From NCBI GenBank assembly GCA_036378675.1, contig DASUWA010000043.1, positions 1-64,000 of the forward strand: a stretch of DNA of 64,000 nucleotides, written 5' to 3'. Each line of letters opens with the position of its first letter. Within the stretch, counting starts at the first letter, position 1. A program made the position numbers and the translations under genes. Below the pieces are notes generated by a model. That model was not told the origin of the DNA and searched no databases. It was given only the letters and a program-made list of their open reading frames with translations. Origin of the DNA: Acidimicrobiales bacterium. GTDB lineage: Bacteria; Actinomycetota; Acidimicrobiia; Acidimicrobiales; Palsa-688. Shown piece by piece: positions 1 to 64,000 of the stretch.

Positions 1-1
1 C

Positions 2-160
2 CACGCCGGCGGCGACTTCAAAGCCTGCTACCGACAAATCGCCGAAAGACGGGGCCGCAACATCGCCAAGGTGGCGGCCGGCCGCAAAGTTCTCACCCTC
101 GTGTATTACGGCCTTCGCGACGGTCACATCCGTTGCCTCGCACGGGTCGCAGGAGGGTGA
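2..160 (+). CDS. IS110-superfamily transposase, C-terminal fragment (cut by window edge)
   Basis: The first 53 codons end at TGA 158-160 and read as the C-terminal tail of an IS110/IS1111-type transposase: an IAERRGRNIAKVA stretch followed by LTLVYYGLRDG, the usual last helix of the serine-containing Tnp_20 domain. The catalytic DEDD part lies outside the window, so intactness cannot be judged. It is a different subtype from the transposases at 11390 and 15077. The non-coding DNA behind it is described separately and appears to belong to the same element. Confidence 0.75.
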   Translation, partial: HAGGDFKACYRQIAERRGRNIAKVAAGRKVLTLVYYGLRDGHIRCLARVAGG

Positions 161-640
161 CGCTCGGACGCAGCCAGCAGTCCAGCCCGCAGAACGGCAT
201 GACCCCCTGCCGGGTCGTCATTATGTGATTGGGCACTGTTGGCTGCGCCGGATCGCTCCATGCTCGGACCCGGCCACACCGGTCGGGGCCCGGCGAAGAC
301 ATGACCAAGCAGCCGAGCGGCCTGCTTGAACCCCACAACCCACGGGGAACTGGAGACGACCGCGCCACGCGTCCATGGCCACAACGGCGAAAGACGCGAC
401 CGCGAAGCCCCTGACGGGGCTTCAACATCCATTATCCGAACCGGACTGACCGGGCCGTCAAGGCTTCCCCTCCGGGCGGCCTCCGGCCGGCCTTGACCGC
501 CCTACCCCCGACGACCCACTCGCCGAAGGCCACCCTCGCGCGCTCACACATCAACTAACACTCGCCCGCAACGCCACGAACCCACAACCAAAACGGACTC
601 CGCGGGCGGAGACTCTGCTTGACAAAACCCACTGCTTCAG
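161..640 (+). mobile_element. 3' non-coding end of the first IS110-type element
   Basis: No convincing gene is seen here. Two hairpins stand out: an 8-bp perfect stem GAAGCCCC/GGGGCTTC at 404-423 with a TGAC loop, and GTCAAGGC at 457-464 pairing with GCCTTGAC at 490-497. A consensus -35 hexamer TTGACA sits at 619-624. The intact element at 15042-16640 has a GTCAAG hairpin and a TTGACA at almost the same distances from its transposase stop (297 against 295 nt, and 459 against 442 nt). I infer that this is the right end of the element and that it may encode a guide RNA. From 641 to 855 I see nothing identifiable. Confidence 0.45.
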
Positions 641-855
641 ACATGCCGTTCTGCATCCGACCGATCATCGCTCGAGTCGGATTATTATCGATCGGGCGTT
701 CTGGATAATCAGGATCGGCACCTCGGCGGATACCTGCGGCTCACGCTCCGGGCGGCGCGTTCCGGGCTACCCGCACTCGTGTCAGGGCGAGCCGACAGGC
801 CTTGAAATTTCTCAGAACGATGTCACAAGAGTTGGGGCGGCGGCGTCATTTCTGC

Positions 856-2085
856 ATGCGAGAACATGACATAGATCCCGTAGTGGTCATCGGAGCGGGG
901 TTGGCAGGGTTGACCGCTGCGGCGACTGCTGCCCGAGCAGGGAACCGGGTGGTCGTGGTGGAGGCCCACGGCGGCGGAGGTCGGGCGCGCACCGACGAGC
1001 GGGGCGGCTACCTATTCAACCAGGGTCCGCACGCTATCTATCGGGGCGGCGAGGCGTGGCGGATACTGCGCGACCTGGGGGTGCCGCATCGTGGTCATCT
1101 ACCGCCGTTGCGCGGCGCCCGGGGTGTCCGCGACGGCAAGCTGGTGCGGCTGGTATGCGGCCCGATGGGCTCATTTATCGCCAGACTTGTCAAGGCGTCT
1201 CCTGCGAGATGGGCGGGTCGAAGCGCTGAAGAGTGGGCCGGTTCTTTGGGGAAAAGCCGTGACGTGTCCGAACTGACTCGGATGTTCATTCGAGTGACCT
1301 CCTACGTGGCCGACCTCGAGCGCATGCCAGCCGACCTCGCCATTTCGCAGCTGAAGCTGGGTTTCGTCGGGGGCGTGTCCTACCTCGACGGGGGATGGGC
1401 AACCCTGGTGGCGGGCCTCTTGTCGGCCGCGTCGGAAGCCGGTGCAACCATTCGGACACACCAATCCGCCACCGCTATCAATGGCGTCCCGGGAGGATGG
1501 GAAGTCTTACTCGCGGGAGGCGAGGTGCTGCCTGCTGCTGCGGTGGTGGTCGCCGCCGGCGGCCCCGCAGCGGCCCGCAAGCTGCTGCCGGTCGACCCGG
1601 GCTGGCCTGAGCTCGGACCCGCGGTCACCGCAGCCTGCCTGGATCTCGGGCTGCGGGGACATCGCCCTCCGCTGGTGTTTGGACTGGACGAGCCGTTGTA
1701 CCTGTCGCGGCATTGCCCGCCCGGTAACCTGGCGCCCAGAGGAGGGTCCCTGGTGCACGTAATGCGCTACGGGGCACGCGACGCACGTTTGGATCGCTCC
1801 GAACTTCACGTCCACGCCCGTCTGGCCGGAATTACTGACGGTCACATCGTTGAGGAAAGGTTCCTGGCCGACATGGTCGTCACTCACCTGCTTCCCAGCC
1901 CTGACCAAGGGTTAGCCGGCCGGCCGGAGGTCGCCGTGCCCGGGGCGGAGGGGATTTACCTGGCAGGCGACTGGGTGGGGCCCACGGGATGGCTGGCCGA
2001 CGCGGCGATGGCTAGCGGCGAACGCTCTGGCATGCTCGCAGCCCGGGCACGGGAGGGAAGGCGCACCTACCCGAGGGTCGCGTGA
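856..2085 (+). CDS. FAD-dependent amine oxidase/phytoene desaturase-like oxidoreductase
   Basis: About 409 residues. An N-terminal Rossmann dinucleotide fold (VVVIGAGLAGLTAA, GxGxxG at about residues 13-18) is followed by an acidic strand end and GGGGRART, the typical second FAD contact. The C-terminus has GIYLAGDWVGPTGWLADAAMAS, the FAD-closing motif of this superfamily. The frame is open upstream to a TTG at 802, but homology begins just after ATG 856, so I start there; no strong ribosome site decides it. The gene overlaps the next by GTGA, so the pair is translationally coupled. Substrate is unknown; pairing with an ECF sigma factor suggests a redox or stress-linked role (inference). Confidence 0.85.
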   Translation: MREHDIDPVVVIGAGLAGLTAAATAARAGNRVVVVEAHGGGGRARTDERGGYLFNQGPHAIYRGGEAWRILRDLGVPHRGHLPPLRGARGVRDGKLVRLVCGPMGSFIARLVKASPARWAGRSAEEWAGSLGKSRDVSELTRMFIRVTSYVADLERMPADLAISQLKLGFVGGVSYLDGGWATLVAGLLSAASEAGATIRTHQSATAINGVPGGWEVLLAGGEVLPAAAVVVAAGGPAAARKLLPVDPGWPELGPAVTAACLDLGLRGHRPPLVFGLDEPLYLSRHCPPGNLAPRGGSLVHVMRYGARDARLDRSELHVHARLAGITDGHIVEERFLADMVVTHLLPSPDQGLAGRPEVAVPGAEGIYLAGDWVGPTGWLADAAMASGERSGMLAARAREGRRTYPRVA

Positions 2086-2999
2086 ACCCTGGCTCCGCAG
2101 CCGGCAGCGTGGATGTCTTCGAAGGGGAGCGTCCGCGCCTGACCGGCCTGGCCTACAGGATCACAGGCTCATTAGCGGACGCCGAGGACGTGGTGCAGGA
2201 GGCATGGATACGGTGGGCCACCTACAACGTCGGCAGCGTGGACAACCCGGCCGGTTGGCTCACGACGGTCACCTCCCGCCTGGCGCTCGACCGTCTGCGA
2301 GCGCAGCGCCGGCGGCGGGAGGAGTACGTCGGGCCGTGGCTTCCTGACCCGGTTCGGACCGCCAGGAGCGTTGAGGAATCGGCCGAGCTCGCCGAGTCGC
2401 TGACCCTCGGGTTCCTCGTCCTGCTCGACTCGCTGGGCCCCTACGAGCGGCTCGCTTTCCTTCTCGGGGACGTCTTCGGCGAGCCCTACTCGATCATCGC
2501 CGAGACACTCGGAAAAACCGAGCCGGCGTGTAGGCAGCTGCTTTCCCGCGCAAGGCGCAAGATGCATTCGGCCCGGCCGAACGGCGGGACTCCCGATCCG
2601 GGCCCTGCCTCGGGCGAACTGTTGGTACAGCTCATGGACTCCGTGCTCGCAGGTGACGAAGGGAGGGCCTTGAGTCTCCTCGACCCCGACGTCGTGCTCA
2701 CGTCCGACGCCGGGCCCACCCGACGCGCAGCCAGACATCCCGTTGTCGGTGCCAAACGAGTGCAACAGCTTCTCAGAGGCGGCTGGCGGCTGTTCGGATT
2801 CAAGACTCGCCCGAGCCGCGACGAGCTACCGTCTGCACGCCTCGTCGACATCAACTCGAGCACTTCGCTCGTGATGGACTGGCCCGAAGGGCCGATCGTT
2901 ATGACCTGTGAGAGCATCAACGGGCGTATCACCTCAATATGGCTCCGCCTCAACCCCGACAAAACCGCAGCCGTCAACGACCGGCCGCCCATCGTCTGA
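2082..2999 (+). CDS. ECF sigma factor with C-terminal SnoaL-like domain (SigJ/ECF41-like)
   Basis: 305 residues. Region 2 is clear (LAYRITGSLADAEDVVQEAWIRW, about residues 20-45), followed by region 4 with a helix-turn-helix (EPYSIIAETLGKTEPACRQLLSRARRK). The last 120 residues form an NTF2/SnoaL-like domain, the layout of ECF41-type factors that carry an intramolecular regulatory domain instead of an anti-sigma protein. GTG 2082 overlaps the stop of the oxidoreductase by 4 bp. ECF41 genes usually sit beside an oxidoreductase, carboxymuconolactone decarboxylase or epimerase gene, which fits this context. Its target promoters were not identified. Confidence 0.9.
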   Translation: MNPGSAAGSVDVFEGERPRLTGLAYRITGSLADAEDVVQEAWIRWATYNVGSVDNPAGWLTTVTSRLALDRLRAQRRRREEYVGPWLPDPVRTARSVEESAELAESLTLGFLVLLDSLGPYERLAFLLGDVFGEPYSIIAETLGKTEPACRQLLSRARRKMHSARPNGGTPDPGPASGELLVQLMDSVLAGDEGRALSLLDPDVVLTSDAGPTRRAARHPVVGAKRVQQLLRGGWRLFGFKTRPSRDELPSARLVDINSSTSLVMDWPEGPIVMTCESINGRITSIWLRLNPDKTAAVNDRPPIV

Positions 3000-3149
3000 G
3001 ATTTTCACCAATGCGAGTCGATCCAGGGCAGGACCGATCTTCGGAACCGACAAGATCACGCCCGAATAAGTACCGGCCGCCCGGTGTTACGGAGTGGTCG
3101 TCGCATACCGGCGGTGGTAGGACACGCGCCCAACGTGCCGATCTGGCGC

Positions 3150-4088
3150 TGGGCCGAGGACGCTCCAATCGGATTATGGATCGGCCCTTCTGCACCGACA
3201 GTCTGCTTCCGAATCAATTGCCGCAGCGCCCTCCGGGCTCCCTTGAGGTGTGTCCCGATGGCCAATTTGGGCTTTGGGATGGTTAGTGCTGGCGCGGGCT
3301 TGGCCGGTTCAAGCACGGAAAGATCTCGATCCCCCATGAGCGCCCGACCTATGGTTCTGCTCTTCGCGGGGGTTCGGATCCAGGACTCGTGGAAAGAACT
3401 CGAGTACTGCGTCCGAACCGGAGAGCCGGCGTTCCGAAAGCGGGGCGTAACCGACCCCTTCGCCGAGATCGCCCAGGACCCCGACGACGCTGCCACCTTC
3501 GACGCAGCCATGGCGTCGGGAACCCGTCTCACCGCGCTGGCGGTAGCCGCGACCTACGACTTCTCGCCGACGGTCAAAGTCGTCGACGTCGCTGGTGGCA
3601 ATGGTGCCCTTTTGGTCGGCATCTTGGGAGCTCATCCGCATCTTGAGGGCATCGTGTTCGACAAGCCGCTGGTGGCCACCCGAGCGAGCGATGAGATCGC
3701 CGCCGCCGGACTCGCTGACCGGTGTCGTGCGCTCGGCGGCGACTTCTTCGATGATGTGCCTTCCGGTGGCGATGCTTATCTGCTGAAGCATGTCATCCAT
3801 GACTGGGCCGACGAACGGGCGATCGCCATCCTTCGCAACTGCCACCGCGAGATGAAGCCGGGTGCCAAGCTGCTCGTTATCGAAGGTGTCTATCCGGACC
3901 GGATCGATGAGTCGCTCGAGAGCCGCGGTGCGGCCGCCAACGACGTCAACATGCTCGTGAGTACCGGGGGCCGGCAGCGCTCAGAGGCCGAATTCCGCTC
4001 GCTCTACGACGCTGCCGGGTTCACCTTGAGCCGGATCATCCCAACTCCGGCCATGGTCAGCATCATTGAGGGTGTGCCTAGCAAATAG
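3150..4088 (+). pseudogene. SAM-dependent O-methyltransferase with degraded 5' part
   Basis: The C-terminal two thirds is a good member of the acetylserotonin/hydroxyneurosporene O-methyltransferase family: VVDVAGGNGALLVGI (SAM motif I), GDFFDDVPSGGDAYLLKHVIHDW with the catalytic-type His-Asp, and the family ending VSIIEGVPSK. The N-terminal dimerisation/winged-helix half is not continuous. Matching pieces appear in different frames: a CPDGQFGL-like piece ends at 3286 in one frame, and the downstream piece from about 3290 (GAGLAGSS, then VRTGEPAF) is in another. I read this as one or more frameshifts between about 3170 and 3290. A shorter active protein from ATG 3337 is possible but would lack the dimer domain. 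The first 84 bases of the gap after the sigma gene hold nothing else. Confidence 0.6.
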
Positions 4089-4230
4089 GCCCTGGGAGTC
4101 GGCGTCGATCAGCCACTGCGCACCTCGGGAGTACAGGTGGCGCATCGTCCGCTCGTCGTGATCGATCAGATCAAGCTCGGCGAGTTTTGTTGGTAGCGTC
4201 CGAGCGGTGCCGGGAGCAGCCACCACCCCC

Positions 4231-4370
4231 ATGATGCGCGCCGCCGTCTATCGCGGCGAGCACACAGTCGTGATCGAAAAGATCCCTGTACCGGAGCTCG
4301 AACCAACGAAGGTATTGCTCGAGATCAGCCACTGCGAGATCTGCGGGAGCGACCTCCACATGTCTCGAAG
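4231..4370 (+). pseudogene. Zinc-type alcohol dehydrogenase (MDR), N-terminal remnant
   Basis: From ATG 4231 or 4234 about 45 residues read MRAAVYRGEHTVVIEKIPVP, continuing through an LLEISHCEICGSDLHM-type segment. This is the start of a medium-chain dehydrogenase including the C-x-x-C/GSD catalytic-zinc region. Homology stops abruptly after SDLHM near 4365; the frame continues to 4521 with arginine-rich non-homologous sequence. The rest of the roughly 340-residue enzyme is missing, so this is a truncated remnant. The 120 bp between it and the methyltransferase contains no recognisable gene. Confidence 0.65.
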
Positions 4371-4491
4371 CTCCGGTTCGCGGGTGCACATAATCACGTC
4401 GATCGCAGCCCGAGCACGTGCGCGCGAATCGGCGATAAGCGTCACCCGTGTTCCTCCGGCACTCCGTCGCGACCAGCGCCGAATGTCAGGG

Positions 4492-4890
4492 CTAAGGGAG
4501 GTGAAGGGTTCCGACAGGTAGACCGGGTGCGTTCACTAGGTGGCCATCGTCAGTCAGAACCTTCGCGTCGAGATGCTCGGCCAAGGCGACATACAGGGCG
4601 TCAGCGACGGTCAGATTGAACCTGAGACGCCATGCGTCGTCGAGCAGGCCCCGAACCTGGGCGACCCGCAGGGGCCACGTCTTCAACTCGGCCACTGCTG
4701 TACCGATGCCGTCTGTCGGCAGGACTGCGTTCAGTTCCCAGCGGCGAAGGACCGCCCCGCACTCCACGAAGAAGTGATCAGGAACCCAGGGAACACTGTC
4801 GGTGGGTAGTAGACCTCGAAGTGCTCGGCCACGCATCGTGTCGGCCACCAGCTCCACCCCGGCCGAGGCGTCGATGACGACCGGTGTCAC
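4492..4890 (-). CDS. vapC: PIN-domain toxin (VapC family)
   Basis: 132 residues, a normal VapC length. The conserved acidic residues of the PIN fold are visible: the first Asp in MTPVVIDASAGVEL, a Glu in HFFVECGAVLRR, an Asp in LTVADALYVALAEHLDA, and the final Asp pair in VLTDDGHL. The family members are Mg-dependent ribonucleases that cut tRNA or rRNA. The start overlaps the stop of the upstream 60-residue protein by ATGA, the usual toxin-antitoxin arrangement. It lies in a patch of mixed-orientation accessory genes, which suits a mobile stabilising module. Confidence 0.88.
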   Translation of the reverse strand: MTPVVIDASAGVELVADTMRGRALRGLLPTDSVPWVPDHFFVECGAVLRRWELNAVLPTDGIGTAVAELKTWPLRVAQVRGLLDDAWRLRFNLTVADALYVALAEHLDAKVLTDDGHLVNAPGLPVGTLHLP

Positions 4891-5069
4891 GCTTCGCCGA
4901 GGGCACGAACCTCAGCCAAGGTCTCGGCTGCCCGCACGGCCGGGCTGGCCGGCTCCCCGCTCTGGCGGTGGTCCAACCAGGCGCGAAAGGTCTCGGCGCT
5001 GACCTCATCGTCTGGATTCGTGACGACAACAGCGGGATCGCTGGGCAGGTCAGCTGCATGGCGTGCCAT
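4887..5069 (-). CDS. Small VapB-like antitoxin
   Basis: 60 residues, acidic, beginning MARHAADLPSDPAVVV and ending in an alanine/glutamate helix (AVRAAETLAEVRALGEA). I do not see a sharp ribbon-helix-helix or AbrB motif, so assignment rests on size, charge and the 4-bp overlap with the PIN toxin. ATG at 5069 is the only in-frame start. A different-frame ATG at 5077 is not used by this protein. The first copy of a 28-bp repeat lies about 40 bp upstream, in what would be its promoter region. Confidence 0.7.
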   Translation of the reverse strand: MARHAADLPSDPAVVVTNPDDEVSAETFRAWLDHRQSGEPASPAVRAAETLAEVRALGEA

Positions 5070-5107
5070 ACCGCCATGGTACCGACGGCCTGAGACTTGG
5101 TAGCGAT

Positions 5108-5135
5108 CAGAACATCAGCGCATCTAGTTATGGCC
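5108..5135 (+). repeat. 28-bp direct repeat, copy 1
   Basis: The sequence begins CAGAACATCAGCGCATC and ends AGTTATGGCC. It matches 6972-6999 at 25 of 28 positions in the same orientation. It lies between the vapBC-like pair and the 3' end of the amidohydrolase. A short TCGGCGATC follows at 5169-5177, and the same 9-mer follows copy 2 at 7025-7033. It is not a recognised integron or transposon site to me. Confidence 0.7.
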
Positions 5136-5193
5136 AAAAGCCGAGGGCGTCGAACTCGAGCGCCAGACTCGGCGATCCGGCTCGTGCAGGAAG

Positions 5194-6249
5194 TCAGCGC
5201 AACCGTCGCCCGGCGATGACGACTGCTGCCGGACGCCGGAGTTCTGATGGGTCGTCACGGGGATCGTGGTGGTAGGTGACGATGTCGGCGCGCTCGTCTT
5301 GGGGGTTGATGAAACGGCGCGGCCACGCGCTGGCGGCCGCTAAGGCCTGGGCTGGGTCTAAACCCATTTCGGCGAGTAGGGCGACCTCTTCAGGAATCGA
5401 GCCGACCACGTCCGTCCCTGCCAGCACGGGCACTCCCGCCCGAACCGCATGCACCAACAACTCCGGGAGACGAGATCGAGTCTCGCGTGCCCGCTCCCGA
5501 CGATCAGGCGGAGCATCGACATCTTCGGCAGCGGCGAGCATCGCACACAGTGTCGGCGTTCAGGCCACGCCGAGACCACCCATATCCGAGATGGTCTGCT
5601 CATCAAGACCCGGCCCGTGCTCAATCGAATCAACTCCCGCCGCAACCAGAGGGGCAAGCCCGGGCAACGTGGCGTGCACCGCAACCCGGGCCCCTAACTG
5701 GTGGACGGCCTGGCATAACTGCGCGATCAGTTCAACCGGATAGGTCGGGGCCACATCGGTGAAGGTCGGGACGTGAGGAAAATCAGCGATCACTTTCACC
5801 CAGGCGGCCCCGCGCCGTACCTCAGCAAGCGCCGAGTCGACCAGGTCCGCCTCCCCGACGGGTTCCACAAGCAACTCCGGGAAATACCGATCCGGTGGTG
5901 CGAGGAATCGACCCGCCGCTCGGACCGCCGGCAAACCCTCCACCCCCGATAGTTCGAGGATGAGCCCACCCGGAGAGCCCACATCCCGTATCAATGTCAC
6001 CCCTGTCTCGGCCCAAGCGACCAGACTTGCCCGCGCTTGCTCTAAGTCAAGGGCCACCGGACCGTCTGGCCCCCTTCCCACCGCCGGGTGAGAATGCGCA
6101 TCCACCAAACCAGCCAACACGAATCGACCCGGCAGCGCCTCTGCGTCACCGATCGGCTGCTCGGACCACTTGCCGTCCTGACCGACCCACCACGCCCTGG
6201 CTTGGTCACCGAACGGCAACTCGATCCCGTTTACCGCCCAGCTGACCAC
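5194..6249 (-). pseudogene. Metal-dependent amidohydrolase interrupted by one in-frame TGA
   Basis: GTG 6249 starts a 351-codon frame with the amidohydrolase metal motif VDAHSHP near residue 50, the HATLPGL/GVDSIEHGPG motifs in the middle and the late VLAGTDVVGSIPEEVALLAEMG and ADIV motifs. The only interruption is TGA at 5562-5560, in the phrase GLGVA-stop-TPTLCAMLAA. Relatives usually have Trp there (GVAWxPTL), so TGG to TGA is the simplest explanation. Reading frame and homology are intact on both sides. Without readthrough the product loses about 120 residues including the late metal Asp. An assembly error cannot be excluded. Confidence 0.8.
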
Positions 6250-6378
6250 AGCTCCAGCATCGCGCCAGATCAGCAGCGCCTGCGATTACGCACCCGGCCC
6301 GCCGGAACACACCGATTCGGCGCCTTCAGTGGGCTCCTGAGCCGTTCGTCGTTTCACCCTGGTCCCCTGGAGGCAGGG

Positions 6379-6969
6379 ATGCAAGCCCACGCGACGAACG
6401 TCAAGTTGGACATGACCCGCGGCAGCCTCCCGAGAGCCGAGCGCCATAGGCGCTTTCGATTCAGGGTCGTCGCCGCGGCCCTGATACTTGCCGCTGGCGG
6501 ATGCGCCTCATCCCGAAATGCATACCCGGAACGCGCACCAGAGCTCTCATCCTGGCTGTATCTCGATTCGACACAGGTGCGAGCCGGGACACCGATCAAT
6601 GGCACACTCATCGTCACCAACTCCACAAAGCACACCATCGGCGCGCCTCCGGGCTGCGCCACCAGCTACGAGGTCGTGCTTACCAGCTCGAGTTACCACC
6701 CCATGGTGGCGTGGCCAGCCGTCTGCGCGTACAACAGACGTAGCGCCATCTCCTTCCATCCAGGGGACACCAAGATTGCGATCAAGGTCCAAACGACCTA
6801 CTTGGCCTGCTCACAACAGCCAACATCAGGTTCAGTCACGCCCATGTGTGATGGGGGCGGCCAGCTACCCCCTTTGCAAGCTGGCATTTACTACACCGAC
6901 CTGGTGAGCAGCGGGAACTTCCTCCTTGTATGCCCCCCGGTCCAGGTGACGTTGCTCAGCCCAACTTGA
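6379..6969 (+). CDS. Putative secreted lipoprotein
   Basis: 196 residues. ATG 6379 is chosen because GGAGG lies at 6369-6373, 5 bp upstream. The N-terminus has a basic region (RAERHRRFRFR), a hydrophobic stretch VVAAALILAAGG and a Cys, a somewhat non-canonical lipobox. The mature part begins with an extended Ser-rich stretch and contains PINGTLIVTNSTKHTIG, which suggests an immunoglobulin-like beta fold, and several cysteines that could pair outside the cell. Function is unknown. It is divergent from the amidohydrolase and is followed 2 bp after its stop by repeat copy 2. Confidence 0.7.
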   Translation: MQAHATNVKLDMTRGSLPRAERHRRFRFRVVAAALILAAGGCASSRNAYPERAPELSSWLYLDSTQVRAGTPINGTLIVTNSTKHTIGAPPGCATSYEVVLTSSSYHPMVAWPAVCAYNRRSAISFHPGDTKIAIKVQTTYLACSQQPTSGSVTPMCDGGGQLPPLQAGIYYTDLVSSGNFLLVCPPVQVTLLSPT

Positions 6970-6971
6970 AA

Positions 6972-6999
6972 CAGAACATGAGCGCATCCAGTTACGGCC
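6972..6999 (+). repeat. 28-bp direct repeat, copy 2
   Basis: The sequence starts CAGAACATGAGCGCATCC and ends AGTTACGGCC, differing from 5108-5135 at three positions only. It lies immediately after the lipoprotein stop, 41 bp before the stop of the next, oppositely oriented gene. A weaker relative (CGCATCCGATTAT) begins at 8531, 3 bp after the stop of the last membrane-protein gene. Confidence 0.7.
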
Positions 7000-7039
7000 G
7001 CGACATGGGCGAGGACGCGAGATATCGGCGATCGGGGTT

Positions 7040-7390
7040 TCAGCCCGTTTCGGCTCCCACGTCTGGGCGATGGGGTATTCGCAGAAGGGCAACCGACAGA
7101 GCCGCCCATACGAGGATCAGCCCAACCCACACAAGGAGCTGCTGCCAACCGGAGAGGTCTGGTCCGACTCGTGACCCGAGAATCCCCACGTTCCAACTCG
7201 TGGGAGGTGAGGACGGCTGCGAAGGGCTAAGGAAGCTGCCATATTCGATACCCCCGGTGCCATAGATGCGGTTTCCGGAAAGCCCGAGGGTCGAGACATA
7301 GACGCCCACAGCAAGAAGGGCGAGAGCTAGCGAGACAACCAGGACTACTCGCTGACCGATTCCGAGGCGACCAAGCAGCGGCACGTCCAT
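7040..7390 (-). CDS. Small membrane protein with two transmembrane helices
   Basis: 116 residues. Hydrophobic segments at about residues 13-35 (QRVVLVVSLALALLAVGVYV) and 83-103 (LLVWVGLILVWAALSVALL) flank a loop rich in Gly, Ser and Pro that probably faces outside. No family recognised. It stands alone in opposite orientation to the two membrane-protein genes that follow. Confidence 0.6.
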   Translation of the reverse strand: MDVPLLGRLGIGQRVVLVVSLALALLAVGVYVSTLGLSGNRIYGTGGIEYGSFLSPSQPSSPPTSWNVGILGSRVGPDLSGWQQLLVWVGLILVWAALSVALLRIPHRPDVGAETG

Positions 7391-7499
7391 ATTGTTCTCG
7401 CGCTCCGGCGATCCTTTGGTTGACGGTTGGGGACGGGCGCGTGATTCGATCCTATGCGCTTCCGCGGCGTGTCATCTCAATGTCGTATCGTCTTAGCCC

Positions 7500-7976
7500 G
7501 TGTCTGTCGAGGACCCCCTGGGGAGGGTACGGCCGACGGAGGTTCTTGGTCGGTTCACCCTGCCTGTAGGGGCGGCCCTTCTTGTTGGTGGGTTGGCGAC
7601 CGTGGGAGTCCAAGTCAAGAACGTCATCGACTTCTTCTTCGGCCCGGTCGGCGGCCGTCTCGTGTCGATCTCCGGGATCGTGAGGCTGCCCACAGCTCTT
7701 TGTTTGCTTGGATCTGTGTTGGTTCTGATGATGGACGGGGGCCGACGGTTACGAGCACTAGCTTGCGTGCTAGGGGCGGCGACGGGTTTGATCTTGATCG
7801 GGCTCAGCATTGTGGGGCTAGTGGGAGTTGTCGAGTTGGCGACCCCCGAGCACGGTCACAGTGCCATCTTGAAAGCCTCAGATGCTGCGTCGCAAGCAGT
7901 CGGATATGTCACGATTCTTGCCTTGGCCGCAGCCTTCCTCGTCTTGGCCTCAATGTTGTTGAGGCAAAGAGCGTGA
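7500..7976 (+). CDS. Membrane protein with about four transmembrane helices
   Basis: 158 residues from GTG 7500. Hydrophobic segments lie at about 20-42, 56-78, 85-110 and 130-153. It has no enzymatic motif and I do not recognise a family. The gene overlaps the next by GTGA, so the two are likely co-translated and may form one membrane complex (inference). Confidence 0.65.
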   Translation: MSVEDPLGRVRPTEVLGRFTLPVGAALLVGGLATVGVQVKNVIDFFFGPVGGRLVSISGIVRLPTALCLLGSVLVLMMDGGRRLRALACVLGAATGLILIGLSIVGLVGVVELATPEHGHSAILKASDAASQAVGYVTILALAAAFLVLASMLLRQRA

Positions 7977-8527
7977 CCGACAGCGACGAGCCTTCTCTGC
8001 TGTTCTTGCGACCGGTTTCAGGTCTTGTAGCCAGTCTTCTCCTTTTGGCAGTGGTCGCGGCGATGGTGGCGGCTTTACTTCAGACGATCAGCCTGACCAT
8101 CACAAACCCGGTCCCCGTCGATGGCTCTAGCTTCTCCTTCATTGGCTCACCGCCCGTGGACTTCGCGGATCGGCTGAGCGTCTTCACTTCTGCCGGCACG
8201 AATCTGACCATTGTGTTGATGCTTATCGCAGCGTCCGTGCTAAGCAGCCTCCAGCAGCCAAACCTGTGGCGTCGAGTGACTGTTACCTCAGTGGAGCTTC
8301 TCGTGGTCATCGTCGTGGTGTCTGACATCGTCATGGCGATCGAAGTGGGGGTCAGCAACGGCCCACTCTTGTTCCCAGGCGTTGACACCACAACACGAGC
8401 GACCGCAATCGTCGGCCTCCTAGCCCCTGCTGCTGTTGCCTCCGCTGCGGGTTTGGTCGCTTTGCTCGGGTCCCGTCACAACGCTCAAAAACACGAACCC
8501 GCCTTGTCTCCGACTGACCCCGAATAA
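7973..8527 (+). CDS. Membrane protein with about four transmembrane helices
   Basis: 184 residues. GTG 7973 overlaps the previous stop by 4 bp and precedes TDSDEPSLLFLRPVSG. Hydrophobic segments include ASLLLLAVVAAMVAALL, a pair in the middle (TIVLMLIAASVLSSL and VELLVVIVVVSDIVMAI) and AIVGLLAPAAVASAAGLVALL near the end. Topology resembles its partner at 7500. No known family. The frame is open far upstream across the partner gene, but that part is a shadow. Confidence 0.65.
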   Translation: MTDSDEPSLLFLRPVSGLVASLLLLAVVAAMVAALLQTISLTITNPVPVDGSSFSFIGSPPVDFADRLSVFTSAGTNLTIVLMLIAASVLSSLQQPNLWRRVTVTSVELLVVIVVVSDIVMAIEVGVSNGPLLFPGVDTTTRATAIVGLLAPAAVASAAGLVALLGSRHNAQKHEPALSPTDPE

Positions 8528-9183
8528 CAACGCATCCGATTATTTGTCGCCGGAGATCAGGGCCCACCGACCGAACGCCGGAGCTCGACACCGACCCGCT
8601 CGAGATCGCCGACTACGAGGTGTGTCCTGAAAGGGGAGTGGTGACGATGTAGAAGGTTGTTGTCACGAGCCGTGCTGTGCTGGTGATGGAGGTTGGCCCT
8701 CCGGGATCGCCGATCAGGCGGAGATCCCAAACCACCGCAAGCTGCTGCGTTTAAGAGGCGTGGTGGTGAGCGTTGCGGAAAAGGCCCCGTGTGAGGGGTC
8801 AGGTGTGCGACATGAAGACGAACGTGAGTGAACCACTGATGACGCATCGAAACGGCGAACGATGACATCGAAACCGGGGAATCTCGTAGTTCCCGGGATG
8901 AAGGCGTGCCCGCTGGTCGGGTGGGCCGGGGTCAGGAGGCTGCCTGGTGGCTGTCTTGACGGTGTCCGGTGTAGAGGTGGCGTGAGCGTGTCGCAGGCGC
9001 TGGCATGGAACAGGAGAACCTGTCGCCCCGATAGTGACGGCCAGTCGAAATGGGTGTTGTCGGCCCCCTGGTCGCGAGAGGGAGAACGCCAAGGGAATAC
9101 CACCCGGAGGCGGAGAGTACCGATGCGGGGCACAGGGGCGGACCGGCCCGTAGTAGCGGTGAAGGCTCTGTAATGGGGCTGGA

Positions 9184-10518
9184 GTGACGGGGCCGGGCGG
9201 ATCAGATCGACCGGAGGCCAACCCTGTGGGGGAGGAGCCGACGGAGGGATCGAAGCCTACGAAGCGGAAGTCGTTCGACATCGAAAAGCGCCTGGTCTTC
9301 CGGGCGTGGGAGAAGGTCCGGGCCAATGCTGGGGCGCCGGGCGTGGACGCCGTCAGCATCGACGTGTTTCAGGAGCGGTGGGGGGACATCCTCTACAAGC
9401 TGTGGAACCGGATGAGCTCGGGGAGTTACTTCCCGGGCCCGGTGCGGGCGGTGGAGATACCGAAAGATCATGGGGCGGGGGTCAGGGTCCTTGGTGTGCC
9501 CAACGTGGCTGACCGGGTGGCCCAGACCGCAGCAGCGATGCTGCTGGAAGACAAGCTGGAACCGATCTTCCACCCTGACAGCTACGGCTACCGCCCAGGG
9601 CGCTCCGCCCAGGACGCGGTCGAGACCTGTCGAAGGCGGTGTTGGGAGCACGACTGGGTGATCGACTGCGACATCCGGGCGTTCTTCGACTCCGTCCCCC
9701 ATGACCTTCTCATGAAGGCGGTCGCTCACTACACCAGCGAAAGATGGGTGCTGCTCTACATCGAACGGTGGCTCAAAGCCCCCATGCAGATGCCGGACGG
9801 CACCCTGGTCCCCAGGGAGGAAGGAACCCCGCAAGGGTCGCCGATCTCACCGGTGTTGGCCAACCTGTTCATGCACTACGCGCTCGATCGTTGGATGGAC
9901 CGGGAACACCCGGGCTGTCCGTTCGAGCGTTACGCGGATGACATCGTGATCCACTGCGACAACCAGACCCAAGCCGAAAATCTTCGGGCCAAGGTCGCCG
10001 AACGGCTCGAGACGGTTGGTCTCGAACTGCACCCCGACAAGACCCGGATCGTGTACTGCAAAGACTCGAACCGGCCCGGAACCTCGGAGCATGTCAGCTT
10101 CGACTTTCTCGGGTTCACCTTCCGGGGGCGCCTGCTCAAAGGCCCATACGGACACTTCACAGGGTTCGTGCCGGCCATAAGCAGTAAAGCACGCAAGGCG
10201 ATCGGCCAGAAGATCAGGACTTGGCATCTCAACCGTCGCAGCTGGGCGGACCTCTCCAGCCTCGCTACCGACATCAACCCGGTGACCACAGGCTGGATCA
10301 ACTACTACGGAGTCTTCTACCGCTCCGAGTTGCGCTTCCTCGCATGGCGCATCAACGACCACCTCGTCAGATGGGCCATGCAGAAGTTCAAACGATTCCG
10401 AAAGCGATACGCCAGAGCATTCGACTGGCTGGTTCGTGTACACCACCACCAGCCAGCCCTATTCGCTCACTGGCAACTCGCCCCACCGCTTCGAGGCCGA
10501 CCCGTGGGAGCCGGATGA
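9184..10518 (+). CDS. ltrA: Group II intron-encoded reverse transcriptase/maturase
   Basis: 444 residues, starting at the GTG/TTG region near 9184 and homologous from about residue 28 (KSFDIEKRLVFRAWEKV). RT motifs are complete: LGVPNVADRVAQ, SYGYRPGRSAQDAV, DCDIRAFFDSVPHDLL, GTPQGSPISPVLANL and the catalytic YADD at about residues 250-253. The maturase (X) domain follows with INPVTTGWINYYGVFYRS. There is no C-terminal HNH endonuclease domain. The protein should splice the intron and prime retrohoming. Its stop codon falls inside domain V of the intron RNA, a feature of some bacterial classes. Class assignment is left open. Confidence 0.92.
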   Translation: MTGPGGSDRPEANPVGEEPTEGSKPTKRKSFDIEKRLVFRAWEKVRANAGAPGVDAVSIDVFQERWGDILYKLWNRMSSGSYFPGPVRAVEIPKDHGAGVRVLGVPNVADRVAQTAAAMLLEDKLEPIFHPDSYGYRPGRSAQDAVETCRRRCWEHDWVIDCDIRAFFDSVPHDLLMKAVAHYTSERWVLLYIERWLKAPMQMPDGTLVPREEGTPQGSPISPVLANLFMHYALDRWMDREHPGCPFERYADDIVIHCDNQTQAENLRAKVAERLETVGLELHPDKTRIVYCKDSNRPGTSEHVSFDFLGFTFRGRLLKGPYGHFTGFVPAISSKARKAIGQKIRTWHLNRRSWADLSSLATDINPVTTGWINYYGVFYRSELRFLAWRINDHLVRWAMQKFKRFRKRYARAFDWLVRVHHHQPALFAHWQLAPPLRGRPVGAG

Positions 10519-10580
10519 CGGGAGACTGTCACGTCCGGTTCTGAGAGAGCCGGGGGGTGAAACTCCCCCCGGCCACTCGC
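10508..10580 (+). ncRNA. Group II intron domains V and VI
   Basis: Domain V reads GAGCCGGATGACGGGAGACT and closes with CACGTCCGGTTCT, the standard catalytic hairpin with its AGC triad near the 5' side and a short tetraloop-like GAGA turn. Domain VI follows as GCCGGGGGG/CCCCCCGGC around 10549-10573 with TGAAA in the loop and the unpaired A expected for the branch point. These features fix the strand and 3' end of the intron. Confidence 0.85.
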
Positions 10581-10725
10581 CCGGGTGGCGAAGGTTGTTC
10601 GCCGCCTTGGGATAACACGGTGCGCCGGCGTTATGGCGCTGTCGCCGGGACGACAGAAGGCCTTGACTGGTGCCCGGCTTGGGTGTACTCCTTGGCGTCG
10701 GCAAGCTGATCCAGGAGGGGAAACG

Positions 10726-11127
10726 ATGAGCAACGTCAAAACCATGCAAGAGCTGTATGCAGCCTTCGGTCGTGGTGATATCGAAATGGTGCTGGGAGGC
10801 ATGGATCCGAACATCGAGTGGCGGGAAGCTGAAAACAACCCCTACCAGCCCAGCGGTGAACCCTGGATAGGCCCAGACGCCATCGTGAACAACCTCTTTG
10901 TCAAGCTAGGTGCGGATTGGGATGGATTTACCGTCAACCCGAAAGAGTTTCATGAGGCGGGTGAGACGGTCGTGGTCGAAGGTCGCTACGCGGGCACCCA
11001 CAAGGTGACTGGGAAGCACCTTGACGCCCAGATGACACATGTCTGGCGCCTTCGGGATGGGAAGGTGACCGGGTTCCAGCAGTACGTCGATACGGCCCAG
11101 CTTCGAGAGGTGATGGGCGAGAACTAG
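10726..11127 (+). CDS. SnoaL/NTF2-like protein
   Basis: 133 residues, the usual length of a single-domain NTF2-like protein. ATG 10726 has a strong AGGAGGGG site 5 bp upstream. The family pattern is clear: MQELYAAFGRGDIEMVLGGMDPNIEWREAE at the start, EAGETVVVEGRYAGTHKVTGK in the middle and THVWRLRDGKVTGFQQYVDTAQLRE at the end. The 17031-17435 protein is a recognisable paralogue. Such proteins bind small hydrophobic ligands or isomerise ketosteroids; the substrate here is unknown. It follows the group II intron by about 145 bp. Confidence 0.85.
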   Translation: MSNVKTMQELYAAFGRGDIEMVLGGMDPNIEWREAENNPYQPSGEPWIGPDAIVNNLFVKLGADWDGFTVNPKEFHEAGETVVVEGRYAGTHKVTGKHLDAQMTHVWRLRDGKVTGFQQYVDTAQLREVMGEN

Positions 11128-11389
11128 AAGGGGCCCGCGGCTGGGTCCGAGCGGAACGATGCTCCTAGGAATGTCAAGGGGTCATTTCTGATTCTTTCGG
11201 TGGGGTCGTCGGCGGGGGTTGCGGCAAGACACGGATGGGCCAGCTGGCTGGCTCTTAGTAGGCCAGCGGTCCCTCGCCGAGGAGATCTCGGATGGGTGGC
11301 GGCGGGTCGACAGATCGTTCTAAGCACCTGCCCGCGTGCGGGTTGTCAGCCGATTCTCGGGGCAGACCCGCCACCACGACGGTCGCCGG
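11128..11389 (-). mobile_element. Probable right-end non-coding DNA of the IS110-type element
   Basis: No gene is seen. Read on the minus strand, downstream of the transposase, a TTGACA hexamer occurs at 11177-11172 followed by TTCCTAGGAGCATC. The other two IS110-type elements in the window also have TTGACA near their right ends. I infer that the element ends near 11165. Its left end upstream of the transposase could lie anywhere in 12440-12690 and was not defined. Confidence 0.35.
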
Positions 11390-12439
11390 TTAGACGGCGG
11401 CGATGATGTAGGGGTAGATCTCGCGCGAGATGCAGCGCTTGAGGATCCTGATGATCTCTTTCTTGGTGCGCCCGTCTTTGGTTCGACGCTCCACGTAGGC
11501 GATGGTACGCACGTCGGAACTCATCCTGGTTATGACGATGTGCCATAGCGCTGCGTTGGCTTGGCGGTTGCCGCCGGGGTTGAGCCGGTGTCGGGTGATC
11601 TTGCCCGATGACGCTTCGAGGGGGCTGACACCGCACAGCCGGGCCCATGCCGGCTCGGACCTGATGCGCTCCGGGTTGTCTCCAGCAGCGACCAACAACG
11701 CGGCCGCGGAGTGTTTGCCGACCCCGTAGAGGCTGATCAGCCCGGGAGCGGTCTCGGCCAGCAGGGCGTCGAGAAGCTTGTCGAGTTCTCTGCGTTCGGA
11801 GTCGAGCTCGAGGACCCGCCGTCCCAAAGCCCGCAACGCTGTCTTGGTCGCATAGCCGACCGGGTCGCTGTCAGCTCTGGGGCGCATCGCGGCCGCGCGT
11901 TTCGCGACCAGAAGGCGGGAAATCCCTTCTAGTGACTGGCGGATCTCCTCAGGAGCGGTGAAGCCGAGATGTCGGATCTGGTTCAGCGAAGCGATCTTCA
12001 TGTCCCTGGCGGACCGCCTGGCGACCATCAGCGCTCGGATCGCTTCCACGTTGCCGTCCTTGGTCTTGGCTACACCGAGTTGGCGTTGCCCCTGCGCGGC
12101 CCTCGCTGCTTCGATCGCGTCCACCGTGTCGTTCTTGCCCTTGCGCCGGCGCTCCTGGCGGTTCGGTCGGTCCACCTCCAACGCTTCGACCCCACAGTCC
12201 CTGAGGAATCTCGCCAGGGGCGCCCCATACGACCCTGTGCCCTCCACCCCGACACGCTCCAGTTCCCCGAAGCCGGCCATCCACTCCAACAACTACCGGT
12301 TGCCCTCCGCCGAGGTCGGAAACGACTCCACACCGAGAAGGCCACCAATACGATCGAGCACCGCGGCAACATTCACATCCAGGTGGATGTCCACACCGCG
12401 CGTGACCGGGCGCGGGCTATCTACGATTGTCACAGCCAT
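11390..12439 (-). pseudogene. IS110-family transposase interrupted by one in-frame TAG
   Basis: ATG 12439 opens MAVTIVDSPRPVTRGVDIHLDVNVAAVLD, where GVDIHLD holds the first acidic residue of the DEDD RuvC-like domain. The frame continues through VGVEGTGSYGAPLARFLRD and KNDTVDAIEAARAA (second and third acidic regions) to the Tnp_20 domain with YGVGKHSAAALLVAAGD and GVSPLEASSGKITRHRL. TAG at 12295-12293 interrupts it after SAEGNR, exactly before LLEWMAGFGE, in the same frame. CAG or GAG to TAG would explain this. The Lys usual in GVDTHKD is Leu here, another sign of decay. Restart at 12292 or 12280 would miss the first catalytic Asp. Confidence 0.8.
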
Positions 12440-12690
12440 CCCTCTCTTTCCTGTCTTGGATTCGGGATGGCACCGCCGCTTCGTGCGGCACGGTGGGTCG
12501 TCCTGTTGGCGCAGGGCGATCCGCCGCACTCAACCAGCGGCACCACCACCGAGAGACTGGTCGACAACGCTGCTCTCGGACAGGTTGACCGTCAACCCTC
12601 TCTACAAGTCAGACCAGACCTCGGCAAGCTGAACGTAACCCTCACCACGATCCAGACGGTGGATGCTCGATCAGCTCCACCCACATCCTC

Positions 12691-12708
12691 CGTGCCGAAT
12701 CCGGCACG
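12691..12708. terminator. Hairpin CGTGCCG-AATC-CGGCACG
   Basis: A 7-bp perfect inverted repeat with a 4-nt loop, without a T tract on either side. It lies in the non-coding interval 12440-12777, where I recognise no other feature. It may be a terminator for the remnant cyclase gene, or part of the IS left end. Confidence 0.35.
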
Positions 12709-12777
12709 GCGGGATTGGGCGCACGGACATCGTTCTGCGCTCATGGCCCGTCGTCATGTCGCGGGTACGCGTGAGTG

Positions 12778-12917
12778 TCAGGCCTCGACGGCGTAGAGCT
12801 TCCACGTGCCGGGGACGCCTTTCAGTTCTGTTCGCCTCGGTCTGTGAACTCGATGCCGGCCCCACCGACGAGGTCGGTAACTGTGGATGAGACGGGGACC
12901 TCACCCGCGGTCGGTGG
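12778..12917 (-). pseudogene. Class III adenylate cyclase, C-terminal remnant with frameshift
   Basis: On the minus strand the sequence reads AGEVPVSSTVTDLVGGAG, then IEFTDRGEQ, which is the typical end of a cyclase homology domain. After a one-base shift near 12835 it continues as ELKGVPGTWKLYAVEA and a stop at 12780-12778. This is the well-known RGEHELKGVPGTWxLYAV ending of actinobacterial cyclase-domain proteins. Upstream catalytic parts are absent. The fragment is not related in detail to the intact cyclase at 18598, which ends differently. Confidence 0.65.
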
Positions 12918-12984
12918 AACGCTTCCTCCACGCTGCGGCCGCGGGGCCGCCGCCTACCTTCTGACCTGGGTTGAGCGGGGAATC

Positions 12985-13119
12985 TCGCACGCAACGCATC
13001 ACTGTCACGTGCTGCGCTTCGACCTCGACGGGCGCTTCGCTCGTGATCAGTTCTTCTGTGGCGGCCGGTGGGATGCCGGTCTGCTCGCCGAGATGGCGTC
13101 GGCCGACAATGCTGGTTGA
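12985..13119 (+). pseudogene. NTF2/SnoaL-like protein, C-terminal remnant
   Basis: The frame ending at TGA 13117-13119 reads THHCHVLRFDLDGRFARDQ, then FFCGGRWDAGLLAEMASA. The DGRIxRDxxxCGGRWDxxLLAEM pattern is the last strand and tail of a group of NTF2-like proteins. The sequence before about 12985 in this frame has no NTF2 features, so only the tail remains. The stop overlaps the start of the phosphotransferase by 11 bp, which suggests an operon in the ancestor. Confidence 0.55.
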
Positions 13120-14125
13120 CGTGCGCAGCTTGGCTCCGTCGGTAAATGACCTATTGGCCGAGGTGGACGACCGTGAGCCGTTCGTCAATCCCGATGGCCG
13201 CTCGAGCGCCGTGTTCGAACGGGTGTGGATCGCCGGTGTGGCCCACGTCGTGAAGTATCTGCATCTGGATCACGACTTCACCATGCGTGTGTCGGGAGAT
13301 CTGAGCTGCCGGACGGTGCGGGCCTGGGCTGGCGGACTACTGGATTCAGCGGGGGGCCTGATCGACCACGCCATCGTGGGCGCCGCCCTCGGGCACGGCC
13401 GCAACCGCTGGGGCGCGGCCCTGCTGATGCGCGACGTCTCAGCCGAACTGCTTCCCGCTGGCGACGTGGTGATCCCCACCGCCGACTACGCGACCTTCCT
13501 CGACCACCTCGCCGGGTTTTGCGCGGCGACGTGGGGCTGGCGCGACGATCCCGAAGCGGGGCCGGGCCTGCTGCCCTACGAAGCCCGCTGGGCGTGGTTC
13601 GGCCGTGCGGCCATCGAGGGCGAGCGCGTCCTGGGCTGGCCGGAGCGTGTACCTCAGGTAGCCGAGGAAGGGTGGCGCCGCTTCGACGAGCGTGCTCCGC
13701 GGGATCTCGCCCGTTTGGTCGATGAGCTGCGCTGGGACACGGGGCCTCTCGCAACTGCGCTCAGGGAGACACCGTCGTGCTTCTTGCACGGCGACGTAAA
13801 AGCGTCGAACACGGGCACGGCAGTCGATGGACGCACGGTGCTGATCGACTGGGCGTATGTCGGTGAGGGGCCTGCGTGTCACGAGCTGGCCTGGCACCTC
13901 GCGCTCGACCGGTCCCGGCTGCCGATGTCCAAGGAGTCGTCGATCGAGGCGTTCCGTACCGCCCTGGAGGGCCACGGTGTCGACATCGGCGGGTGGTGGG
14001 ACCGCCAGCTCGGCCTGTGCCTGCTCGGAGCGGTAGTGCAGTTCGGGTGGGAAAAGGCTCTAGGCGACGGTGAAGAGCTGGCCTGGTGGTGCGACGCAGC
14101 GCGGGATGGAGCGGCCTTTCTGTGA
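13109..14125 (+). CDS. Aminoglycoside phosphotransferase-family protein
   Basis: 338 residues from ATG 13109. The kinase signature HGDVKASN lies at about residues 227-234 (catalytic loop with Asp and Asn), followed by VLIDWAYVGEGPACHELAWHL (metal-binding IDW and the downstream helix). The N-terminal lobe (SSAVFERVWIAGVAHVVKYL) has a Lys in the expected ATP-contact strand. The family phosphorylates antibiotics, choline or other small alcohols; there is no basis for naming a substrate. The gene is coupled to the next by GTGA overlap, so phosphotransferase and methyltransferase probably act on one compound or in one resistance step (inference). Confidence 0.85.
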   Translation: MLVDVRSLAPSVNDLLAEVDDREPFVNPDGRSSAVFERVWIAGVAHVVKYLHLDHDFTMRVSGDLSCRTVRAWAGGLLDSAGGLIDHAIVGAALGHGRNRWGAALLMRDVSAELLPAGDVVIPTADYATFLDHLAGFCAATWGWRDDPEAGPGLLPYEARWAWFGRAAIEGERVLGWPERVPQVAEEGWRRFDERAPRDLARLVDELRWDTGPLATALRETPSCFLHGDVKASNTGTAVDGRTVLIDWAYVGEGPACHELAWHLALDRSRLPMSKESSIEAFRTALEGHGVDIGGWWDRQLGLCLLGAVVQFGWEKALGDGEELAWWCDAARDGAAFL

Positions 14126-14910
14126 CAACCGACGCAGCAGCCGCCTACTCCGTCACCGGCGGGGCATGGCAGGAGGGACCTGGACGCATCTACGACCGCC
14201 TAGCCGAAGTGCTCGCCGCCCGCTGCCCGGTTCCTCTCAAGGGATGTCGCGTGCTAGACGTGGGTGCGGGGACGGGCGCTGTGACCCGCGCCGTCCTCGG
14301 GGCCGGCGCCTCTGGGGTCGTCGCCATCGACGTGGCCTTGGGGATGCTCGCCTACGACGCCGCCCGACGTCCGCCCGCTGTCGTGGGCGACGCTGTCGCC
14401 CTGCCTTTCGACAGATCGACATTCGATGCGGCGGTGGCGGCGTTCTCCCTCAACCACCTGGCCGCTCCCGCTGACGGTCTGCGCGAGATGGCCCGTGTCA
14501 CCCGACCAGGTGGCGCTCTTCTTGCCGCCGCCTACGCCACCGACGACACCCATCCGGTCAAGGCAGCCGTCGAAGATGCTCTCGCGGCGCGGGGATGGTC
14601 GCCACAGCCGTGGTACGCGGCGCTACGCACGGAGGTCACACCGCTGATGGCGACGGTCGAGGGCTGCGCCGCGGCTGCGAAGGGTGCCGGCCTCGACGCC
14701 CGTGTAGAGCTGATCCGGGTGCCGTTTCCTGAGCTCGACCGCAGCCACCTAATCGACTGGCGGCTCGGGATGGCCCAGCACGCGCCCTTCCTCACCCGGC
14801 TGTCACCCGACGATCGGGCCGCCGTTTCGGCCGATGCTCTTGCTCGCCTTGGCGACGCCACCGAACCGCTGGTGCGCTCGATCCTCGTCCTCCAAGCGAT
14901 CAGGACATGA
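14122..14910 (+). CDS. Class I SAM-dependent methyltransferase
   Basis: 262 residues from GTG 14122, which overlaps the preceding stop. SAM motif I is VLDVGAGTGAVTRAV (about residues 41-55), motif II follows as VVAIDVALGML, and VVGDAVALPFDRSTFDAAVAAFSLNHL is motifs III-IV. The C-terminal segment is typical of small-molecule methyltransferases of the UbiE/Methyltransf_11 group. A strong GC hairpin follows, so the pair with 13109 forms a defined unit. Substrate unknown. Confidence 0.88.
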   Translation: MTTDAAAAYSVTGGAWQEGPGRIYDRLAEVLAARCPVPLKGCRVLDVGAGTGAVTRAVLGAGASGVVAIDVALGMLAYDAARRPPAVVGDAVALPFDRSTFDAAVAAFSLNHLAAPADGLREMARVTRPGGALLAAAYATDDTHPVKAAVEDALAARGWSPQPWYAALRTEVTPLMATVEGCAAAAKGAGLDARVELIRVPFPELDRSHLIDWRLGMAQHAPFLTRLSPDDRAAVSADALARLGDATEPLVRSILVLQAIRT

Positions 14911-14928
14911 ACACGCGTGCGGCGAACC

Positions 14929-14970
14929 GGCGCGCCCGACCACCACCGCCGCCGGGTGCTCGGGCGCGCC
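14929..14970 (+). terminator. Hairpin terminator after the methyltransferase
   Basis: GGCGCGCCCGA at 14929-14939 pairs perfectly with TCGGGCGCGCC at 14960-14970 across a 20-nt loop. It starts 18 bp after the methyltransferase stop. No U tract follows, as is common for terminators in high-GC actinobacteria. Confidence 0.6.
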
Positions 14971-15076
14971 GAACGCTCACGCAGTTGTAATGGAACGGCC
15001 GGCTCGGTTCCGCAACAAAATGCGTGGGTCATCCGCGTGAGTTGTGGATGGAGCCACATACGGAAGGGAGCCGACC

Positions 15077-16180
15077 GTGTCCAGAAATAGTCTGTCGCAT
15101 CGGGGAGTGATTCACCTCGGTATGGACGTCTCGAGGGATTGGATCGCTGTGGGGGTGTTGCGCCCGGAGGATCGGGTCGCGGATGTGGAGAAGATCGCCC
15201 ACGATGAGGAGTCGGTCCGCCGGCTGGTGACCCGGTTGGGTTCCCCGGGGAAGCTGTGGGCGTGTTATGAGGCCGGTCCGACCGGCTACGAGTTGCACCG
15301 GCTGTTGGGCCGCCTCGGTGTGCGTTGCGATGTGATCGCCCCTTCGCTGATACCTCGGGCCCCGGGCGACAAGATCAAGACCGACCGGCGTGACGCGAAG
15401 CGGCTGGCTCGCCTGCACAGGGCTGGTGAGCTGACGCCGATTCGGGTGCCAGCGCCGGCGGAGGAAGGCGTCCGCGATGTCTGTCGGGCCCGCAGGGTTG
15501 CGGTGCGGGACCTGAGCAGGGCTCGGAACCGCATCGGGTCGTTCCTGTTGCGCCACTCGGTGGTGTGGCGTGATGGGGACACCTGGACAATCAAGCACCG
15601 AAACTGGGTGGCTACCCGCTATTTCGACGACCCCGCTGTGCGAGTGGCGTTCCAGTTCTACCTGGCCGAGTTATCAACCCGAGAGGCCACGTTGGAAGCG
15701 ATGGAGGCGGAGCTGAGGACCTGGTTCGCCCACGACCTGTTTGTCGACGCGGTAACCCGCCTCGGCGCCTATAGGGGTATCGAGCACGTCGGTGCGTTGA
15801 CATTGGCAACCGAGATCTGTGACTGGCGCCGGTTCAACACAGCCGGGGCGTTCATGAACTTCTGTGGGCTGGTTCCTCGCGAGTACTCCAGCGGCGAGTC
15901 GACCTGGCGGGGGCAGCTGACTCACGCCGGCAACGTCAACGTGCGCGACCAGCTGGTCGAATCCGCGTGGTCGTACCGTTACGCCCCGGTCCTATCCGCC
16001 CGCATCAAGCGCCGCCAACAAGGGCTCGACCCGATGGTGGTCGCCCGATCCTGGAAAGCCCAGCAACGCCTATGTGCCCGCTGGCGGCATCTCGCCGGAC
16101 GCAAAGAAAACAGGAGCACCGTCGCCGCCGCGGTCGCCAGGGAGCTCGCCGGGTTCGTATGGGCCGAGATCACCGCATGA
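15077..16180 (+). CDS. IS110-superfamily transposase (IS1111-like arrangement)
   Basis: 367 residues from GTG 15077, with GGAAGGGAG just upstream. HLGMDVSRDWIAVGVL holds the first catalytic Asp, CYEAGPTGYELHRLL the Glu, and KTDRRDAKRLARLHRAGEL the last two Asp of the DEDD set. The C-terminal Tnp_20 domain has LGAYRGIEHVGALTLATEICDWRRF and MNFCGLVPREYSSGESTWRGQLTHAGN, including the reactive-serine region. All motifs are present, so the enzyme looks functional. IS110-type enzymes are RNA-guided recombinases, which makes the adjoining non-coding DNA of interest. Confidence 0.92.
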   Translation: MSRNSLSHRGVIHLGMDVSRDWIAVGVLRPEDRVADVEKIAHDEESVRRLVTRLGSPGKLWACYEAGPTGYELHRLLGRLGVRCDVIAPSLIPRAPGDKIKTDRRDAKRLARLHRAGELTPIRVPAPAEEGVRDVCRARRVAVRDLSRARNRIGSFLLRHSVVWRDGDTWTIKHRNWVATRYFDDPAVRVAFQFYLAELSTREATLEAMEAELRTWFAHDLFVDAVTRLGAYRGIEHVGALTLATEICDWRRFNTAGAFMNFCGLVPREYSSGESTWRGQLTHAGNVNVRDQLVESAWSYRYAPVLSARIKRRQQGLDPMVVARSWKAQQRLCARWRHLAGRKENRSTVAAAVARELAGFVWAEITA

Positions 16181-16640
16181 GATGAGCAGGTCAATCCGAG
16201 TGCCTCGCCGATCGGCGCCCGAGGCATCCGGGACTTCCCAGACGCGCCAGCCAACCGCCATCGCAGACCCGACGCCCGTACATTCTCTGCCGCCACCCCG
16301 TGGCGGCGAACGCAGTGAGGGGCCAACTTCTGCGCAATCACACTCTGCGATTCCGACACGCGTACATGAGAGTGGCGGTGGTCCGATCCACGATCGGCTG
16401 GCCCGTCTGACAAGCCCCCGACCCAGACCACCACCCCTCCCCCTCGGGGGAGGCGTAGCAGCCGCCACCCCAGCGTCAAGAACCGTTCGTCCTCGGCTAC
16501 GCCTGCGGGCGCTGCGTTCTTGACCCCAGGGCCCCCGCCGCCTGCTCAATCAACAAACATCGCCCCGGACCTTCGGTCCGGCGCGTCCAAAAGGCCATCC
16601 CAAAGGAGCCTCGCGACCCACTTGACAGGCCGTTCCACAT
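16181..16640 (+). ncRNA. Candidate guide-RNA region at the 3' end of the IS element
   Basis: About 460 bp without a convincing gene. GTCAAGAAC at 16475-16483 pairs with GTTCTTGAC at 16516-16524, enclosing a 32-nt GC-rich loop. CCGGACC-TTC-GGTCCGG at 16565-16581 is a second, very stable hairpin. TTGACA at 16622-16627 is a consensus -35 hexamer pointing outward. In IS1111-group elements the guide (seek/bridge) RNA is encoded downstream of the transposase, which fits this position. Calling it an RNA gene is inference from structure and location. From 16641 to 17030 I see no gene. Confidence 0.4.
16565..16581 (+). terminator. UUCG-type hairpin within the IS right end
   Basis: CCGGACC and GGTCCGG form a 7-bp stem whose closing C(TTC)G makes a cUUCGg-like tetraloop, an unusually stable fold. 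It lies 40 bp after the GTCAAG hairpin and could end the candidate guide RNA. There is no T run. Confidence 0.45.
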
Positions 16641-17030
16641 GAGAATGTCGCTGGAAACGACCGTCAAGGCGATCCGATCGACGGTTCCCGAGCATGCCTC
16701 GGCCCGACGCAGCCGTCGAAGGGTGGTACCGAGCGTGCCGCCAGATCGCTCGTGGGCGCGGAACGGCTGTTCGAACGCAGAATGACGCCCGGAGCTACCT
16801 CCGAGCGAGGTGTGTGCCGCGACAGAACCGGCGATCCCGCGACCCGGGTCGTCATCATCAATGTCATTCACCGGCCCGAGCGCATAGGCCTGACGGCGGA
16901 CACTCGAGTTGACCCCTTTGCGTGAGCCACTTGAGCGGCTGCCCGCCTTCAGATTTGGCCGTCCTTCTGTGGGAACCTGGTGAACTCACCTCGTGAGAAT
17001 CCCAGGCGGACCACCGGCCTTACCGTGCAG

Positions 17031-17435
17031 CTAGGGCTTCGCGAAGACGGATCGCCACCAGGCAGCAGTGTCGGTGAAGTGCTGCATTCGCGCGACCTTC
17101 CCGTCCCTCATCTCGAAAAGCTGCGCCGATTGCACATCCAGGGGAGTCCCACCTTTCCCCTTCCCGCGGAACCGACTTATGACTACGACCGCATCGCTTC
17201 CGTCAATGAACCGCTCCGGTGTCACGGTGAAGTCATCCCAGTTCTCGGGGACAGTCGCGAACACCTCGCTCGCAACTGCATCCTGCCCGCGGTGGGTTCC
17301 GGCGAAGGGTAAACCAGTATCTTCAGCTTCGATCCACTCGATGTCGGGCGTGAAGTTGCTCAGCACCGCGGGAATGTCACCCTTGGCGAATGCCTCATAG
17401 GCCGCTCGGATCGTCCTGACATCATCTTGAGACAT
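17031..17435 (-). CDS. SnoaL/NTF2-like protein
   Basis: 134 residues starting at the Met of MSQDDVRTIRAAYEAF (17435), because GGAAGGAGAG lies 6 bp upstream; an earlier ATG at 17453 overlaps that site. Family features are DIPAVLSNFTPDIEWIEAEDTG, DGSDAVVVISRFRGKGK and LFEMRDGKVARMQHFTDTAAWW. It is a paralogue of the protein at 10726. It probably binds or transforms a small hydrophobic molecule; the substrate cannot be deduced. It is divergent from the TIGR03086 gene, with about 150 bp between. Confidence 0.85.
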   Translation of the reverse strand: MSQDDVRTIRAAYEAFAKGDIPAVLSNFTPDIEWIEAEDTGLPFAGTHRGQDAVASEVFATVPENWDDFTVTPERFIDGSDAVVVISRFRGKGKGGTPLDVQSAQLFEMRDGKVARMQHFTDTAAWWRSVFAKP

Positions 17436-17587
17436 CTTCGGCTCTCCTTCCATCAGGTGCTTGGATCACCGTCGGGAGCCTAGCGAGATGACATGCTGGA
17501 TCCTGCGCGCCCGTCCATGCTGGTTGCGTAATCAAGAACCTGGGAACATGATCGCACCACTCGACACCTACTAGGGAGGGAGCCGGT

Positions 17588-18139
17588 ATGGATCCGATCG
17601 AGCGCATCGAGCGCGCCACGGCAGTTGCTAGCGAGAAGGTCAAGGGAGTCCAGATGGCGGACATGTCGAAGCCGACTCCCTGCTCCGAGTTTGATGTGCG
17701 GGCTCTCCTCAACCACATGCTGGGTGGACTCACCATGCTGGCCACCGCGGCCGGAGGTGCCCAGGCGGCGATGCCTGAGGGAGACCAGGTTGGCCGGGAC
17801 CCGGCGGGCAGCTACGACCAGCGCCGGTCCGCGCTCCTCGCCGCCGTGGGTAGCCCTGGTGCCCTTGAGCACAACTGGGAGATGCCCTTCGGATCGATGG
17901 CCCCGCAGATGATGGCGAGCATTGCATTCATGGAGCATCTAACGCACGCGTGGGACCTCGCGAAGGCGACCGGCCAGGACACCACGCTGCCTCCGGACTT
18001 GGTGGCCGAGTGCATACAGGCGGTCACCCCAATGGACGCAATGTTGCGGACTCCCGGTGTTTGCGGTCCCGTCGTCGACGTCCCCGAGAACGCCTCGGCG
18101 CAGGACAAGCTCCTCGCCTTTATGGGTCGCAACCCATAG
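17588..18139 (+). CDS. TIGR03086-family metal-binding protein (mycothiol-dependent isomerase N-domain)
   Basis: 183 residues from ATG 17588 with GGGAGGGAG upstream. The DinB-like four-helix bundle of mycothiol-dependent maleylpyruvate isomerase is visible: TPCSEFDVRALLNHMLGG (first metal His), a middle Glu-rich helix and SIAFMEHLTHAWDLAKATG (second and third metal His). The WDLA motif after the last His is characteristic. Members use or bind a divalent metal and often mycothiol, the actinobacterial thiol. The exact reaction is not known for this subfamily. Confidence 0.85.
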   Translation: MDPIERIERATAVASEKVKGVQMADMSKPTPCSEFDVRALLNHMLGGLTMLATAAGGAQAAMPEGDQVGRDPAGSYDQRRSALLAAVGSPGALEHNWEMPFGSMAPQMMASIAFMEHLTHAWDLAKATGQDTTLPPDLVAECIQAVTPMDAMLRTPGVCGPVVDVPENASAQDKLLAFMGRNP

Positions 18140-18145
18140 CCCGCG

Positions 18146-18496
18146 TCACGATTGACTCGGTTCGCCGCAGAAGTAGACAGCCACCCGCGAATCCTGCGGT
18201 TGCGGCTCGGGTGCCACCAATGCTGACCGGGCGATCGCGACGACCTCACACGCGTCGGATGCGTGCCCTTGCGTGCTCGACTCGACGGCCGATGGCGAAA
18301 TTGAAACGGTCAGAAAGGGCCTTGGGCTGTTGACGGGACCGATCCGAAATAGACGGTCGCCTGTCATCCAATCAGCGATCAAAACGTAAGGCAGCCGCTT
18401 TGCGCGCCCCCTGGGGACGTCGGTTGGTCCCCTTGGCCCTATCTGGTCGCCCGATTCGGACGAGCCGGACACCGCGAGCCGACCGTGAGCTGGCAA
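18146..18496 (-). CDS. Doubtful hypothetical protein in the 18.1-18.6 kb gap
   Basis: A 116-codon open frame covers most of the 458-bp interval between two plus-strand genes. The C-terminal half (VVAIARSALVAPEPQPQDSRVAVYFCGEPSQS) has a composition plausible for protein, but there is no recognisable domain and no clear ribosome site. The alternative is that the interval is simply the upstream region of the cyclase gene. I include it so that the gap is described. Confidence 0.25.
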   Translation of the reverse strand: MPAHGRLAVSGSSESGDQIGPRGPTDVPRGRAKRLPYVLIADWMTGDRLFRIGPVNSPRPFLTVSISPSAVESSTQGHASDACEVVAIARSALVAPEPQPQDSRVAVYFCGEPSQS

Positions 18497-18597
18497 AACA
18501 TCACCTCTGGCCTGTTCAGCCAGTCGTGTGCTGCACCAAGGTCCGGGGGATTGAGTTCCTCAAGCACCCACCGTCAATTCGACGTACCCTCTTCCGA

Positions 18598-19398
18598 GTG
18601 CCTTGGTACCTCGACCGCCACGACGCCCCAGGGTTGACCCCGGAGGACGTGGCGGGCGCGCACGGACAGGACGTCGCTGTCCAGGACAGGTACGGGGTCC
18701 GCTACGTCACTTATTGGTTCGACCCGACCGCCGGCTCGATCTTCTGCCTCGCCGAAGGCCCTAGTAAAGACGCCATCGATGCCGTCCACCGTGACTCGCA
18801 CGGATTGACGGCCTCGACCATCATCGAGGTGGAGCAGGGCAACATGGCGGCCTTCTTGGGTACGCTGCCGGCTCACCCGGTCGGCGAGGCCTACGTCGCT
18901 CCGGGAGTCCGGTCGATCCTGTTTACCGACATCTGCAACTCGACTGCGATCACTCAGCGACTCGGCGATGAAGGGTCAATGGAAATCATCCGTCTCCACG
19001 ACCGAGTCGTTCGCTCGGCCCTTGAGAGACACGGGGGCCGGGAGGTGAAACACACTGGCGACGGGATCATGGCCTCGTTCTCGTCGGTCACTGCATCCGT
19101 CGATGCTGCCCTGTCAATCCAGGCAGACATGCGGCGGCGAAACGAGGATGCTGAGGTTTCCATCGATCTTCGGATCGGTATCGCTGCTGGCGAGCCCATT
19201 ACTGACAACGAAGACTTGTTCGGCGCGGCCGTACAGCTGGCTGCTCGGCTGTGCTCGGCCGCCTCACCCGGCGACATAGCGGTGTCTGTGGCAGTACGGG
19301 AGCTGTGCATCGGCAAGCGGTTTCGGTTCGAGGATCTCGGCCCTTTGGAGCTCAAGGGCTTCTCCCAGCCCACACCCGCGTTCTGCGTGCGACGGTAG
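18598..19398 (+). CDS. Class III adenylate/guanylate cyclase with N-terminal DUF4242-like domain
   Basis: 266 residues from GTG 18598, where homology begins (PWYLDRHDAPGLTPEDVAGAH). The first 85 residues resemble the small nickel-binding DUF4242 domain. The cyclase domain starts at RSILFTDICNSTAITQRLGDEG, with the first metal Asp in FTDI, and continues with VKHTGDGIMASFSSVTASVDAAL, where the second Asp lies in GDG. FRFEDLGPLELKGFSQPTPAFCV closes it. No membrane segment or HAMP domain is present, so it is a soluble enzyme whose N-terminal domain may sense a metal or ligand (inference). The 286 bp after it hold no clear gene. Confidence 0.85.
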   Translation: MPWYLDRHDAPGLTPEDVAGAHGQDVAVQDRYGVRYVTYWFDPTAGSIFCLAEGPSKDAIDAVHRDSHGLTASTIIEVEQGNMAAFLGTLPAHPVGEAYVAPGVRSILFTDICNSTAITQRLGDEGSMEIIRLHDRVVRSALERHGGREVKHTGDGIMASFSSVTASVDAALSIQADMRRRNEDAEVSIDLRIGIAAGEPITDNEDLFGAAVQLAARLCSAASPGDIAVSVAVRELCIGKRFRFEDLGPLELKGFSQPTPAFCVRR

Positions 19399-19684
19399 CG
19401 GCCGCATCCAAAGCGCCCGGAACCGTGCGACCGGTGATCTGTTCGGATTCGCGAAAGGCGACTAACGAGTCGGTCGACCCGGACGCGCCCGGTGAGCCTT
19501 GTCGAGTTGTTTGGGATGGGCCGCCCAAGCTCGCCCGATGGGAGCTGGCCTGACCTCCAACGACCCGCTTAGTCAAGACGCTCACGTCCCGGTCGTGTCC
19601 GCTGCACTGGACGGTCCGAGCCGAGGAGCGGGCCGCACTGGGCTCTTGCGAGATATGCGATGTACTCGTATCAGCGAATCCAAC

Positions 19685-21517
19685 CTAACGGACGCCTTCG
19701 GAGTCAAGGTCTTCCGCCTGGGAGATGGCCCACGCCGCGTTGATTAGCCCGATGTGGCTGAAGGCTTGCGGGAAATTGCCCAAGAGCTCCCCGGAGCTTG
19801 GGTCGACCTCTTCGGATAGCAGGCCCACATCGTTGACGAAGGCGGCGGCGCGTTCGAAGACCTGGCGCGCCCGGACTGGCTGGCCGGCCAGGGCCATCGC
19901 CTGGGCCAGCCAGAACGTGCAGAGCAGGAAGGTGCCTTCCTCGCCTTGTAGGCCGTCGTGGGAACGGTAGCGGTAGACGAGGCCCCCCTCGTCGGTGAGG
20001 CGGGATTCGGTGGCGTCGATGGTGGCCAGGATTCTCGGGTGGTCGGGGGGCAGGAAGCCGACTAGGGGCATCATCAGATTGGAGGCGTCGAGGTCGTCCG
20101 ACCCGAACGACTGGGTAAAGGCTTGGGCCTGGTCGCTCCAGCCCTTGGTCATGATGGCGTCGTGAATCTCGTCCTGGATCCGTTTCCAGTCGCCCACCCG
20201 GTCGGTCGCGTCGAGCCGCTCCGCGAGGGCGACAGCCCGCTCCAAGGCGACCCAGCACATCAGCTTGGAGTAGAGGAAATCCCTCGGTTCCCCGCGAATC
20301 TCCCAGATGCCCTGGTCCTTCTCGGTCCAGCGCCGGGCGGCGGCATCGGCGAGGTGGACCAGGAAGCGCTTGGTGGCAGGGGACAGCTCGGCGACCTGGT
20401 CGGAGAGGCGGTAGACGGTGTTGAGTAGTTCGCCGTAGACGTCGAGTTGTCGCTGGCTCCACGCGCCGTTGCCTACCCGCACTGGCGCGGAGTCGCGCCA
20501 GCCGGGCAGATGGGGCAGTTCTCGTTCGGTGAGGTCCCGTTCGCCGCCGATTCCGAACATGATCTGCAGATCGGTGCCGCGCGCTACCGAGGTTGCGGCC
20601 GAGGTGGTCATGTATTCGAAGAATTCGTTGGCCTCGTCCGGGCAAGCCGCTACCCATAGCGCTTCAATGGTGAAGCTCGCGTCGCGCACCCAGGCGAAGC
20701 GGTAATCCCAGTTGCGGTTACCGCCCACGGTCTCGGGCAGCGAGGTGGTGGCCGCCGCGCAGATCGCTCCGGTGGGCTCGAAGGACAGGGCTTGCAAGAC
20801 TCGCCCGCTGTGGTGGACCAGATCGTGCCACGGGCCCTCGTAGGCTTGATGTAGCTCGGACCATGATTCCCAGGCCTTGAGCGTGTCCTCCACGCGCCGG
20901 TGGATCTGGGCCTGGCTCCACACCCGGGCCTGTTTGGGTTCAGCACGTTTGCAGTGGTGCACGGCAAAGCCTGCTGATTCCCCCGACACGAGGCGCACCA
21001 GGCCCGACACCGACGACTCGCCGATAGTGAGCGGGACAGGACCGGACAAAACAAGGACGTCCGAGCCTCCGATTGCACGGACACCTCCGTCGACTGTTTC
21101 GAGCAACGGTTGAATCAGCCCGTACTCCGGGCGGGGGACGTACTCGAATTCCACATCCACTTCGCCCATGACGCAGGTCGCACGGCGCATCAACAGGTGA
21201 GGAGCGTCCTTCCCGAGCTGGTGCCCCCGGTTTCCGTCTCCCATGGCCAGGGCATCGACCACCACCAGGCGGCCTGTCGGGGTGTTGTAGCTGGTCTCCA
21301 GGACCATGCTTCGGTTCAGGTAGCGGCGAGAGATCTCGGTGGCCCGCGCAGCCCGGATCGACCAGTGGCCGGCTTGCTCACCCAGCAGACGCCCGAATAT
21401 CGACGGGCTGTCGAAGCGGGGCAGGCACAGCCAGTCGACCGAACCGTCACGGCTAACCAGCGCGGCGCTGTGACGATCGGAGAGAAGGGCGTAATCCGCG
21501 ATCGGGGTGGTGCTCAT
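19685..21517 (-). CDS. Glycoside hydrolase family 15 protein (glucoamylase/trehalase-like)
   Basis: 610 residues from ATG 21517, preceded by AAGGAG at a good distance; the open frame extends 65 codons further upstream without homology. The N-terminal beta-sandwich domain starts IADYALLSDRHSAALVSRDGSVDWLCLPRFDSPS. The (alpha/alpha)6 catalytic barrel has GNRNWDYRFAWVRDASFTIEALW, with the characteristic WDYRxxWxRD motif, and GEEGTFLLCTFWLAQAMALAG near the C-terminus with the late catalytic Glu. There is no signal peptide, so it acts in the cytoplasm on storage glucans or trehalose, as in mycobacterial trehalases of this family. Substrate specificity is not deducible. Confidence 0.9.
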   Translation of the reverse strand: MSTTPIADYALLSDRHSAALVSRDGSVDWLCLPRFDSPSIFGRLLGEQAGHWSIRAARATEISRRYLNRSMVLETSYNTPTGRLVVVDALAMGDGNRGHQLGKDAPHLLMRRATCVMGEVDVEFEYVPRPEYGLIQPLLETVDGGVRAIGGSDVLVLSGPVPLTIGESSVSGLVRLVSGESAGFAVHHCKRAEPKQARVWSQAQIHRRVEDTLKAWESWSELHQAYEGPWHDLVHHSGRVLQALSFEPTGAICAAATTSLPETVGGNRNWDYRFAWVRDASFTIEALWVAACPDEANEFFEYMTTSAATSVARGTDLQIMFGIGGERDLTERELPHLPGWRDSAPVRVGNGAWSQRQLDVYGELLNTVYRLSDQVAELSPATKRFLVHLADAAARRWTEKDQGIWEIRGEPRDFLYSKLMCWVALERAVALAERLDATDRVGDWKRIQDEIHDAIMTKGWSDQAQAFTQSFGSDDLDASNLMMPLVGFLPPDHPRILATIDATESRLTDEGGLVYRYRSHDGLQGEEGTFLLCTFWLAQAMALAGQPVRARQVFERAAAFVNDVGLLSEEVDPSSGELLGNFPQAFSHIGLINAAWAISQAEDLDSEGVR

Positions 21518-21677
21518 TGCGCCAGCTCCTTTGCGAAGGCAACACGGGGACCAGCTTGTTGGCTGTGCTGTCTCGTGACGACATCGAGCGTTACGACTGT
21601 ATCGCTTGGGGTGGTGCGTAACGTCCTGGCTTCTCGTCGGACGAGACACATCACTCAACCCTGGAGGTTTGACCCCG

Positions 21678-22112
21678 ATGTCCATCGTCCGTACCCGCAA
21701 GGTCCTCGACAACGGATCCGTTGACGCGGTCCTTGCCGCAGCCGAGAAACACGCAACCGAGTATGGCCACCGCGTCGTTATCGCCGTCGTCGACGCCGGC
21801 GGCGAGCTCGTCTACCTCCGCCGCCCAGACCGCGCGCAGGTCGCCAGCGTCGGTGTTGCCACCGACAAGGCGAGAACCGCGGCCATCTACCGGCATCCCA
21901 GCAAGGACTTCGAGGATCAGGCCAGCAACGGCCGTCCCTCCGCTCTGCACCTCGCCGGGGCGGTGCCGCTCTAGGGCGGGATCCCTCTCGTCGTCGACGG
22001 GGAAGTCGTTGGAGCTATCGGTGTGAGCGGCGCTTCGTCGGCCGACGAAGACCAGGCACTTGCCCTCATCGGTGCCGATGGGTACGCCGCCGCAGTTCGG
22101 GCCGGCCGCTGA
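21678..22112 (+). pseudogene. DUF336/GlcG-HbpS-like protein interrupted by one in-frame TAG
   Basis: ATG 21678 starts MSIVRTRKVLDNGSVDAVL and the family pattern GHRVVIAVVDAGGELVYLRRPDRA follows. TAG at 21972-21974 interrupts LHLAGAVPL-stop-GGIPLVVDGEVVGAIGVSGAS. The C-terminal part runs in the same frame to TGA 22110-22112. Relatives have Glu or Gln at the stop position (ALPxEGGVP), so CAG or GAG to TAG explains it. Intact homologues are about 140 residues and bind haem or cofactors. Without suppression the product loses its conserved final third. Confidence 0.8.
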
Positions 22113-22181
22113 CATGGCCACCGCGATGCACCTGAGCCGCGGCGAACACTGCCCACGAGAGCGCCAAATGTTCCGCGGCGC

Positions 22182-22988
22182 ATGGCTGGCATCGGCGTCA
22201 TGACGCAACAGCTGCGGCGACTAGAAGAGAATAGAACGGCTGACAGAAGAGGTCGGGTACGCGTCGAGCCCGCTCGCAAGCGGGTGCGGATCGTCCTTGG
22301 GGGCGAGGTCGTCGCCGACACCACTAACGCTCTGTACGTATGGGAGATCCCGTGGTACCCGCAGTACTACATCCCGATCGCCGACATCGCCGAAGGCGTG
22401 CTCGAACCAACCGACACGACCACCCGATCACCCAGCCGAGGTACAGCCCACCACTACACCGTGCGTGCCGGCAATAGGCAGGCCGTCGACGCCGGCTGGC
22501 GTCACCCCGACTCTCCCATAGACGAGCTCAGAGATCGGGTCCGGTTCGAATGGGTGGCGATGGACGCTTGGTCCGAGGAGGACGAGGAGGTGTTCGTCCA
22601 CCCCCGCAACCCTTACACACGAGTCGACATCCTCCGCGCGTCGCGCCACGTGCGCGTGGAAGCCGGTGGCACGGTGATCGCCGAAACGACTCATCCCACT
22701 TTTCTGTTCGAAACGAATCTGCCTCGACGGACCTACTTCCCCAAGCTCGACGTCCGCATGCACCTCCTCGACGCGACCACCACCACCTCGATGAGTCCAT
22801 ACAAGGGCACCGCTCGCTACTGGTCGGTTCGTACGGCCAACGGGGTGCTTGCCGACGTTGCGTGGAGCTACGACTCCCCGTTCCGTGAGTCAGGGCAAAT
22901 CGCCGGGCTGGTCGCGTTCTACGACGAACTCGTCGACCTCTTCGTCGACAACGAACTCCAGACCCGTCCTAGGACGCGCTTCGTGTGA
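22182..22988 (+). CDS. Double DUF427-domain protein
   Basis: 268 residues, or 262 if the start is ATG 22200; neither start has a good ribosome site. Two DUF427 repeats are visible. The first is VRVEPARKRVRIVLGGEVVADTTNALYVWEIPWYPQYYIPIADI and the second VRVEAGGTVIAETTHPTFLFETNLPRRTYFPKLDV. Each ends with the RGTAHHYTVRAG or KGTARYWSVRTANG motif. DUF427 proteins are common in actinobacteria and have no established enzymatic role. It runs toward the oppositely oriented zinc-finger gene, with 2 bp between. Confidence 0.88.
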   Translation: MAGIGVMTQQLRRLEENRTADRRGRVRVEPARKRVRIVLGGEVVADTTNALYVWEIPWYPQYYIPIADIAEGVLEPTDTTTRSPSRGTAHHYTVRAGNRQAVDAGWRHPDSPIDELRDRVRFEWVAMDAWSEEDEEVFVHPRNPYTRVDILRASRHVRVEAGGTVIAETTHPTFLFETNLPRRTYFPKLDVRMHLLDATTTTSMSPYKGTARYWSVRTANGVLADVAWSYDSPFRESGQIAGLVAFYDELVDLFVDNELQTRPRTRFV

Positions 22989-22990
22989 GT

Positions 22991-23263
22991 TCAGCTGGGC
23001 TTGGCGCGGAAGCGCCGGTACAGCTCGATGAGCTCGGCCCGCACTGACGGGTCTGCGGGCGGGAGTCGAGCGCGGCCAAGCGCAGCGATAGTGGCTCGGA
23101 GCTGTTCGAGGTAGGCACGGCAGCCGTCGCAGGTTCGCAGGTGCGCCTCCAGCCGGGAGCGTTCGCGGGCCGGGAGGGCTTCCTCCAGGTATTCGGTGAG
23201 GAGTTCAATCGCCTGGCGGCACCGCAGCTTGTCCCGGCGCGGCCAACGCAGATGGAGTCTCAC
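22991..23263 (-). CDS. Zinc-finger anti-sigma-like protein (orphan)
   Basis: 90 residues from GTG 23263. The zf-HC2 motif is CRQAIELLTEYLEEALPARERSRLEAHLRTCDGC, with the zinc ligands at H-x3-C-x2-C and the upstream Cys. It is a paralogue of the anti-sigma protein at 25406. The gene starts 4 bp after the stop of the FAD/NAD oxidoreductase and is surely in its operon. There is no sigma factor beside it; it may bind the ECF factor at 25657 or act as a redox-responsive zinc protein. No membrane segment. Confidence 0.8.
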   Translation of the reverse strand: MRLHLRWPRRDKLRCRQAIELLTEYLEEALPARERSRLEAHLRTCDGCRAYLEQLRATIAALGRARLPPADPSVRAELIELYRRFRAKPS

Positions 23264-23267
23264 ACGA

Positions 23268-24674
23268 TCACTCTGCCCGACCTCGGTAGGTCTCGAGGAG
23301 TCGCAGCCATACCTCGCTGACGGTGGGGAAGGAGGGGACTGCGTGCCAGAGCCGTTCGAGGGGAACCGCGCCGGCGATGGCCACGGTCGCGGAGTGCAGG
23401 AGTTCCTGGGTGCCGGGTCCGACGAACGTGGCGCCCACCACCACCTGCCGGCTCTGGTCGACTACCAGCTGGCTGGTGCCGATGAACGGGTCGCCCAGCA
23501 CACTTGCGCCGGCAACTCCGCCTGTGGCGTAGCGAACCGTTCGAACGTCGACGCCGGCCTCGCGGGCCTGCTCCTCGGTCAGGCCAACCGCGCACACCTG
23601 CGGGTCGGTGAAGGTCACCCGTGGGACTGCGTAGTGGTCTGCGACCGCGGCGGCTGGTCGGCCGAGAATGACATCGGCGGCCGTTCGGGCCTGGTATTTG
23701 GCCATGTGGGTGAACAGGCCACGGCCGTTGCAGTCGCCGACCGCATACAGCCAGCCTCCTTCCACACCGTTAGCCCGCAGCTGGTCGTCAACCGCGACGT
23801 AGCGGTCTGGCGCCAGCCCGACTGTCTCCAAGCCGAGGCCGGCAACGGCCCCGCTCCGGCCGGTCGCGACCAGGATCTCGTCGGCGGTGATCGTTCTCCC
23901 GGCGGTAAGCGCCGCGGTGACGGGGCCGTCGCCCGGCCGGTCGACAGAGGCGACAGTCGCGCCGGTGTGGACGGCGATGCCCTCTGCTTCCAGTGCTGAG
24001 CGGATCTCGTCGCCGGCGAAGGGCTCTTCGCGGATCAGGAGCCGGGTGGCCGCTTCGACGACCGTGACCTCTTGGCTGCCTAGCCGCCGGAAGGCCTGAG
24101 CCATCTCCAGTCCTATAGGTCCCCCGCCTAGCACGATCAGGCGGTTGGGCACCTGTTTGGCTGCGGTGGCGTCCCGGTTGGTCCACGGCCCCGACTCGAT
24201 CAGACCCCGTATGGGGGGAATGTCCGCGGACGTGCCGGTCGCGAGCACCACTGCCCGACGAGCTCGGATGCGCCGAATGTCGCCGTCGGACGTTTCGACC
24301 GCGACCGTCCGGGCGCCGGCCAGCCGGCCTCGTCCCCTCACCACGGCCACCCCGCGGTCGGTCAGCCAGGGCAGAGCCCCAGTGTCGTCCCAGTGTCCGG
24401 TAAACGAGTCTCGTAGCGCGAAGGTCTCAGCCGCATCGACGCCACCGTGAACCGCGGGTGCCGCTCCGGGCACCCTGCGGGCGGCGGCCAGCACATCCCC
24501 CGGCCGGATGAGCACCTTGGACGGGATGCAACCCCAGTACGAGCATTCCCCGCCGACGAGCTCAGCTTCCACGATCGCGACCTGCAGGCCCGCCTCGGCG
24601 GTGATGCCGGCCACGTTTTCGCCGGCTGGCCCGGCCCCGATCACGATCACATCAAACACTTCTGGTGTGCCCAT
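23268..24674 (-). CDS. Class I pyridine nucleotide-disulfide oxidoreductase
   Basis: 468 residues from ATG 24674, with AAGGAG upstream. The FAD site is VIVIGAGPAGENVAGITAEAG. The redox disulfide is GGECSYWGCIPSK, which keeps the C-x4-C spacing of lipoamide dehydrogenase and mercuric reductase. The NAD(P) site is LIVLGGGPIGLEMAQAFRRLG, and the second FAD motif is GGWLYAVGDCNGRGLFTHMAKYQ. The C-terminal dimerisation domain has TFTDPQVCAVGLTEEQA and ends HAVPSFPTVSEVWLRLLE, where the HxxPTxxE catalytic His-Glu pair is replaced by HAVPSFPTVSE. No N-terminal HMA domain. Substrate is uncertain (soluble thiol or quinone). Confidence 0.9.
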   Translation of the reverse strand: MGTPEVFDVIVIGAGPAGENVAGITAEAGLQVAIVEAELVGGECSYWGCIPSKVLIRPGDVLAAARRVPGAAPAVHGGVDAAETFALRDSFTGHWDDTGALPWLTDRGVAVVRGRGRLAGARTVAVETSDGDIRRIRARRAVVLATGTSADIPPIRGLIESGPWTNRDATAAKQVPNRLIVLGGGPIGLEMAQAFRRLGSQEVTVVEAATRLLIREEPFAGDEIRSALEAEGIAVHTGATVASVDRPGDGPVTAALTAGRTITADEILVATGRSGAVAGLGLETVGLAPDRYVAVDDQLRANGVEGGWLYAVGDCNGRGLFTHMAKYQARTAADVILGRPAAAVADHYAVPRVTFTDPQVCAVGLTEEQAREAGVDVRTVRYATGGVAGASVLGDPFIGTSQLVVDQSRQVVVGATFVGPGTQELLHSATVAIAGAVPLERLWHAVPSFPTVSEVWLRLLETYRGRAE

Positions 24675-24753
24675 CGTGATTGCTTCTCCTTTCGCAACGG
24701 CGCTGGACCGAATTTCTCTTTGTTGTCGTCCTAGCGATCGGACGTGCGTTACA

Positions 24754-25392
24754 TTGCGAGTCCTGAGGGCGTACAAGTTTCTGGATGCCGCCGGGCGCGC
24801 CCCGTTCACTTTGACGCCTTGGACGGCCGGCGAGTGGGTCGAGGCTGCGTCGGCGGTGCCTTGTCACGCGGGTGTGCACGCCTGCAGGGCGGGTGACTTG
24901 TCGTACTGGTTGGCGCCCTCGTTGTGGGAGATCGAGTTGGAGGAACCGGTGGTGGAGACTCGCCACAAGCTGACCGCCCGGCGGGGACGGCTCCTGACGC
25001 GGATTGACGCGTATCCCGCAGCAGCCGTAGAGCTGGGTGCGGTCTGCGCCTGGCGGGCCCGGGATCGGGCCGTTCAACCCCTGCGCGAGTCGGGTGCCGA
25101 TGATTTGGCGTCCCGTTTCGAGGCCGCCACCACCCTGGCCGAGTTGAAGGATTTGATGACCGAAACAGAAGACTCGACTTTCGAGGGGACCGCGGCGGCC
25201 TTGGCTGCTGACGCGGCCCACTTCGCTCTGACCGGTCCGATTTCCGAGGCGCCTTTTGTGTGCGCCTGCTCGGCTGGCCACATCGAGGCCGGACCAGGCG
25301 GCGCGCAGGTCGATTTCGACCGCGGGTACGCGGGAGAGCGGTTCTTCCAGTCGGCCTGGTTGACCGAGCGCCTTGCTCTGGCGCACGACTGA
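24754..25392 (+). CDS. Uncharacterised actinobacterial protein
   Basis: About 212 residues. The frame contains no ATG or GTG near its upstream end, so TTG 24754 is the likely start; homology as I remember it begins at RAYKFLDAAGRAPFTLTPW. The conserved look of GEWVEAASAVPCHAGVHACRAGDLSYWLAPSLWEIEL, with two cysteines and His, suggests a small enzyme or sensor domain. FALTGPISEAPFVCACSAGHI near the end adds two more Cys and a His. I do not know a function. It is divergent from the disulfide oxidoreductase and points at the anti-sigma gene. Confidence 0.7.
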   Translation: MRVLRAYKFLDAAGRAPFTLTPWTAGEWVEAASAVPCHAGVHACRAGDLSYWLAPSLWEIELEEPVVETRHKLTARRGRLLTRIDAYPAAAVELGAVCAWRARDRAVQPLRESGADDLASRFEAATTLAELKDLMTETEDSTFEGTAAALAADAAHFALTGPISEAPFVCACSAGHIEAGPGGAQVDFDRGYAGERFFQSAWLTERLALAHD

Positions 25393-25405
25393 GAAAGGAT
25401 TTCGG

Positions 25406-25657
25406 TCAGCGGTGCTGTTGGCGGAAGGCGTTCAGCAAGCTGTCCCGCAGGGGTTGGGGCGGTGCGTCGCCCAGCGGCTGGTCGCTGTCTCTCAGGAGAC
25501 GCAGCGTGGCTCGGAATTGGTCGACGTAGCGGCCACACGGGCCGCAGTAGGCCAGGTGTTCCTCGAAGAGCAGCCGCTCAGGGTCGGACAGTCCGCCTTC
25601 TAGCCACTCGGTGATCTGTTCGACGAACTCGACGCAGCGGACCTGGGGTTGGCGCAT
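25406..25657 (-). CDS. Zinc-finger anti-sigma factor
   Basis: 83 residues from ATG 25657. The zf-HC2 fold is CVEFVEQITEWLEGGLSDPERLLFEEHLAYCGPCGRYVDQF, with H-x3-C-x2-C ligands. The start codon shares its A with the TGA stop of the upstream ECF sigma gene (TGATG), so the two are made in balance. It should bind and hold the sigma factor until a signal, often oxidation of the zinc cysteines, releases it. No membrane anchor is present, as in cytoplasmic RsrA-like proteins. Confidence 0.88.
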   Translation of the reverse strand: MRQPQVRCVEFVEQITEWLEGGLSDPERLLFEEHLAYCGPCGRYVDQFRATLRLLRDSDQPLGDAPPQPLRDSLLNAFRQQHR

Positions 25658-26292
25658 CAGGCGGTCACCTCGACATTGTCGGAGTTGTCCAGGTAGCGCT
25701 CGAGGGCGGCTCGCGCCTTGGTGCGGGCCCGGTGAAGGAGGACTCGCTGGTTGGCTTCGCTGATGTCGAGGAGCTCGCACACCTCTGAAGCGGAGAGCCC
25801 CTGAACGTCGCGCAAGGTGATGACGACCCGCTGGCTGTTGGGCAGTTGCCCGATGGCGGCCAAGACCTGTTTGGTGGCTTCGGCGGAGATCACCTGCTGC
25901 TCTGTCGGGGAATGGAAGGTCGGAGGCGTAGACCAGAATCCGGTCCATCGGCCTGTGTCGTGAAACCGGGTGGGATCCTCGGCGGGCTCATCTGTGTCGC
26001 TGCCGAGAGCGGAGAACGGCTGGGTGCGGGCCTCCCGCTGGCCCCGGGTGCGGGCCCGGTTCACCAGGATGCGAAAGATCCAGGTCTTCAGCGATGAGCG
26101 CCCTTCGAAGCCCTCCAGACCTTTGATCACCCCGAGCCAGGTTTCCTGCACCACGTCCTCAGCGGCCTCGCGGCTGGAAACGTAGTAGCGGGCCACCCGC
26201 AACATGCTGGCGTGGTAGCGGTCGATGAGGTCGGCGAAGGCCTGTTCATCACCGCCGCGTAGCGCGGCGAGCAGCTCGGATTCGTCGTCAAT
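25657..26292 (-). CDS. ECF RNA polymerase sigma factor (start codon unclear)
   Basis: Region 2 is SMLRVARYYVSSREAAEDVVQETWLGVIKGLEGFEGRSSLKTWIFRILVNRARTRG, region 4 is LPNSQRVVITLRDVQGLSASEVCELLDISEANQRVLLHRARTKAR. Homology clearly starts earlier than ATG 26205: codons up to 26290 read DDESELLAALRGGDEQAFADLIDRYHA, the usual N-terminus. In that extension there is no ATG, GTG or TTG. The options are ATT at 26292, a mutated start, or a frameshift in the C-run at about 26298-26311. Starting at 26205 would remove the first helix of region 2. The partner anti-sigma gene follows directly. Confidence 0.8.
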   Translation of the reverse strand: MDDESELLAALRGGDEQAFADLIDRYHASMLRVARYYVSSREAAEDVVQETWLGVIKGLEGFEGRSSLKTWIFRILVNRARTRGQREARTQPFSALGSDTDEPAEDPTRFHDTGRWTGFWSTPPTFHSPTEQQVISAEATKQVLAAIGQLPNSQRVVITLRDVQGLSASEVCELLDISEANQRVLLHRARTKARAALERYLDNSDNVEVTA

Positions 26293-26345
26293 GGTCGGGC
26301 GGGGGGCGAATTGGATGGGAGCGAGGCTAGGTCGCTCGCTGGGCC

Positions 26346-26448
26346 TCAGCCGAGCGGATCAGCCAGATGGTCACCGACCTGCAGGGCGTTGGCGACGATG
26401 GTCAAGGTGGGGGTTGACCGCTCCGGCGGACACGAAGAACGACGAGTG
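26346..26448 (-). pseudogene. GMC oxidoreductase, C-terminal remnant
   Basis: On the minus strand the 33-codon open stretch reads SSFFVSAGAVNPTLTIVANALQ and VGDHLADPLG before TGA 26348-26346. The xVNPTLTIxANALRxADHL pattern is the last conserved motif of GMC-type FAD oxidoreductases, which includes the FAD-contacting Asn-Pro. A TGA at 26451-26449 precedes it, so the rest of the enzyme is gone. It lies between the sigma gene and the broken SDR gene. Confidence 0.65.
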
Positions 26449-26469
26449 TCAGGAAGCAACCTCTTTCGG

Positions 26470-27301
26470 TCATTCGGAGCTCCATGTGCCCCGAAAATCG
26501 TTGAACAGGGTCAGGCCGCCGTCGACGAACAGGGTCTGGCCGGTGACGTAGCCCGCCTCATCCGACAGCAGGAAGGTCGTGGCGCTGACCATCTCCTCGG
26601 ACAGCCCGGCCCGGCCCATCGGGATGTGGATTGTGACAAGGGCCCGCTTCTCCGGGTCGTCGATCCAGGCCCGGTTGATCGGTGTGACCGTGGCCCCCGG
26701 ACCGATGGCGTTGACGCGAATACCGCGCCCGGCGAACTCGAGTGCCAGTGTCCGAGTCAGGTTCTGCATGCTGCCCTTGCTCACCGAGTAGCCCAGGAAC
26801 TTCGGCTTCGGGATCATCTGGTGGACCGAGGAGACATTGACAATCGCCCCCGGGCGGTTGTCGTCGAGAAGTTGCCGGATCTGCTCGCGGGCGCACAGAA
26901 AGGCACCCCGCAGATTCACGGCCAGCACCCGGTCGAAGGCCGCCCGCTCCAGCACGTCGGAGTCCTGGGCGATCTGGATGCCGGCGTTGTTGACCAGGAA
27001 GTCCACCGTGCCGATCTCGTTTCGCACGTCCTTGAACATCTGCTCCACTGCCGTCTCGTCCGACACGTCGGCCTCCACCAGGATGGCCCGGCTGGGGGCG
27101 GGGGCACGCGTTGACTTCATCGATGCAAGCCCGCACCCCGGCGTCGATGGCGTGTTTGGTCGCGTCCGCGCCCTCGACCGATCCCACATAGTTGACCGCC
27201 ACGTTGACGCCCTCGTGTCCCAACCTGACAGCTATCGCCTGGCCAATCCCCGAACTGCCACCCGTCACAATTGCGGTCTTGCCTTCCAAACCGTTCACCA
27301 A
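26470..27301 (-). pseudogene. Short-chain dehydrogenase/reductase with frameshift
   Basis: ATG 27301 starts VNGLEGKTAIVTGGSSGIGQAIAVRLGHEGVNVAVNYVG, with the TGxxxGIG cofactor motif. Near 27108-27118 the frame shifts in a C-rich run (codons for ..DEVNA, then RAPAPSRAILVEADVSDE in the other frame). The rest is intact: DFLVNNAGIQ, the catalytic Ser/Tyr/Lys in VNVSSVHQMIPKPKFLGYSVSKG, and the ending GYVTGQTLFVDGGLTLFNDF. One inserted or two missing bases would explain it. It was probably a glucose 1-dehydrogenase-like SDR. A sequencing error in the GC run is a real alternative. Confidence 0.8.
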
Positions 27302-27499
27302 CTGCCTCCTCGTCCGTAACCGGAGAACGCTGTCTGCTGGCGGGCTGAGTTGTTACATCCGGGACCTGTAGTTGTTCGCGCTGAGGTGCTCGCGATGGCG
27401 TGTAACGGTTTGGACCTGAACGTGACAGTGCACGCATGAAGTGCTCCCGATCATGGGCTCGCTGACGATGATGGCGCTCCACCTCTTGGATGACCAGCT

Positions 27500-28273
27500 G
27501 TGAAGAGGCTTGACATTGGTGAGGGGTCCCCGGTCCTCCTTTTGCACGGCTTCGGTCTGTCGCCTTTGAGCTACCGTCGAAGCGCCGAGCAGCTCGCCGC
27601 TCGAGGAAAAGTTCGAGTGATCGTTCCTGACCTCTTCGATACCAAACGGCAATGGACCCCGGAGTCAGCCCTGGGAGAGCTGGTAGGCATGCTCGACGAA
27701 CTCGAACTGGACCGGGTCACTGCCGTGGGCCACTCCTTCGGGGGGTGCTTCGAGCTGGGTCTCGCCGCCACCTGTCCCGAGCGGGTGGTTGAGTTGGTCT
27801 TCTGCGACACTCTCGGTCTGTCCAACGGATGGGGGCTCGCCACGCAGGCGCTGCGCCCGACCAACCTCTTTCTGCTCGCCACGCCGGGTGCCGCATTGGA
27901 CTTTGTTCATACCTTCATCGCTCACCCGGCCGGGGTTGCCCAAGCTGCTTGGCACGGATTTGTCGGTGATCATCATCCCGACGTCACGGCTGTGGCTAGA
28001 GCCGGTCTACGAGCTCACGTCCTCTGGGCGGAACGGGACACGCTCCTTCGCCAAGAGGAGGGGCGACGGTTCGCAAAACAGCTCGACGCCACGTTTACTG
28101 TCGTCTCACCCAGACCCGGCGGCAAGACCGTGGATCACAACTGGATGTACCGATGTCCACAGCTCTTCGTAGACAAGATCGAACGTCTCAGCTTGGAGGC
28201 CTGGCGCGGCGGTGCGCAGTTTCAGATGGAGCCCTCAGACACCGCCCGCGCTCGTTCCTCTAGAGGGCTGTAG
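27500..28273 (+). CDS. Alpha/beta hydrolase
   Basis: 257 residues from GTG 27500. The oxyanion strand PVLLLHGFGLSPLSY and the nucleophile elbow VGHSFGGCFELGLAA (Ser in GHSFGG) are clear. The acid is probably in AHVLWAERDTLL, and the base His in KTVDHNWMY. The 3' end overlaps the oppositely oriented acyl-CoA dehydrogenase gene by 52 bp; the last 30 residues are poorly hydrophobic and may be an extension. Substrate unknown. Confidence 0.8.
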   Translation: MKRLDIGEGSPVLLLHGFGLSPLSYRRSAEQLAARGKVRVIVPDLFDTKRQWTPESALGELVGMLDELELDRVTAVGHSFGGCFELGLAATCPERVVELVFCDTLGLSNGWGLATQALRPTNLFLLATPGAALDFVHTFIAHPAGVAQAAWHGFVGDHHPDVTAVARAGLRAHVLWAERDTLLRQEEGRRFAKQLDATFTVVSPRPGGKTVDHNWMYRCPQLFVDKIERLSLEAWRGGAQFQMEPSDTARARSSRGL

Positions 28274-29178
28274 TAACCGCTCCCGGCAATCAGGTCCACG
28301 AGAAGGCCTTCGCTGTGCGACCGCCCTCGAGGCAACCGGCGTAACGGTTGGCTGTAGCGCGACAGCCATGAGAGACACGACTCGTCGCAGAATCCGATCG
28401 CGCCATGAAGCTGGTGAGCAATACGGAACGTGGTCTCTGCGGCTTCCAGCGATGCCGCCCGGAGAGCAACAGCATCGGTCATCGCGTCCGGTTCGAAGCG
28501 GCGCACGGCCCATAGGGTGTACTTGCACAGCTCCTCGAGACTTTGTGTCGCGACCGCGATGTCCGTCAAGGCGAACTGCACCGATTGGAACGCGGCCAGC
28601 GGCTTGCCGAATTGCACCCTGTCCCGCACGTGGGAGCAGGTGAGATCCTGGGCAGCCTGCAGCATCCCGAGCAGTGTCCAGCTTTGGAGTGTCAGCAGCA
28701 CGGGACCGGCTTTTGTCGACCCGGACCAATCCCCGATCTCGACCGGGGTGACGAACTGACCGAGCTTTCCTCCGACAGGAGACCCGACACCGACGACCTG
28801 TGCGGTGCGCCCTTCGAGGTCGAGCACCGTCCAGCTGAGGTCCAGATCAGCATGTGGCACCCGTCCTCTCTCGTCCCAGACGAGGGCTATCGCGTCCGCC
28901 CCGTCGACCGAAGCGGAAGCGATCCTTTCCGCTACCGGGTACGGGACTGCGAACCGACCCGCGGCACGGCACGCCAGAGCAGCCGCTTCCGCCTGCTCCT
29001 GGTCCTCGACGGCGTCGATGTCCCAGGTGCCCAGGCGGGCGAACCCCTCGCCGAGGCTGACGCGGTAGCTGGGGTCGGCCTCCGCTCGTTGAACGTGATC
29101 GAATCCCCCCGATGCGGCCAGCCAGGCGGTTACCGATTGAGCAAACTCCAAGGCTTCCGTCGACGGCTCGGTGTTCAT
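28222..29178 (-). CDS. Acyl-CoA dehydrogenase, smaller subunit of a putative heteromeric enzyme
   Basis: 318 residues, shorter than the 385-residue partner encoded just upstream. The C-terminal helical domain is recognisable: LTCSHVRDRVQFGKPLAAFQSVQFALTDIAVA (family signature) and TTFRIAHQLHGAIGFCDESCLSWLSRYSQ. The N-terminal and middle domains are reduced. Its ATG overlaps the stop of 29175 by ATGA. Such tight pairs in actinobacteria encode alpha2beta2 acyl-CoA dehydrogenases, often for sterol side chains. Whether this subunit keeps FAD-contact residues could not be decided. Confidence 0.85.
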   Translation of the reverse strand: MNTEPSTEALEFAQSVTAWLAASGGFDHVQRAEADPSYRVSLGEGFARLGTWDIDAVEDQEQAEAAALACRAAGRFAVPYPVAERIASASVDGADAIALVWDERGRVPHADLDLSWTVLDLEGRTAQVVGVGSPVGGKLGQFVTPVEIGDWSGSTKAGPVLLTLQSWTLLGMLQAAQDLTCSHVRDRVQFGKPLAAFQSVQFALTDIAVATQSLEELCKYTLWAVRRFEPDAMTDAVALRAASLEAAETTFRIAHQLHGAIGFCDESCLSWLSRYSQPLRRLPRGRSHSEGLLVDLIAGSGYYSPLEERARAVSEGSI

Positions 29179-30332
29179 CGTCCTTCTCCTACCATCGCCC
29201 TCGAGAGCAGGACCCGCTGCATCTCCGTCGACCCTGACGCGACCGTCGAGGCCTGCGCGTACCGCCAGTGGTCCTCGACCGCTCGGACGAACTGCTTGTA
29301 CGGCTCTTCGCCACCGCCGACGGCAAACTCCTCCACCACGTCCATCAGGACCTCCCCGACCTCCTGGTCCAACTTCGTAACCGCGATCCGGTAGACGGCA
29401 GCGTCGCTCGGATCCACCTGACCGGATGCCTGCCGGTCGACGACCCGGTATGCCAGCAGCCGTGCTTGCCTCGCGTGTACCAGCGCCATCGCCCAGCGCC
29501 CCTTCAACACATCGGGAAGCCCCTGCCAGCGCTCGCCGAGAGAGAGCGGCGCCTCGAGCAGGAGGCGCTCGCAGCGCGCGTACCGAGCGATGCCCACCCG
29601 CTCGAAGGCCAACGTTTCACGGACCAGCCGCCAACCGCCGTTGACCTCGCCCAGCACGTCATCGGGTCCGACCCACACCCCATCGAAGAAGACTTCGTTC
29701 AGGTGATGGGGCCCTATCATCGCCCGGATAGGCCGGACCTCGATCCCGGATCTGTCCATCGGCACCAAGAACGCCGTAATGCCCTGGTGCTTCTCTGCTG
29801 CGGGATCAGTTCGCGCGAGCAGGAAGATCCACTGCGCCATTGTCGCGTACGACGTCCACACCTTTTGTCCGTGAACCTCCCAGCCGTCGCCGACCGGCTT
29901 GGCGACGGTGCGCAGTGACGCGAGGTCCGAACCTGCTTCGGGTTCGGAGAAGCCCTGGCACCACAGCTCGTCGCCGGCCGCGATAGCAGGCAGGTGCTGT
30001 TCCTTCTGCGCTTCGGTGCCGAAGCGCATGATGCCCGGCGCTACCCAGTTCACGTTCATGTACTGGGGACCCCGCGGCTCATGGCGCGCCCACATCTCCT
30101 CGCGCAGCGCCATCAACTCCCAGACACTCCGCTCTTGACCCCCGTACTGTGCCGGCCAGCTGAGAGAGATGAGGCCCCGGGCACCAAGCTCTCGGCAGAA
30201 CCTCTGGGTTGTCGCGAGGTCGGAAGGATCGTCTGTAAATGCGCCGAGGAAGTCCGGGGGCAGAAGCTCTCGCATCAGGTCTCTCAGCTGAGCTCTCAGC
30301 GCGGCCGTTTCCGGCGACTCTGCGAAGTCCAC
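29175..30332 (-). CDS. Acyl-CoA dehydrogenase, larger subunit
   Basis: 385 residues, full family length. WCQGFSEPEAGSDLASLRTVAKPVGDGWEVHGQKVWTS is the classical ACADS_1 signature and substrate-binding segment. ALVHARQARLLAYRVVDRQASGQ is in the C-terminal helical domain, and STVASGSTEMQRVLLSRAMVGEG forms the FAD-binding end. It catalyses alpha,beta-dehydrogenation of an acyl-CoA, probably with the 28222 product. It is the first gene of a two-gene minus-strand operon. The substrate is not apparent, but the nearby amidohydrolase and hydratase remnant suggest a catabolic cluster. Confidence 0.9.
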   Translation of the reverse strand: MDFAESPETAALRAQLRDLMRELLPPDFLGAFTDDPSDLATTQRFCRELGARGLISLSWPAQYGGQERSVWELMALREEMWARHEPRGPQYMNVNWVAPGIMRFGTEAQKEQHLPAIAAGDELWCQGFSEPEAGSDLASLRTVAKPVGDGWEVHGQKVWTSYATMAQWIFLLARTDPAAEKHQGITAFLVPMDRSGIEVRPIRAMIGPHHLNEVFFDGVWVGPDDVLGEVNGGWRLVRETLAFERVGIARYARCERLLLEAPLSLGERWQGLPDVLKGRWAMALVHARQARLLAYRVVDRQASGQVDPSDAAVYRIAVTKLDQEVGEVLMDVVEEFAVGGGEEPYKQFVRAVEDHWRYAQASTVASGSTEMQRVLLSRAMVGEGR

Positions 30333-30390
30333 CGATCAACTATAGATAGACCGCTATCCCACCTTCCGACCAGGAGTCCCTTGCTGATCA

Positions 30391-31299
30391 CTAGGCGAAC
30401 TCGCGGACATCCTGTTCCCTTAGTCCCTCAACTACTAGCTCCGGTTCGGTCTTCTCATTCCCGGACAGGGGCTCGCCACATGCAGGTACAGGCAGGATAC
30501 GACGGGTGGCCACTTCGGACCGCCAGGTTCTAGTCAGTCCCGAGGGTTCAGTCGCCGTGAAGAGCACGCTGTCACTTCCAATTTCATGTCCCGATCGGGG
30601 CCAGTCGAGCAAGTCCCAGCCGATCTCCCTAAGGATCGCCCTCTCCACGGCCTGAACAGCCGGCGAGCTCATTCCAGTACAGCCGCGATAACGAGAAAGC
30701 TGGTCCTCGATGGGTCCCGTCCGTGTAACGATGCGAATGAGTGACAGGGCGTCCAGATAGCCCCAGCAGGTTCCCTCGGGAAGAATTATCGCAGTTGGCG
30801 CGAAACGATGCCCCCCGGTATGGCTGGTTCGGCGCACGGCATTCCCAGCCAATGTTCCATCAGCCTGCAACTCAATTTGGAGTGACGTGCCAAGCGAGCC
30901 GCAACATGGGTCTCTTCGCCCGTGACCGCAGATGAGCACTTCCGTCGCTTCAACCGGGTGGCACCCGGGAGGTTCCGATCCCGCCAACAATGCTGAAGCC
31001 GTCTCGACCGAACTCAGGCGTGCTGGAGCCCGGACGCCCAGATAGCGACCCCGGGAAGGGTCCCAGCTGTACATGGACACGGACCAAGAGGAATCGCTGC
31101 GGGGGACCACAGCTTGAACCCTTACTCCGCGCCGCTTGGCGGCGACCGAAAGTTCGCCTAGGCCTGGGAATTCCGAGACATCGCGGGGCCATGGCAGCGG
31201 CCAGTCGATGACTAGGAGTCCCCTGTAGGATCCAGCTGTCCCGATCGGATCGACGCCTTCTGACCTTGTCCATTCGCAACAGCGCATCGGATCGTTCAC
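30391..31299 (-). CDS. Sucrase/ferredoxin-like family protein
   Basis: About 302 residues from GTG 31299; the frame runs further to 31440, but that would overlap the divergent gene start and the first residues there lack homology. The thioredoxin-like [2Fe-2S] ferredoxin fold is marked by EVLICGHGRRDPCCGSLG and by RRTSHTGGHRFAPTAIILPEG, a motif strongly conserved in this family. The N-terminal CCEWTRSEGVDPIGTAGSY probably supplies part of the metal site. Family members are uncharacterised. It is divergently arranged with the 31430 gene, with about 130 bp between. Confidence 0.85.
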   Translation of the reverse strand: MNDPMRCCEWTRSEGVDPIGTAGSYRGLLVIDWPLPWPRDVSEFPGLGELSVAAKRRGVRVQAVVPRSDSSWSVSMYSWDPSRGRYLGVRAPARLSSVETASALLAGSEPPGCHPVEATEVLICGHGRRDPCCGSLGTSLQIELQADGTLAGNAVRRTSHTGGHRFAPTAIILPEGTCWGYLDALSLIRIVTRTGPIEDQLSRYRGCTGMSSPAVQAVERAILREIGWDLLDWPRSGHEIGSDSVLFTATEPSGLTRTWRSEVATRRILPVPACGEPLSGNEKTEPELVVEGLREQDVREFA

Positions 31300-31429
31300 T
31301 CTGATAAGTCTAAGGTCCCGCGGGTCACCAACTGCTTCGGCCAACGAAGCCCGGCGTGAGAGGGGCTTATAACATCGGTGAAGGCTGTCGATGCCAGCGG
31401 CTTCGGCGGTATGGAAAATAGGGAGGGCC

Positions 31430-32779
31430 ATGACCACCACCGAGTTGGGGATCAGGGGTAACGCGGACCTCGGCTATCGCATCAACGACGCAGACAACCA
31501 TTTCACCGAGCCGCCCGACTGCTTCGAGAGGTACATCGATCCCTCCAAGGCCGAGCTCGCCATCCGGTACGTGACGGGGCCAGATGGCAAGCAGGTCCAA
31601 CTGTTCGCCGGCCAGCACTCCAAGTTCAACGCGCATCAGGTCACCTACTCGAAGGAAGAGGTTCAGAAGATGCTCGGCGACACCTCGACCGTTGGCGCGG
31701 GAAGGGGCACCGTCCCCAGGAAGGAAGGCGAGCGCGAGCTCGGCATAGTCCCGGGAATGCTCCTCAACCGCCTCAACCCGCTGAAAGGGCTGTCTGAGGA
31801 GCAGCGCCAGGCATTCGTGGCCGAGTTCCGGGAGAAGTCGGAGGCGTTCGGCAACCGCGATCTCCGTCTGGCGCTCATGGACGAACAGGGGATCGACAAA
31901 GCTGTCATGTTTCCTGCCGCCGCTCACGACATCGAGTACGAGTTCGCCGACAACATCCCAGCCCTGTACGCCAACATCCGCGCCTTCAACCGCTGGATGG
32001 CTGAGGAAGTGAACTTTAACGCCGAGAACCGCATCTTCCTCCCGCCCTACATTTCCTTCGCCGACCCGGACCTGGCGGTGAAGGAACTGGAGCAGGTGAT
32101 TGGGGACGGCGCCCGGATGATCCAGACCAAGAGCGGCCACGCTCACGGGGGAGCCCACAATCCCTACGGCGGCAGGTCACTGGCCGATCCCGTATACGAC
32201 CGGTTCTGGTCCATCGTCAACGAGGCTGAGATAAGACTGGCCGTGCACCTAGGTGGCACGGACTACCAGAAGTATGGAGCGGACTGGTCTGAGGACCCGA
32301 ACGCCGTCTTCGGGGACTTCGACGCGTTCCAGTGGATGATGTACTGGGGTGACCGTCCCGCAATGGAGCTCACCGCAGGTCTGATACTGCACAACTTCTT
32401 CGGGCGCTTTCCGAAGGTCAAGGTGCTGCTGTCAGAGATGGGAACCGTGTGGCTCCCATACACTCTTCGCAAGGCCGACCACGCTTTCCTCATGGGTCGC
32501 AAGGCCAAATGGTCGGAGAATGGGCGCCTCGATCGCCGGCCGTCGGAGATATTCCGCCAGCACTTCGTCATCGCGCCATATCCGGAGGAGAACGTGCAGC
32601 GGGTGGTTTCGGACGTGGGTATCGATCCCATCGTCTTCGGTTCGGACTTCCCACACGGCGAAGGGCTCGCTTACCCATCGCAGTACGTTTCGGACCAGCT
32701 GACCGGGTTCTCGGGCGAAGAGCAACGGCGCATCATGCGCGACACCCTGGAGTCGTTCCTCGCCCCGTGCTTGAAATGA
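31430..32779 (+). CDS. Amidohydrolase_2-family metal-dependent hydrolase/decarboxylase
   Basis: 449 residues from ATG 31430, with GGGAGGG immediately upstream. The TIM-barrel family features are INDADNHFTEPPDCFERYI (DxHxxE-type metal motif), AHDIEYEF, AEIRLAVHLGG (middle His) and GIDPIVFGSDFPHGEG (final Asp). Length and motifs fit the large branch found next to acyl-CoA metabolism genes in mycobacteria and relatives. The substrate is unknown. A TATAAC box at about 31370 may be its promoter -10. It overlaps a truncated enoyl-CoA hydratase start by ATGA. Confidence 0.88.
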   Translation: MTTTELGIRGNADLGYRINDADNHFTEPPDCFERYIDPSKAELAIRYVTGPDGKQVQLFAGQHSKFNAHQVTYSKEEVQKMLGDTSTVGAGRGTVPRKEGERELGIVPGMLLNRLNPLKGLSEEQRQAFVAEFREKSEAFGNRDLRLALMDEQGIDKAVMFPAAAHDIEYEFADNIPALYANIRAFNRWMAEEVNFNAENRIFLPPYISFADPDLAVKELEQVIGDGARMIQTKSGHAHGGAHNPYGGRSLADPVYDRFWSIVNEAEIRLAVHLGGTDYQKYGADWSEDPNAVFGDFDAFQWMMYWGDRPAMELTAGLILHNFFGRFPKVKVLLSEMGTVWLPYTLRKADHAFLMGRKAKWSENGRLDRRPSEIFRQHFVIAPYPEENVQRVVSDVGIDPIVFGSDFPHGEGLAYPSQYVSDQLTGFSGEEQRRIMRDTLESFLAPCLK

Positions 32780-32883
32780 GTGAGGACTATCGGCATGTCC
32801 GTTACGAGGCGCTCGAGAGTGTCTCTGTTATCACCCTCGACCGCCACCCGATAAATGTTTACGACGGCCGCTTCCACTATGCG
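32776..32883 (+). pseudogene. Enoyl-CoA hydratase/isomerase, N-terminal remnant
   Basis: ATG 32776 overlaps the preceding stop (ATGA), so it was the next gene of the operon. About 35 residues are recognisable: EDYRHVRYEALESVSVITLDRHPINVYD, the first two strands of the crotonase fold. After about 32883 the frame stays open but has no homology and is antisense to the MFS gene. The rest of the roughly 260-residue enzyme is absent. This looks like a deletion or recombination endpoint. Confidence 0.6.
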
Positions 32884-34689
32884 TCACCGCGGCCAGCCCT
32901 CGGTTGTGACGGCGGATCGGGCTTTGGCGGCCGAGATGACCCCAGCGGCATGGATGTCCTCGCCGGTCGGGATTGTTCCACTCGTCGTGATGTCGGTGTA
33001 GCGGGTGTGGCGTCCACGGCTCACAGACGCCGCTGCGGCGACGACGCACGCTGCGATTGCGAAGCCGAACGCGGTGTGCAGGCCGTGGGCGAAAGGCGAC
33101 GAGATGAGATTGGGGAAGAACGACCTGCCCTGCAGGGCGGCCGCGTGGGAGGGCGAGACATGAGCGAGGACCGACGACCCGAGCAGGTGTTGCATCGGGT
33201 TGTAACCCAAGAACGCGGCGAACAGGGTGGCCACAGGGGGCAGGTGGGAGACGTGGCTGGCGACACCAGGACTCACACCCTGTTGGGTCAGACCGTGATA
33301 CAGGGTTGCCCGCAGCGCACCTGAAAGTCCGATGATCACCAGCGAGAAGAAGATCCCGATGGAGAGGACTTGCGCTGAGTTCTGGAACGTAGTCGCCATC
33401 CCCGCTCCAGCCCCCCGGTGCTCAGCGGGCAGGCTATTCATCACCGCCGCCCGGTTGGGGGACATGAACAGACCGTTGCTGAGACCCATCATCAACAACA
33501 GGGGGGCAAAAGCCCAATAGTCGAAGTCGATCGGCAGCCGTTCAAGCAACAGGAACGCCGCGGCGGCGCAAAGCATCCCTCCGGTCGCGAACAGCCTCGC
33601 CCCGAAACGGTCCGATAGCCACCCCGATATCGGTCCGGCGACGAGGAATCCGATGGTCAAAGGCAGCATGTAGATCCCAGCCCAAAGAGGAGTGCGCGCG
33701 AAGTCGTAGCCATGGAGGGGCAGCCAGATGCCCTGCAACCAGATGATGAGCATGAACATCAATCCGCCTCGCCCAACCGCGGACAGGAAGCTGGCGAGTG
33801 TGCCGGCTGTGAACGCCCGGATCCGGAACAAGGGGATCCTGAACATCGGGTCGGTCGTATGGGTCTCTATCAAGACGAAAGCGATCAGTAACGCCACGCC
33901 CCCGGCCAGCTCGCCGATGACGGCCGGGTTCGTCCATCCCATCGAATGACCGTGATAAGGCTCGATGCCGTATGTGATCCCGACCATCACCAGGATCAAT
34001 CCAGCCGCGAACGTTAGGTTGCCGGCCCAATCCACCCGGGCCGGATTGCCAGGCAGGACATCGTGCAACTTGGTGTATGCCCACACCGTGCAAAAGAGAC
34101 CGACTGGTACTGAGATGAGGAAGACGAGTCGCCAGTTGACGGGCGCCAGCAGACCGCCCAGGACCAAGCCGATGAAGGTGCCGCTTGTTGCAGCTACCCC
34201 ATTCAACCCCAGGGCCATGCCGCGTTGATAGGGCGGGAAGACATCCGTCAGGATTGCAGCGGAGTTGGCGAAGAGCATGGCTCCACCCACGCCTTGGAAC
34301 AGCCGCAACACGATCAGCCACATCGCCCCTGACTTGCCGCTCATCCAGTCAACTGTGAGGAGCAGCGAGAAAAAGGTGAAGACGGCAAAGCCGAGGTTGT
34401 ACATCTTCACTCTTCCGAACATGTCGCCCAGGCGACCCAAGCTGACGACGAGGACGCTGGTCACCACCAGGTACCCAAGGATCATCCAGAGTAGATAGAA
34501 GCTGTTCGAAGGAAGAAGCGGGTCCAACTTGATGCCGCGGAAGATGTCGGGCATGGCGATCAGGACGATCGATCCGTCGATCGTCACCATGAGCGTTCCC
34601 AGGGTGGTGTTGACCAGGGCTACCCACTTGTACCGGTCAGTACGACCAGCGCGAACATTTCTGGGCTCTATGAGTCGTATCGTACGCAT
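32884..34689 (-). CDS. MFS multidrug exporter, DHA2 (14-TMS) family
   Basis: 601 residues with about fourteen hydrophobic helices. Motif C-like GVAATSGTFIGLVLGGLLAPVNWRLVFLISVPVG and motif A LGRLGDMFGRVKMY are clear, as is VTIDGSIVLIAMPDI of helix 1. The C-terminal 45 residues are polar. It runs into the hydratase remnant, whose 3' part it may have replaced. No regulator is adjacent. Such transporters export hydrophobic compounds with proton antiport. Confidence 0.9.
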   Translation of the reverse strand: MRTIRLIEPRNVRAGRTDRYKWVALVNTTLGTLMVTIDGSIVLIAMPDIFRGIKLDPLLPSNSFYLLWMILGYLVVTSVLVVSLGRLGDMFGRVKMYNLGFAVFTFFSLLLTVDWMSGKSGAMWLIVLRLFQGVGGAMLFANSAAILTDVFPPYQRGMALGLNGVAATSGTFIGLVLGGLLAPVNWRLVFLISVPVGLFCTVWAYTKLHDVLPGNPARVDWAGNLTFAAGLILVMVGITYGIEPYHGHSMGWTNPAVIGELAGGVALLIAFVLIETHTTDPMFRIPLFRIRAFTAGTLASFLSAVGRGGLMFMLIIWLQGIWLPLHGYDFARTPLWAGIYMLPLTIGFLVAGPISGWLSDRFGARLFATGGMLCAAAAFLLLERLPIDFDYWAFAPLLLMMGLSNGLFMSPNRAAVMNSLPAEHRGAGAGMATTFQNSAQVLSIGIFFSLVIIGLSGALRATLYHGLTQQGVSPGVASHVSHLPPVATLFAAFLGYNPMQHLLGSSVLAHVSPSHAAALQGRSFFPNLISSPFAHGLHTAFGFAIAACVVAAAASVSRGRHTRYTDITTSGTIPTGEDIHAAGVISAAKARSAVTTEGWPR

Positions 34690-34771
34690 TGCTAACGGAT
34701 AGGGTCAATCACGTAGAGCCGAACCCAGCGACCCTTGCGCTGGCTGGCCTTCACCGCGGTACCTTCTCGGG

Positions 34772-35692
34772 GTGACGCCAGTGGAGAAGCGTGTCGTTCA
34801 CCTGCACGGGCACCGGATGGTTTATCGGATCGGCGGGGAGGATTCGACGACCAAGCGGCCCGTACTGCTGCTGATACACGGAATGGCCGGCAGCTCGGTC
34901 ACTTGGCGTGAGGTCATGCCGGCGCTGTCGCAGCGCTACACCGTAATCGCCCCCGACCTGCCCGGTCACGGAGAGTCCGACAAGCCGCGCCAGGATTACT
35001 CGTTGGGGGCTCAGGCGAACGCGCTGCGGGACCTCCTTGTCGCCATTGGAATCGACCGGGCCACGGTAATTGGCCAGTCACTTGGCGGTGGCGTCGCGAT
35101 GCAGCTGGCCTATCAACATCCCATGCATTGCGAACGCCTTGTCCTGGTCTCGAGTGGCGGACTGGGCCAGGAGGTCTCATGGATCCTGCGTGCTCTCACC
35201 TTCCCCGGTGTTGAGTACGTCACGCCGATTCTGTTCCCTTCGTTCGTGCGCGACGCGGGAAACTTGGTCAGCCGCAGTCTGCAGCGCTTCGGGCTACGGG
35301 CACCGCGGGTCGAGGAGGAGTGGCGCAGCTACGTCTCGCTCATCGATCCCGAGACCCGCGAGGCATTCCTGCGAACTCTACGCGCCGTCGTAAACGTAGG
35401 TGGCCAAACGGTCAGTGCTCACGACCGGCTCTACCTATCGTCTCTGCTGCCCACCCTCATCTTGTGGGGTGAACGCGACAGGATCATCCCTGTCGCCCAC
35501 GCGCACGAAGCCCACCGAGCGATGCCCGGGAGCCAACTAGTGATCTTCGAAGAATCCGGTCACTTCCCTCACGTCGAGGAGCCCGCTCGTTTCATTCAGA
35601 CATTGACTGAATTCATCGAGAACACCGAGGCGACGAATCTCGAGGGTTCGGCCTGGGGTGAGCTGCTGATAGCCGGACCCGAGGTCGTGTAA
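34772..35692 (+). CDS. Alpha/beta hydrolase
   Basis: 306 residues from GTG 34772. Motifs: PVLLLIHGMAGSSVTWREVMPAL (oxyanion region), DLPGHGESDKP, nucleophile GQSLGGGVAMQLA (Ser), LWGERDRIIPV (Asp) and FEESGHFPHVEEP (His). This resembles the meta-cleavage product hydrolase and lipase-like group. It faces away from the MFS gene with 82 bp between, so both promoters must be in that short interval. Confidence 0.9.
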   Translation: MTPVEKRVVHLHGHRMVYRIGGEDSTTKRPVLLLIHGMAGSSVTWREVMPALSQRYTVIAPDLPGHGESDKPRQDYSLGAQANALRDLLVAIGIDRATVIGQSLGGGVAMQLAYQHPMHCERLVLVSSGGLGQEVSWILRALTFPGVEYVTPILFPSFVRDAGNLVSRSLQRFGLRAPRVEEEWRSYVSLIDPETREAFLRTLRAVVNVGGQTVSAHDRLYLSSLLPTLILWGERDRIIPVAHAHEAHRAMPGSQLVIFEESGHFPHVEEPARFIQTLTEFIENTEATNLEGSAWGELLIAGPEVV

Positions 35693-35756
35693 AGCACCAA
35701 GTGGCCGCAGCCGTAGCCAAGAACTAGCCGAGTTGTGATGATCTTTGGAGCGGTAC

Positions 35757-36089
35757 TCAGACCTCGCCGGCTATTCGCTGCTGGTCGAGCAAGTGAATCG
35801 GCATGACCGCTGGCTCGCCTGGATCGACCCCAACCTCGGCAAGGATCGGCATCAGTTTCTGTCCGAAGGCCCCGAACGACTCCTGCGAGTCCCAGACGTC
35901 GTAAACCATCAGATCGCCGTCGTCTCCGAAGCACGAGTGATGCAGACGGCCTTGCTGGTCGGCCAGGCCCACTCCAGCGGCTTCGAGCCGCTTGTGGACT
36001 TCGCGAAACTGCTCCAGGGTCATGCCCTTCGGATGGAAGTAAACGGCTATCGGCACTTGGCGCCCCCTTGGGTCGGTCCTCGGCTTCAT
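35757..36089 (-). CDS. Small conserved protein, ABM-like dimeric barrel
   Basis: 110 residues. PIAVYFHPKGMTLEQFREVHKRLEAAGVG and LMVYDVWDSQESFGAFGQKLMPIL look like the two beta-alpha-beta halves of a ferredoxin-like dimeric barrel, as in antibiotic-biosynthesis monooxygenase-like proteins. I know of similar actinobacterial proteins but no assigned function. The start may be at the second codon region (VPIAVYF) rather than at 36089. Confidence 0.65.
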   Translation of the reverse strand: MKPRTDPRGRQVPIAVYFHPKGMTLEQFREVHKRLEAAGVGLADQQGRLHHSCFGDDGDLMVYDVWDSQESFGAFGQKLMPILAEVGVDPGEPAVMPIHLLDQQRIAGEV

Positions 36090-36215
36090 TGGCTTCGGCC
36101 GGGACCCGCCCGCGGGTCCGACCTGACTAGGGCATGATGGCTGCCGCGAGTGGGCGGGTCAAGGGCAAGTTCCGAAAGTCGAATAGAAGCGTCCGTGCGT
36201 GGGTTGCCCGCGAGT

Positions 36216-36689
36216 TCAGGCACCAAGTCGGCGGGCGCCCTCCGCTCTCGCCAGTTCCATGATGGCTGGGTCACCAGCGCGCCAGGTCACCATGAGTCGG
36301 ACGCCGGTCAGCAACCAGCGTCCGGCTACCCGCGCGAGCGTGTCCTCGTAGTACCCACCGATCGTGTACCAGGAGGCCGCGTCCGTCGGGTCGTAGACGT
36401 GATGCGCGTGAACGTACATGGTGATCGCGGCGTTGTCACCGTCGATCGTTGCGAGCGGGTTCGTCATGGAGTGCTGTGTCGCGGCGAGCCCCGTAAACAA
36501 CGGAACCACCCCGGCGACCCACTGATCCGCACTCATCCGCCGCGGCGGAAGGTCCGGGTCGTAGCTTGCGAAGTCGATCGCCACCGTGTCGGCGAACAAC
36601 GAGCGATACAACCCCCAATCCCGACGATCGACCCCAATGGCATATCGGTACAGGGTCTCAGCGACGGCGAGCTCGTTGGATACGTTCAT
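36216..36689 (-). CDS. SnoaL_4/NTF2-like protein
   Basis: 157 residues. The ring-hydroxylating-dioxygenase beta-like fold is marked by AVAETLYRYAIGVDRRDWGLYRSLFADTVAIDF at the N-terminus and by a HSMTNPLATIDGDNAAITMYVHAHH core with conserved histidines, then GGYYEDTLARVAGRWLLTGVRL. These features are typical of the branch related to aromatic-ring dioxygenase small subunits and to dehydratases. Ligand unknown. Alone between two unrelated genes. Confidence 0.85.
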   Translation of the reverse strand: MNVSNELAVAETLYRYAIGVDRRDWGLYRSLFADTVAIDFASYDPDLPPRRMSADQWVAGVVPLFTGLAATQHSMTNPLATIDGDNAAITMYVHAHHVYDPTDAASWYTIGGYYEDTLARVAGRWLLTGVRLMVTWRAGDPAIMELARAEGARRLGA

Positions 36690-36789
36690 CGAGAAAGTCT
36701 AGAGATTTGGCGTCGTCGGGATAGAGAGGATCCGCCCGAGATAGCGCCTGTCTGAGCTGACTGCCAGCTCGCTAGGCTCCGTCACCAGC

Positions 36790-37299
36790 ATGAGCATGCG
36801 AAGTGCGCCTGAACAACGGAGCGCAGTGGCCGGCCGACCGGTATTTGCAGACGTGGCCGACGCGTTGCGAGGCCTGATGCCGGCCGAACTCGGAGACGTC
36901 GGGCTTTACGAGCATCGTTATGGGATAAAGGTCTGGTTCGGCTCCCCGAAGGCGCCGCGCGAGCACTACGAGGCTCAGGTCATCGGCGCTGATCTCGCGC
37001 CCGGCGCCAAGGTGCTTGGTCTGGAGATCGGCTTTCATTGCGAATACCCCGAGCCTGCCGACAACGAGGCAGCGCTCGCCCGGCTGGTGGCCAAAGAGAA
37101 GACCTGGCGTCGCAAACTGGGACGAGAGCCTGTAGTGGGGCCGTTCCTCGGCCGAGCGAAGCACTGGCGTCGCATCTCCGAGATCTGGCCTGACCCGGAT
37201 CTCGGAGATCCGGAGCTCCCCTTTGAGCTGGCGGATCGCTTGGCGGAATATGTGACCTGCTTGGAGCCTCATCGTAGGAATCGCCCCGTCGGCACCTGA
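36790..37299 (+). CDS. Hypothetical protein
   Basis: 169 residues from ATG 36790 or 36796. Rich in charged residues, soluble; GLYEHRYGIKVWFGSPKAPREHYEAQVIG and LGLEIGFHCEYPEPADNEAAL suggest a mixed alpha/beta domain. No family recognised. It is convergent with the STAS-domain gene, 2 bp apart. Confidence 0.65.
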   Translation: MSMRSAPEQRSAVAGRPVFADVADALRGLMPAELGDVGLYEHRYGIKVWFGSPKAPREHYEAQVIGADLAPGAKVLGLEIGFHCEYPEPADNEAALARLVAKEKTWRRKLGREPVVGPFLGRAKHWRRISEIWPDPDLGDPELPFELADRLAEYVTCLEPHRRNRPVGT

Positions 37300-37301
37300 C
37301 G

Positions 37302-37622
37302 TTACGCAGCTTCTCCGGGTCGCGACGTACCGATAAATCGCAGGTCGATACCGAGCAGGTCGAGGCGGGATTGAACCGCCGCGGGCACCCTTGTGACTTG
37401 GACCTCGCCCGCGATGCTCCGGATCAGCCGGACCGAGCGCAGAAGGCGAGTTATGCCCACCGCGTCTACCGAGATCACATGTTCGAGGTCGATCTCTACG
37501 CGAACGAACGGGGTGAGCACGTTGTGCACCGCGTGCCCTAATGCACCTGCGTTGGACCAGTCGAGGTCCCCGATCGGACGAAGGGAAACCATTCCGTCGG
37601 GATGAGTCTCAGTTTTGATCAT
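37302..37622 (-). CDS. STAS-domain anti-sigma factor antagonist
   Basis: 106 residues. The STAS fold is shown by VSLRPIGDLDWSNAGALGHAVHNVL and VRVEIDLEHVISVDAVGITRLLRSVRLI. The phosphorylatable Ser/Thr normally at the DSxG position is replaced by the sequence VDAVGI, so phosphorylation control is doubtful. No kinase or sigma-B-like gene lies nearby. Confidence 0.8.
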   Translation of the reverse strand: MIKTETHPDGMVSLRPIGDLDWSNAGALGHAVHNVLTPFVRVEIDLEHVISVDAVGITRLLRSVRLIRSIAGEVQVTRVPAAVQSRLDLLGIDLRFIGTSRPGEAA

Positions 37623-37646
37623 GACGTACCTTTCGCGTTCAGGTCT

Positions 37647-39134
37647 TTAGGCAGTAACGAGTTCCGTCTGGCTGGGAAGGTCATCGCGATCGGCCCGCAG
37701 CAGAAGCAGCGACACCACCGCCGCCCCGGCCAGTAACACCCCGCTGATCGCGAAAGCGGTGGTGTAACCGTGGACCGTCGCCGCTGCGAACGCCGAATGC
37801 ACTCCGTGGTGGGATGCCAGATAGCCGGTGGTCGCCGAGGCGGCAACCGTGCTGAGCAAGGCGACCCCCAGAGAACCACCGGTCTGCTGCGTGGTGTTGA
37901 CCAGCGCACTGGCCACACCCGCGTCGCTCTCGTCGACGCCGATCAGCGCCGCGCTGCTCATCGGCACGAAAGCGGTCCCCAGGCCCAGGCTCACCATGAG
38001 CTCGGCTGGGAGGATGTGGGTCAGGTACGAGCTATCGGGATGCACCTGGGTGAAGAGCGCCAACCCAAGGGCGCCGAGGAAGAACCCGGCCGTCATCAGC
38101 GGTCGGGGCCCGACCCTGGGCAGCACCTGGCTCGACAGGGTCGCGCCCGCAACTATCCCCGCCGAGAAGGGCAGGAAGGCGAAGCCCGCTTTGAGGGCCG
38201 AGTACCCGAGGATCTGCTGGAAGTAGTAGGTGAGGAAGAGGAACATGGCGAAGAGGGCGATGCCCACCAGCAACGAGGAGATGAAGGAGCCTCCCCGGTT
38301 GCGCTCGGCCAGCACCCGCAACGGAAGGAGCGGGTTGTCGCTGCGATATTCGATCGCGCAGAACACCGCGAGCAGCACCGCCCCGATCGCCAGGAAGGTC
38401 AGGGTCTGGCCTGCTCCCCAGCCGTGGCTCTCCGCCCGGGTGAACCCGTAGACCAGAGCGAGCAGTCCGGCGGTCGAAGTCACCGCGCCAGGGACGTCGT
38501 AGCTCGAGCGCCGTTCCGTGCGGCTCTCGCCGACCAGGCGGGTCGCCGCGTACGCCGTGACCAGCGCGATCGGAACGTTGATCAGGAGCGTCCACCGCCA
38601 CGACACGTACTGCGTCAGCAACCCTCCAAGGATCAGGCCCAGCGCCGCCCCGCCACCGGAGATGCCGCCGTACACACCGAACGCCCGGGCCCGCTCGTGC
38701 TCCTCGGTGAAGGTGACGGTGATCAGCGACAGCGCGGCCGGCGCCATGACCGCGGCCATCGCACCCTGCAGCGCCCGGGCCCCGAACAGCATGGCCGAGC
38801 TTTGGGCCAGGCCGCCGAGGGCGGAGGCGCCGGCGAACCCGACGAGGCTCAGCACGAACATCCGCTTGCGCCCCAGGTAGTCGGCGATCCGGCCACCGAG
38901 CAGCAGAAGGCCGCCGAACGCGAGGGTGTAGGCGGTCAATACCCACTGCCTGTCGTTTACGGACAAATGGAGGGCTCGCTGCGCCGACGGCAAGGCGATC
39001 GTCACGACCGTCGCGTCGAGCACGACCATGAGTTGGGCGATGGCGATCACCGTCAACGCCCGGAACCGGCGGGGGTCCGGTTCGGAAATGGCCTCGCCAC
39101 CCGGCGTGAGGAGCTCAGTATCAATTACAGCCAT
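37647..39134 (-). CDS. MFS multidrug exporter, DHA2 (EmrB/QacA) family
   Basis: 495 residues from ATG 39134, preceded by GAAAGAGG; the frame is open 32 codons further up, across the operator region. Helix 1 is ALTVIAIAQLMVVLDATVVTIALP with the DHA2 motif D1, motif A is GGRIADYLGRKRMF, and motif C is GGISGGGAALGLILGGLLTQYVSWRW. It is divergent from a TetR gene with an 18-bp palindrome between them, the standard layout of a drug-inducible exporter. Confidence 0.92.
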   Translation of the reverse strand: MAVIDTELLTPGGEAISEPDPRRFRALTVIAIAQLMVVLDATVVTIALPSAQRALHLSVNDRQWVLTAYTLAFGGLLLLGGRIADYLGRKRMFVLSLVGFAGASALGGLAQSSAMLFGARALQGAMAAVMAPAALSLITVTFTEEHERARAFGVYGGISGGGAALGLILGGLLTQYVSWRWTLLINVPIALVTAYAATRLVGESRTERRSSYDVPGAVTSTAGLLALVYGFTRAESHGWGAGQTLTFLAIGAVLLAVFCAIEYRSDNPLLPLRVLAERNRGGSFISSLLVGIALFAMFLFLTYYFQQILGYSALKAGFAFLPFSAGIVAGATLSSQVLPRVGPRPLMTAGFFLGALGLALFTQVHPDSSYLTHILPAELMVSLGLGTAFVPMSSAALIGVDESDAGVASALVNTTQQTGGSLGVALLSTVAASATTGYLASHHGVHSAFAAATVHGYTTAFAISGVLLAGAAVVSLLLLRADRDDLPSQTELVTA

Positions 39135-39205
39135 GCGACTGCCTCTTTCTTTGAACCTTGGGGGGAGATATAATCGGAGCGTGCGTTCCGGTTTCCCATC
39201 ACTAT

Positions 39206-39223
39206 ACGGAACGATCGTTCCGT
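39206..39223. promoter_or_regulatory. Palindromic operator for the TetR-type regulator
   Basis: ACGGAACGATCGTTCCGT is a perfect 18-bp palindrome midway between the divergent exporter and tetR genes, 72 bp from the first start codon and 33 bp from the second. A matching half-site GCGTTCCGG lies at 39183-39191. TetR proteins bind such sites as dimers, so binding would repress both genes. No clean -35/-10 pair is visible. Confidence 0.75.
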
Positions 39224-39256
39224 TTGTCAATCGGTATTTAAGGTTGTGGTGACGTC

Positions 39257-39847
39257 ATGACCGCCGCCTGCTCGTTGCCCTTACGGGCCGATGCCCGCCG
39301 CAACCGTGAGCTGATCCTCGACGCGGCGGACAAGGCATTCGCCGAGGAGGGTCTCGGGGTTCCCGTCGACGAGATCGCCCGCCGGGCCGGTGTGGGGGCG
39401 GGGACTCTCTACCGCCACTTTCCGACCAAGGAGGCTTTGTTCCAAGCCGTGCTTGTCGCCCACCTGGATGAGATCGCCGAGCGCGCGCGGGAGCTGGCGG
39501 AGCGGGAGGACGCCGATGAGGCGCTCTTCGAATTCATGACCTGCCTGGGCGGGGAGGCTGCGTCGAAGAAGAACCTCATCGACGCGCTTGCCGGTGCAGG
39601 CGTCGATGTCCATCAGACTGCGCCGGAGTCGAAACGATCCGTGGAGGACGCGTTCAGGAAGCTGTTATCGCGCGCGCAGGCGACGGGCTCGATTCGGTCC
39701 GACGTGACCATCGATGATCTCTTCGGTTTGATCATGGGCACGTGCGCCATGGGCAACCCGGCGTCCGACGCCTCGCAGGCGCGGATGCTTGCGATCGTCT
39801 GCGCCGGTCTGAGGGCTTCGCCGGCACCCACCGGCAGCGCTACGTGA
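39257..39847 (+). CDS. TetR-family transcriptional repressor
   Basis: 196 residues from ATG 39257. The helix-turn-helix is NRELILDAADKAFAEEGLGVPVDEIARRAGVGAGTLYRHFPTKEALFQAV, with the typical GxGTLYRHFPxKEAL end. The C-terminal ligand domain is of the SbtR-like type (KRSVEDAFRKLLSRAQATGSIRSDVTIDDLFGLIMG). It should repress the divergent exporter through the palindrome at 39206 and be released by an unknown compound. Confidence 0.92.
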   Translation: MTAACSLPLRADARRNRELILDAADKAFAEEGLGVPVDEIARRAGVGAGTLYRHFPTKEALFQAVLVAHLDEIAERARELAEREDADEALFEFMTCLGGEAASKKNLIDALAGAGVDVHQTAPESKRSVEDAFRKLLSRAQATGSIRSDVTIDDLFGLIMGTCAMGNPASDASQARMLAIVCAGLRASPAPTGSAT

Positions 39848-39900
39848 ATTCACCCCTCACGTAGGTGCGATTGGCCACCTCCGGGCCGGGTGCTGGCCGG

Positions 39901-41358
39901 TCAGTGGGGGACCGGCTTCGGGGATACCGAGGGCACGGTGAAGGGAGACCCGCACGCGGCGGCGGCGCCGACTGCAGGTCCGCCGACATCGAGTGAGGTC
40001 GGGATGCGGGACTGCGGGTCGTCAAGGCGTCGGCGATTCACGTCGAGCGCTGACAGGAGGTTCTTGGCGTGAGCGTCGCGGGCGGTCAGGGGGTGGAGGC
40101 CGAACAGCGATTCGATCATTGCAAGAGACGAGGTGTGCTCGTAGGGGCCTTCGTGCACAACGCCGGGCTTGCCGAACGGCGAGACGACGATGCACGGGAC
40201 TCGGAAGCCGAGCTGACCGTAGTTGGGGTGGGTCTGGCCGAGCGTGGTCACGTTGCCGATGTGCGAGACGGTATTGGGATCGGTGTCGTCGATCACGGTG
40301 GGGGGAGGAACGTGGTCGTAGAAACCGCCCCACTCGTCGAAGGTGATGACCAGGATCGTCCGTTCGAGAAGGCCTGCGTCCGCGAGGGCGTGGTAGACGT
40401 CGGCCATGACCTTGTCACCGAGGCGAACGTCTGCCAGGGGATGGTCGTCGTCAGAGGTGCCGGCGCCCTCGTCCACAAAGGAGGGATCGACGTAGGCCAC
40501 GTTGGGGAGAGTGCCGTTGCGGACGGCGTCGAGGAAGCTTTCGCCCTCGGGAGCGATGGTGATCGGCGGCAGGGTCGTCCCATCTATCACCCCGGTGGCC
40601 GGGATCGGGGTCGCCTGCGAGTACGGACGCACGAACTGGGCGTACTTCTGGCCCCACAGAGCGAGGAAGGGGGCGTCCTGGAAGTAGTAGGCGCCGGTCG
40701 GTGGCTGGCCGGGGAGCGCTGGCCCGTGTAGAGGCGACAGCTGGTCCCAGACAGTAGGGAGGGTAGAAATGCTCGGCCCGCCGCTGTTGTGGTCACGGTC
40801 GGTGCGCGCAGCATGCTGATAGAAGCGATTCGGGTACGTCTCCGCAGCGATGGCACAGAAGTAGTGGTCCAGTACCACGTAGTTGCGGGCGAGGGCCGCA
40901 AGTACGGGGAGGTCCTTATCGATGTAGTAACCGATCGGAAAGGTATTGGCCGCAGCATGCGTGCTGCTGGAGAACGGTCCGGGCCGCTTCAAGAAGCCGT
41001 CACAACGGCCTCCGTCGAACTCGATGAGCCAACCCTCCCAGGAATGGTCGGCGTCGCTGTAGCCGCACCCCTGAAAGTCCGGCGCCAAGTGGTAGTTCGG
41101 GTACCACAGCCCATCGAGAGCCTGATAGAGCCCCGATTGGGTTCCGTTGGCGCCCGGCAGCCACCCCAGGAGGTGGTCGAAGGACCGGTTCTCCAACATG
41201 AGGATGACGACATGGTCAACGCCCAGTTCGGTCGCCGTCGGGAGGTGGGCCGAGCCGGCGATAGAGGAGCTGTCGGCCAGCGCAGGTACTGCGGCACCTA
41301 TCGCGGCCAAGCCTGCGCCCGTTCCGGCCATGCGGAGAAAAGAACGTCGAGTGAGCAT
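39901..41358 (-). CDS. Tat-exported phosphoesterase (phospholipase C/acid phosphatase family)
   Basis: 485 residues. The N-terminus MLTRRSFLRMAGTGAGLAAIGAAVPALA is a twin-arginine signal with cleavage after AxA. The alkaline-phosphatase-like fold begins HVVILMLENRSFDHLLGWLPG, the family signature with the nucleophile and metal ligands nearby, and continues with ETYPNRFYQHAA, VITFDEWGGFYDHVPPP and FGKPGVVHEGPYEHTSSLAMIE. It hydrolyses phosphate esters or phospholipids outside the membrane. It is alone in its orientation, followed by about 50 bp to the TetR gene end. Confidence 0.9.
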   Translation of the reverse strand: MLTRRSFLRMAGTGAGLAAIGAAVPALADSSSIAGSAHLPTATELGVDHVVILMLENRSFDHLLGWLPGANGTQSGLYQALDGLWYPNYHLAPDFQGCGYSDADHSWEGWLIEFDGGRCDGFLKRPGPFSSSTHAAANTFPIGYYIDKDLPVLAALARNYVVLDHYFCAIAAETYPNRFYQHAARTDRDHNSGGPSISTLPTVWDQLSPLHGPALPGQPPTGAYYFQDAPFLALWGQKYAQFVRPYSQATPIPATGVIDGTTLPPITIAPEGESFLDAVRNGTLPNVAYVDPSFVDEGAGTSDDDHPLADVRLGDKVMADVYHALADAGLLERTILVITFDEWGGFYDHVPPPTVIDDTDPNTVSHIGNVTTLGQTHPNYGQLGFRVPCIVVSPFGKPGVVHEGPYEHTSSLAMIESLFGLHPLTARDAHAKNLLSALDVNRRRLDDPQSRIPTSLDVGGPAVGAAAACGSPFTVPSVSPKPVPH

Positions 41359-41525
41359 GGCGAATCAATTCCGCTGGCCGGCTTCGCCGTCCCCCCGGGA
41401 TCCGAAGGTTTCGCCGCCGGTACACCCCTTATTAATGTCGACAGGTGAGCTCGTTAGAGCCTCAGGTCGCGACGGTGACTAGGTGGACGTAGTGTTTGTG
41501 CACCTACTGATGAAGGAGCGAGCCC

Positions 41526-41846
41526 ATGCCGAAGTACCTTCTTGAGGTCAGTTACACGCTCGACGGTGTGCGCGGAGTCGTCGCGAAGGGCGGTAGCGCT
41601 CGCAAAGCGGCGGCTCAGGCCGCGGCGAAGAGCGTGGGTGGCAAGTTGGACGTGTTCTACTTCGCGTTCGGAGGGACCGACGTGTTCACCGTCGCTGACT
41701 TACCGGACAATGAGGCGGCCGCAGCCCTGGCGCTGGCTGTCACCGCGGGCGGAGGAGCGACCGTGCGCACCGTGGTGCTCCTCACCCCCGACGAAATCGA
41801 CTCGGCGGCACAGAAGAACGTGAAGTACTCGCCCCCAGGTAACTGA
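41526..41846 (+). CDS. GYD-domain protein
   Basis: 106 residues from ATG 41526, with AAGGAG upstream. MPKYLLEVSYTLDGVRGVVAKGGSARKAAAQAA and LDVFYFAFGGTDVFTVADLPDNEAAAALALAV are the two halves of the GYD ferredoxin-like fold; the name-giving motif is FGGTDVF here. Function of the family is not known. The upstream 170 bp separates it from the divergent phosphoesterase. Confidence 0.85.
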   Translation: MPKYLLEVSYTLDGVRGVVAKGGSARKAAAQAAAKSVGGKLDVFYFAFGGTDVFTVADLPDNEAAAALALAVTAGGGATVRTVVLLTPDEIDSAAQKNVKYSPPGN

Positions 41847-41921
41847 GCGGGTCAGCCCAGGGCTCTGGGGCAACATCGTGTTGTCGAGTCCGGCCATCGC
41901 TGAACCAGCCTCCGCCGGCAG

Positions 41922-42335
41922 GTGCCGGCGGACGTAGGCTCACAGTCGGTGTACAACGCCCAGATACGGGACGATGCTCCGGAGGGGATTCACGCCGACT
42001 GGTCGGGGCGGCACGCCGCCGCCACCTATGACGCGCTTCGGTCCTACCACCGAGCGATGGGTTCTAGGTATCCTCTTGAAGACGCGGTGCGCCAGGTTGA
42101 GTGGGGAGCCTATGAGTGCACATTGCGGGGCCACCAAATGCGGCAGGTGATCGAACGGGCGCTCGACTCGGCACAAGACTGGCGCGGGGAGCCGCTCGAG
42201 ACCGTCGACGTTGGCCGCACTCGGATGGTGGGGCCTTCAGGTCTGGAACCGCCAGGTTCACGCACGCTCGGATGGCTGCACGAGCACCTGGACGAAAGCC
42301 ACGTCTACCTGCTCACAGCTGAGATCTTTGAGTGA
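41922..42335 (+). CDS. Hypothetical protein
   Basis: 137 residues from GTG 41922. YDALRSYHRAMGSRYPLEDAVRQVEWGAYECTLRGHQMRQVIERALD is a helical segment; no domain recognised. The stop overlaps the TTG start of the following reductase by 8 bp, so they are probably co-translated. Confidence 0.6.
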   Translation: MPADVGSQSVYNAQIRDDAPEGIHADWSGRHAAATYDALRSYHRAMGSRYPLEDAVRQVEWGAYECTLRGHQMRQVIERALDSAQDWRGEPLETVDVGRTRMVGPSGLEPPGSRTLGWLHEHLDESHVYLLTAEIFE

Positions 42336-42918
42336 GGAAACGGAGACCACCGTACCAGAACTCCTCGTCGATTTCATCACTTCGCTTGATGGCTACGCGG
42401 CTGCGGACGGCTGGCCTGGCTGGTGGGGGCTGGAGGGACCCGAGTACCTCGGGTGGTTGGGAGATCAGCCCGAAGCCGACTACACGATCCTGATGGGCGC
42501 AACCACGTACCGTGTCATGTCGGGACTCGCCGCACAGGGCGAGCCAGGTACCGATGTCCTGGCGGGCATGTCGAAGGTCGTCTTCTCGACCACATTGGGA
42601 GAGTCCATTTCTTGGGCGAACACACAAGTCGTGGCTCGAGATCCGGTTGAGGCCGTGCGGGAGATGAGGGCCGAGGCCTCCAAGTCGATGCGAACCATAG
42701 GCAGCCTCACACTGTGCCGCTCTCTGCTGAAGGCCGGTCTCGTGGATCGCTTCCGCGTGGTTGTCTTTCCCGTCATCACCGGAAGCAGCGGCCGGGAGAG
42801 GATCTATGACGGCTATCCCGATGTTGCTCTCGACATGATCAGCAGTCGCACCTTCGACGGTCGCATCCAACTGCTCGAGTACGTTCCGACGATCCTGGCC
42901 GGGCCGCCCGGCGCCTAA
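42328..42918 (+). CDS. Dihydrofolate reductase-like (RibD C-terminal) protein
   Basis: 196 residues, start taken as TTG 42328, inside the end of the preceding gene. Family motifs: ELLVDFITSLDGYAAADGWPGW, YTILMGATTYRVMSG (RxTY-type cofactor segment), SKVVFSTTL and MRTIGSLTLCRSLLKAGLVDRFRVVVFPVITGSSGRERIYDG. These proteins bind NADPH; most have unknown substrates. A second, distant member follows directly. Confidence 0.85.
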   Translation: MSEETETTVPELLVDFITSLDGYAAADGWPGWWGLEGPEYLGWLGDQPEADYTILMGATTYRVMSGLAAQGEPGTDVLAGMSKVVFSTTLGESISWANTQVVARDPVEAVREMRAEASKSMRTIGSLTLCRSLLKAGLVDRFRVVVFPVITGSSGRERIYDGYPDVALDMISSRTFDGRIQLLEYVPTILAGPPGA

Positions 42919-42926
42919 GCAGCGGA

Positions 42927-43487
42927 ATGGCCAAGCTGGTTTTCGTCACGAATGTGTCCCTCGACGGCTACGTCGAGGACGCGCACGGCAGGTTCGAATG
43001 GACCGCACCCAGCGACGAAGTGTTCACTTTCATCACCGACGTTGTGCGCCCCGCCGGTACCTACCTCTATGGCCGGCGGTTGTACGAGACGATGGCAGTT
43101 TGGGAGGCCGACCCCGCCCTTTCCGCCCAGTCGAAGCTCATGGCCGACTTCGCGAACGTCTGGCAGACGGCCGACAAGATCGTCTACTCGGCCTCGCTGC
43201 AGGCGGTATCGACGGCCAACACGCGGCTCGAGCGCCGCTTTGACCCCGATGTGGTTCGCGACATGAAGGCGTCCGCCGAGAGCGACTTCACCATCGGCGG
43301 CCCGACCCTCGCAGCACACGCGTTCAACGCCGGACTGGTCGACGAATGCCACCTCTTCATCTATCCGGTGCTCGTCGGTCAAGGGAAGCCCGCATTTTCC
43401 AGCGACGCGCCCGCCCTGTTGGAGCTGATCGAGGAACACCGGTTCGACAACGGTGTCGTGTACCTCCGCTACCGCGTCCATATCTGA
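42927..43487 (+). CDS. Dihydrofolate reductase-like (RibD C-terminal) protein
   Basis: 186 residues from ATG 42927, 8 bp after the previous stop. Motifs: MAKLVFVTNVSLDGYVEDAHGRFEW, GTYLYGRRLYETMAVWEA (GRxTYE-like), ADKIVYSASL, and SDFTIGGPTLAAHAFNAGLVDECHLFIYPVLVGQGKPAF, which is the most conserved segment of the family. It is only distantly related to the upstream copy, so recent duplication is unlikely. Confidence 0.88.
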   Translation: MAKLVFVTNVSLDGYVEDAHGRFEWTAPSDEVFTFITDVVRPAGTYLYGRRLYETMAVWEADPALSAQSKLMADFANVWQTADKIVYSASLQAVSTANTRLERRFDPDVVRDMKASAESDFTIGGPTLAAHAFNAGLVDECHLFIYPVLVGQGKPAFSSDAPALLELIEEHRFDNGVVYLRYRVHI

Positions 43488-43563
43488 TCTACCGAACGGA
43501 AGCGCACTGTCGCTTCGCTTCGACGACCCAAACTGGGTGCGCTTCGGGTGCTAAAAAGCTGAA

Positions 43564-44352
43564 GTGGAATCTCGCCAGTTGTCGGATGGCACCAAGATCC
43601 CTCTACTCGCGTTGGGGGTGTGGCAGATACGAAACGGGCCTGAGTGCGTCAACGCAGTTCGGTGGGCGCTTGACGCCGGATACCGGCACATCGACACTGC
43701 CCAGCTGTATGGCAACGAAGAGAGCGTCGGCCAGGCCGTGCGGGAGAGCGGAGTGCCACGTGAGGAGCTTTTCGTTACAACCAAGTTCAACCCCTCGCGG
43801 CGCGATCCTGTGGCGGAAGCCGAAGGCAGCTTGCGGCGAATGGTTCTCGACTACGTGGACCTATATCTCGTTCACTGGCCTAGCGGCGGTGCGGCCCGGG
43901 CCTGGCCGGGCATGGAGAAGGCACTACAGCTCGGTTACACCCGCTCAATCGGTGTGTCCAACTACGGGGTGGCTGAAATGAACGACGTCGTTGGTGGGGC
44001 CGAGGTTCCTCCGGTGGTGAACCAGGTTCAGTTCAGTCCCTTCGAGTACCGGCGCGCGCTTCTCGACGCCGCAACCAGGCACAACATAGTCATCGAGGCC
44101 TATAGCCCTTTGGGGACCGGCCGCCATCTCAAAGACCGTCGGGTGGGCGAGGTCGCATCTCGAGTGGGTCGTTCGCCTGCGCAGGTCCTCTTGCGGTGGT
44201 GCCTACAACGCGAGACCGTGGTCCTGCCGAAGTCGACCCACCGGGATCGCATCGAGGAGAACGCCAGGATCTTCGACTTCGAGCTATCGCAAGAGGACAT
44301 GGCCGAGCTCGACGGGCTGGATAGCACGAACGGAACCGGCGAGGCTGGCTAG
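43564..44352 (+). CDS. Aldo/keto reductase
   Basis: 262 residues from GTG 43564. The TIM-barrel family motifs are KIPLLALGVWQI, ALDAGYRHIDTAQLYGNEESVGQAV (catalytic Asp and Tyr), LFVTTKFN (catalytic Lys), VDLYLVHWPSGG (His), IGVSNYGVAEMN and VVLPKSTHRDRIEENARIFDFELSQEDM (NADPH site). Similar to 2,5-diketo-gluconate-reductase-like enzymes. It points toward the ABC permease gene, with 26 bp between. Confidence 0.92.
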   Translation: MESRQLSDGTKIPLLALGVWQIRNGPECVNAVRWALDAGYRHIDTAQLYGNEESVGQAVRESGVPREELFVTTKFNPSRRDPVAEAEGSLRRMVLDYVDLYLVHWPSGGAARAWPGMEKALQLGYTRSIGVSNYGVAEMNDVVGGAEVPPVVNQVQFSPFEYRRALLDAATRHNIVIEAYSPLGTGRHLKDRRVGEVASRVGRSPAQVLLRWCLQRETVVLPKSTHRDRIEENARIFDFELSQEDMAELDGLDSTNGTGEAG

Positions 44353-44378
44353 ATCAGGACTGATCGGGCACGGACGAG

Positions 44379-45581
44379 CTATACGGTTCGTAGCGCCTCG
44401 GTCGGTGATAAGCGCGCCGCGCGCGTCGACGGGTAGAGACCGGCGATGGCGCCGATCACCAGCGCGGCGCCGATTCCGCCATAGAGGGCCAGTCCCGGGA
44501 TCACTACCGACCAGTGCTGGGTAACCGCGTAGATGCCAGTCGCCACGCCGCCTATGACGGTGCCCGCCAGCCCGCCAAGTGCCGAGAGCAACAGTGCTTC
44601 CGCGAGGAACTGTTCGGCGACGTGGCGCCTGCTTGCTCCCAGGGCGCGGCGAAGCCCGATCTCCGAACGGCGCTCGAGGACCGAGATGACCATGACGTTG
44701 GCGATGCCCACACCGCCGACTAGCAGAGCCACCGCGCCGAGACCGAGCAGGAGACCGTTGTACGCGCCCTTGGTGGCGACCTCGGCCTTCAGCACGTCGG
44801 AGGGCTGGCTGACGTTCACGAGCGAGGGATCTCTCGGGTTGACTGTCGCGGGCAGGACCGTCGCCACTGCGTTGACCTGGCTGGGCACGCTGCGCAGGTA
44901 GATGTTGGTCGGGTGACCGTCGAAGCCGAAGTTCCTTTCCGCCACGGGAAAACCGATCAGGGCCATGCTGTCGATCTGCGTCACCAACTCGACGGGCTTG
45001 AGGATGCCGACGACGGTGAACCACCGCCCGCCCAGCCACACCTGAGTCGGGCTGGACAGATCGTGGATGCCCAGGAGCCGCGCGGCTTCGGCGCCGAGCA
45101 CGACCGCTGGATAGCGCGCGGTCGCGGCGTTCAAGAAGGTTCCGTGGGCGACTGTCGCTCCGAGGGTGGCCGGGAGGAACGCGTCGGTCGCGGTGACCGC
45201 GATGCCGTTGGTGTTGATAGGCGGCACGTAGGGGTTGCGGTACACGTGGGCGTTCGAGATCGTGGCGATCTCGGTCACGTTGGTGACCGGCGCGATCCTT
45301 GACACCATGCCCTCGGCGTCGGTCGGCAGCTCGGACTGTTGCCCGAACGCGCTTTGACCCGCTTGGACGCTGAGCAGGTTGCCCAACCGGCCGAGTTCGG
45401 CGAGCAGCCCAGACTTTGACGACTGGGAGATGCCGAGCACGCCGACGATCGCGGCGATGCCGATGCTTATGCCGAGAGCGGACAGCGACGCTCGCACCCG
45501 CCGGCTGCGCAAGCCCAAGCTGCCGATACGCATCAGGTCGCGCCGCGACAGCTTGGACGCGGTCCTGCCGTCGCGCATCAC
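44379..45581 (-). CDS. ABC transporter permease, MacB/FtsX type
   Basis: 400 residues. A first transmembrane helix (SLSALGISIGIAAIVGVLGIS) is followed by a large extracytoplasmic MacB_PCD domain of about 220 residues. Three helices end the protein: GLLLGLGAVALLVGGVGIANVMVISVLERRSEIGLRRALGA (FtsX signature), LLSALGGLAGTVIGGVATGI and LVIGAIAGLYPSTRAARLSPTEALRT. It overlaps the ATPase gene by ATGA. With that and the adaptor it should form a MacAB-like system that exports a peptide, lipid or drug. Confidence 0.9.
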   Translation of the reverse strand: MMRDGRTASKLSRRDLMRIGSLGLRSRRVRASLSALGISIGIAAIVGVLGISQSSKSGLLAELGRLGNLLSVQAGQSAFGQQSELPTDAEGMVSRIAPVTNVTEIATISNAHVYRNPYVPPINTNGIAVTATDAFLPATLGATVAHGTFLNAATARYPAVVLGAEAARLLGIHDLSSPTQVWLGGRWFTVVGILKPVELVTQIDSMALIGFPVAERNFGFDGHPTNIYLRSVPSQVNAVATVLPATVNPRDPSLVNVSQPSDVLKAEVATKGAYNGLLLGLGAVALLVGGVGIANVMVISVLERRSEIGLRRALGASRRHVAEQFLAEALLLSALGGLAGTVIGGVATGIYAVTQHWSVVIPGLALYGGIGAALVIGAIAGLYPSTRAARLSPTEALRTV

Positions 45582-46312
45582 AGTTGACCGTCCCGTCGCG
45601 AGTCATGGACGATCTTCCCGTCGCGTATCTCGATCCGCCGTTCCATCGCCGAGGCAACGTCGAGGTCGTGGGTGATCACCACGATGGTGGTGCCCTCGTC
45701 GTGTAGCTCGCGGAGCAGGGCGAGGATGGATGCGCCAGTAGCGGTGTCGAGGTTGCCGGTTGGCTCGTCCGCCATTACCAACGCCGGCCGCCCGGCCAAC
45801 GCGCGCGCGATCGCGGTGCGCTGCTGTTCCCCGCCCGACAACTGGTTCGGCCGGTGCCCCATCCGGTGGCTCAGACCGACGCGATCGATCGCCGCGCTCG
45901 CCAAGCGTCGCCGGTCGGAGACCCGACCTCCCCGGTACAGCAACCCGTCGGCAACATTGTCGAGCACGCTGAGACCGTCGAGCAGAAAGAATTGCTGGAA
46001 GACGAAACCCAAGCGCCGAGCCCGCAGACCTGACAGTTGTTTGTCTGACATCGTCGAGGTGTCCTCGCCCGCAATTCGCACCACACCTCGGGTGGGTCGC
46101 TCGAGGGTGCCCATCACGTGGAGTGCGGTACTTTTTCCAGATCCTGACGGACCGAGGATGGCGACCAGCTCGCCTGGATCGACACGCAGTGTGACACCGG
46201 CGAGAGCGACGACCGGAGGGTCGCCCGGGTACTCCTTCGCGACGTCGACGAGCTCGAGGACAGGGGTCGCAGGGGCGGCCCGCTCCTCGACAACCTGCGT
46301 TGCGAGCGTCAC
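45578..46312 (-). CDS. ABC transporter ATP-binding protein, MacB/LolD type
   Basis: 244 residues. Walker A is GPSGSGKST, followed by the Q-loop FVFQQFFLLDGLSVLDNV, signature LSGGEQQRTAIARALAGRP, Walker B LVMADEPTGNLD and the switch VVITHD. The PTGNLD form is typical of MacB/LolD ATPases. It overlaps the genes on both sides by 4 bp, so adaptor, ATPase and permease are one translationally coupled operon. Confidence 0.93.
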   Translation of the reverse strand: MTLATQVVEERAAPATPVLELVDVAKEYPGDPPVVALAGVTLRVDPGELVAILGPSGSGKSTALHVMGTLERPTRGVVRIAGEDTSTMSDKQLSGLRARRLGFVFQQFFLLDGLSVLDNVADGLLYRGGRVSDRRRLASAAIDRVGLSHRMGHRPNQLSGGEQQRTAIARALAGRPALVMADEPTGNLDTATGASILALLRELHDEGTTIVVITHDLDVASAMERRIEIRDGKIVHDSRRDGQL

Positions 46313-47889
46313 GAGGAAGGTACCTCCACCAGCATTCCGGCGCTGATGTCCGGAGAGCTGATCTGGACCATGGTGTTGCTGTACAACCCGGTGGTCACCC
46401 CGACCAAGTGATGAGTGGCTCCGGTGACCACCTCGACCGCGTCTCCGCCTCCTTGCAGAGCCAGGAGGGCGTTGATCGGCACTGCGAGAACGTCGTCGGC
46501 GTGCTCGGTGGTGATGTTCACGTCCACCGGGGCCTGGTCAAGAGTCGCACCCCGCGGGGTGCTGTCCATTGTGACGGTGACGGTGACCGTCGGCGTCGAC
46601 GAGTTGCCGCTTCCGCTCGACGAGCAAGGCGACTGGTCGGCCGAGTTGTTGCCGCCGCCACCTCCACCGCCGCCTCCGTTGCCGCTGGGGCAGGTCGCCA
46701 CGTTTCCGACGGTTTGCACGTGCCCCCCCACCGTGGAGGTGCCATCGGGCAGTACAACCGTCACCGCGTCGCCGGGCTTCACCAGGTACTCCTGGGTGAC
46801 CTGCAGCGCGACACTGACGATCGGGGTGGTGCTGGTCGCGTTCATCACCGTGCCGCCGCTTCCGCCTCCGACCGCCTGCCCGACCGAAGGGGTGACGGAA
46901 GTGACCCGGATCGGACCGGGCTCGAAGACGACCTGACCCAAGAGGATCGTTCCGCTCGCGGGAAGACCTAGAGCTGACTGCCAGCGCTGCACCGCTGTTG
47001 CCGTCGCCGACGAGTAGTGGTTGCTCTGAGTGAGGCCGCTCCCGTACCCGAGGGTTATCAGGTCGTTGGTGAGCTGGCCCACGTCAGCCCCGTCAGGCAT
47101 GCCCACGTAGAACGCTCGGTAGGCGGCGCTGGTACCGTACAGGAGAGGGACCGGCTGACCGTCGAGTGAGTACAGGGTTTGGTCCTGGCTGATGACGTCC
47201 CCGGCCTTCGGCAGGTGGGTGAAGGTCGTGTTCGGGTTGACCTCGTTGACTTCCAGAGCGGCGAGGTTGGCCTGGGCGGCGGTCAGCTGATTGTTGTCGG
47301 TTTCGATCTTCGCTTCGGACTGATTGCGGTCGCGCTTCGCGTTCGCCCGTGCGGTGGTGAGCTGCTGCTGTGCCTGGGTGAGTTGGGTCTGGTCCTGGCT
47401 CACCTTCTGAGCGTCCTGGCCGCACGCCTGCGTGGCTGATCCGTTGCCGGCACATTCTTGGCTCTGTCTGCTCTGATCGGCGCTCAACGTTGCGGCAGCA
47501 GAGTTGACTGTGTCTTGCGCGGAAGAGATCGCTTGATTGTCGGCGGCGGTGGTGTCGGACTGGGAGGTTTGGTCCGACGCCAACGCCTGCTGGTCCTGGC
47601 TCACCTGCTGTTGGGCTTGAGCGACCTGCTGCGCGGTCGTCCCGGTGGCGGCGGCGATGACGTAGGAACCCTGGTAGCCAATCGAGCCGCTCACCTGTAC
47701 GGTCGACCGCAAGTTGGTCCTTACTACCGGACTGGTGGCGAGGGTGACGCCGTTGCCAGAAGCAGAGGTGCCCGTGGTTCGCACGCTGCCGCTCGACGCC
47801 TCGGCGACCCCGCTCGCGACCGCGCCGCCGACGATGGCTCCAGCGAGCGCTGCGACCAACACCACTCGTTTGACGGTTACCTCAGCCAC
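46309..47889 (-). CDS. HlyD/MacA-like adaptor with peptidoglycan-binding domain
   Basis: About 526 residues from GTG 47889, which has GGAGG 5 bp upstream. A single N-terminal membrane helix (VVLVAALAGAIVGGAVASGV) is followed by a long Gln/Ser/Asp-rich coiled coil (about residues 75-190, many AQQQVSQDQ-type repeats). A PG_binding_1-like domain follows (ADVGQLTNDLITLGYGSGL to YSSATATAVQRWQSALGLPASGTI). Beta-barrel/lipoyl-like segments continue to a Gly-rich linker of ten glycines. It should link the ABC exporter to the cell wall. The gene overlaps the lipoprotein gene by 8 bp. Confidence 0.85.
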   Translation of the reverse strand: MAEVTVKRVVLVAALAGAIVGGAVASGVAEASSGSVRTTGTSASGNGVTLATSPVVRTNLRSTVQVSGSIGYQGSYVIAAATGTTAQQVAQAQQQVSQDQQALASDQTSQSDTTAADNQAISSAQDTVNSAAATLSADQSRQSQECAGNGSATQACGQDAQKVSQDQTQLTQAQQQLTTARANAKRDRNQSEAKIETDNNQLTAAQANLAALEVNEVNPNTTFTHLPKAGDVISQDQTLYSLDGQPVPLLYGTSAAYRAFYVGMPDGADVGQLTNDLITLGYGSGLTQSNHYSSATATAVQRWQSALGLPASGTILLGQVVFEPGPIRVTSVTPSVGQAVGGGSGGTVMNATSTTPIVSVALQVTQEYLVKPGDAVTVVLPDGTSTVGGHVQTVGNVATCPSGNGGGGGGGGGNNSADQSPCSSSGSGNSSTPTVTVTVTMDSTPRGATLDQAPVDVNITTEHADDVLAVPINALLALQGGGDAVEVVTGATHHLVGVTTGLYSNTMVQISSPDISAGMLVEVPSS

Positions 47890-48592
47890 CACTGCCTCCA
47901 GTGGCAATGCCGGAACCTCCCGGCCCGCTCTTACCGCCCGGCCCCCCTTCGGGGCCGGTTCCGGCGGTCGCCTCGATTGCGCCGCGCTGGGGCGTGCCGC
48001 CGAGTCCGGGCACTCCGGTCTTTTTCGCGCACAGCTTCGACGCGTTCTTGAAGGTCGCATTGTTCGGGTTGAGGTCGCTGCCGGGTTGTACTCGAAGCTG
48101 TAGGCCCCCTCCGGACTGCGGGTCGGGAAAGTCCGGGACTCCGTTGGCCCGCATGCACTGTGAGTACTTCGCCATCTTCGCCGGATCCGGCTTCTCCAGC
48201 GGCTGGCCGCCGCGCAAGGCCGTCGAGGCTGCTGTCAAGTAGTCACTGCAAGGGTTGTCCTTGCCGTTCGGGGCCCCGAGGGTGGCGGGGCCCGGCCCAG
48301 TCCCGGCACTCGGGAACGTGATGTGAATCACCCCGTTGGCGTCGATGGTCGGGTCGACCTGGCCGGGGTCGCCGTTGTTCCTCATGCAGCTGGCCCACTC
48401 GTCGAGCAGTTGGGTCGGATTCCCGTGGGGAAGCGTCGTGGTGCTTCCAGTGCCGTTGTTGCCCTGGTTACCGCTGCTGTTGCCCAAGCTGGCCACGTGC
48501 GGGCTGCTGGAGCTACCGCATGCGGACAACCCTAAGGCCGCCACGGCGACGAAGGCGGCGATCCACCACGATCGCCAGAACGTCTTGCTCAT
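47882..48592 (-). CDS. Secreted lipoprotein of the exporter operon
   Basis: 236 residues. WWIAAFVAVAALGLSACGSSSS is a signal peptide with the LSAC lipobox. The mature protein has two repeats of a WASCMRNNGDPGQVDP / YSQCMRANGVPDFPDPQ type, each with Cys-Met-Arg and a Gly-Val-Pro turn, and a Gly-rich tail. This C-M-R-x-N-G-V-x-D-F-P-D-P motif is common in actinobacterial lipoproteins next to MacAB-like exporters. It is the first gene of the operon, divergent from the response regulator. Confidence 0.85.
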   Translation of the reverse strand: MSKTFWRSWWIAAFVAVAALGLSACGSSSSPHVASLGNSSGNQGNNGTGSTTTLPHGNPTQLLDEWASCMRNNGDPGQVDPTIDANGVIHITFPSAGTGPGPATLGAPNGKDNPCSDYLTAASTALRGGQPLEKPDPAKMAKYSQCMRANGVPDFPDPQSGGGLQLRVQPGSDLNPNNATFKNASKLCAKKTGVPGLGGTPQRGAIEATAGTGPEGGPGGKSGPGGSGIATGGSGG

Positions 48593-48710
48593 CTATCGCG
48601 CCTCCTGAGATTCGTGCATCGCGAGGCGTTGTAAACCTCGAGGCATAAAGCCCCGGTAAAAAACCCGCACTTTTATCGGATCTTTAAGTTTCGAGTGCGA
48701 CGATGCCGGT

Positions 48711-49367
48711 GTGAGGCTGTTAGTTGTCGAAGATCGGCATGTCATGGCGGACTCCATCGCTCGGAGCCTGCGCCGCGAGGGCATGGCGGTCGACGTCGCC
48801 TATGACGGGATGGCCGCGCTGCGCCTTGCCGTCGACAACGACTACCAGGTGGTCGTCCTCGACCGTGACCTTCCGGGAGTACACGGAGACGAGGTGTGCC
48901 GCCAGCTCGCCGGGGGCGAAGCCCGGATACTCATGCTGACCGCATCCGGGACCGTCGACGACCTGGTCGAGGGACTGAGCCTCGGAGCGGACGACTACCT
49001 TCCCAAGCCGTTCGCGCTCGCCGAGCTCGTCGCCCGGATTCGAGCGTTGGCGAGGAGGTCCACCCAGGCCCTGCCGCCTGTCCTGACCGCCGGTGAGCTC
49101 ACCCTCGACCCCAACTGCCGGCTCGCCGAGCGGGCCGGCAATCCGTTGATCCTCACCAACAAGGAGTTCGGTGTCCTCGAAATCCTCATGTCGCCCCCTG
49201 GTCGGGTGGTCAGCGTCGAGGAACTGTTGGAGCGGGTGTGGGACGCCCACGCCGATCCGTTCACCAACACCGTGAGGGTCACCGTCGCAAACCTCCGCCG
49301 CAAGATAGGAGACCCGCCCATGATCAGCACCGTCATCGGTGCCGGCTACCGGATAGCGACATCATGA
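48711..49367 (+). CDS. OmpR-family response regulator
   Basis: 218 residues from GTG 48711. The receiver has the acidic pair E7-D8, the phosphorylation site D51 (VVVLDRDLPG) and YLPKPF with the conserved Lys. The winged-helix output domain is LTNKEFGVLEILMSPPGRVVSVEELLERVWDAHADPFTNTVRVTVANLRRKIG. It overlaps the kinase gene by ATGA. It is divergent from the lipoprotein/exporter operon, with 118 bp between, and probably controls it. Confidence 0.93.
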   Translation: MRLLVVEDRHVMADSIARSLRREGMAVDVAYDGMAALRLAVDNDYQVVVLDRDLPGVHGDEVCRQLAGGEARILMLTASGTVDDLVEGLSLGADDYLPKPFALAELVARIRALARRSTQALPPVLTAGELTLDPNCRLAERAGNPLILTNKEFGVLEILMSPPGRVVSVEELLERVWDAHADPFTNTVRVTVANLRRKIGDPPMISTVIGAGYRIATS

Positions 49368-50773
49368 GAGCGATCCGATGGCCGCACCCAACCGTGCGGC
49401 TGCGGTTGACCCTCACCTACACCGCGCTGTTCGTCGTAACCGGGGCGGCCCTGCTCGGGGTCAGCTACGTACTCCTCCAGCAGCGGGAAAAAGGACCGGG
49501 AACCGCGGTGCAGATCATCTGCACGACCAAGGGCCCCGACGGTCAGCCGGTCAGCGCCGCCGTGGGTGTCAACGTCAACCAGCCCGGCCCGTTGACGGTG
49601 AACCCGAGCAGCTGCCCCAGCGCCGTCGGGAGCGTCTACTACCACTCGTTCTCAGGCGGCATCGGCGGCGGAGAGGCGGGGGCGAGCGGAACGCTGCCTG
49701 GCAGCGGAGCCGTACTCGGCAAAGTGCCGGGACCGATTCCTGGTCCGACTGCCGCAGAACTCAGCCGGCTGACCAACACCGTCAAGGCGAGCCAGGCGCA
49801 AACGCTCCGCACCTTCAAGGTCGATTCTGCACTGGCACTCGGACTCCTCACTATCCTGGCGTTCGGACTTTCGTGGTGGATGGCCGGACGGGCACTCCGT
49901 CCGGTCCACCGGATCACTGACGCAGCGCGGAGCCTTTCCGAGCAGACCCTCCACGCCCGAATCAACCTGGACGGGCCCAACGACGAGCTGAAACAACTTG
50001 CCGACACGTTCGACTCGATGCTGGGTCGGCTCGATCGTGCGTTCAATAGCCAGCGGCGCTTTGTAGCCAACGCATCACACGAGTTGCGCACCCCGTTGGC
50101 GACGGAACGGGTCCTCATCGACGAAGCCCTGGCCAACCGGTCAGCGACCCCCGACGAGCTTCGTTCGATCCTGGAGGAGCTGCGAACCAACAGCGAGGAC
50201 ACCGAACGGCTGATCGACGCCCTCCTGGTGCTCGCCCGTTCCGAGCGCGGCGTCGACAAGTGGACAACCGTAGAGCTTTCGGCGACTACGACCGCGGTTG
50301 TCGAGCACGCCCGCGTCGAAGCTGCGCTCGCCGGGGTCCTGGTTGAGACGGACCTACAGCGCGTACCGGTCAGCGGTGATCCTGCTCTGATCGAGAGGCT
50401 CGTCGGGAACCTGGTCGAAAACGCGGTTCGGCACAACGTCGTTGGCGGATCGGTGTCGGTGGCAACTCGAGCTGAGGGTGACGTGGCCCTCGTTGAGGTG
50501 GCTAACACCGGGGCGGTCCTCGATCCCGCCGTGGTCTCCGGGTTGGTGGAGCCGTTCCGGCGGGGGAGAGCGGACCGCAGCTCACACGATGGCGGATTCG
50601 GCCTTGGGCTCTCGATCGTCGACGCGATCGTCGGCGCCCACCACGGGAGCATGACCGTTGCGGCGCGTCAGCGGGGTGGCCTCGACTGCACAGTGCGATT
50701 GCCGCTCGCAGAGGCTGTCAACAGCTCAGTCGCCGTGTCGACACCCGTCGTAGAAGTAGGCACACAGGACTAA
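49364..50773 (+). CDS. Sensor histidine kinase
   Basis: 469 residues from ATG 49364. Transmembrane helices lie at about residues 16-36 (YTALFVVTGAALLGVSYVLL) and about 155-175 (ALGLLTILAFGLSWWMAG), with a 115-residue Gly/Pro-rich sensor loop outside. The HAMP domain follows, then the H-box FVANASHELRTPLATER, N-box LVGNLVENAVRHN, and a G-box ending GGFGLGLSIVDAIVGAHHG. All catalytic motifs are intact. The signal is unknown; location suggests cell-envelope or drug stress handled by the divergent exporter. Confidence 0.93.
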   Translation: MRAIRWPHPTVRLRLTLTYTALFVVTGAALLGVSYVLLQQREKGPGTAVQIICTTKGPDGQPVSAAVGVNVNQPGPLTVNPSSCPSAVGSVYYHSFSGGIGGGEAGASGTLPGSGAVLGKVPGPIPGPTAAELSRLTNTVKASQAQTLRTFKVDSALALGLLTILAFGLSWWMAGRALRPVHRITDAARSLSEQTLHARINLDGPNDELKQLADTFDSMLGRLDRAFNSQRRFVANASHELRTPLATERVLIDEALANRSATPDELRSILEELRTNSEDTERLIDALLVLARSERGVDKWTTVELSATTTAVVEHARVEAALAGVLVETDLQRVPVSGDPALIERLVGNLVENAVRHNVVGGSVSVATRAEGDVALVEVANTGAVLDPAVVSGLVEPFRRGRADRSSHDGGFGLGLSIVDAIVGAHHGSMTVAARQRGGLDCTVRLPLAEAVNSSVAVSTPVVEVGTQD

Positions 50774-52227
50774 CCTCCGAGGGCCTCAGCGAGGACTGGC
50801 GCGGTCTGGTCGCGATCGAAGACCTCGCGGGTGAGCGAGCGGCGTGTGCCGGCGATCGCTGCCACTACGCCCGCGAGTGAGAATCCAGCACCCACCCACA
50901 AGGCGGCCTTGAAACCGTCAACGAAGACGGTCGATGTTGTGTAGATGCCTGGCCTGGAGAACACTGAAGCAAGGACGGCGACACCGAGAACGCCGCCGAG
51001 CTCGCGAAGCGCGCTGTTGGTACCTGAGGCAACCCCGACCTCCTCGGGCGGTACGGCCGCCAATACTTCGGTAGATACCGTCGGGAAGACCATCCCGATT
51101 CCGAGACCAGCGACGCCGAGGGCGGCCCCGATCTCGCCGAACCCGACGCGGGTGCTCGCGATCGCCGCGATCCAGGCGAGACCAACCGCTTGGAGTAGCA
51201 GGCCTAGGGCCATGAACGGACGGTTGCCGTAGCGCTCGGCGAGCTTGCCCGCAATCGGTGAGACGAACATCGGGGCACCCGTCCAGGGCAGGAGACGCAA
51301 GCCGGTTTGCAGCGGCGAGAGGTGCTGCGCCGTCTGGAAGAACTGCGACATCAAGAAGACGGCACCGAAGAGACCGGCGTACATGAAGAAACTCGTGCCG
51401 TTCGCGCTCGAGAAGCTCGGGCGACGAAACAGGGAAAGCGAAAGCATTGGCGTCGAGGTTCTCTGCTCCCACCACAAAAACGCGCCGATGATAACTACGC
51501 CACCGACGAGCGCAGCAGTCACCTCGCTGCTTGACCAGCCGACAGTGTTCGCCCGTACCAAGCCCCAAGTCAGCCCGAAGAATCCCGCGCCGGCCAATCC
51601 CAGCCCAACCAGGTCAAGGCGAGGTCGGGGGCCGTAGCTTTCGCTCAATCGTTTGGCCGCCAAAGGCACGAGAATTAGGCCTATCGGAACGTTCAACCAA
51701 AAGATCCAGTGCCAGTTGATGCCCTGTACGACCGCGCCTCCCACAACGGGACCGCCTGCGACGGCTAGGCCGGCGATGCCGCCCCATACCCCTATTGCCA
51801 TCCCCCGACGTTCTGCCGGGAAAGCCTCGCTGATGAGAGTGAGCGTGAGAGGCATCACCATCGCTGCGCCCACGCCTTGCAGCGCCCGGGTGGCGATGAG
51901 GACCCCAACCGTTGGCGCCAAGGCCGACCCTGCTGAGGCCAGGGTGAACACCGACAGGCCTGTGCAGAAGATTCGTCGTCGTCCAAACCGATCGCCGAGC
52001 GCGGCGCCCGTAAGCAGCGAGCAAGCGAACGCGAGGTTGTAGGCGTTGACCGTCCACTCCAGATCCGACAACGTCGTGTGCAGTGACACGCGCAGCACTG
52101 GCAGAGCTGTCGTCACCACCAACGTGTCCAGAGCGGTCATGAACAATCCGAACGCTACGAGCACCAACGTCCAGACAGGACGCGGAGTCTCCTCCGTGGA
52201 GCTGGGTTTGGTCATCGTTGATGGCAT
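50770..52227 (-). CDS. MFS exporter, DHA2 (EmrB/QacA) family
   Basis: 485 residues from ATG 52227, with AGGAAGGA upstream. Helix 1 is TLVLVAFGLFMTALDTLVVTTALPVLR, motif A is GAALGDRFGRRRIF, and motif C is GGIAGLAVAGGPVVGGAVVQGINWHWIFWLNVPIG. The stop overlaps the end of the histidine kinase gene by 3 bp in the convergent direction. No dedicated regulator lies beside it. Confidence 0.92.
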   Translation of the reverse strand: MPSTMTKPSSTEETPRPVWTLVLVAFGLFMTALDTLVVTTALPVLRVSLHTTLSDLEWTVNAYNLAFACSLLTGAALGDRFGRRRIFCTGLSVFTLASAGSALAPTVGVLIATRALQGVGAAMVMPLTLTLISEAFPAERRGMAIGVWGGIAGLAVAGGPVVGGAVVQGINWHWIFWLNVPIGLILVPLAAKRLSESYGPRPRLDLVGLGLAGAGFFGLTWGLVRANTVGWSSSEVTAALVGGVVIIGAFLWWEQRTSTPMLSLSLFRRPSFSSANGTSFFMYAGLFGAVFLMSQFFQTAQHLSPLQTGLRLLPWTGAPMFVSPIAGKLAERYGNRPFMALGLLLQAVGLAWIAAIASTRVGFGEIGAALGVAGLGIGMVFPTVSTEVLAAVPPEEVGVASGTNSALRELGGVLGVAVLASVFSRPGIYTTSTVFVDGFKAALWVGAGFSLAGVVAAIAGTRRSLTREVFDRDQTAPVLAEALGG

Positions 52228-52467
52228 GGTCCTTCCTTAGTGACGTCGCCTGTCTTCGCCCGGCGAGGGCGGCATATATACAGACACCTGCGTTTGCAAA
52301 AATTGGTCGCCCGGATCAAGGAACTTGGGGCCGGATATCTCATCACTCACTTGCCGAGACCAGCCATCGCCGGATGTACCACCTCTGAACGACGCCATTG
52401 ACGACAAAAGGATCCGATGGGGCGAACTCCTCGGCGGCTTCGCGAGACGCCCATATGGACATCGCCC

Positions 52468-52833
52468 TCACTGAATGGCGCCTCTGGAGAGGCCAACAAC
52501 GTGCCCCTCGGGGTCGGCGAAGAACGCGAAGGTCAGTCCGAAGTTCTCGATCTCGGTCGGCGGAACGATCGTCATGCCCCCGAGTTTCTCGGCCTTTTCG
52601 AGGAACTTCGCCGGGTCGTCGACCTCGACATAGAAGGTAACTCCGCCCGATCCGCCATCCTGACTGGCGCCGATACCGCCGGCGATCCCGCGTTCCCCGG
52701 CCTCAACCAACCCGTAACCGGACCCGTCGCCGGCGTCGTTGACCTTCCAACCGAATAGCTTCGAATAGAAGTTCTGAAGCGCCGGACCGTCTTTGCCCGT
52801 GACCTCGAACCACCCGACGACTGGCTTACCCAT
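52468..52833 (-). CDS. VOC-family (glyoxalase-like) protein
   Basis: 121 residues from ATG 52833, with AGGAGG upstream. The two beta-alpha-beta-beta-beta modules are VVGWFEVTGKDGPALQNFYSKLFGWKVND and VTFYVEVDDPAKFLEKAEKLGGMTIVPPTEIENFGLTFAFFADPEGHVVGL. The final GHVVGL carries a metal-ligand position usual for the fold. Often paired with ArsR and SRPBCC genes, as here. Between its start and the ArsR start lie two palindromes. Substrate unknown. The 234 bp between it and the MFS gene hold only an AT-rich TATATATA stretch near 52272. Confidence 0.88.
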   Translation of the reverse strand: MGKPVVGWFEVTGKDGPALQNFYSKLFGWKVNDAGDGSGYGLVEAGERGIAGGIGASQDGGSGGVTFYVEVDDPAKFLEKAEKLGGMTIVPPTEIENFGLTFAFFADPEGHVVGLSRGAIQ

Positions 52834-52916
52834 TACGAAACCTCCTGGGAGTTGGTGCGCCGGGAGCGATAGTGGACGCTCCCGCCTGCAGCTGGTATCG
52901 TCCAGATAGTAAGTTC

Positions 52917-52947
52917 TGACGCACGGTGCGTCAAGGCGCACAGTGCG
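52917..52947. promoter_or_regulatory. Tandem palindromic operators for the ArsR-type regulator
   Basis: TGACGCACGGTGCGTCA (52917-52933) is a perfect 17-bp palindrome around a central base. CGCACAGTGCG (52937-52947) is a second, 11-bp one with the same GCAC/GTGC core. Their centres are 17 bp apart. They lie between the divergent VOC and ArsR genes, so an ArsR dimer bound here could repress both. Confidence 0.7.
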
Positions 52948-52973
52948 AAACGACGCACGAACCCGAGGAAATC

Positions 52974-53309
52974 ATGAGCTACGACCTGCTTGATCCCCAG
53001 ATGGAGGCGATCTTCGACGCCCTTGGAGATCGCACGCGGAGGCTCATCGTCAAGCGCCTTGAAGGTGGTCCGTTGCCCGTGGTCGACATCGCTCGTGACA
53101 TGCCAGTCGCCCGGCCTGCGATAAGCCAGCATCTGCAAGTACTGAAGGCCGCTGGACTGGTCGTCGATAGACCGGCCGGCAACCGGAGGATCTATGCCCT
53201 CGATCCCGAGGGCCTGGTCGAGCTCCGTCGGTTCATCGAATCGTTCTGGGAGGACGCTCTGACTCGGTTCGCCAGGTTCGCCGAGAAGGGCATCGAACCA
53301 ACGCAATGA
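52974..53309 (+). CDS. ArsR-family transcriptional regulator
   Basis: 111 residues from ATG 52974, with GAGGAA upstream. The winged helix is MEAIFDALGDRTRRLIVKRLEGGPLPVVDIARDMPVARPAISQHLQVLKAAGLVVDRPAGNRRIYAL. It lacks the ELCVCDL metal-binding motif, so it belongs to the branch that works with SRPBCC and VOC proteins rather than metal sensors. The stop overlaps the SRPBCC gene by ATGA. Confidence 0.92.
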   Translation: MSYDLLDPQMEAIFDALGDRTRRLIVKRLEGGPLPVVDIARDMPVARPAISQHLQVLKAAGLVVDRPAGNRRIYALDPEGLVELRRFIESFWEDALTRFARFAEKGIEPTQ

Positions 53310-53776
53310 CGCCACCCGATCCGTCGGCTCCGATCATCGAGCCGGTGCGCATGACCGTGCGGGTGCGAAGGAATATCGAAGACGCCTTCGATATCTTCAC
53401 GAGGGACATCGGCTCCTGGTGGCCACTGGACCGATTCAGCTTTGACACCGAACGATCCCGCGAGCTTCATCTCGAGCCGTTCGAAGGTGGCCGGTTCTAC
53501 GAGCGTTACCGCGACGGAGTCGAGCATGACAACGGCCGAGTCCTTCGATGGGAGCCACCCCGGCTCGTTGCCTACGCCTGGCGTCACGACGACTGGTCCG
53601 AGGCGACTGAGGTTGAGGTGAAGTTCATCGCTGAGCAGCCGAAACTAACAAGGGTCGAGCTGGAGCACCGCGCATGGGAACGACTCGGAGTCGAAGGCGC
53701 GAATTGGCGAGACATGTACAACAACGGCTGGCCGACAGTGATCAGATGTTTCGCCTCGTTTGCCGGGGTCGCTTAG
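53306..53776 (+). CDS. SRPBCC/AHSA1-like protein
   Basis: 156 residues. MTVRVRRNIEDAFDIFTRDIGSWWPLDRFSF, a GGRFYERYRDGVEHDNGRVLRWEPPRLVAYAW core and the last helix NWRDMYNNGWPTVIRCFASFAG define the hydrophobic-ligand-binding START-like fold of the AHSA1 group. Coupled to arsR by a 4-bp overlap. Probably binds a small hydrophobic compound or helps detoxify it. Confidence 0.88.
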   Translation: MTPPDPSAPIIEPVRMTVRVRRNIEDAFDIFTRDIGSWWPLDRFSFDTERSRELHLEPFEGGRFYERYRDGVEHDNGRVLRWEPPRLVAYAWRHDDWSEATEVEVKFIAEQPKLTRVELEHRAWERLGVEGANWRDMYNNGWPTVIRCFASFAGVA

Positions 53777-53778
53777 CC

Positions 53779-53928
53779 GTGTGGCGGGTGCTTGTGGCTT
53801 CCGACACCCATCTGTCACCAGGGGTACCGAGCGCGGAGTCGAACTGGGCTGCGGTTGTTAGAGCAGTTGCCGCCCGGCGACCCGACGTGGTCGTCCACGC
53901 CGGCGATCTGATGGGAAAGCCCGAGTAG
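53779..53928 (+). pseudogene. Metallophosphoesterase, N-terminal remnant
   Basis: From GTG 53779, 49 codons read VWRVLVASDTHLSPGVPSAESNWAAVV and end RPDVVVHAGDLMGKPE. SDTHLS holds the DxH metal motif and HAGDL the second Asp of YfcE-like phosphoesterases, which are about 150-250 residues long. TAG 53926-53928 ends the frame. An overlapping +2 frame continues ELVELPGLVQFTLGEDIADP to a TGA near 54017, but I cannot tie that part to a phosphoesterase. Truncated and likely inactive. Confidence 0.6.
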
Positions 53929-54064
53929 AGCTGGTCGAGCTGCCGGGACTGGTTCAGTTCACCCTCGGCGAAGACATCGCCGATCCTTACGAACACACGT
54001 CGTCCGGTCCTGACTGACGAACAAGTCAGTTGCTGCCAGAGATGCAGCTCATCAAGCTGGAGCA

Positions 54065-54468
54065 ATGAACTTGCACGTCGAGATCGCCATTCGCGATGCG
54101 ACCGCCGGTGACTTCGAGGACTGGTTTCGGCTCTACGAAGCTGTTGCCGCGGAGGGCCTATGGATCGCGGGCGAGGCACCAACCGACCGGGCCGACCGCC
54201 ACAACGCGTTCAACTCCTATCTCAGTGACCCAGATGCTGCGTCATTCTTGGCCGAGGTCGATGGCCTGCTAGTAGGGAACCTCGGCGTTCAAGTCCGCCG
54301 AGGGATCGCAGATCTAGGGCCCACAAGCTGATCCTGGAGGTCTGGCCACACAACACGTCCGCTCAAGGCCTGTACCGCAAGTTCGGCTTCGAGCAGGAAG
54401 GGCTCTTCAAGCGTCACTATCGCCGCCGGAACGGCGAACTGTGGGATGCGGTCAGGTTGGCCACTTGA
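54065..54468 (+). pseudogene. GNAT acetyltransferase with internal deletion/frameshift
   Basis: ATG 54065 gives EIAIRDATAGDFEDWFRLYEAVAAEGLWIAGE, through SFLAEVDGLLVGNLGVQVRRGIADLG, the N-terminal half of a GNAT domain. Just after, near 54312-54318, the frame changes and continues AHKLILEVWPHNTSAQGLYRKFGFEQEGLFKRHYRRRNGELWDAV to TGA 54466-54468, which is the C-terminal end. The central segment with the acetyl-CoA-binding RGxGxG/A loop, about 25-30 residues, is missing. The enzyme cannot bind acetyl-CoA as it stands. Confidence 0.75.
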
Positions 54469-54516
54469 CCGGCTTCTCGAGCGTCGGGAGGGGACAGGGA
54501 AGCTGCCTGTAGACGT

Positions 54517-54604
54517 GCTACAAATATGTATCAGGTTCCGCCGGTAGCGGTTGCTACAGATGTGTATCGCAAACGGATATACTCAGGTGATACAGATATG
54601 TAGC
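54517..54604 (+). promoter_or_regulatory. Three evenly spaced hipBA operators
   Basis: GCTACAAATATGTATC (54517-54532), GCTACAGATGTGTATC (54553-54568) and GATACAGATATGTAGC (54589-54604) share the palindromic core TACA-N4-TGTA. The third is the second arrangement reversed. Starts are exactly 36 bp apart. TATACT at 54578-54583 between copies two and three is a good -10 box, so binding would block RNA polymerase. HipB-type antitoxins repress their own operon this way. Confidence 0.8.
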
Positions 54605-54617
54605 AGGAGCGGCAAGC

Positions 54618-54869
54618 ATGGAACGCCAAGCGCAAATAAGGAGAGGCGCCGATCTCGGTCACGTTCTCGCCGAAGCACGACGAGCCAAGGGATTCACCCA
54701 AGCCGAGATGGCCCACGAGGTCGGCCTTACTCGTGTCTACCTCAGCGCGCTTGAATCCGGCCGCAGCACACCTCTCCTTGAGCATTACCTCAGGGCACTA
54801 CGGAGAATCGGGGCGGAAGTCACGGTGACCTACACAGTGCCCGAGAGCAAGGAAAATGGTGATGGCTAA
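54618..54869 (+). CDS. hipB: HipB-like antitoxin, XRE-type helix-turn-helix
   Basis: 83 residues from ATG 54618, with AGGAG 9 bp upstream. The HTH is LGHVLAEARRAKGFTQAEMAHEVGLTRVYLSALESGRSTPLLEHYLRALRRIGAEV, followed by a short beta strand that pairs the dimer. It should neutralise HipA and repress the operon through the three operators. The hipA start overlaps its last codons by 14 bp. Confidence 0.9.
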   Translation: MERQAQIRRGADLGHVLAEARRAKGFTQAEMAHEVGLTRVYLSALESGRSTPLLEHYLRALRRIGAEVTVTYTVPESKENGDG

Positions 54870-56100
54870 GCTCGAGCCTCTCGCCGTTTGGCTGAACGAC
54901 ACCCACGTAGCCGACCTGCATCCAACAAACGCCTGGACTCTCAGATGTAGGTACACCTCCGAAGCGCTCGATCTGGCCCCGGTAGGCGCACCCCTGCTCT
55001 CCTGCTCCTTACCCCTCGGTACCAGCAGACTCAACGCCACCGTGTTTTGCAACGGTCTTCTTCCCGAAGGCCAGCACCGTGAGGCTATGGCCTCCCTGGC
55101 TCGCGTCGCCTCGATGGATACCTACCATCTGCTCGCCCGCTTTGGTCGTGACGTCGCCGGCGCTCTCGTCATCGGTGACTCGCCTGAGAAGAGCCAGGGC
55201 TCGGTCGAGCCCTACACAGCTGAGACGCTTGAGGCCGAGATAGCAGAGCTGCCGGACCGACCTCTCGGGTTGCACGACGATTCTGAACTATCTGTCGCCG
55301 GTCTCCAGAACAAGCTGCTGCTCGTCAAACTCGAGGACGGCACCTGGGGTCGCCCCGTGCACGGCCAGCCCTCAACCCACATCCTCAAACTTGACGACCC
55401 CAGACACCCTGGGCTCATCGAGGCCGAAGCCTCTTGTTTGCGCATCGCCCGCGCTATTGGGCTCACCACGATCGATCCCGAATTGGTCACCATCGGTGGC
55501 CAGAGGTGCCTCATCGTCGAACGCTTCGATCGAATCACTGTTAACGGTGTTGTCAAGCGGATCCATCAGGAAGACATGTGTCAGGCTCTCGCTCGAGATC
55601 CAGAAGCGGCCGGGGGCCGTGGCAAGTACGAGAGATACGGCGGACCCAGTCTCGCCCAGGTCGCCGAACTGCTTGAGACCTGGGGTGCTGACCCCCTCGC
55701 CGAGTTGCGGCAGCTGTTGAGGGCCACATCCTTCAATGTCGTCATCGGCAATGCAGATGCCCACGGCAAGAACCTTGCGCTCCTACGTCCGGATTACCGA
55801 TCCGTGACGCTTTCACCCCTCTACGACACGATCCCGACCGTCTTGTGGCCAAAGCTGCGCCCCACTACCGCCATGACGATTGGTGCGAAAGACAAGATCA
55901 ACACGATTAAGGCCAAGGATCTTCTGGCTGAGGCGCGGCGTTGGCGTGTCCCGGACGATCAAGCCGAACAAGTCGTTCGCGAGACCTTCGACCAAATCAG
56001 GGCAGTCGTGTCCGACATCGAAGTACTGCCCGAGGTTCAGAGGTTGGTGGTCCAACGAATCGACCAGATCCGCGACACATCGCATTCTGGCTCTCTTTGA
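54856..56100 (+). CDS. hipA: HipA-like Ser/Thr kinase toxin
   Basis: 414 residues from ATG 54856 or 54862. The N-terminal subdomain 1 has LLSCSLPLGTSRLNATVFCNGLLPEG. ELSVAGLQNKLLLVKLEDGTW is the ATP-binding loop, EAEASCLRIARAIGLTTIDPEL a lobe helix, and TSFNVVIGNADAHGKNLALL the catalytic loop with Asp and Asn. LSPLYDTIPTV is the activation/metal Asp. All kinase residues I can check are present. HipA kinases phosphorylate tRNA synthetases and induce dormancy. The spread of the N-terminal domain matches the full-length type, not the split HipT type. Confidence 0.92.
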   Translation: MVMAKLEPLAVWLNDTHVADLHPTNAWTLRCRYTSEALDLAPVGAPLLSCSLPLGTSRLNATVFCNGLLPEGQHREAMASLARVASMDTYHLLARFGRDVAGALVIGDSPEKSQGSVEPYTAETLEAEIAELPDRPLGLHDDSELSVAGLQNKLLLVKLEDGTWGRPVHGQPSTHILKLDDPRHPGLIEAEASCLRIARAIGLTTIDPELVTIGGQRCLIVERFDRITVNGVVKRIHQEDMCQALARDPEAAGGRGKYERYGGPSLAQVAELLETWGADPLAELRQLLRATSFNVVIGNADAHGKNLALLRPDYRSVTLSPLYDTIPTVLWPKLRPTTAMTIGAKDKINTIKAKDLLAEARRWRVPDDQAEQVVRETFDQIRAVVSDIEVLPEVQRLVVQRIDQIRDTSHSGSL

Positions 56101-56151
56101 GCGAGGCTCCGATGCTCATTGGTCAGGTCGGGAGCTAAAGTCGGACTTGAG

Positions 56152-57300
56152 GTGACACCACGCGAGTTCACTCGTCGGGAGATACTGCGGGTGGGGCTGG
56201 GCATTCCGGTTGTTGGCTTGTCATTAGAGGCTGGTTGCACGAGTGAGGGCAGGCCGGCCCGCCAGTCTGGTACTTCGTCAACTGCTTCCATCCGAAGGTC
56301 GTCGTCCTCGACCACGGCCGAGGGGACACGAGGCCGTTCAGTTACGTTCGCGTTCGCGGGTGACACCCACTTCGTCGACCAGTGGGATACCGAGGGCGGG
56401 GCGTCATACATGGGGGTGCCGACCCTGGCCGCGCAGTTGCGTTCCGATCCGCAGCATCTCCTGTCCCCGGTTGCGCCGGTGTTCGCTCGAGCCGATCTCA
56501 CCATGGTCAACCTGGAGACAGCCATTACCGACCGGGGCGAGGCGGTCAAGGGCAAGGCTTACCACTTCCGCTCGACGGCGTTATCCTTTGGGGCTCTAAA
56601 GGCGGCTGGCGTAGATGTGATCGGCATGGCTAACAACCACGCCCTCGATTACGGCCCTGTCGGTATGGCCGATACCTTTGACGCCATAGCGGATTCCGGC
56701 ATGCCGGTACTGGGCATCGGCCATAACGCGGCCGAGGCCTTCAGGCCGTACGTAACGACGATCAATGACCAGCGGGTTGCGGTCTTTGCCGCCACGGATT
56801 GGCTGGAGCCGGCACTGGTGGGTCAGTGGACTGCGACCGACACCCAACCGGGCCTGGCCTTCTGCATAGACCCCACCCGGCTGCTCGCAGCGGTCAGCTC
56901 CGTACGACCGGATGTGGACACACTCGTGGTCTTCCTACACTGGGGCATCGAAACGACCCACTGCGCATCGCCCGAGCAACACGGTCTGGCCCAAGCTCTG
57001 ATCGACGCCGGCGCAGACATCATCGTCGGTAGTCATGCCCACCGGGTCTTCGGCGCCGGCCATGTCGGCAACGCACTGATTGCCTACGGCTTGGGCAACT
57101 TCGTCTACTTCAGAGAGGACGGCGAATCCGGGAGCAGTGGGATACTGCTCGTAACCGCCACCGGACGACAAGTGGATACCTACGAATGGATACCCGCCCG
57201 GATCGTGCACGGTATCCCCAAGCCTGAAACCGGATCTGCGGAGGCCTCCGACGAGGCGGTGTGGGCCGATCGGCGAGCATGCAGCGGCCTGACCTCGTGA
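56152..57300 (+). CDS. CapA-family lipoprotein (poly-gamma-glutamate synthesis-like phosphoesterase fold)
   Basis: About 382 residues from GTG 56152. The N-terminus FTRREILRVGLGIPVVGLSLEAGC combines a twin-arginine motif with a lipobox-like Cys, so it is probably Tat-exported and lipid-anchored. After a Ser/Arg-rich linker the CapA domain starts VTFAFAGDTHFVDQWDTEGGA, then VNLETAITDRG, VIGMANNHALDYGPVGMADTFDAI, VVFLHWGIETTHCASPEQHGLAQALIDAGADIIVGSHAHRVFG and YGLGNFVYF. These are the metallophosphoesterase-like CapA motifs. The substrate outside the cell is unknown. Confidence 0.88.
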   Translation: MTPREFTRREILRVGLGIPVVGLSLEAGCTSEGRPARQSGTSSTASIRRSSSSTTAEGTRGRSVTFAFAGDTHFVDQWDTEGGASYMGVPTLAAQLRSDPQHLLSPVAPVFARADLTMVNLETAITDRGEAVKGKAYHFRSTALSFGALKAAGVDVIGMANNHALDYGPVGMADTFDAIADSGMPVLGIGHNAAEAFRPYVTTINDQRVAVFAATDWLEPALVGQWTATDTQPGLAFCIDPTRLLAAVSSVRPDVDTLVVFLHWGIETTHCASPEQHGLAQALIDAGADIIVGSHAHRVFGAGHVGNALIAYGLGNFVYFREDGESGSSGILLVTATGRQVDTYEWIPARIVHGIPKPETGSAEASDEAVWADRRACSGLTS

Positions 57301-57310
57301 GTTAGACACC

Positions 57311-57721
57311 GTGGACCGGCTCGTCACACTCCAAGGAATCGACGCCCAAGAGAAGCGATTTGCTGACGCATTTGCTTCGCTCGACATCCGCCTCGCTAGC
57401 GACCTGTATCACCCCGAGGTCGTCTACCTCAGCCCTACGACTCGGCTGTTCGGCGAGCCGCGGGCCATCGAAGGAGTCGAAGCGACACTCGACTTCATCC
57501 AGATGATAATTGCCGGCTGCCGAAACATCGAATACCGGCTCGACGAACGTGCCGTTATTCCGGGGGCAACCGCGGCGTACACGAGGATCATGTTCGATTG
57601 GGATGCCGACAAGGGCCCCCGGCTGCGGTCCGAGTATGTCGTCGTGTACCGCTACCGGGATGGTCTGATTGCTCGGCAAGAGCTCTATTACGACCCTAGC
57701 GCTCCTCCGGGCCGGGTCTGA
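57311..57721 (+). CDS. NTF2/SnoaL-like protein
   Basis: 136 residues from GTG 57311, 10 bp after the CapA stop. EKRFADAFASLDIRLASDLYHPEVVYLSPTTRLFGEPRAIEGVEATLDFIQMII and YVVVYRYRDGLIARQELYYDP show the cone-shaped NTF2 fold. No catalytic His/Asp pair is evident. It may be transcribed with the CapA gene. Confidence 0.8.
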   Translation: MDRLVTLQGIDAQEKRFADAFASLDIRLASDLYHPEVVYLSPTTRLFGEPRAIEGVEATLDFIQMIIAGCRNIEYRLDERAVIPGATAAYTRIMFDWDADKGPRLRSEYVVVYRYRDGLIARQELYYDPSAPPGRV

Positions 57722-57748
57722 ATCTCCCTGGGAGCGCTGCCTAGAGCT

Positions 57749-58726
57749 TCAGTCGCGGGCGGTCACGCCCGGTCCCAGTCGACGTCGTAGGTCGGCCTCG
57801 AACTCGCGCACCAGCGGGCCGGCGTGCTGCTCCTTGAGGCGGGTCAGGTTCGGGTAGCCCGCGTCGCGCTCGGCGTCCCACTCGTCGGCGAACCGCCCGC
57901 TCTCGATGTCTTCGACGAGCTCGCGCATGGGAGTCATGATGTCGATGTGGTCGTACCGACCTCGCCGGGTCAGCTGGCCGTACTGGCTCGTCGGAGAGTG
58001 GAACTCCGACTGCACTGCGTATCCGACCTCTCGCAGCAGCCGGTAGGTGCGCTCCACCTCGCCGGACAGGACCAGCTCGGTCATGACCGCCTCAATTGGA
58101 ATGCCCCGTTCCACCATGGTCTGGACGAACGCCGTGTTGACCGCGGTGAGTGCGGGAGAAAGGGCCTGCTCCACCGCAAGGTCGAGCAGGGCCTCTTGTT
58201 CGGCAGTCAGCTCGATGGCTCCCTGTCTTAAGCCGCCGATGGCCAGGGCGATCGCCAACACCCGGTCCCGTGCGCTGCCAGTCACGTCGCGATGCACGCC
58301 GACAGCGGTGATGAATCCGACTCCTTCCTCGTAGCAGCTGCGCACCTCCGGTCCGAGCATGCGGGGCGCGACCAGGCCGGCGTCTCCAGGTGGAGCCAGG
58401 CGGCCAAACGCCAGGGTGTAGCCGCTCGCCACGATCACGCACGACGACGGGCCCGGCTCGAGGCCCAGCTGAGGGATCACGTCGTCGGGAACCAAAACGC
58501 AGATCACGTCGGCGTCGTTGGCCGCTTCGACATCGCGTGCCGCGAAACCGTCCGCCTCGGCCTGGTCGCGGGTTGCGTCACGGCGGACGCAGACGGTCGG
58601 GGTGAGCCCGCTATCACGCAGGTTGAGGGCCCAGGACCTCCCTTGGTTGCCGTAGCCGACCACTGCCACTTCTGCCCCGTCGAGGGCGGCAACGTCGGCA
58701 TCGCGCTCGTAGTAGATCGTTGTCAT
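57749..58726 (-). CDS. Ketol-acid reductoisomerase homologue (divergent)
   Basis: 325 residues, close to class I KARI length. The Rossmann site is VAVVGYGNQGRSWALNLRDSG, then VICVLVPDDVIPQLGLEPGPSSCVIVASGYTLAFGRLAPPGDAGLVAPRMLGPEVR. In true enzymes this last segment is APKGPGH with a catalytic Lys; here Arg-Met-Leu replaces it. The C-terminal knotted domain keeps LLDLAVEQAL, equivalent to the DLFGEQ metal Asp/Glu, and YGQLTRRGR, like YGD/xxGPR. It stands alone, away from ilvBN or leu genes. It may reduce another 2-keto acid or be inactive as KARI. Confidence 0.8.
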   Translation of the reverse strand: MTTIYYERDADVAALDGAEVAVVGYGNQGRSWALNLRDSGLTPTVCVRRDATRDQAEADGFAARDVEAANDADVICVLVPDDVIPQLGLEPGPSSCVIVASGYTLAFGRLAPPGDAGLVAPRMLGPEVRSCYEEGVGFITAVGVHRDVTGSARDRVLAIALAIGGLRQGAIELTAEQEALLDLAVEQALSPALTAVNTAFVQTMVERGIPIEAVMTELVLSGEVERTYRLLREVGYAVQSEFHSPTSQYGQLTRRGRYDHIDIMTPMRELVEDIESGRFADEWDAERDAGYPNLTRLKEQHAGPLVREFEADLRRRLGPGVTARD

Positions 58727-58797
58727 GGGCCCATGATTGCCGAACAGCTACGTAGGGGGTATCTGGTATGTCATCAGCACCAGCGGATCGCCGATGA

Positions 58798-59925
58798 TCA
58801 GATAGTCCTCTTGGTGTGAGAAGCGGTCGACGTTCGCAGTGCGTACCCGCGGCGATGGACTGAGTGGATGGACTCGCCGTGGGCCCCGAGGCGCTTACGA
58901 AGTCTTGCGATTCCAACTTCGACGGTATGAGCGTCGGCGGCGGTGCCGGACCAAACGGTTTGCAGTAGGCGTTCCTTGGTAAAGACCGTGTTCGGATGCC
59001 TGGCCAGGGTTGATAACAGCCGGGCCTCGGTGTCGGTCAAGGAGATGCATTGGCCGGCGATGATCACCGTATTGCCGCTGAGCACCATCGAGCTCGGAGC
59101 AATCTGCAGGGTGACGCGACGCTCGGTGAGCCGGTCGGTCACCGCTCGCACCATGGGCCCGAGGCGGAAGGTGTCCGGTTGGATCAGGTGCGGTGACAGT
59201 AGCCCTTCGGCGGCAGCTGCTTCGGCGCAGACGGGACCGACACATCCTACGACTGACCGCCCGTCGGTCAGCCCGCGGCGCAGTTCCGTTTCGATTCCCG
59301 CGTCGGCCGCGATGGTTAGCCAGTTACGGATGGCCGGCCCGGCAGTAAATGTCACTGCATGCAATCGACCGTCGATTACCGACTCGGCCAGTCGTATGGC
59401 CGGACCGGTGTCATCGGGGAGGGTCCATCGGTAGATCGGTAGCGTGACAACCTTGGCGCCCGCTCGGCGTAGGCGCTCGACCTCGACAGTCTCCGAGCTC
59501 CCGTCCAGTTGCAGCACCACTCGCTCCCCGGGTGCCAGGCTCTCTAGGACCAGGTCAACTACTTCGCTGAGCCGTTCCGTTCGAGCGCGGGCTACCACGG
59601 CCAGGCCGGCGGAATGGATCGCCCCTGACGCCTTGGGTCCGCGGGCGAAGATGCGTGTCCGCGCGAGGGCGGTTTCAAGAGCCCGCCCGATCCCCCAAGT
59701 ATCGGCGTTCGCAAACCACGAGCGAACGCCCAGTCCGGTGTTGGCAATGAGCACCGCCGGCGGCCGGGCGATCACACCCTCGGTCGCGCGGCGAAGAGGG
59801 GTCTCCGCCCCGAGGGGCTGGGTGCGGATGGTCGGACCGTGCACCACCCTGGCGCCGCTCCTCTCGAACAGGAGGGCTTGTTCGTCCCACCTGCGGTCGG
59901 CCGTGATGCCCACGGTGAAACCCAC
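58798..59925 (-). CDS. HemD-domain/winged-helix regulator (NnaR-like)
   Basis: 375 residues from GTG 59925. The first 260 residues are a uroporphyrinogen-III synthase fold: VGITADRRWDEQALLFERSGARVVHGPTI, LIANTGLGVRSWFANAD, VVLQLDGSSETVEVERLRRAGAKVVTLPIYRW and AVTFTAGPAIRNWLT. The last 95 residues are an OmpR-type DNA-binding domain (LTDTEARLLSTLARHPNTVFTKERLLQTVW, VEVGIARLRKRLG, HSVHRRGYAL). This fusion is known in actinobacteria, where NnaR of Streptomyces controls nitrate/nitrite assimilation. There are no nitrate or haem genes in the window, so its targets here are open. Confidence 0.9.
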   Translation of the reverse strand: MGFTVGITADRRWDEQALLFERSGARVVHGPTIRTQPLGAETPLRRATEGVIARPPAVLIANTGLGVRSWFANADTWGIGRALETALARTRIFARGPKASGAIHSAGLAVVARARTERLSEVVDLVLESLAPGERVVLQLDGSSETVEVERLRRAGAKVVTLPIYRWTLPDDTGPAIRLAESVIDGRLHAVTFTAGPAIRNWLTIAADAGIETELRRGLTDGRSVVGCVGPVCAEAAAAEGLLSPHLIQPDTFRLGPMVRAVTDRLTERRVTLQIAPSSMVLSGNTVIIAGQCISLTDTEARLLSTLARHPNTVFTKERLLQTVWSGTAADAHTVEVGIARLRKRLGAHGESIHSVHRRGYALRTSTASHTKRTI

Positions 59926-60040
59926 GAGGGATCCCGGAGCCTTCGTCGTACCATCAGCCGCTTTGCCGATCTGCTCATACGAGCAGCGCCACTTTTCGCC
60001 CTCGTTTCTTCAATGTTACGGGTGTGCTTCGGCGGGCTTG

Positions 60041-60283
60041 TTAACCGCGCGTTTCGACCAGGATCCAGTAAGTCACATGCCCGAATTCAAGGTCTGCGCC
60101 GTCCGGATCCGACCGAGGCGCCGTTTTCTCCGCTAGACGCGAATGCACCCGCTTCATCGCAGCGTCTACGTGCTTGATCAGCTCCTCGGCGTTCGACCGA
60201 AGTTCCACGCTGTACTTCCGTAACTGGGTGGACTGGTCACGGAGATCCCGATCACGAAGATCGTGTGTACTGGCACGATCCAT
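60041..60283 (-). CDS. Small helical hypothetical protein
   Basis: 80 residues from ATG 60283, with GGGGAAG upstream. MDRASTHDLRDRDLRDQSTQLRKY and a helical SVELRSNAEELIKHVDAAMKRVHSRLAEKT middle suggest a charged coiled coil. No family recognised. It lies between the HemD-type regulator and the conjugation module; small helical proteins are common at such edges. Confidence 0.45.
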   Translation of the reverse strand: MDRASTHDLRDRDLRDQSTQLRKYSVELRSNAEELIKHVDAAMKRVHSRLAEKTAPRSDPDGADLEFGHVTYWILVETRG

Positions 60284-60335
60284 GTCCGAATTCTTCCCCG
60301 CCGGTCGTCGCGCTATGCACAAGGCCAGCTGCCGG

Positions 60336-60373
60336 GACAGCCCGCGGGGGACTGCCCCGGCGCGCGGGCTGTC
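60336..60373 (+). terminator. Strong hairpin with T tail, no obvious upstream gene
   Basis: GACAGCCCGCG (60336-60346) pairs perfectly with CGCGGGCTGTC (60363-60373), 11 bp, and is followed by GTTTT. This is the best intrinsic-terminator shape in the window and reads on the plus strand, but the nearest plus-strand gene ends at 57721. On the minus strand it would sit in the leader of the 60283 gene. The interval 60284-60699 holds no gene that I recognise. Confidence 0.6.
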
Positions 60374-60606
60374 GTTTTCCGTTTGCCGGTGCCGCCAGCC
60401 GCGGCTGTCACAGCGCTTCGATCCAAGCAGAGACCGGCCTCTGATACCAGAGGACAACATGTGGAAAAGCCCGCGCCGAGCAAATAACAACGACGAGAGC
60501 GTCCACCCACCGATTCGGCATGCATGATGCAGGTTGCGTTTTGGTAACGGTTGGATGAACTTCAACGTCGCAGTCGGTCGTTTCGGTGACCGTGAGCGGT
60601 TCACGT

Positions 60607-60631
60607 GGGTAACCACTAGTAGTGATCACCC
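60607..60631. promoter_or_regulatory. Dyad upstream of the conjugation operon
   Basis: A 25-bp dyad runs from GGGTAACCACTA through a central G to TAGTGATCACCC and pairs at 10 of 12 positions, with a perfect CACTAGTAGTG core. It lies 110 bp before the first gene of the transfer module, near a TTGACG at 60637-60642. A repressor or a relaxosome accessory protein could bind it (inference). Confidence 0.4.
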
Positions 60632-60699
60632 AACCACTTGACGTGGCAGACCATAATCGGCTTGTCTGAAACCAACTACGGCGGAGCAGGAGGCTCCAA

Positions 60700-60720
60700 A
60701 TGCAACTGCACGGGCGATGA
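60700..60720 (+). CDS. Six-residue leader ORF coupled to the NlpC/P60 gene
   Basis: AGGAGG at 60688-60693 is the only good ribosome site before the NlpC/P60 gene, but it is 23 bp from that ATG. It is 6 bp from ATG 60700, which encodes MQLHGR and stops at TGA 60718-60720. That stop overlaps the ATG at 60717 (ATGA). Ribosomes ending the mini-ORF could restart on the main gene. Expression as a peptide is unproven. Confidence 0.45.
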   Translation: MQLHGR

Positions 60721-61772
60721 GTTCGCTGCCCGCGCGCGCACTCGCGGTCCTGGTCCTCTTGGGATTTGCCGCGTTCGCGACGGCCGTGGCGGTGGTGGGA
60801 GGAGCTTTGACATCTTCTGCCACAAGCGGGGCGGTGACCGGTTTGGAACAGGCGGCTCAGGCGTGTGCCGTGTTCGGAGGCGTTGGTGTGTTGTCAAGCG
60901 AGCAGGCGCAGAACGCGGAGGTGGTCGTTGCCACAGCTCTAGCCAACTCGGCGGAGAACTTGTTGACGGCTCAAATCGCAGTGATGGCGGCTTATACCGA
61001 GTCGGGATTGAGGAACTTGGGTCCGGACGCCGGTCGCGCGGACAGCTTGGGTCTTTTTCAACAGCGGATGTCGCAGGGTTGGGGATCGGCCAGTCAGGAG
61101 ATGGATCCGGCGCAAGCGACGGTGATGTTCGTGCGCCGCCTGGTCGCGGTCCCGGGATTCAGCTCGATTGCTCCCTGGGATGCAGCCGAGCGGGTTCAGC
61201 GTTCGGTCTTCCAGGACGCGAGCAACTACGAGGCGAACTGGTCGAAGGCAGTGGCAGTCGTTTCGGTGGTCGAGTCGAATGGGAGTTCGGAGGGCGGTTG
61301 CGGCCAGGGTGTGCCTGGTGGTTTGGCCGGGCCGGCGCCGTCCCATGGCTTGCCGCCGGGATATGCCATCCCTGCCGGCACTCCTCCGGCGCACGCCGCC
61401 GCGGTGGCTTTCGCGCTCGGGCAGCTCGGCAAGCCCTATGTGTGGGGTTCTGCGGGACCCGGATCGTTCGATTGCTCCGGGTTGACGGCCGCGGCGTGGG
61501 CTGCGGCAGGGGTCGGTTTGCTGCATTACACGGTGGATCAGCTTCATGAGGGTCAGATGGTCGTGCCTGGATTGGCCACGCCGGGGGATCTGGTGCTGAT
61601 CCCGGGGTCCGACCCGCCGGGACCGGGCCTTCCCGGGCACGTGGGTCTGTATTTGGGCGACGGTCTGGTTCTATCGGCGGTCGACGCAGTCACAGGCGTG
61701 GCGGTGCAGTCCTGGGCGACGTTTGTTTCAGGGGGTCTGGAGGGGGTCGTCGATCCGGCGCCGGGCCGATGA
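60717..61772 (+). CDS. NlpC/P60 cell-wall hydrolase of a conjugation module
   Basis: 351 residues from ATG 60717. An N-terminal membrane helix (LAVLVLLGFAAFATAVAVVGGAL) precedes a lysozyme-like helical domain (about residues 65-190, with AYTESGLRNLGPDAGRADSLGLFQQRMSQGWG). A Gly/Pro linker leads to the NlpC/P60 domain: GKPYVWGSAGPGSFDCSGLTAAAW (catalytic Cys), GHVGLYLGDGLVLSAVD (His). This two-domain VirB1-like arrangement opens the peptidoglycan for the transfer channel and is typical of actinobacterial conjugative elements. Confidence 0.88.
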   Translation: MSSLPARALAVLVLLGFAAFATAVAVVGGALTSSATSGAVTGLEQAAQACAVFGGVGVLSSEQAQNAEVVVATALANSAENLLTAQIAVMAAYTESGLRNLGPDAGRADSLGLFQQRMSQGWGSASQEMDPAQATVMFVRRLVAVPGFSSIAPWDAAERVQRSVFQDASNYEANWSKAVAVVSVVESNGSSEGGCGQGVPGGLAGPAPSHGLPPGYAIPAGTPPAHAAAVAFALGQLGKPYVWGSAGPGSFDCSGLTAAAWAAAGVGLLHYTVDQLHEGQMVVPGLATPGDLVLIPGSDPPGPGLPGHVGLYLGDGLVLSAVDAVTGVAVQSWATFVSGGLEGVVDPAPGR

Positions 61773-61847
61773 GCCCAGGCTCCGGATGCAGGTCGCCAGC
61801 GTGGCGAAGGCCCTTACGGGCCGACTCAACAGAGGAGGGCATCGTCC

Positions 61848-62144
61848 ATGACAGCAATCGCAATGTTCGCCGGCGGTGTGAACGTGTCGCCCAACAGCTC
61901 GGGTCTTCCTGGGATCAGTGAGTTACAGAACATCGTTGGTGCGTTGCTCACGCTTGGCTTGCTCGCGGCTCTGGCCGGGTTGGCGATCGCGTCGGCGGCT
62001 TGGGCTGTCGGAAGTCATTCGGCAAATCCGATCCTCGCCGGTCGAGGCAAGACAGGCGTGATCGTCTCGTTTGTATCGGCGGGTCTCACAGGTGGTGCTG
62101 TTGCACTGATCGACTTCTTCTCCTCGGCAGGCGCGCATTTGTGA
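61848..62144 (+). CDS. Small two-helix membrane protein (DUF6112-like)
   Basis: 98 residues from ATG 61848, with GAGGAGGGC upstream. Two hydrophobic helices (IVGALLTLGLLAALAGLAIASAAWAVG and KTGVIVSFVSAGLTGGAVALIDFF) are separated by a short polar turn NPILAGRG. This resembles the VirB2-like proteins of actinobacterial integrative elements. It could be the pilin-like or channel subunit. The next gene starts at GTGA overlapping its stop. Confidence 0.75.
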   Translation: MTAIAMFAGGVNVSPNSSGLPGISELQNIVGALLTLGLLAALAGLAIASAAWAVGSHSANPILAGRGKTGVIVSFVSAGLTGGAVALIDFFSSAGAHL

Positions 62145-63067
62145 TCGGTTCGATCCTTGATCTACCTCGCGCCGGCCGCGTGGGCCGGCACGGAGGGACG
62201 CACTGGGATGAAGGCTCTGCTCACCGCAGCAGATGGCGACGGGTTGGAACTGTCGGATTGCTGCTGTTCGCGGGTCTCGTCGTTTTGAGCATCGTTGTGG
62301 TTCTGGTCGCGGGCCGGAAGCCTCGGGTTACCCCCACGTCTGCCGCTCGTCTTGCCCCGCCGACTCTAGGCGAGCCGTTGTCGCCCGCGGTTCCGGCGGC
62401 AGGAACCGGGCTGGCGTGGCATACCCCCGCGACGGTGGTCCGTTCGGGGACGCCGGTTCAAGAACAGTATGACCAGGCTCTGAGCCAGGGTCTGGGAAGT
62501 CTTCCTGGAATCGCGACAGCCGCCACACTCGCGGCGCCTCAGCCTGTGGTGGAGGGCGGATGGCCGACTCTTGCTGTGGCCACCACTCCGGAGCAGTGGG
62601 CGTCCGAGTTCACCTCCGCGCTGCTTGATGTCGACTATGCCCGCCAGTCGCGTTCTTCGCTCGGTGAGTGGCTGCAGGCGCAGGAAGCGCCTGAAGTGAT
62701 CCCCGGCATTCCCGACAGCGTCGCAGACAAAGTCCTCTACATATCCCTTCTCGATCCGGGCCTCTTCGGCGGGCAACCTTCACCGGTTCCGACCGACGCT
62801 GGATGGGCGGCCAGCGCCGCAGCCGGCGCCAGACAAACAGTCAGCGGCCTGCTTGTTCAGGCAGACCCCGGCTGGGCACAGATGGTCGCGGCAGGCTGGC
62901 AGCCCCCCGATGCCCGGATGACCGAACTGGACGTGTCAGGCGTCCTGAACCTTCGTAGCGGACCGGCCACGTCGACGCAGAAGTTCAGCGTTCAACTGAT
63001 TGTCGGTAGCAGCAGGTGGCACGACGGGTACGGCACGGTGGCGGTCGGCGGATGGAAGGAGAGCTGA
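62141..63067 (+). CDS. Bitopic conjugation-module protein
   Basis: 308 residues from GTG 62141, overlapping the previous stop. A basic N-terminus (HRSRWRRVG) is followed by one helix TVGLLLFAGLVVLSIVVVLVAG, then a large extracytoplasmic part beginning with an Ala/Pro linker. VATTPEQWASEFTSALLDVDYARQSRSSLGEWLQAQEAPEVIPG suggests a VirB8/TcpC-like NTF2-type domain, but I am not certain. It fits the position between the small membrane protein and the TrbL-like gene in actinobacterial transfer operons. Confidence 0.7.
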   Translation: MIGSILDLPRAGRVGRHGGTHWDEGSAHRSRWRRVGTVGLLLFAGLVVLSIVVVLVAGRKPRVTPTSAARLAPPTLGEPLSPAVPAAGTGLAWHTPATVVRSGTPVQEQYDQALSQGLGSLPGIATAATLAAPQPVVEGGWPTLAVATTPEQWASEFTSALLDVDYARQSRSSLGEWLQAQEAPEVIPGIPDSVADKVLYISLLDPGLFGGQPSPVPTDAGWAASAAAGARQTVSGLLVQADPGWAQMVAAGWQPPDARMTELDVSGVLNLRSGPATSTQKFSVQLIVGSSRWHDGYGTVAVGGWKES

Positions 63068-63071
63068 GACG

Positions 63072-64000
63072 ATGAGTTGCGCTCCGTGGGATCCCGCAGG
63101 CTGCGCGTCGGACATCGCCAAGTCCGCCGCGGGAGACGCGTTCGGTTCCATCGCCAAAGACTTCGCGAAGGCTGCGGGCTCGGCGGTGGACTGGCTGTGG
63201 GGCCAAACCTCTAGCGCGACAGTCGTGCACCTGGGCGGCGCTTCGTTCAGCGTCGACGCCGCGATCGTCGGGGCGATAGCTGTAACCGTCGCCGTGGGAC
63301 TCTTCGTACTGCAGGTAGCCGCGTCGGCGTTGCGAAGAGACCCGGGAGGGTTGGGCAGAGCGGTCAAGGGCCTCTTCGCGGCGTTCATAGGTGGTGGGCT
63401 TGCGATCGCGGCCACCGATGTCCTGCTGTCAGCGGTCGACTCACTCTCGAACGGTGTGGTGCAGGCCGCGACGGGTGACTCGATGGACAAGCTCGGTCAC
63501 TCGATTGTCTCGAGCGGCGGGATTCAAAGCGCCACGGCTAACCCCGCGGCGTTGATGCTTCTGTCGCTGGCGGTTCTCGCGGCGGTGATCATCGTTTGGG
63601 CCGCGCTCATGATCCGAAAACTGTTGATCGTGGTGTCGGCGGTCTTTGCGCCTCTCGCGTTCGCCGGGTCGCTTTCGGACGTCACGTCCTCATGGGTTCG
63701 CCGCTGGATTGAAGTGATGGCGGCCCTGATTATCTCGAAGCTCGTCTTGGTTTTGATCTTCGTGATCGGCGCCGGAATGCTCGTGCATGGCGAGGGCCAA
63801 TCCGGCAACGGCACGGTCCAGACGTCGACCCAAGCCGTGACCGGGGTGCTGGTGCTGGCGATGGCCGGCTTCGCCCCGTGGATCGCGTTGCGATTGGTGC
63901 ACTGGTCGGGTGATCAGTTCCATCACCTGCACTCGATGGCAGCGGCCTCCTCCGCAGGGGCGCAAAAGGCGGTCATGGTCCCTCAAAAGGCCGCGGCCTG
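63072..64000 (+). CDS. TrbL/VirB6-like type IV secretion membrane protein (runs off window)
   Basis: At least 309 residues from ATG 63072, open to the last base. The first 90 residues are amphipathic (CAPWDPAGCASDIAKSAAGDAF). Hydrophobic helices follow at AAIVGAIAVTVAVGLFVLQVAASAL, AVKGLFAAFIGGGLAIAATDVLL, LMLLSLAVLAAVIIVWAALMI with the conserved RKLLIVVSAVFAPLAFAG, LIISKLVLVLIFVIGAGMLV and a last one at AVTGVLVLAMAGFAPWIALRLV. This order is characteristic of TrbL/VirB6 homologues in actinobacterial integrative conjugative elements. More transfer genes should follow downstream of the window. Confidence 0.85.
   Translation, partial: MSCAPWDPAGCASDIAKSAAGDAFGSIAKDFAKAAGSAVDWLWGQTSSATVVHLGGASFSVDAAIVGAIAVTVAVGLFVLQVAASALRRDPGGLGRAVKGLFAAFIGGGLAIAATDVLLSAVDSLSNGVVQAATGDSMDKLGHSIVSSGGIQSATANPAALMLLSLAVLAAVIIVWAALMIRKLLIVVSAVFAPLAFAGSLSDVTSSWVRRWIEVMAALIISKLVLVLIFVIGAGMLVHGEGQSGNGTVQTSTQAVTGVLVLAMAGFAPWIALRLVHWSGDQFHHLHSMAAASSAGAQKAVMVPQKAAA

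Follow-up and report, generated by a model that had tools for sequence, protein, structure and literature searches.

The window, by which we mean the whole 64,000-nucleotide stretch of an Acidimicrobiales genome analysed here, carries a segment of what is probably a mobile gene-cassette array, part of an integron-like platform in which arrays lie on both sides of a non-IntI recombinase of the type we call P0001. Computation establishes the architecture of the sites, the organisation of the arrays, the sharing of cassettes between genera and the association of the recombinase with the sites. The window contains four sites, one half-site, and one inverted site that a group II intron apparently interrupts (Table 1). 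A previous reading of the bare sequence had pointed to direct 28-bp repeats at 5108-5135 and 6972-6999; these indeed agree in 25 of their 28 bases, and each is followed, at 5169 and 7025 respectively, by TCGGCGATC, as it had reported; the joint repeat pattern matches twice in the window, and 100 shuffles gave no match. The 28-bp repeat is real but forms the left-hand portion of a longer site, which runs from R'' through a core to R'. The weak third copy in that reading also exists, as a left half-site, although it starts at 8520 and not at 8531; of the two copies said to begin 2 to 3 bp past stop codons, the second does so (2 bp), whereas the box of the third overlaps the stop at 8525-8527. 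Two plus-strand sites (4389-4439 and 6266-6327) and the inverted site at the intron had been missed. Site 1 is less certain than sites 2 to 4, because the site hidden Markov model (HMM) found its right half only (E=2.4). The PIN toxin of the toxin-antitoxin (TA) pair that had been proposed is supported by a Pfam match, and the split amidohydrolase-like gene is perhaps a pseudogene.

Table 1. Cassette sites, cassette genes and the group II intron in the window
Feature	Coordinates	Strand	Evidence
Site 1 (R'' CATAAT 4389, core TCGGCG 4429, spacing 40)	4389..4439	+	Core PWM 18.6
PIN-domain toxin, cassette gene	4492..4890	-	Pfam PF01850, 5e-9
Putative antitoxin, ORF overlapping PIN toxin gene	4887..5069	-	Overlap; no Pfam match
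Site 2 (R'' CAGAAC 5108, core TCGGCG 5169, spacing 61)	5108..5179	+	E=1.2e-8
Amidohydrolase-like cassette, two ORFs (5194-5541 and 5560-6249)	5194..6249	-	Amidohydro_3, weak, below Pfam cut-off
Site 3 (R'' CAGATC 6266, core TCGGCG 6317, spacing 51)	6266..6327	+	E=4.9e-8
Lipoprotein-like cassette gene	6379..6969	+	Same cassette in genus g8 (G007:C100)
Site 4 (R'' CAGAAC 6972, core TCGGCG 7025, spacing 53)	6972..7035	+	E=4.3e-10
Cassette region, small ORFs (7040-7390 -, 7500-7976 +, 7973-8527 +)	7040..8527		Gene calls; no Pfam matches
Site 5, left half-site only, no core behind	8520..8570	+	HMM positions 1-51, E=0.024
Inverted site 6, core (TCGGCG, minus strand 8613-8608)	8597..8622	-	Core PWM 18.3
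Group II intron (GTGTG...GGGAT), RT/maturase ORF 9226-10518	8620..10613	+	Rfam, Pfam, D5/D6 fold
Inverted site 6, remaining left box (CATAAC, minus strand 10635-10630)	10614..10641	-	Joined flanks, spacing 29-30

The genome of the window was searched whole (75 contigs, 4.1 Mb) with a 31-position and then a 67-position profile, and the multiple copies that the sequence-only reading had anticipated were found: about 30 sites at E<0.006 on contigs C22, C57, C40, C43 (the window), C39, C16, C8, C33, C23, and C26, with further, weaker matches on C15. Because this family of about 30 sites clusters on particular contigs, both random placement and a restriction of the repeat to two spots are excluded. 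Among 98 relatives, with one genome per species, strong site matches were limited to the same family as the source (Acidimicrobiaceae, an actinobacterial family of acid environments that includes Acidiferrimicrobium sp. IK), and genomes from other families of the order gave no match better than E=0.001.

A typical site has the box CMKAAC (R''), 50 to 52 or 60 to 63 bp, and then a symmetric core, CNGAN-TCGGCG-HTMKG; full copies pass from R'' CMKAAC through a left box and a variable middle to the right core over about 50 to 75 bp, and the functional unit extends from R'' (CMKAAC) through the core (TCGGCG) as far as R' (GHTMKG). The core arms, CNGAN and NTCNG, are mirror-symmetric (r=0.74 in register and about 0 in five other registers), and R'' and R' (GHTMKG) are inverse complements of each other, pairing in register at 3.3 and 3.8 of 6 positions in the two site classes and at no more than 2.0 of 6 at the other slides tried. 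The spacing of R'' and core has two modes, near 51 and near 61 bp; in class-1 sites TCGGCG follows R'' at 49 to 53 bp in 45 of 50 and at 61 to 63 bp in the other 5, with none between, and the second class has a different left box and a spacing of mostly 60 to 63 bp. The left box is ruled out as coding sequence, since the right box shifts frame between copies. tRNA genes are likewise ruled out as targets, as no intact tRNA adjoins the array sites, and the 24-mer had no exact match in viral contigs.

The suggestion of a recombination-site array is borne out by many copies, in one orientation per contig, with one gene or TA pair between them and cassettes in differing contexts. In the core scan, sites lie on one strand in 11 of 12 cases on C22, 10 of 10 on C57, 6 of 6 on C40, 5 of 5 on C26, and 3 of 3 on C39, and the exception on C22 is a core inside a recombinase gene. 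Most sites are separated by one gene, one TA pair or a small operon, in either orientation, and the cargo includes APH-family phosphotransferases, RidA, an epimerase, a hydrolase, a nitronate monooxygenase, an M50 peptidase, proteins of the NUDIX, GNAT, HEPN, nucleotidyltransferase, and Rieske types, and PIN toxin pairs. The lipoprotein-like cassette of the window (6354-7000) is 80% identical in DNA over 650 bp to its counterpart in genus g8, a nucleotidyltransferase-like cassette is present on both C22 and C26 of the window's genome (87% identity), and another is common to genomes G007 and G027 (81% identity). The contexts of these shared cassettes differ, and similarity stops in or beside the site. 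Homology fades past the left box in two of the three pairs, and the C22/C26 pair has differing left boxes before the same cassette start; such fading would fit poorly with a crossover at the core, and the boundary analysis, drawn from three pairs, favoured one at the left box, so the crossover may lie in either. The PIN toxin cassette (4688-5092) is also 78% identical to DNA on G006:C54, where it lies beside a P0001-type recombinase.

P0001 is a Xer-like tyrosine recombinase of about 304 aa encoded within an array of G007, with the catalytic motifs GLRVSE, HTLRH, AASH, and RY in order (R, H-x-x-R, H, and Y residues). It matches XerD in the PDB (5e-17) and scores better to XerD than to the IntI model TIGR02249 (70.8 bits, with a cut-off of 265 bits). 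P0001-type genes were collected by protein similarity alone, with the sites not used, and the core model applied to their loci was trained without those of G007 and G016. Cores face the gene, with the R' side towards it, in 19 of 19 cases within 400 bp and in 31 of 33 within 2 kb; ten facing cores lie 40 to 100 bp past the stop and seven lie 145 to 205 bp before the start, each against 0.14 expected from how dense cores are in the rest of these loci. For 21 distinct facing cores, the sequence upstream has R'' 20 times at 50 to 52 or 60 to 63 bp and four times at the other 49 distances, and this repeats the spacing rule, which the P0001-flank data did not define. Shared ancestry of the P0001 loci means that these tests overstate independence somewhat, but the expected values are far below those observed. 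Complete sites thus found lie at both ends of P0001-type genes and face the gene; the class-1 site HMM found few of them, and the core model with the R'' spacing reveals them. A tyrosine recombinase beside the copies, as the sequence-only reading had envisaged, is therefore present in relatives but not in the window's own assembly, a genome 97% complete with no P0001-type gene at E<1e-15; possibly it is missing because arrays often end at contig ends.

We propose that a cassette would comprise a small gene or gene pair with one site of about 50 to 75 bp, the sites of an array pointing one way. The P0001-type recombinase would pair sites through the core, cassettes would be excised as circles between direct repeats, and the circles would be inserted at existing sites. 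In genomes that keep the recombinase, its gene has a set of sites on either side, each directed towards it, so cassettes could accumulate on both sides. The window would then be a remnant, or an unassembled part, of such a recombinase locus; no recombinase lies between its converging sites, which suggests a locus that lost the gene. We suggest more tentatively that the platform may have arisen in the Acidimicrobiia independently of integrons, with a Xer-like recombinase amid two converging arrays and double-stranded sites whose two boxes stay in helical phase (spacings near 30, 40, 51, and 61 bp).

The group II intron that had been recognised in the window is confirmed by its reverse transcriptase (RVT_1 and GIIM), by Rfam matches (group-II-D1D4-2 and Intron_gpII) and by a D5/D6 fold, from which its 3' end is inferred. 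It had been taken as the end of the patch; rather, it appears to lie inside inverted site 6, because it begins just beside the minus-strand core and because joining its two flanks puts CATAAC 29 to 30 bp from TCGGCG. Known group IIC-attC introns lie inside attC sites (PMC7923331), and the intron here shares with them GTGYG...AY ends and may likewise lie within an inverted cassette site, antisense to it, although its host site is not attC. A further intron copy (G000:C40) lies directly after a site, in sense orientation.

An unlikely alternative is that another enzyme moves the cassettes and that P0001, as the integrase of a distinct mobile element, merely targets their sites. P0001 is absent from the window's genome and from the site-bearing G010 and G013, and some further genomes with sites lack it or carry a divergent form; the gene is widespread in Acidimicrobiia, and an array of G020 harbours another recombinase, P0002, all of which would suit a separate element. 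Other points against our own reading are that several P0001 genomes have no detected class-1 sites, with no one-to-one match between the two across the family, and that many P0001 copies are fragments. A separate element is opposed by the complete sites that flank P0001 at either end, their distances fixed and their orientation always towards the gene; P0002-type genes elsewhere lack flanking cores, and P0002 was rejected on that ground.

Features in common with integrons are arrays of single-gene cassettes, one site orientation, gene followed by site, a tyrosine recombinase gene next to a site, TA cassettes, the box layout R''-L''-spacer-L'-R', and group II introns at sites. Integrons, however, use IntI, and the recombinase here is of another type; IntI (TIGR02249) was not detected at E≤1e-20 among 32 genomes of the family, the window's own genome also having no match above background, or in 298 genomes of the order at E≤1e-50, a search without a positive control in its control set. 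The sequence-only reading was right that the repeats do not fit the attC consensus: the R boxes here are CMKAAC and GHTMKG, in contrast to the RYYYAAC and GTTRRRY core sites of attC (PMC3053210), although the box layout is common to both. Further differences from integrons are the steps of about 10 bp in site spacing, the placement of sites on both sides of the recombinase and facing it, and the mixed orientation of cassette genes, and the complete sites at both ends of the P0001 gene, which is not IntI, are only analogous to attI. A degraded true integron (CALIN), with canonical attC sites whose IntI is lost or lies in an assembly gap, is an improbable reading of the window. Such a reading would account, in outline, for the attC-like order of boxes around a variable middle, the site length, the single-gene and TA cassettes, the lack of an integrase in the same assembly, and the resemblance to group IIC-attC introns, but it is opposed by the missing IntI, the noncanonical R boxes, and the non-IntI recombinase flanked by sites in relatives. 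The two R boxes are inverse complements, but no covarying hairpin like that of attC was found; RNAalifold gave no consensus structure, the mean fold z was -0.4, and folding was no better for own halves than for swapped left and right halves. These tests, together with dinucleotide shuffles and column covariation, gave little or no support for an attC-like hairpin, and one diagonal slightly above 60 permutations was not upheld with swapped halves.

Adjacent pdif sites alternate in orientation. The array described here resembles the pdif/dif modules of Acinetobacter (XerC/XerD) in that small gene modules, often toxin-antitoxin, lie between short core sites with inverted arms, but pdif/dif sites are 28 bp long (XerC-6 bp-XerD), whereas the sites here are direct repeats of 50 to 75 bp in one orientation per array that have a further conserved box, and they showed no link to the host Xer gene. 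It is very unlikely that the host Xer system shuffles these cassettes in the manner of pdif modules, since the XerC-like protein (G000:C1:48889-49923), which is single-copy and 62 to 78% conserved in most site-bearing genomes, and whose type of site the inverted arms of the core recall, has no cores flanking its gene beyond background and also occurs in G004, G018, and G029, where no sites were detected.

Integrons are regarded as the bacterial system of cassette capture. They are reported to be essentially absent from Actinobacteria, where IntegronFinder 2.0 detected just a few CALIN and not one complete integron (PMC9024848). If our reading is true, an unrelated recombinase builds such arrays in this group, and cassette capture would have evolved more than once or have diverged beyond what current tools detect. 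The mixed orientation of the cassette genes raises the question of how cassettes are expressed, and the site model together with the P0001 protein makes the system searchable.

The distances between the R'' box and the symmetric core of the sites cluster near 30, 40, 51, and 61 bp, in steps of approximately one helical turn. Within the window, the amidohydrolase-like cassette gene is broken into two open reading frames (ORFs) and may be a pseudogene. Three core-like matches are isolated and lie outside the array, a number near the background rate at that score.

Another copy of the window's group II intron is present in the same genome (G000), with 88% identity to the window intron across the first 249 bp. 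It starts immediately after an array site, in the orientation of that site, and continues past the contig end. Elsewhere in G000, on a short contig, an array is adjoined by a tyrosine recombinase gene and a 926-aa ORF, judged by eye to code for a TrwC/TraA-like relaxase-helicase. A further G000 site lies immediately 3' of a lookalike of a tRNA 3' end (T-arm and acceptor), and no intact tRNA was found there.

Some family members (G002, G015, and G017) seem to code for a canonical XerC/XerD-like pair with strong PF00589 matches; other family genomes, including G000, have a single conserved 340-aa XerC-like protein without matches of such strength. Inside a cassette array of a relative (G020) are the gene for another tyrosine recombinase, P0002 (302 aa), and a truncated copy of it. 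Relatives of P0002 are present in 7 of 32 family genomes, six of which carry sites, and frequently as several damaged copies per genome.

Coordinates of the features discussed, with R''-to-core spacings of example sites
Feature	Location	Spacing (bp)
Array site	window 4389	40
Inverted site	window	29-30
Other sites		51, 61
Amidohydrolase-like gene	window 5194-6249	
Core-like matches	window 21485, 37781, 38871	
Second intron copy	G000:C40:34271-34586 (L048)	
926-aa ORF and recombinase	G000:C39 (L053 2588-5368; L275)	
Site at tRNA lookalike	G000:C16:123815	
XerC-like protein	G000:C1:48889-49923 (L272)	
P0002	G020:C42 (L112) 6543-7451	
Truncated P0002	G020:C42 (L112) 3920-4411
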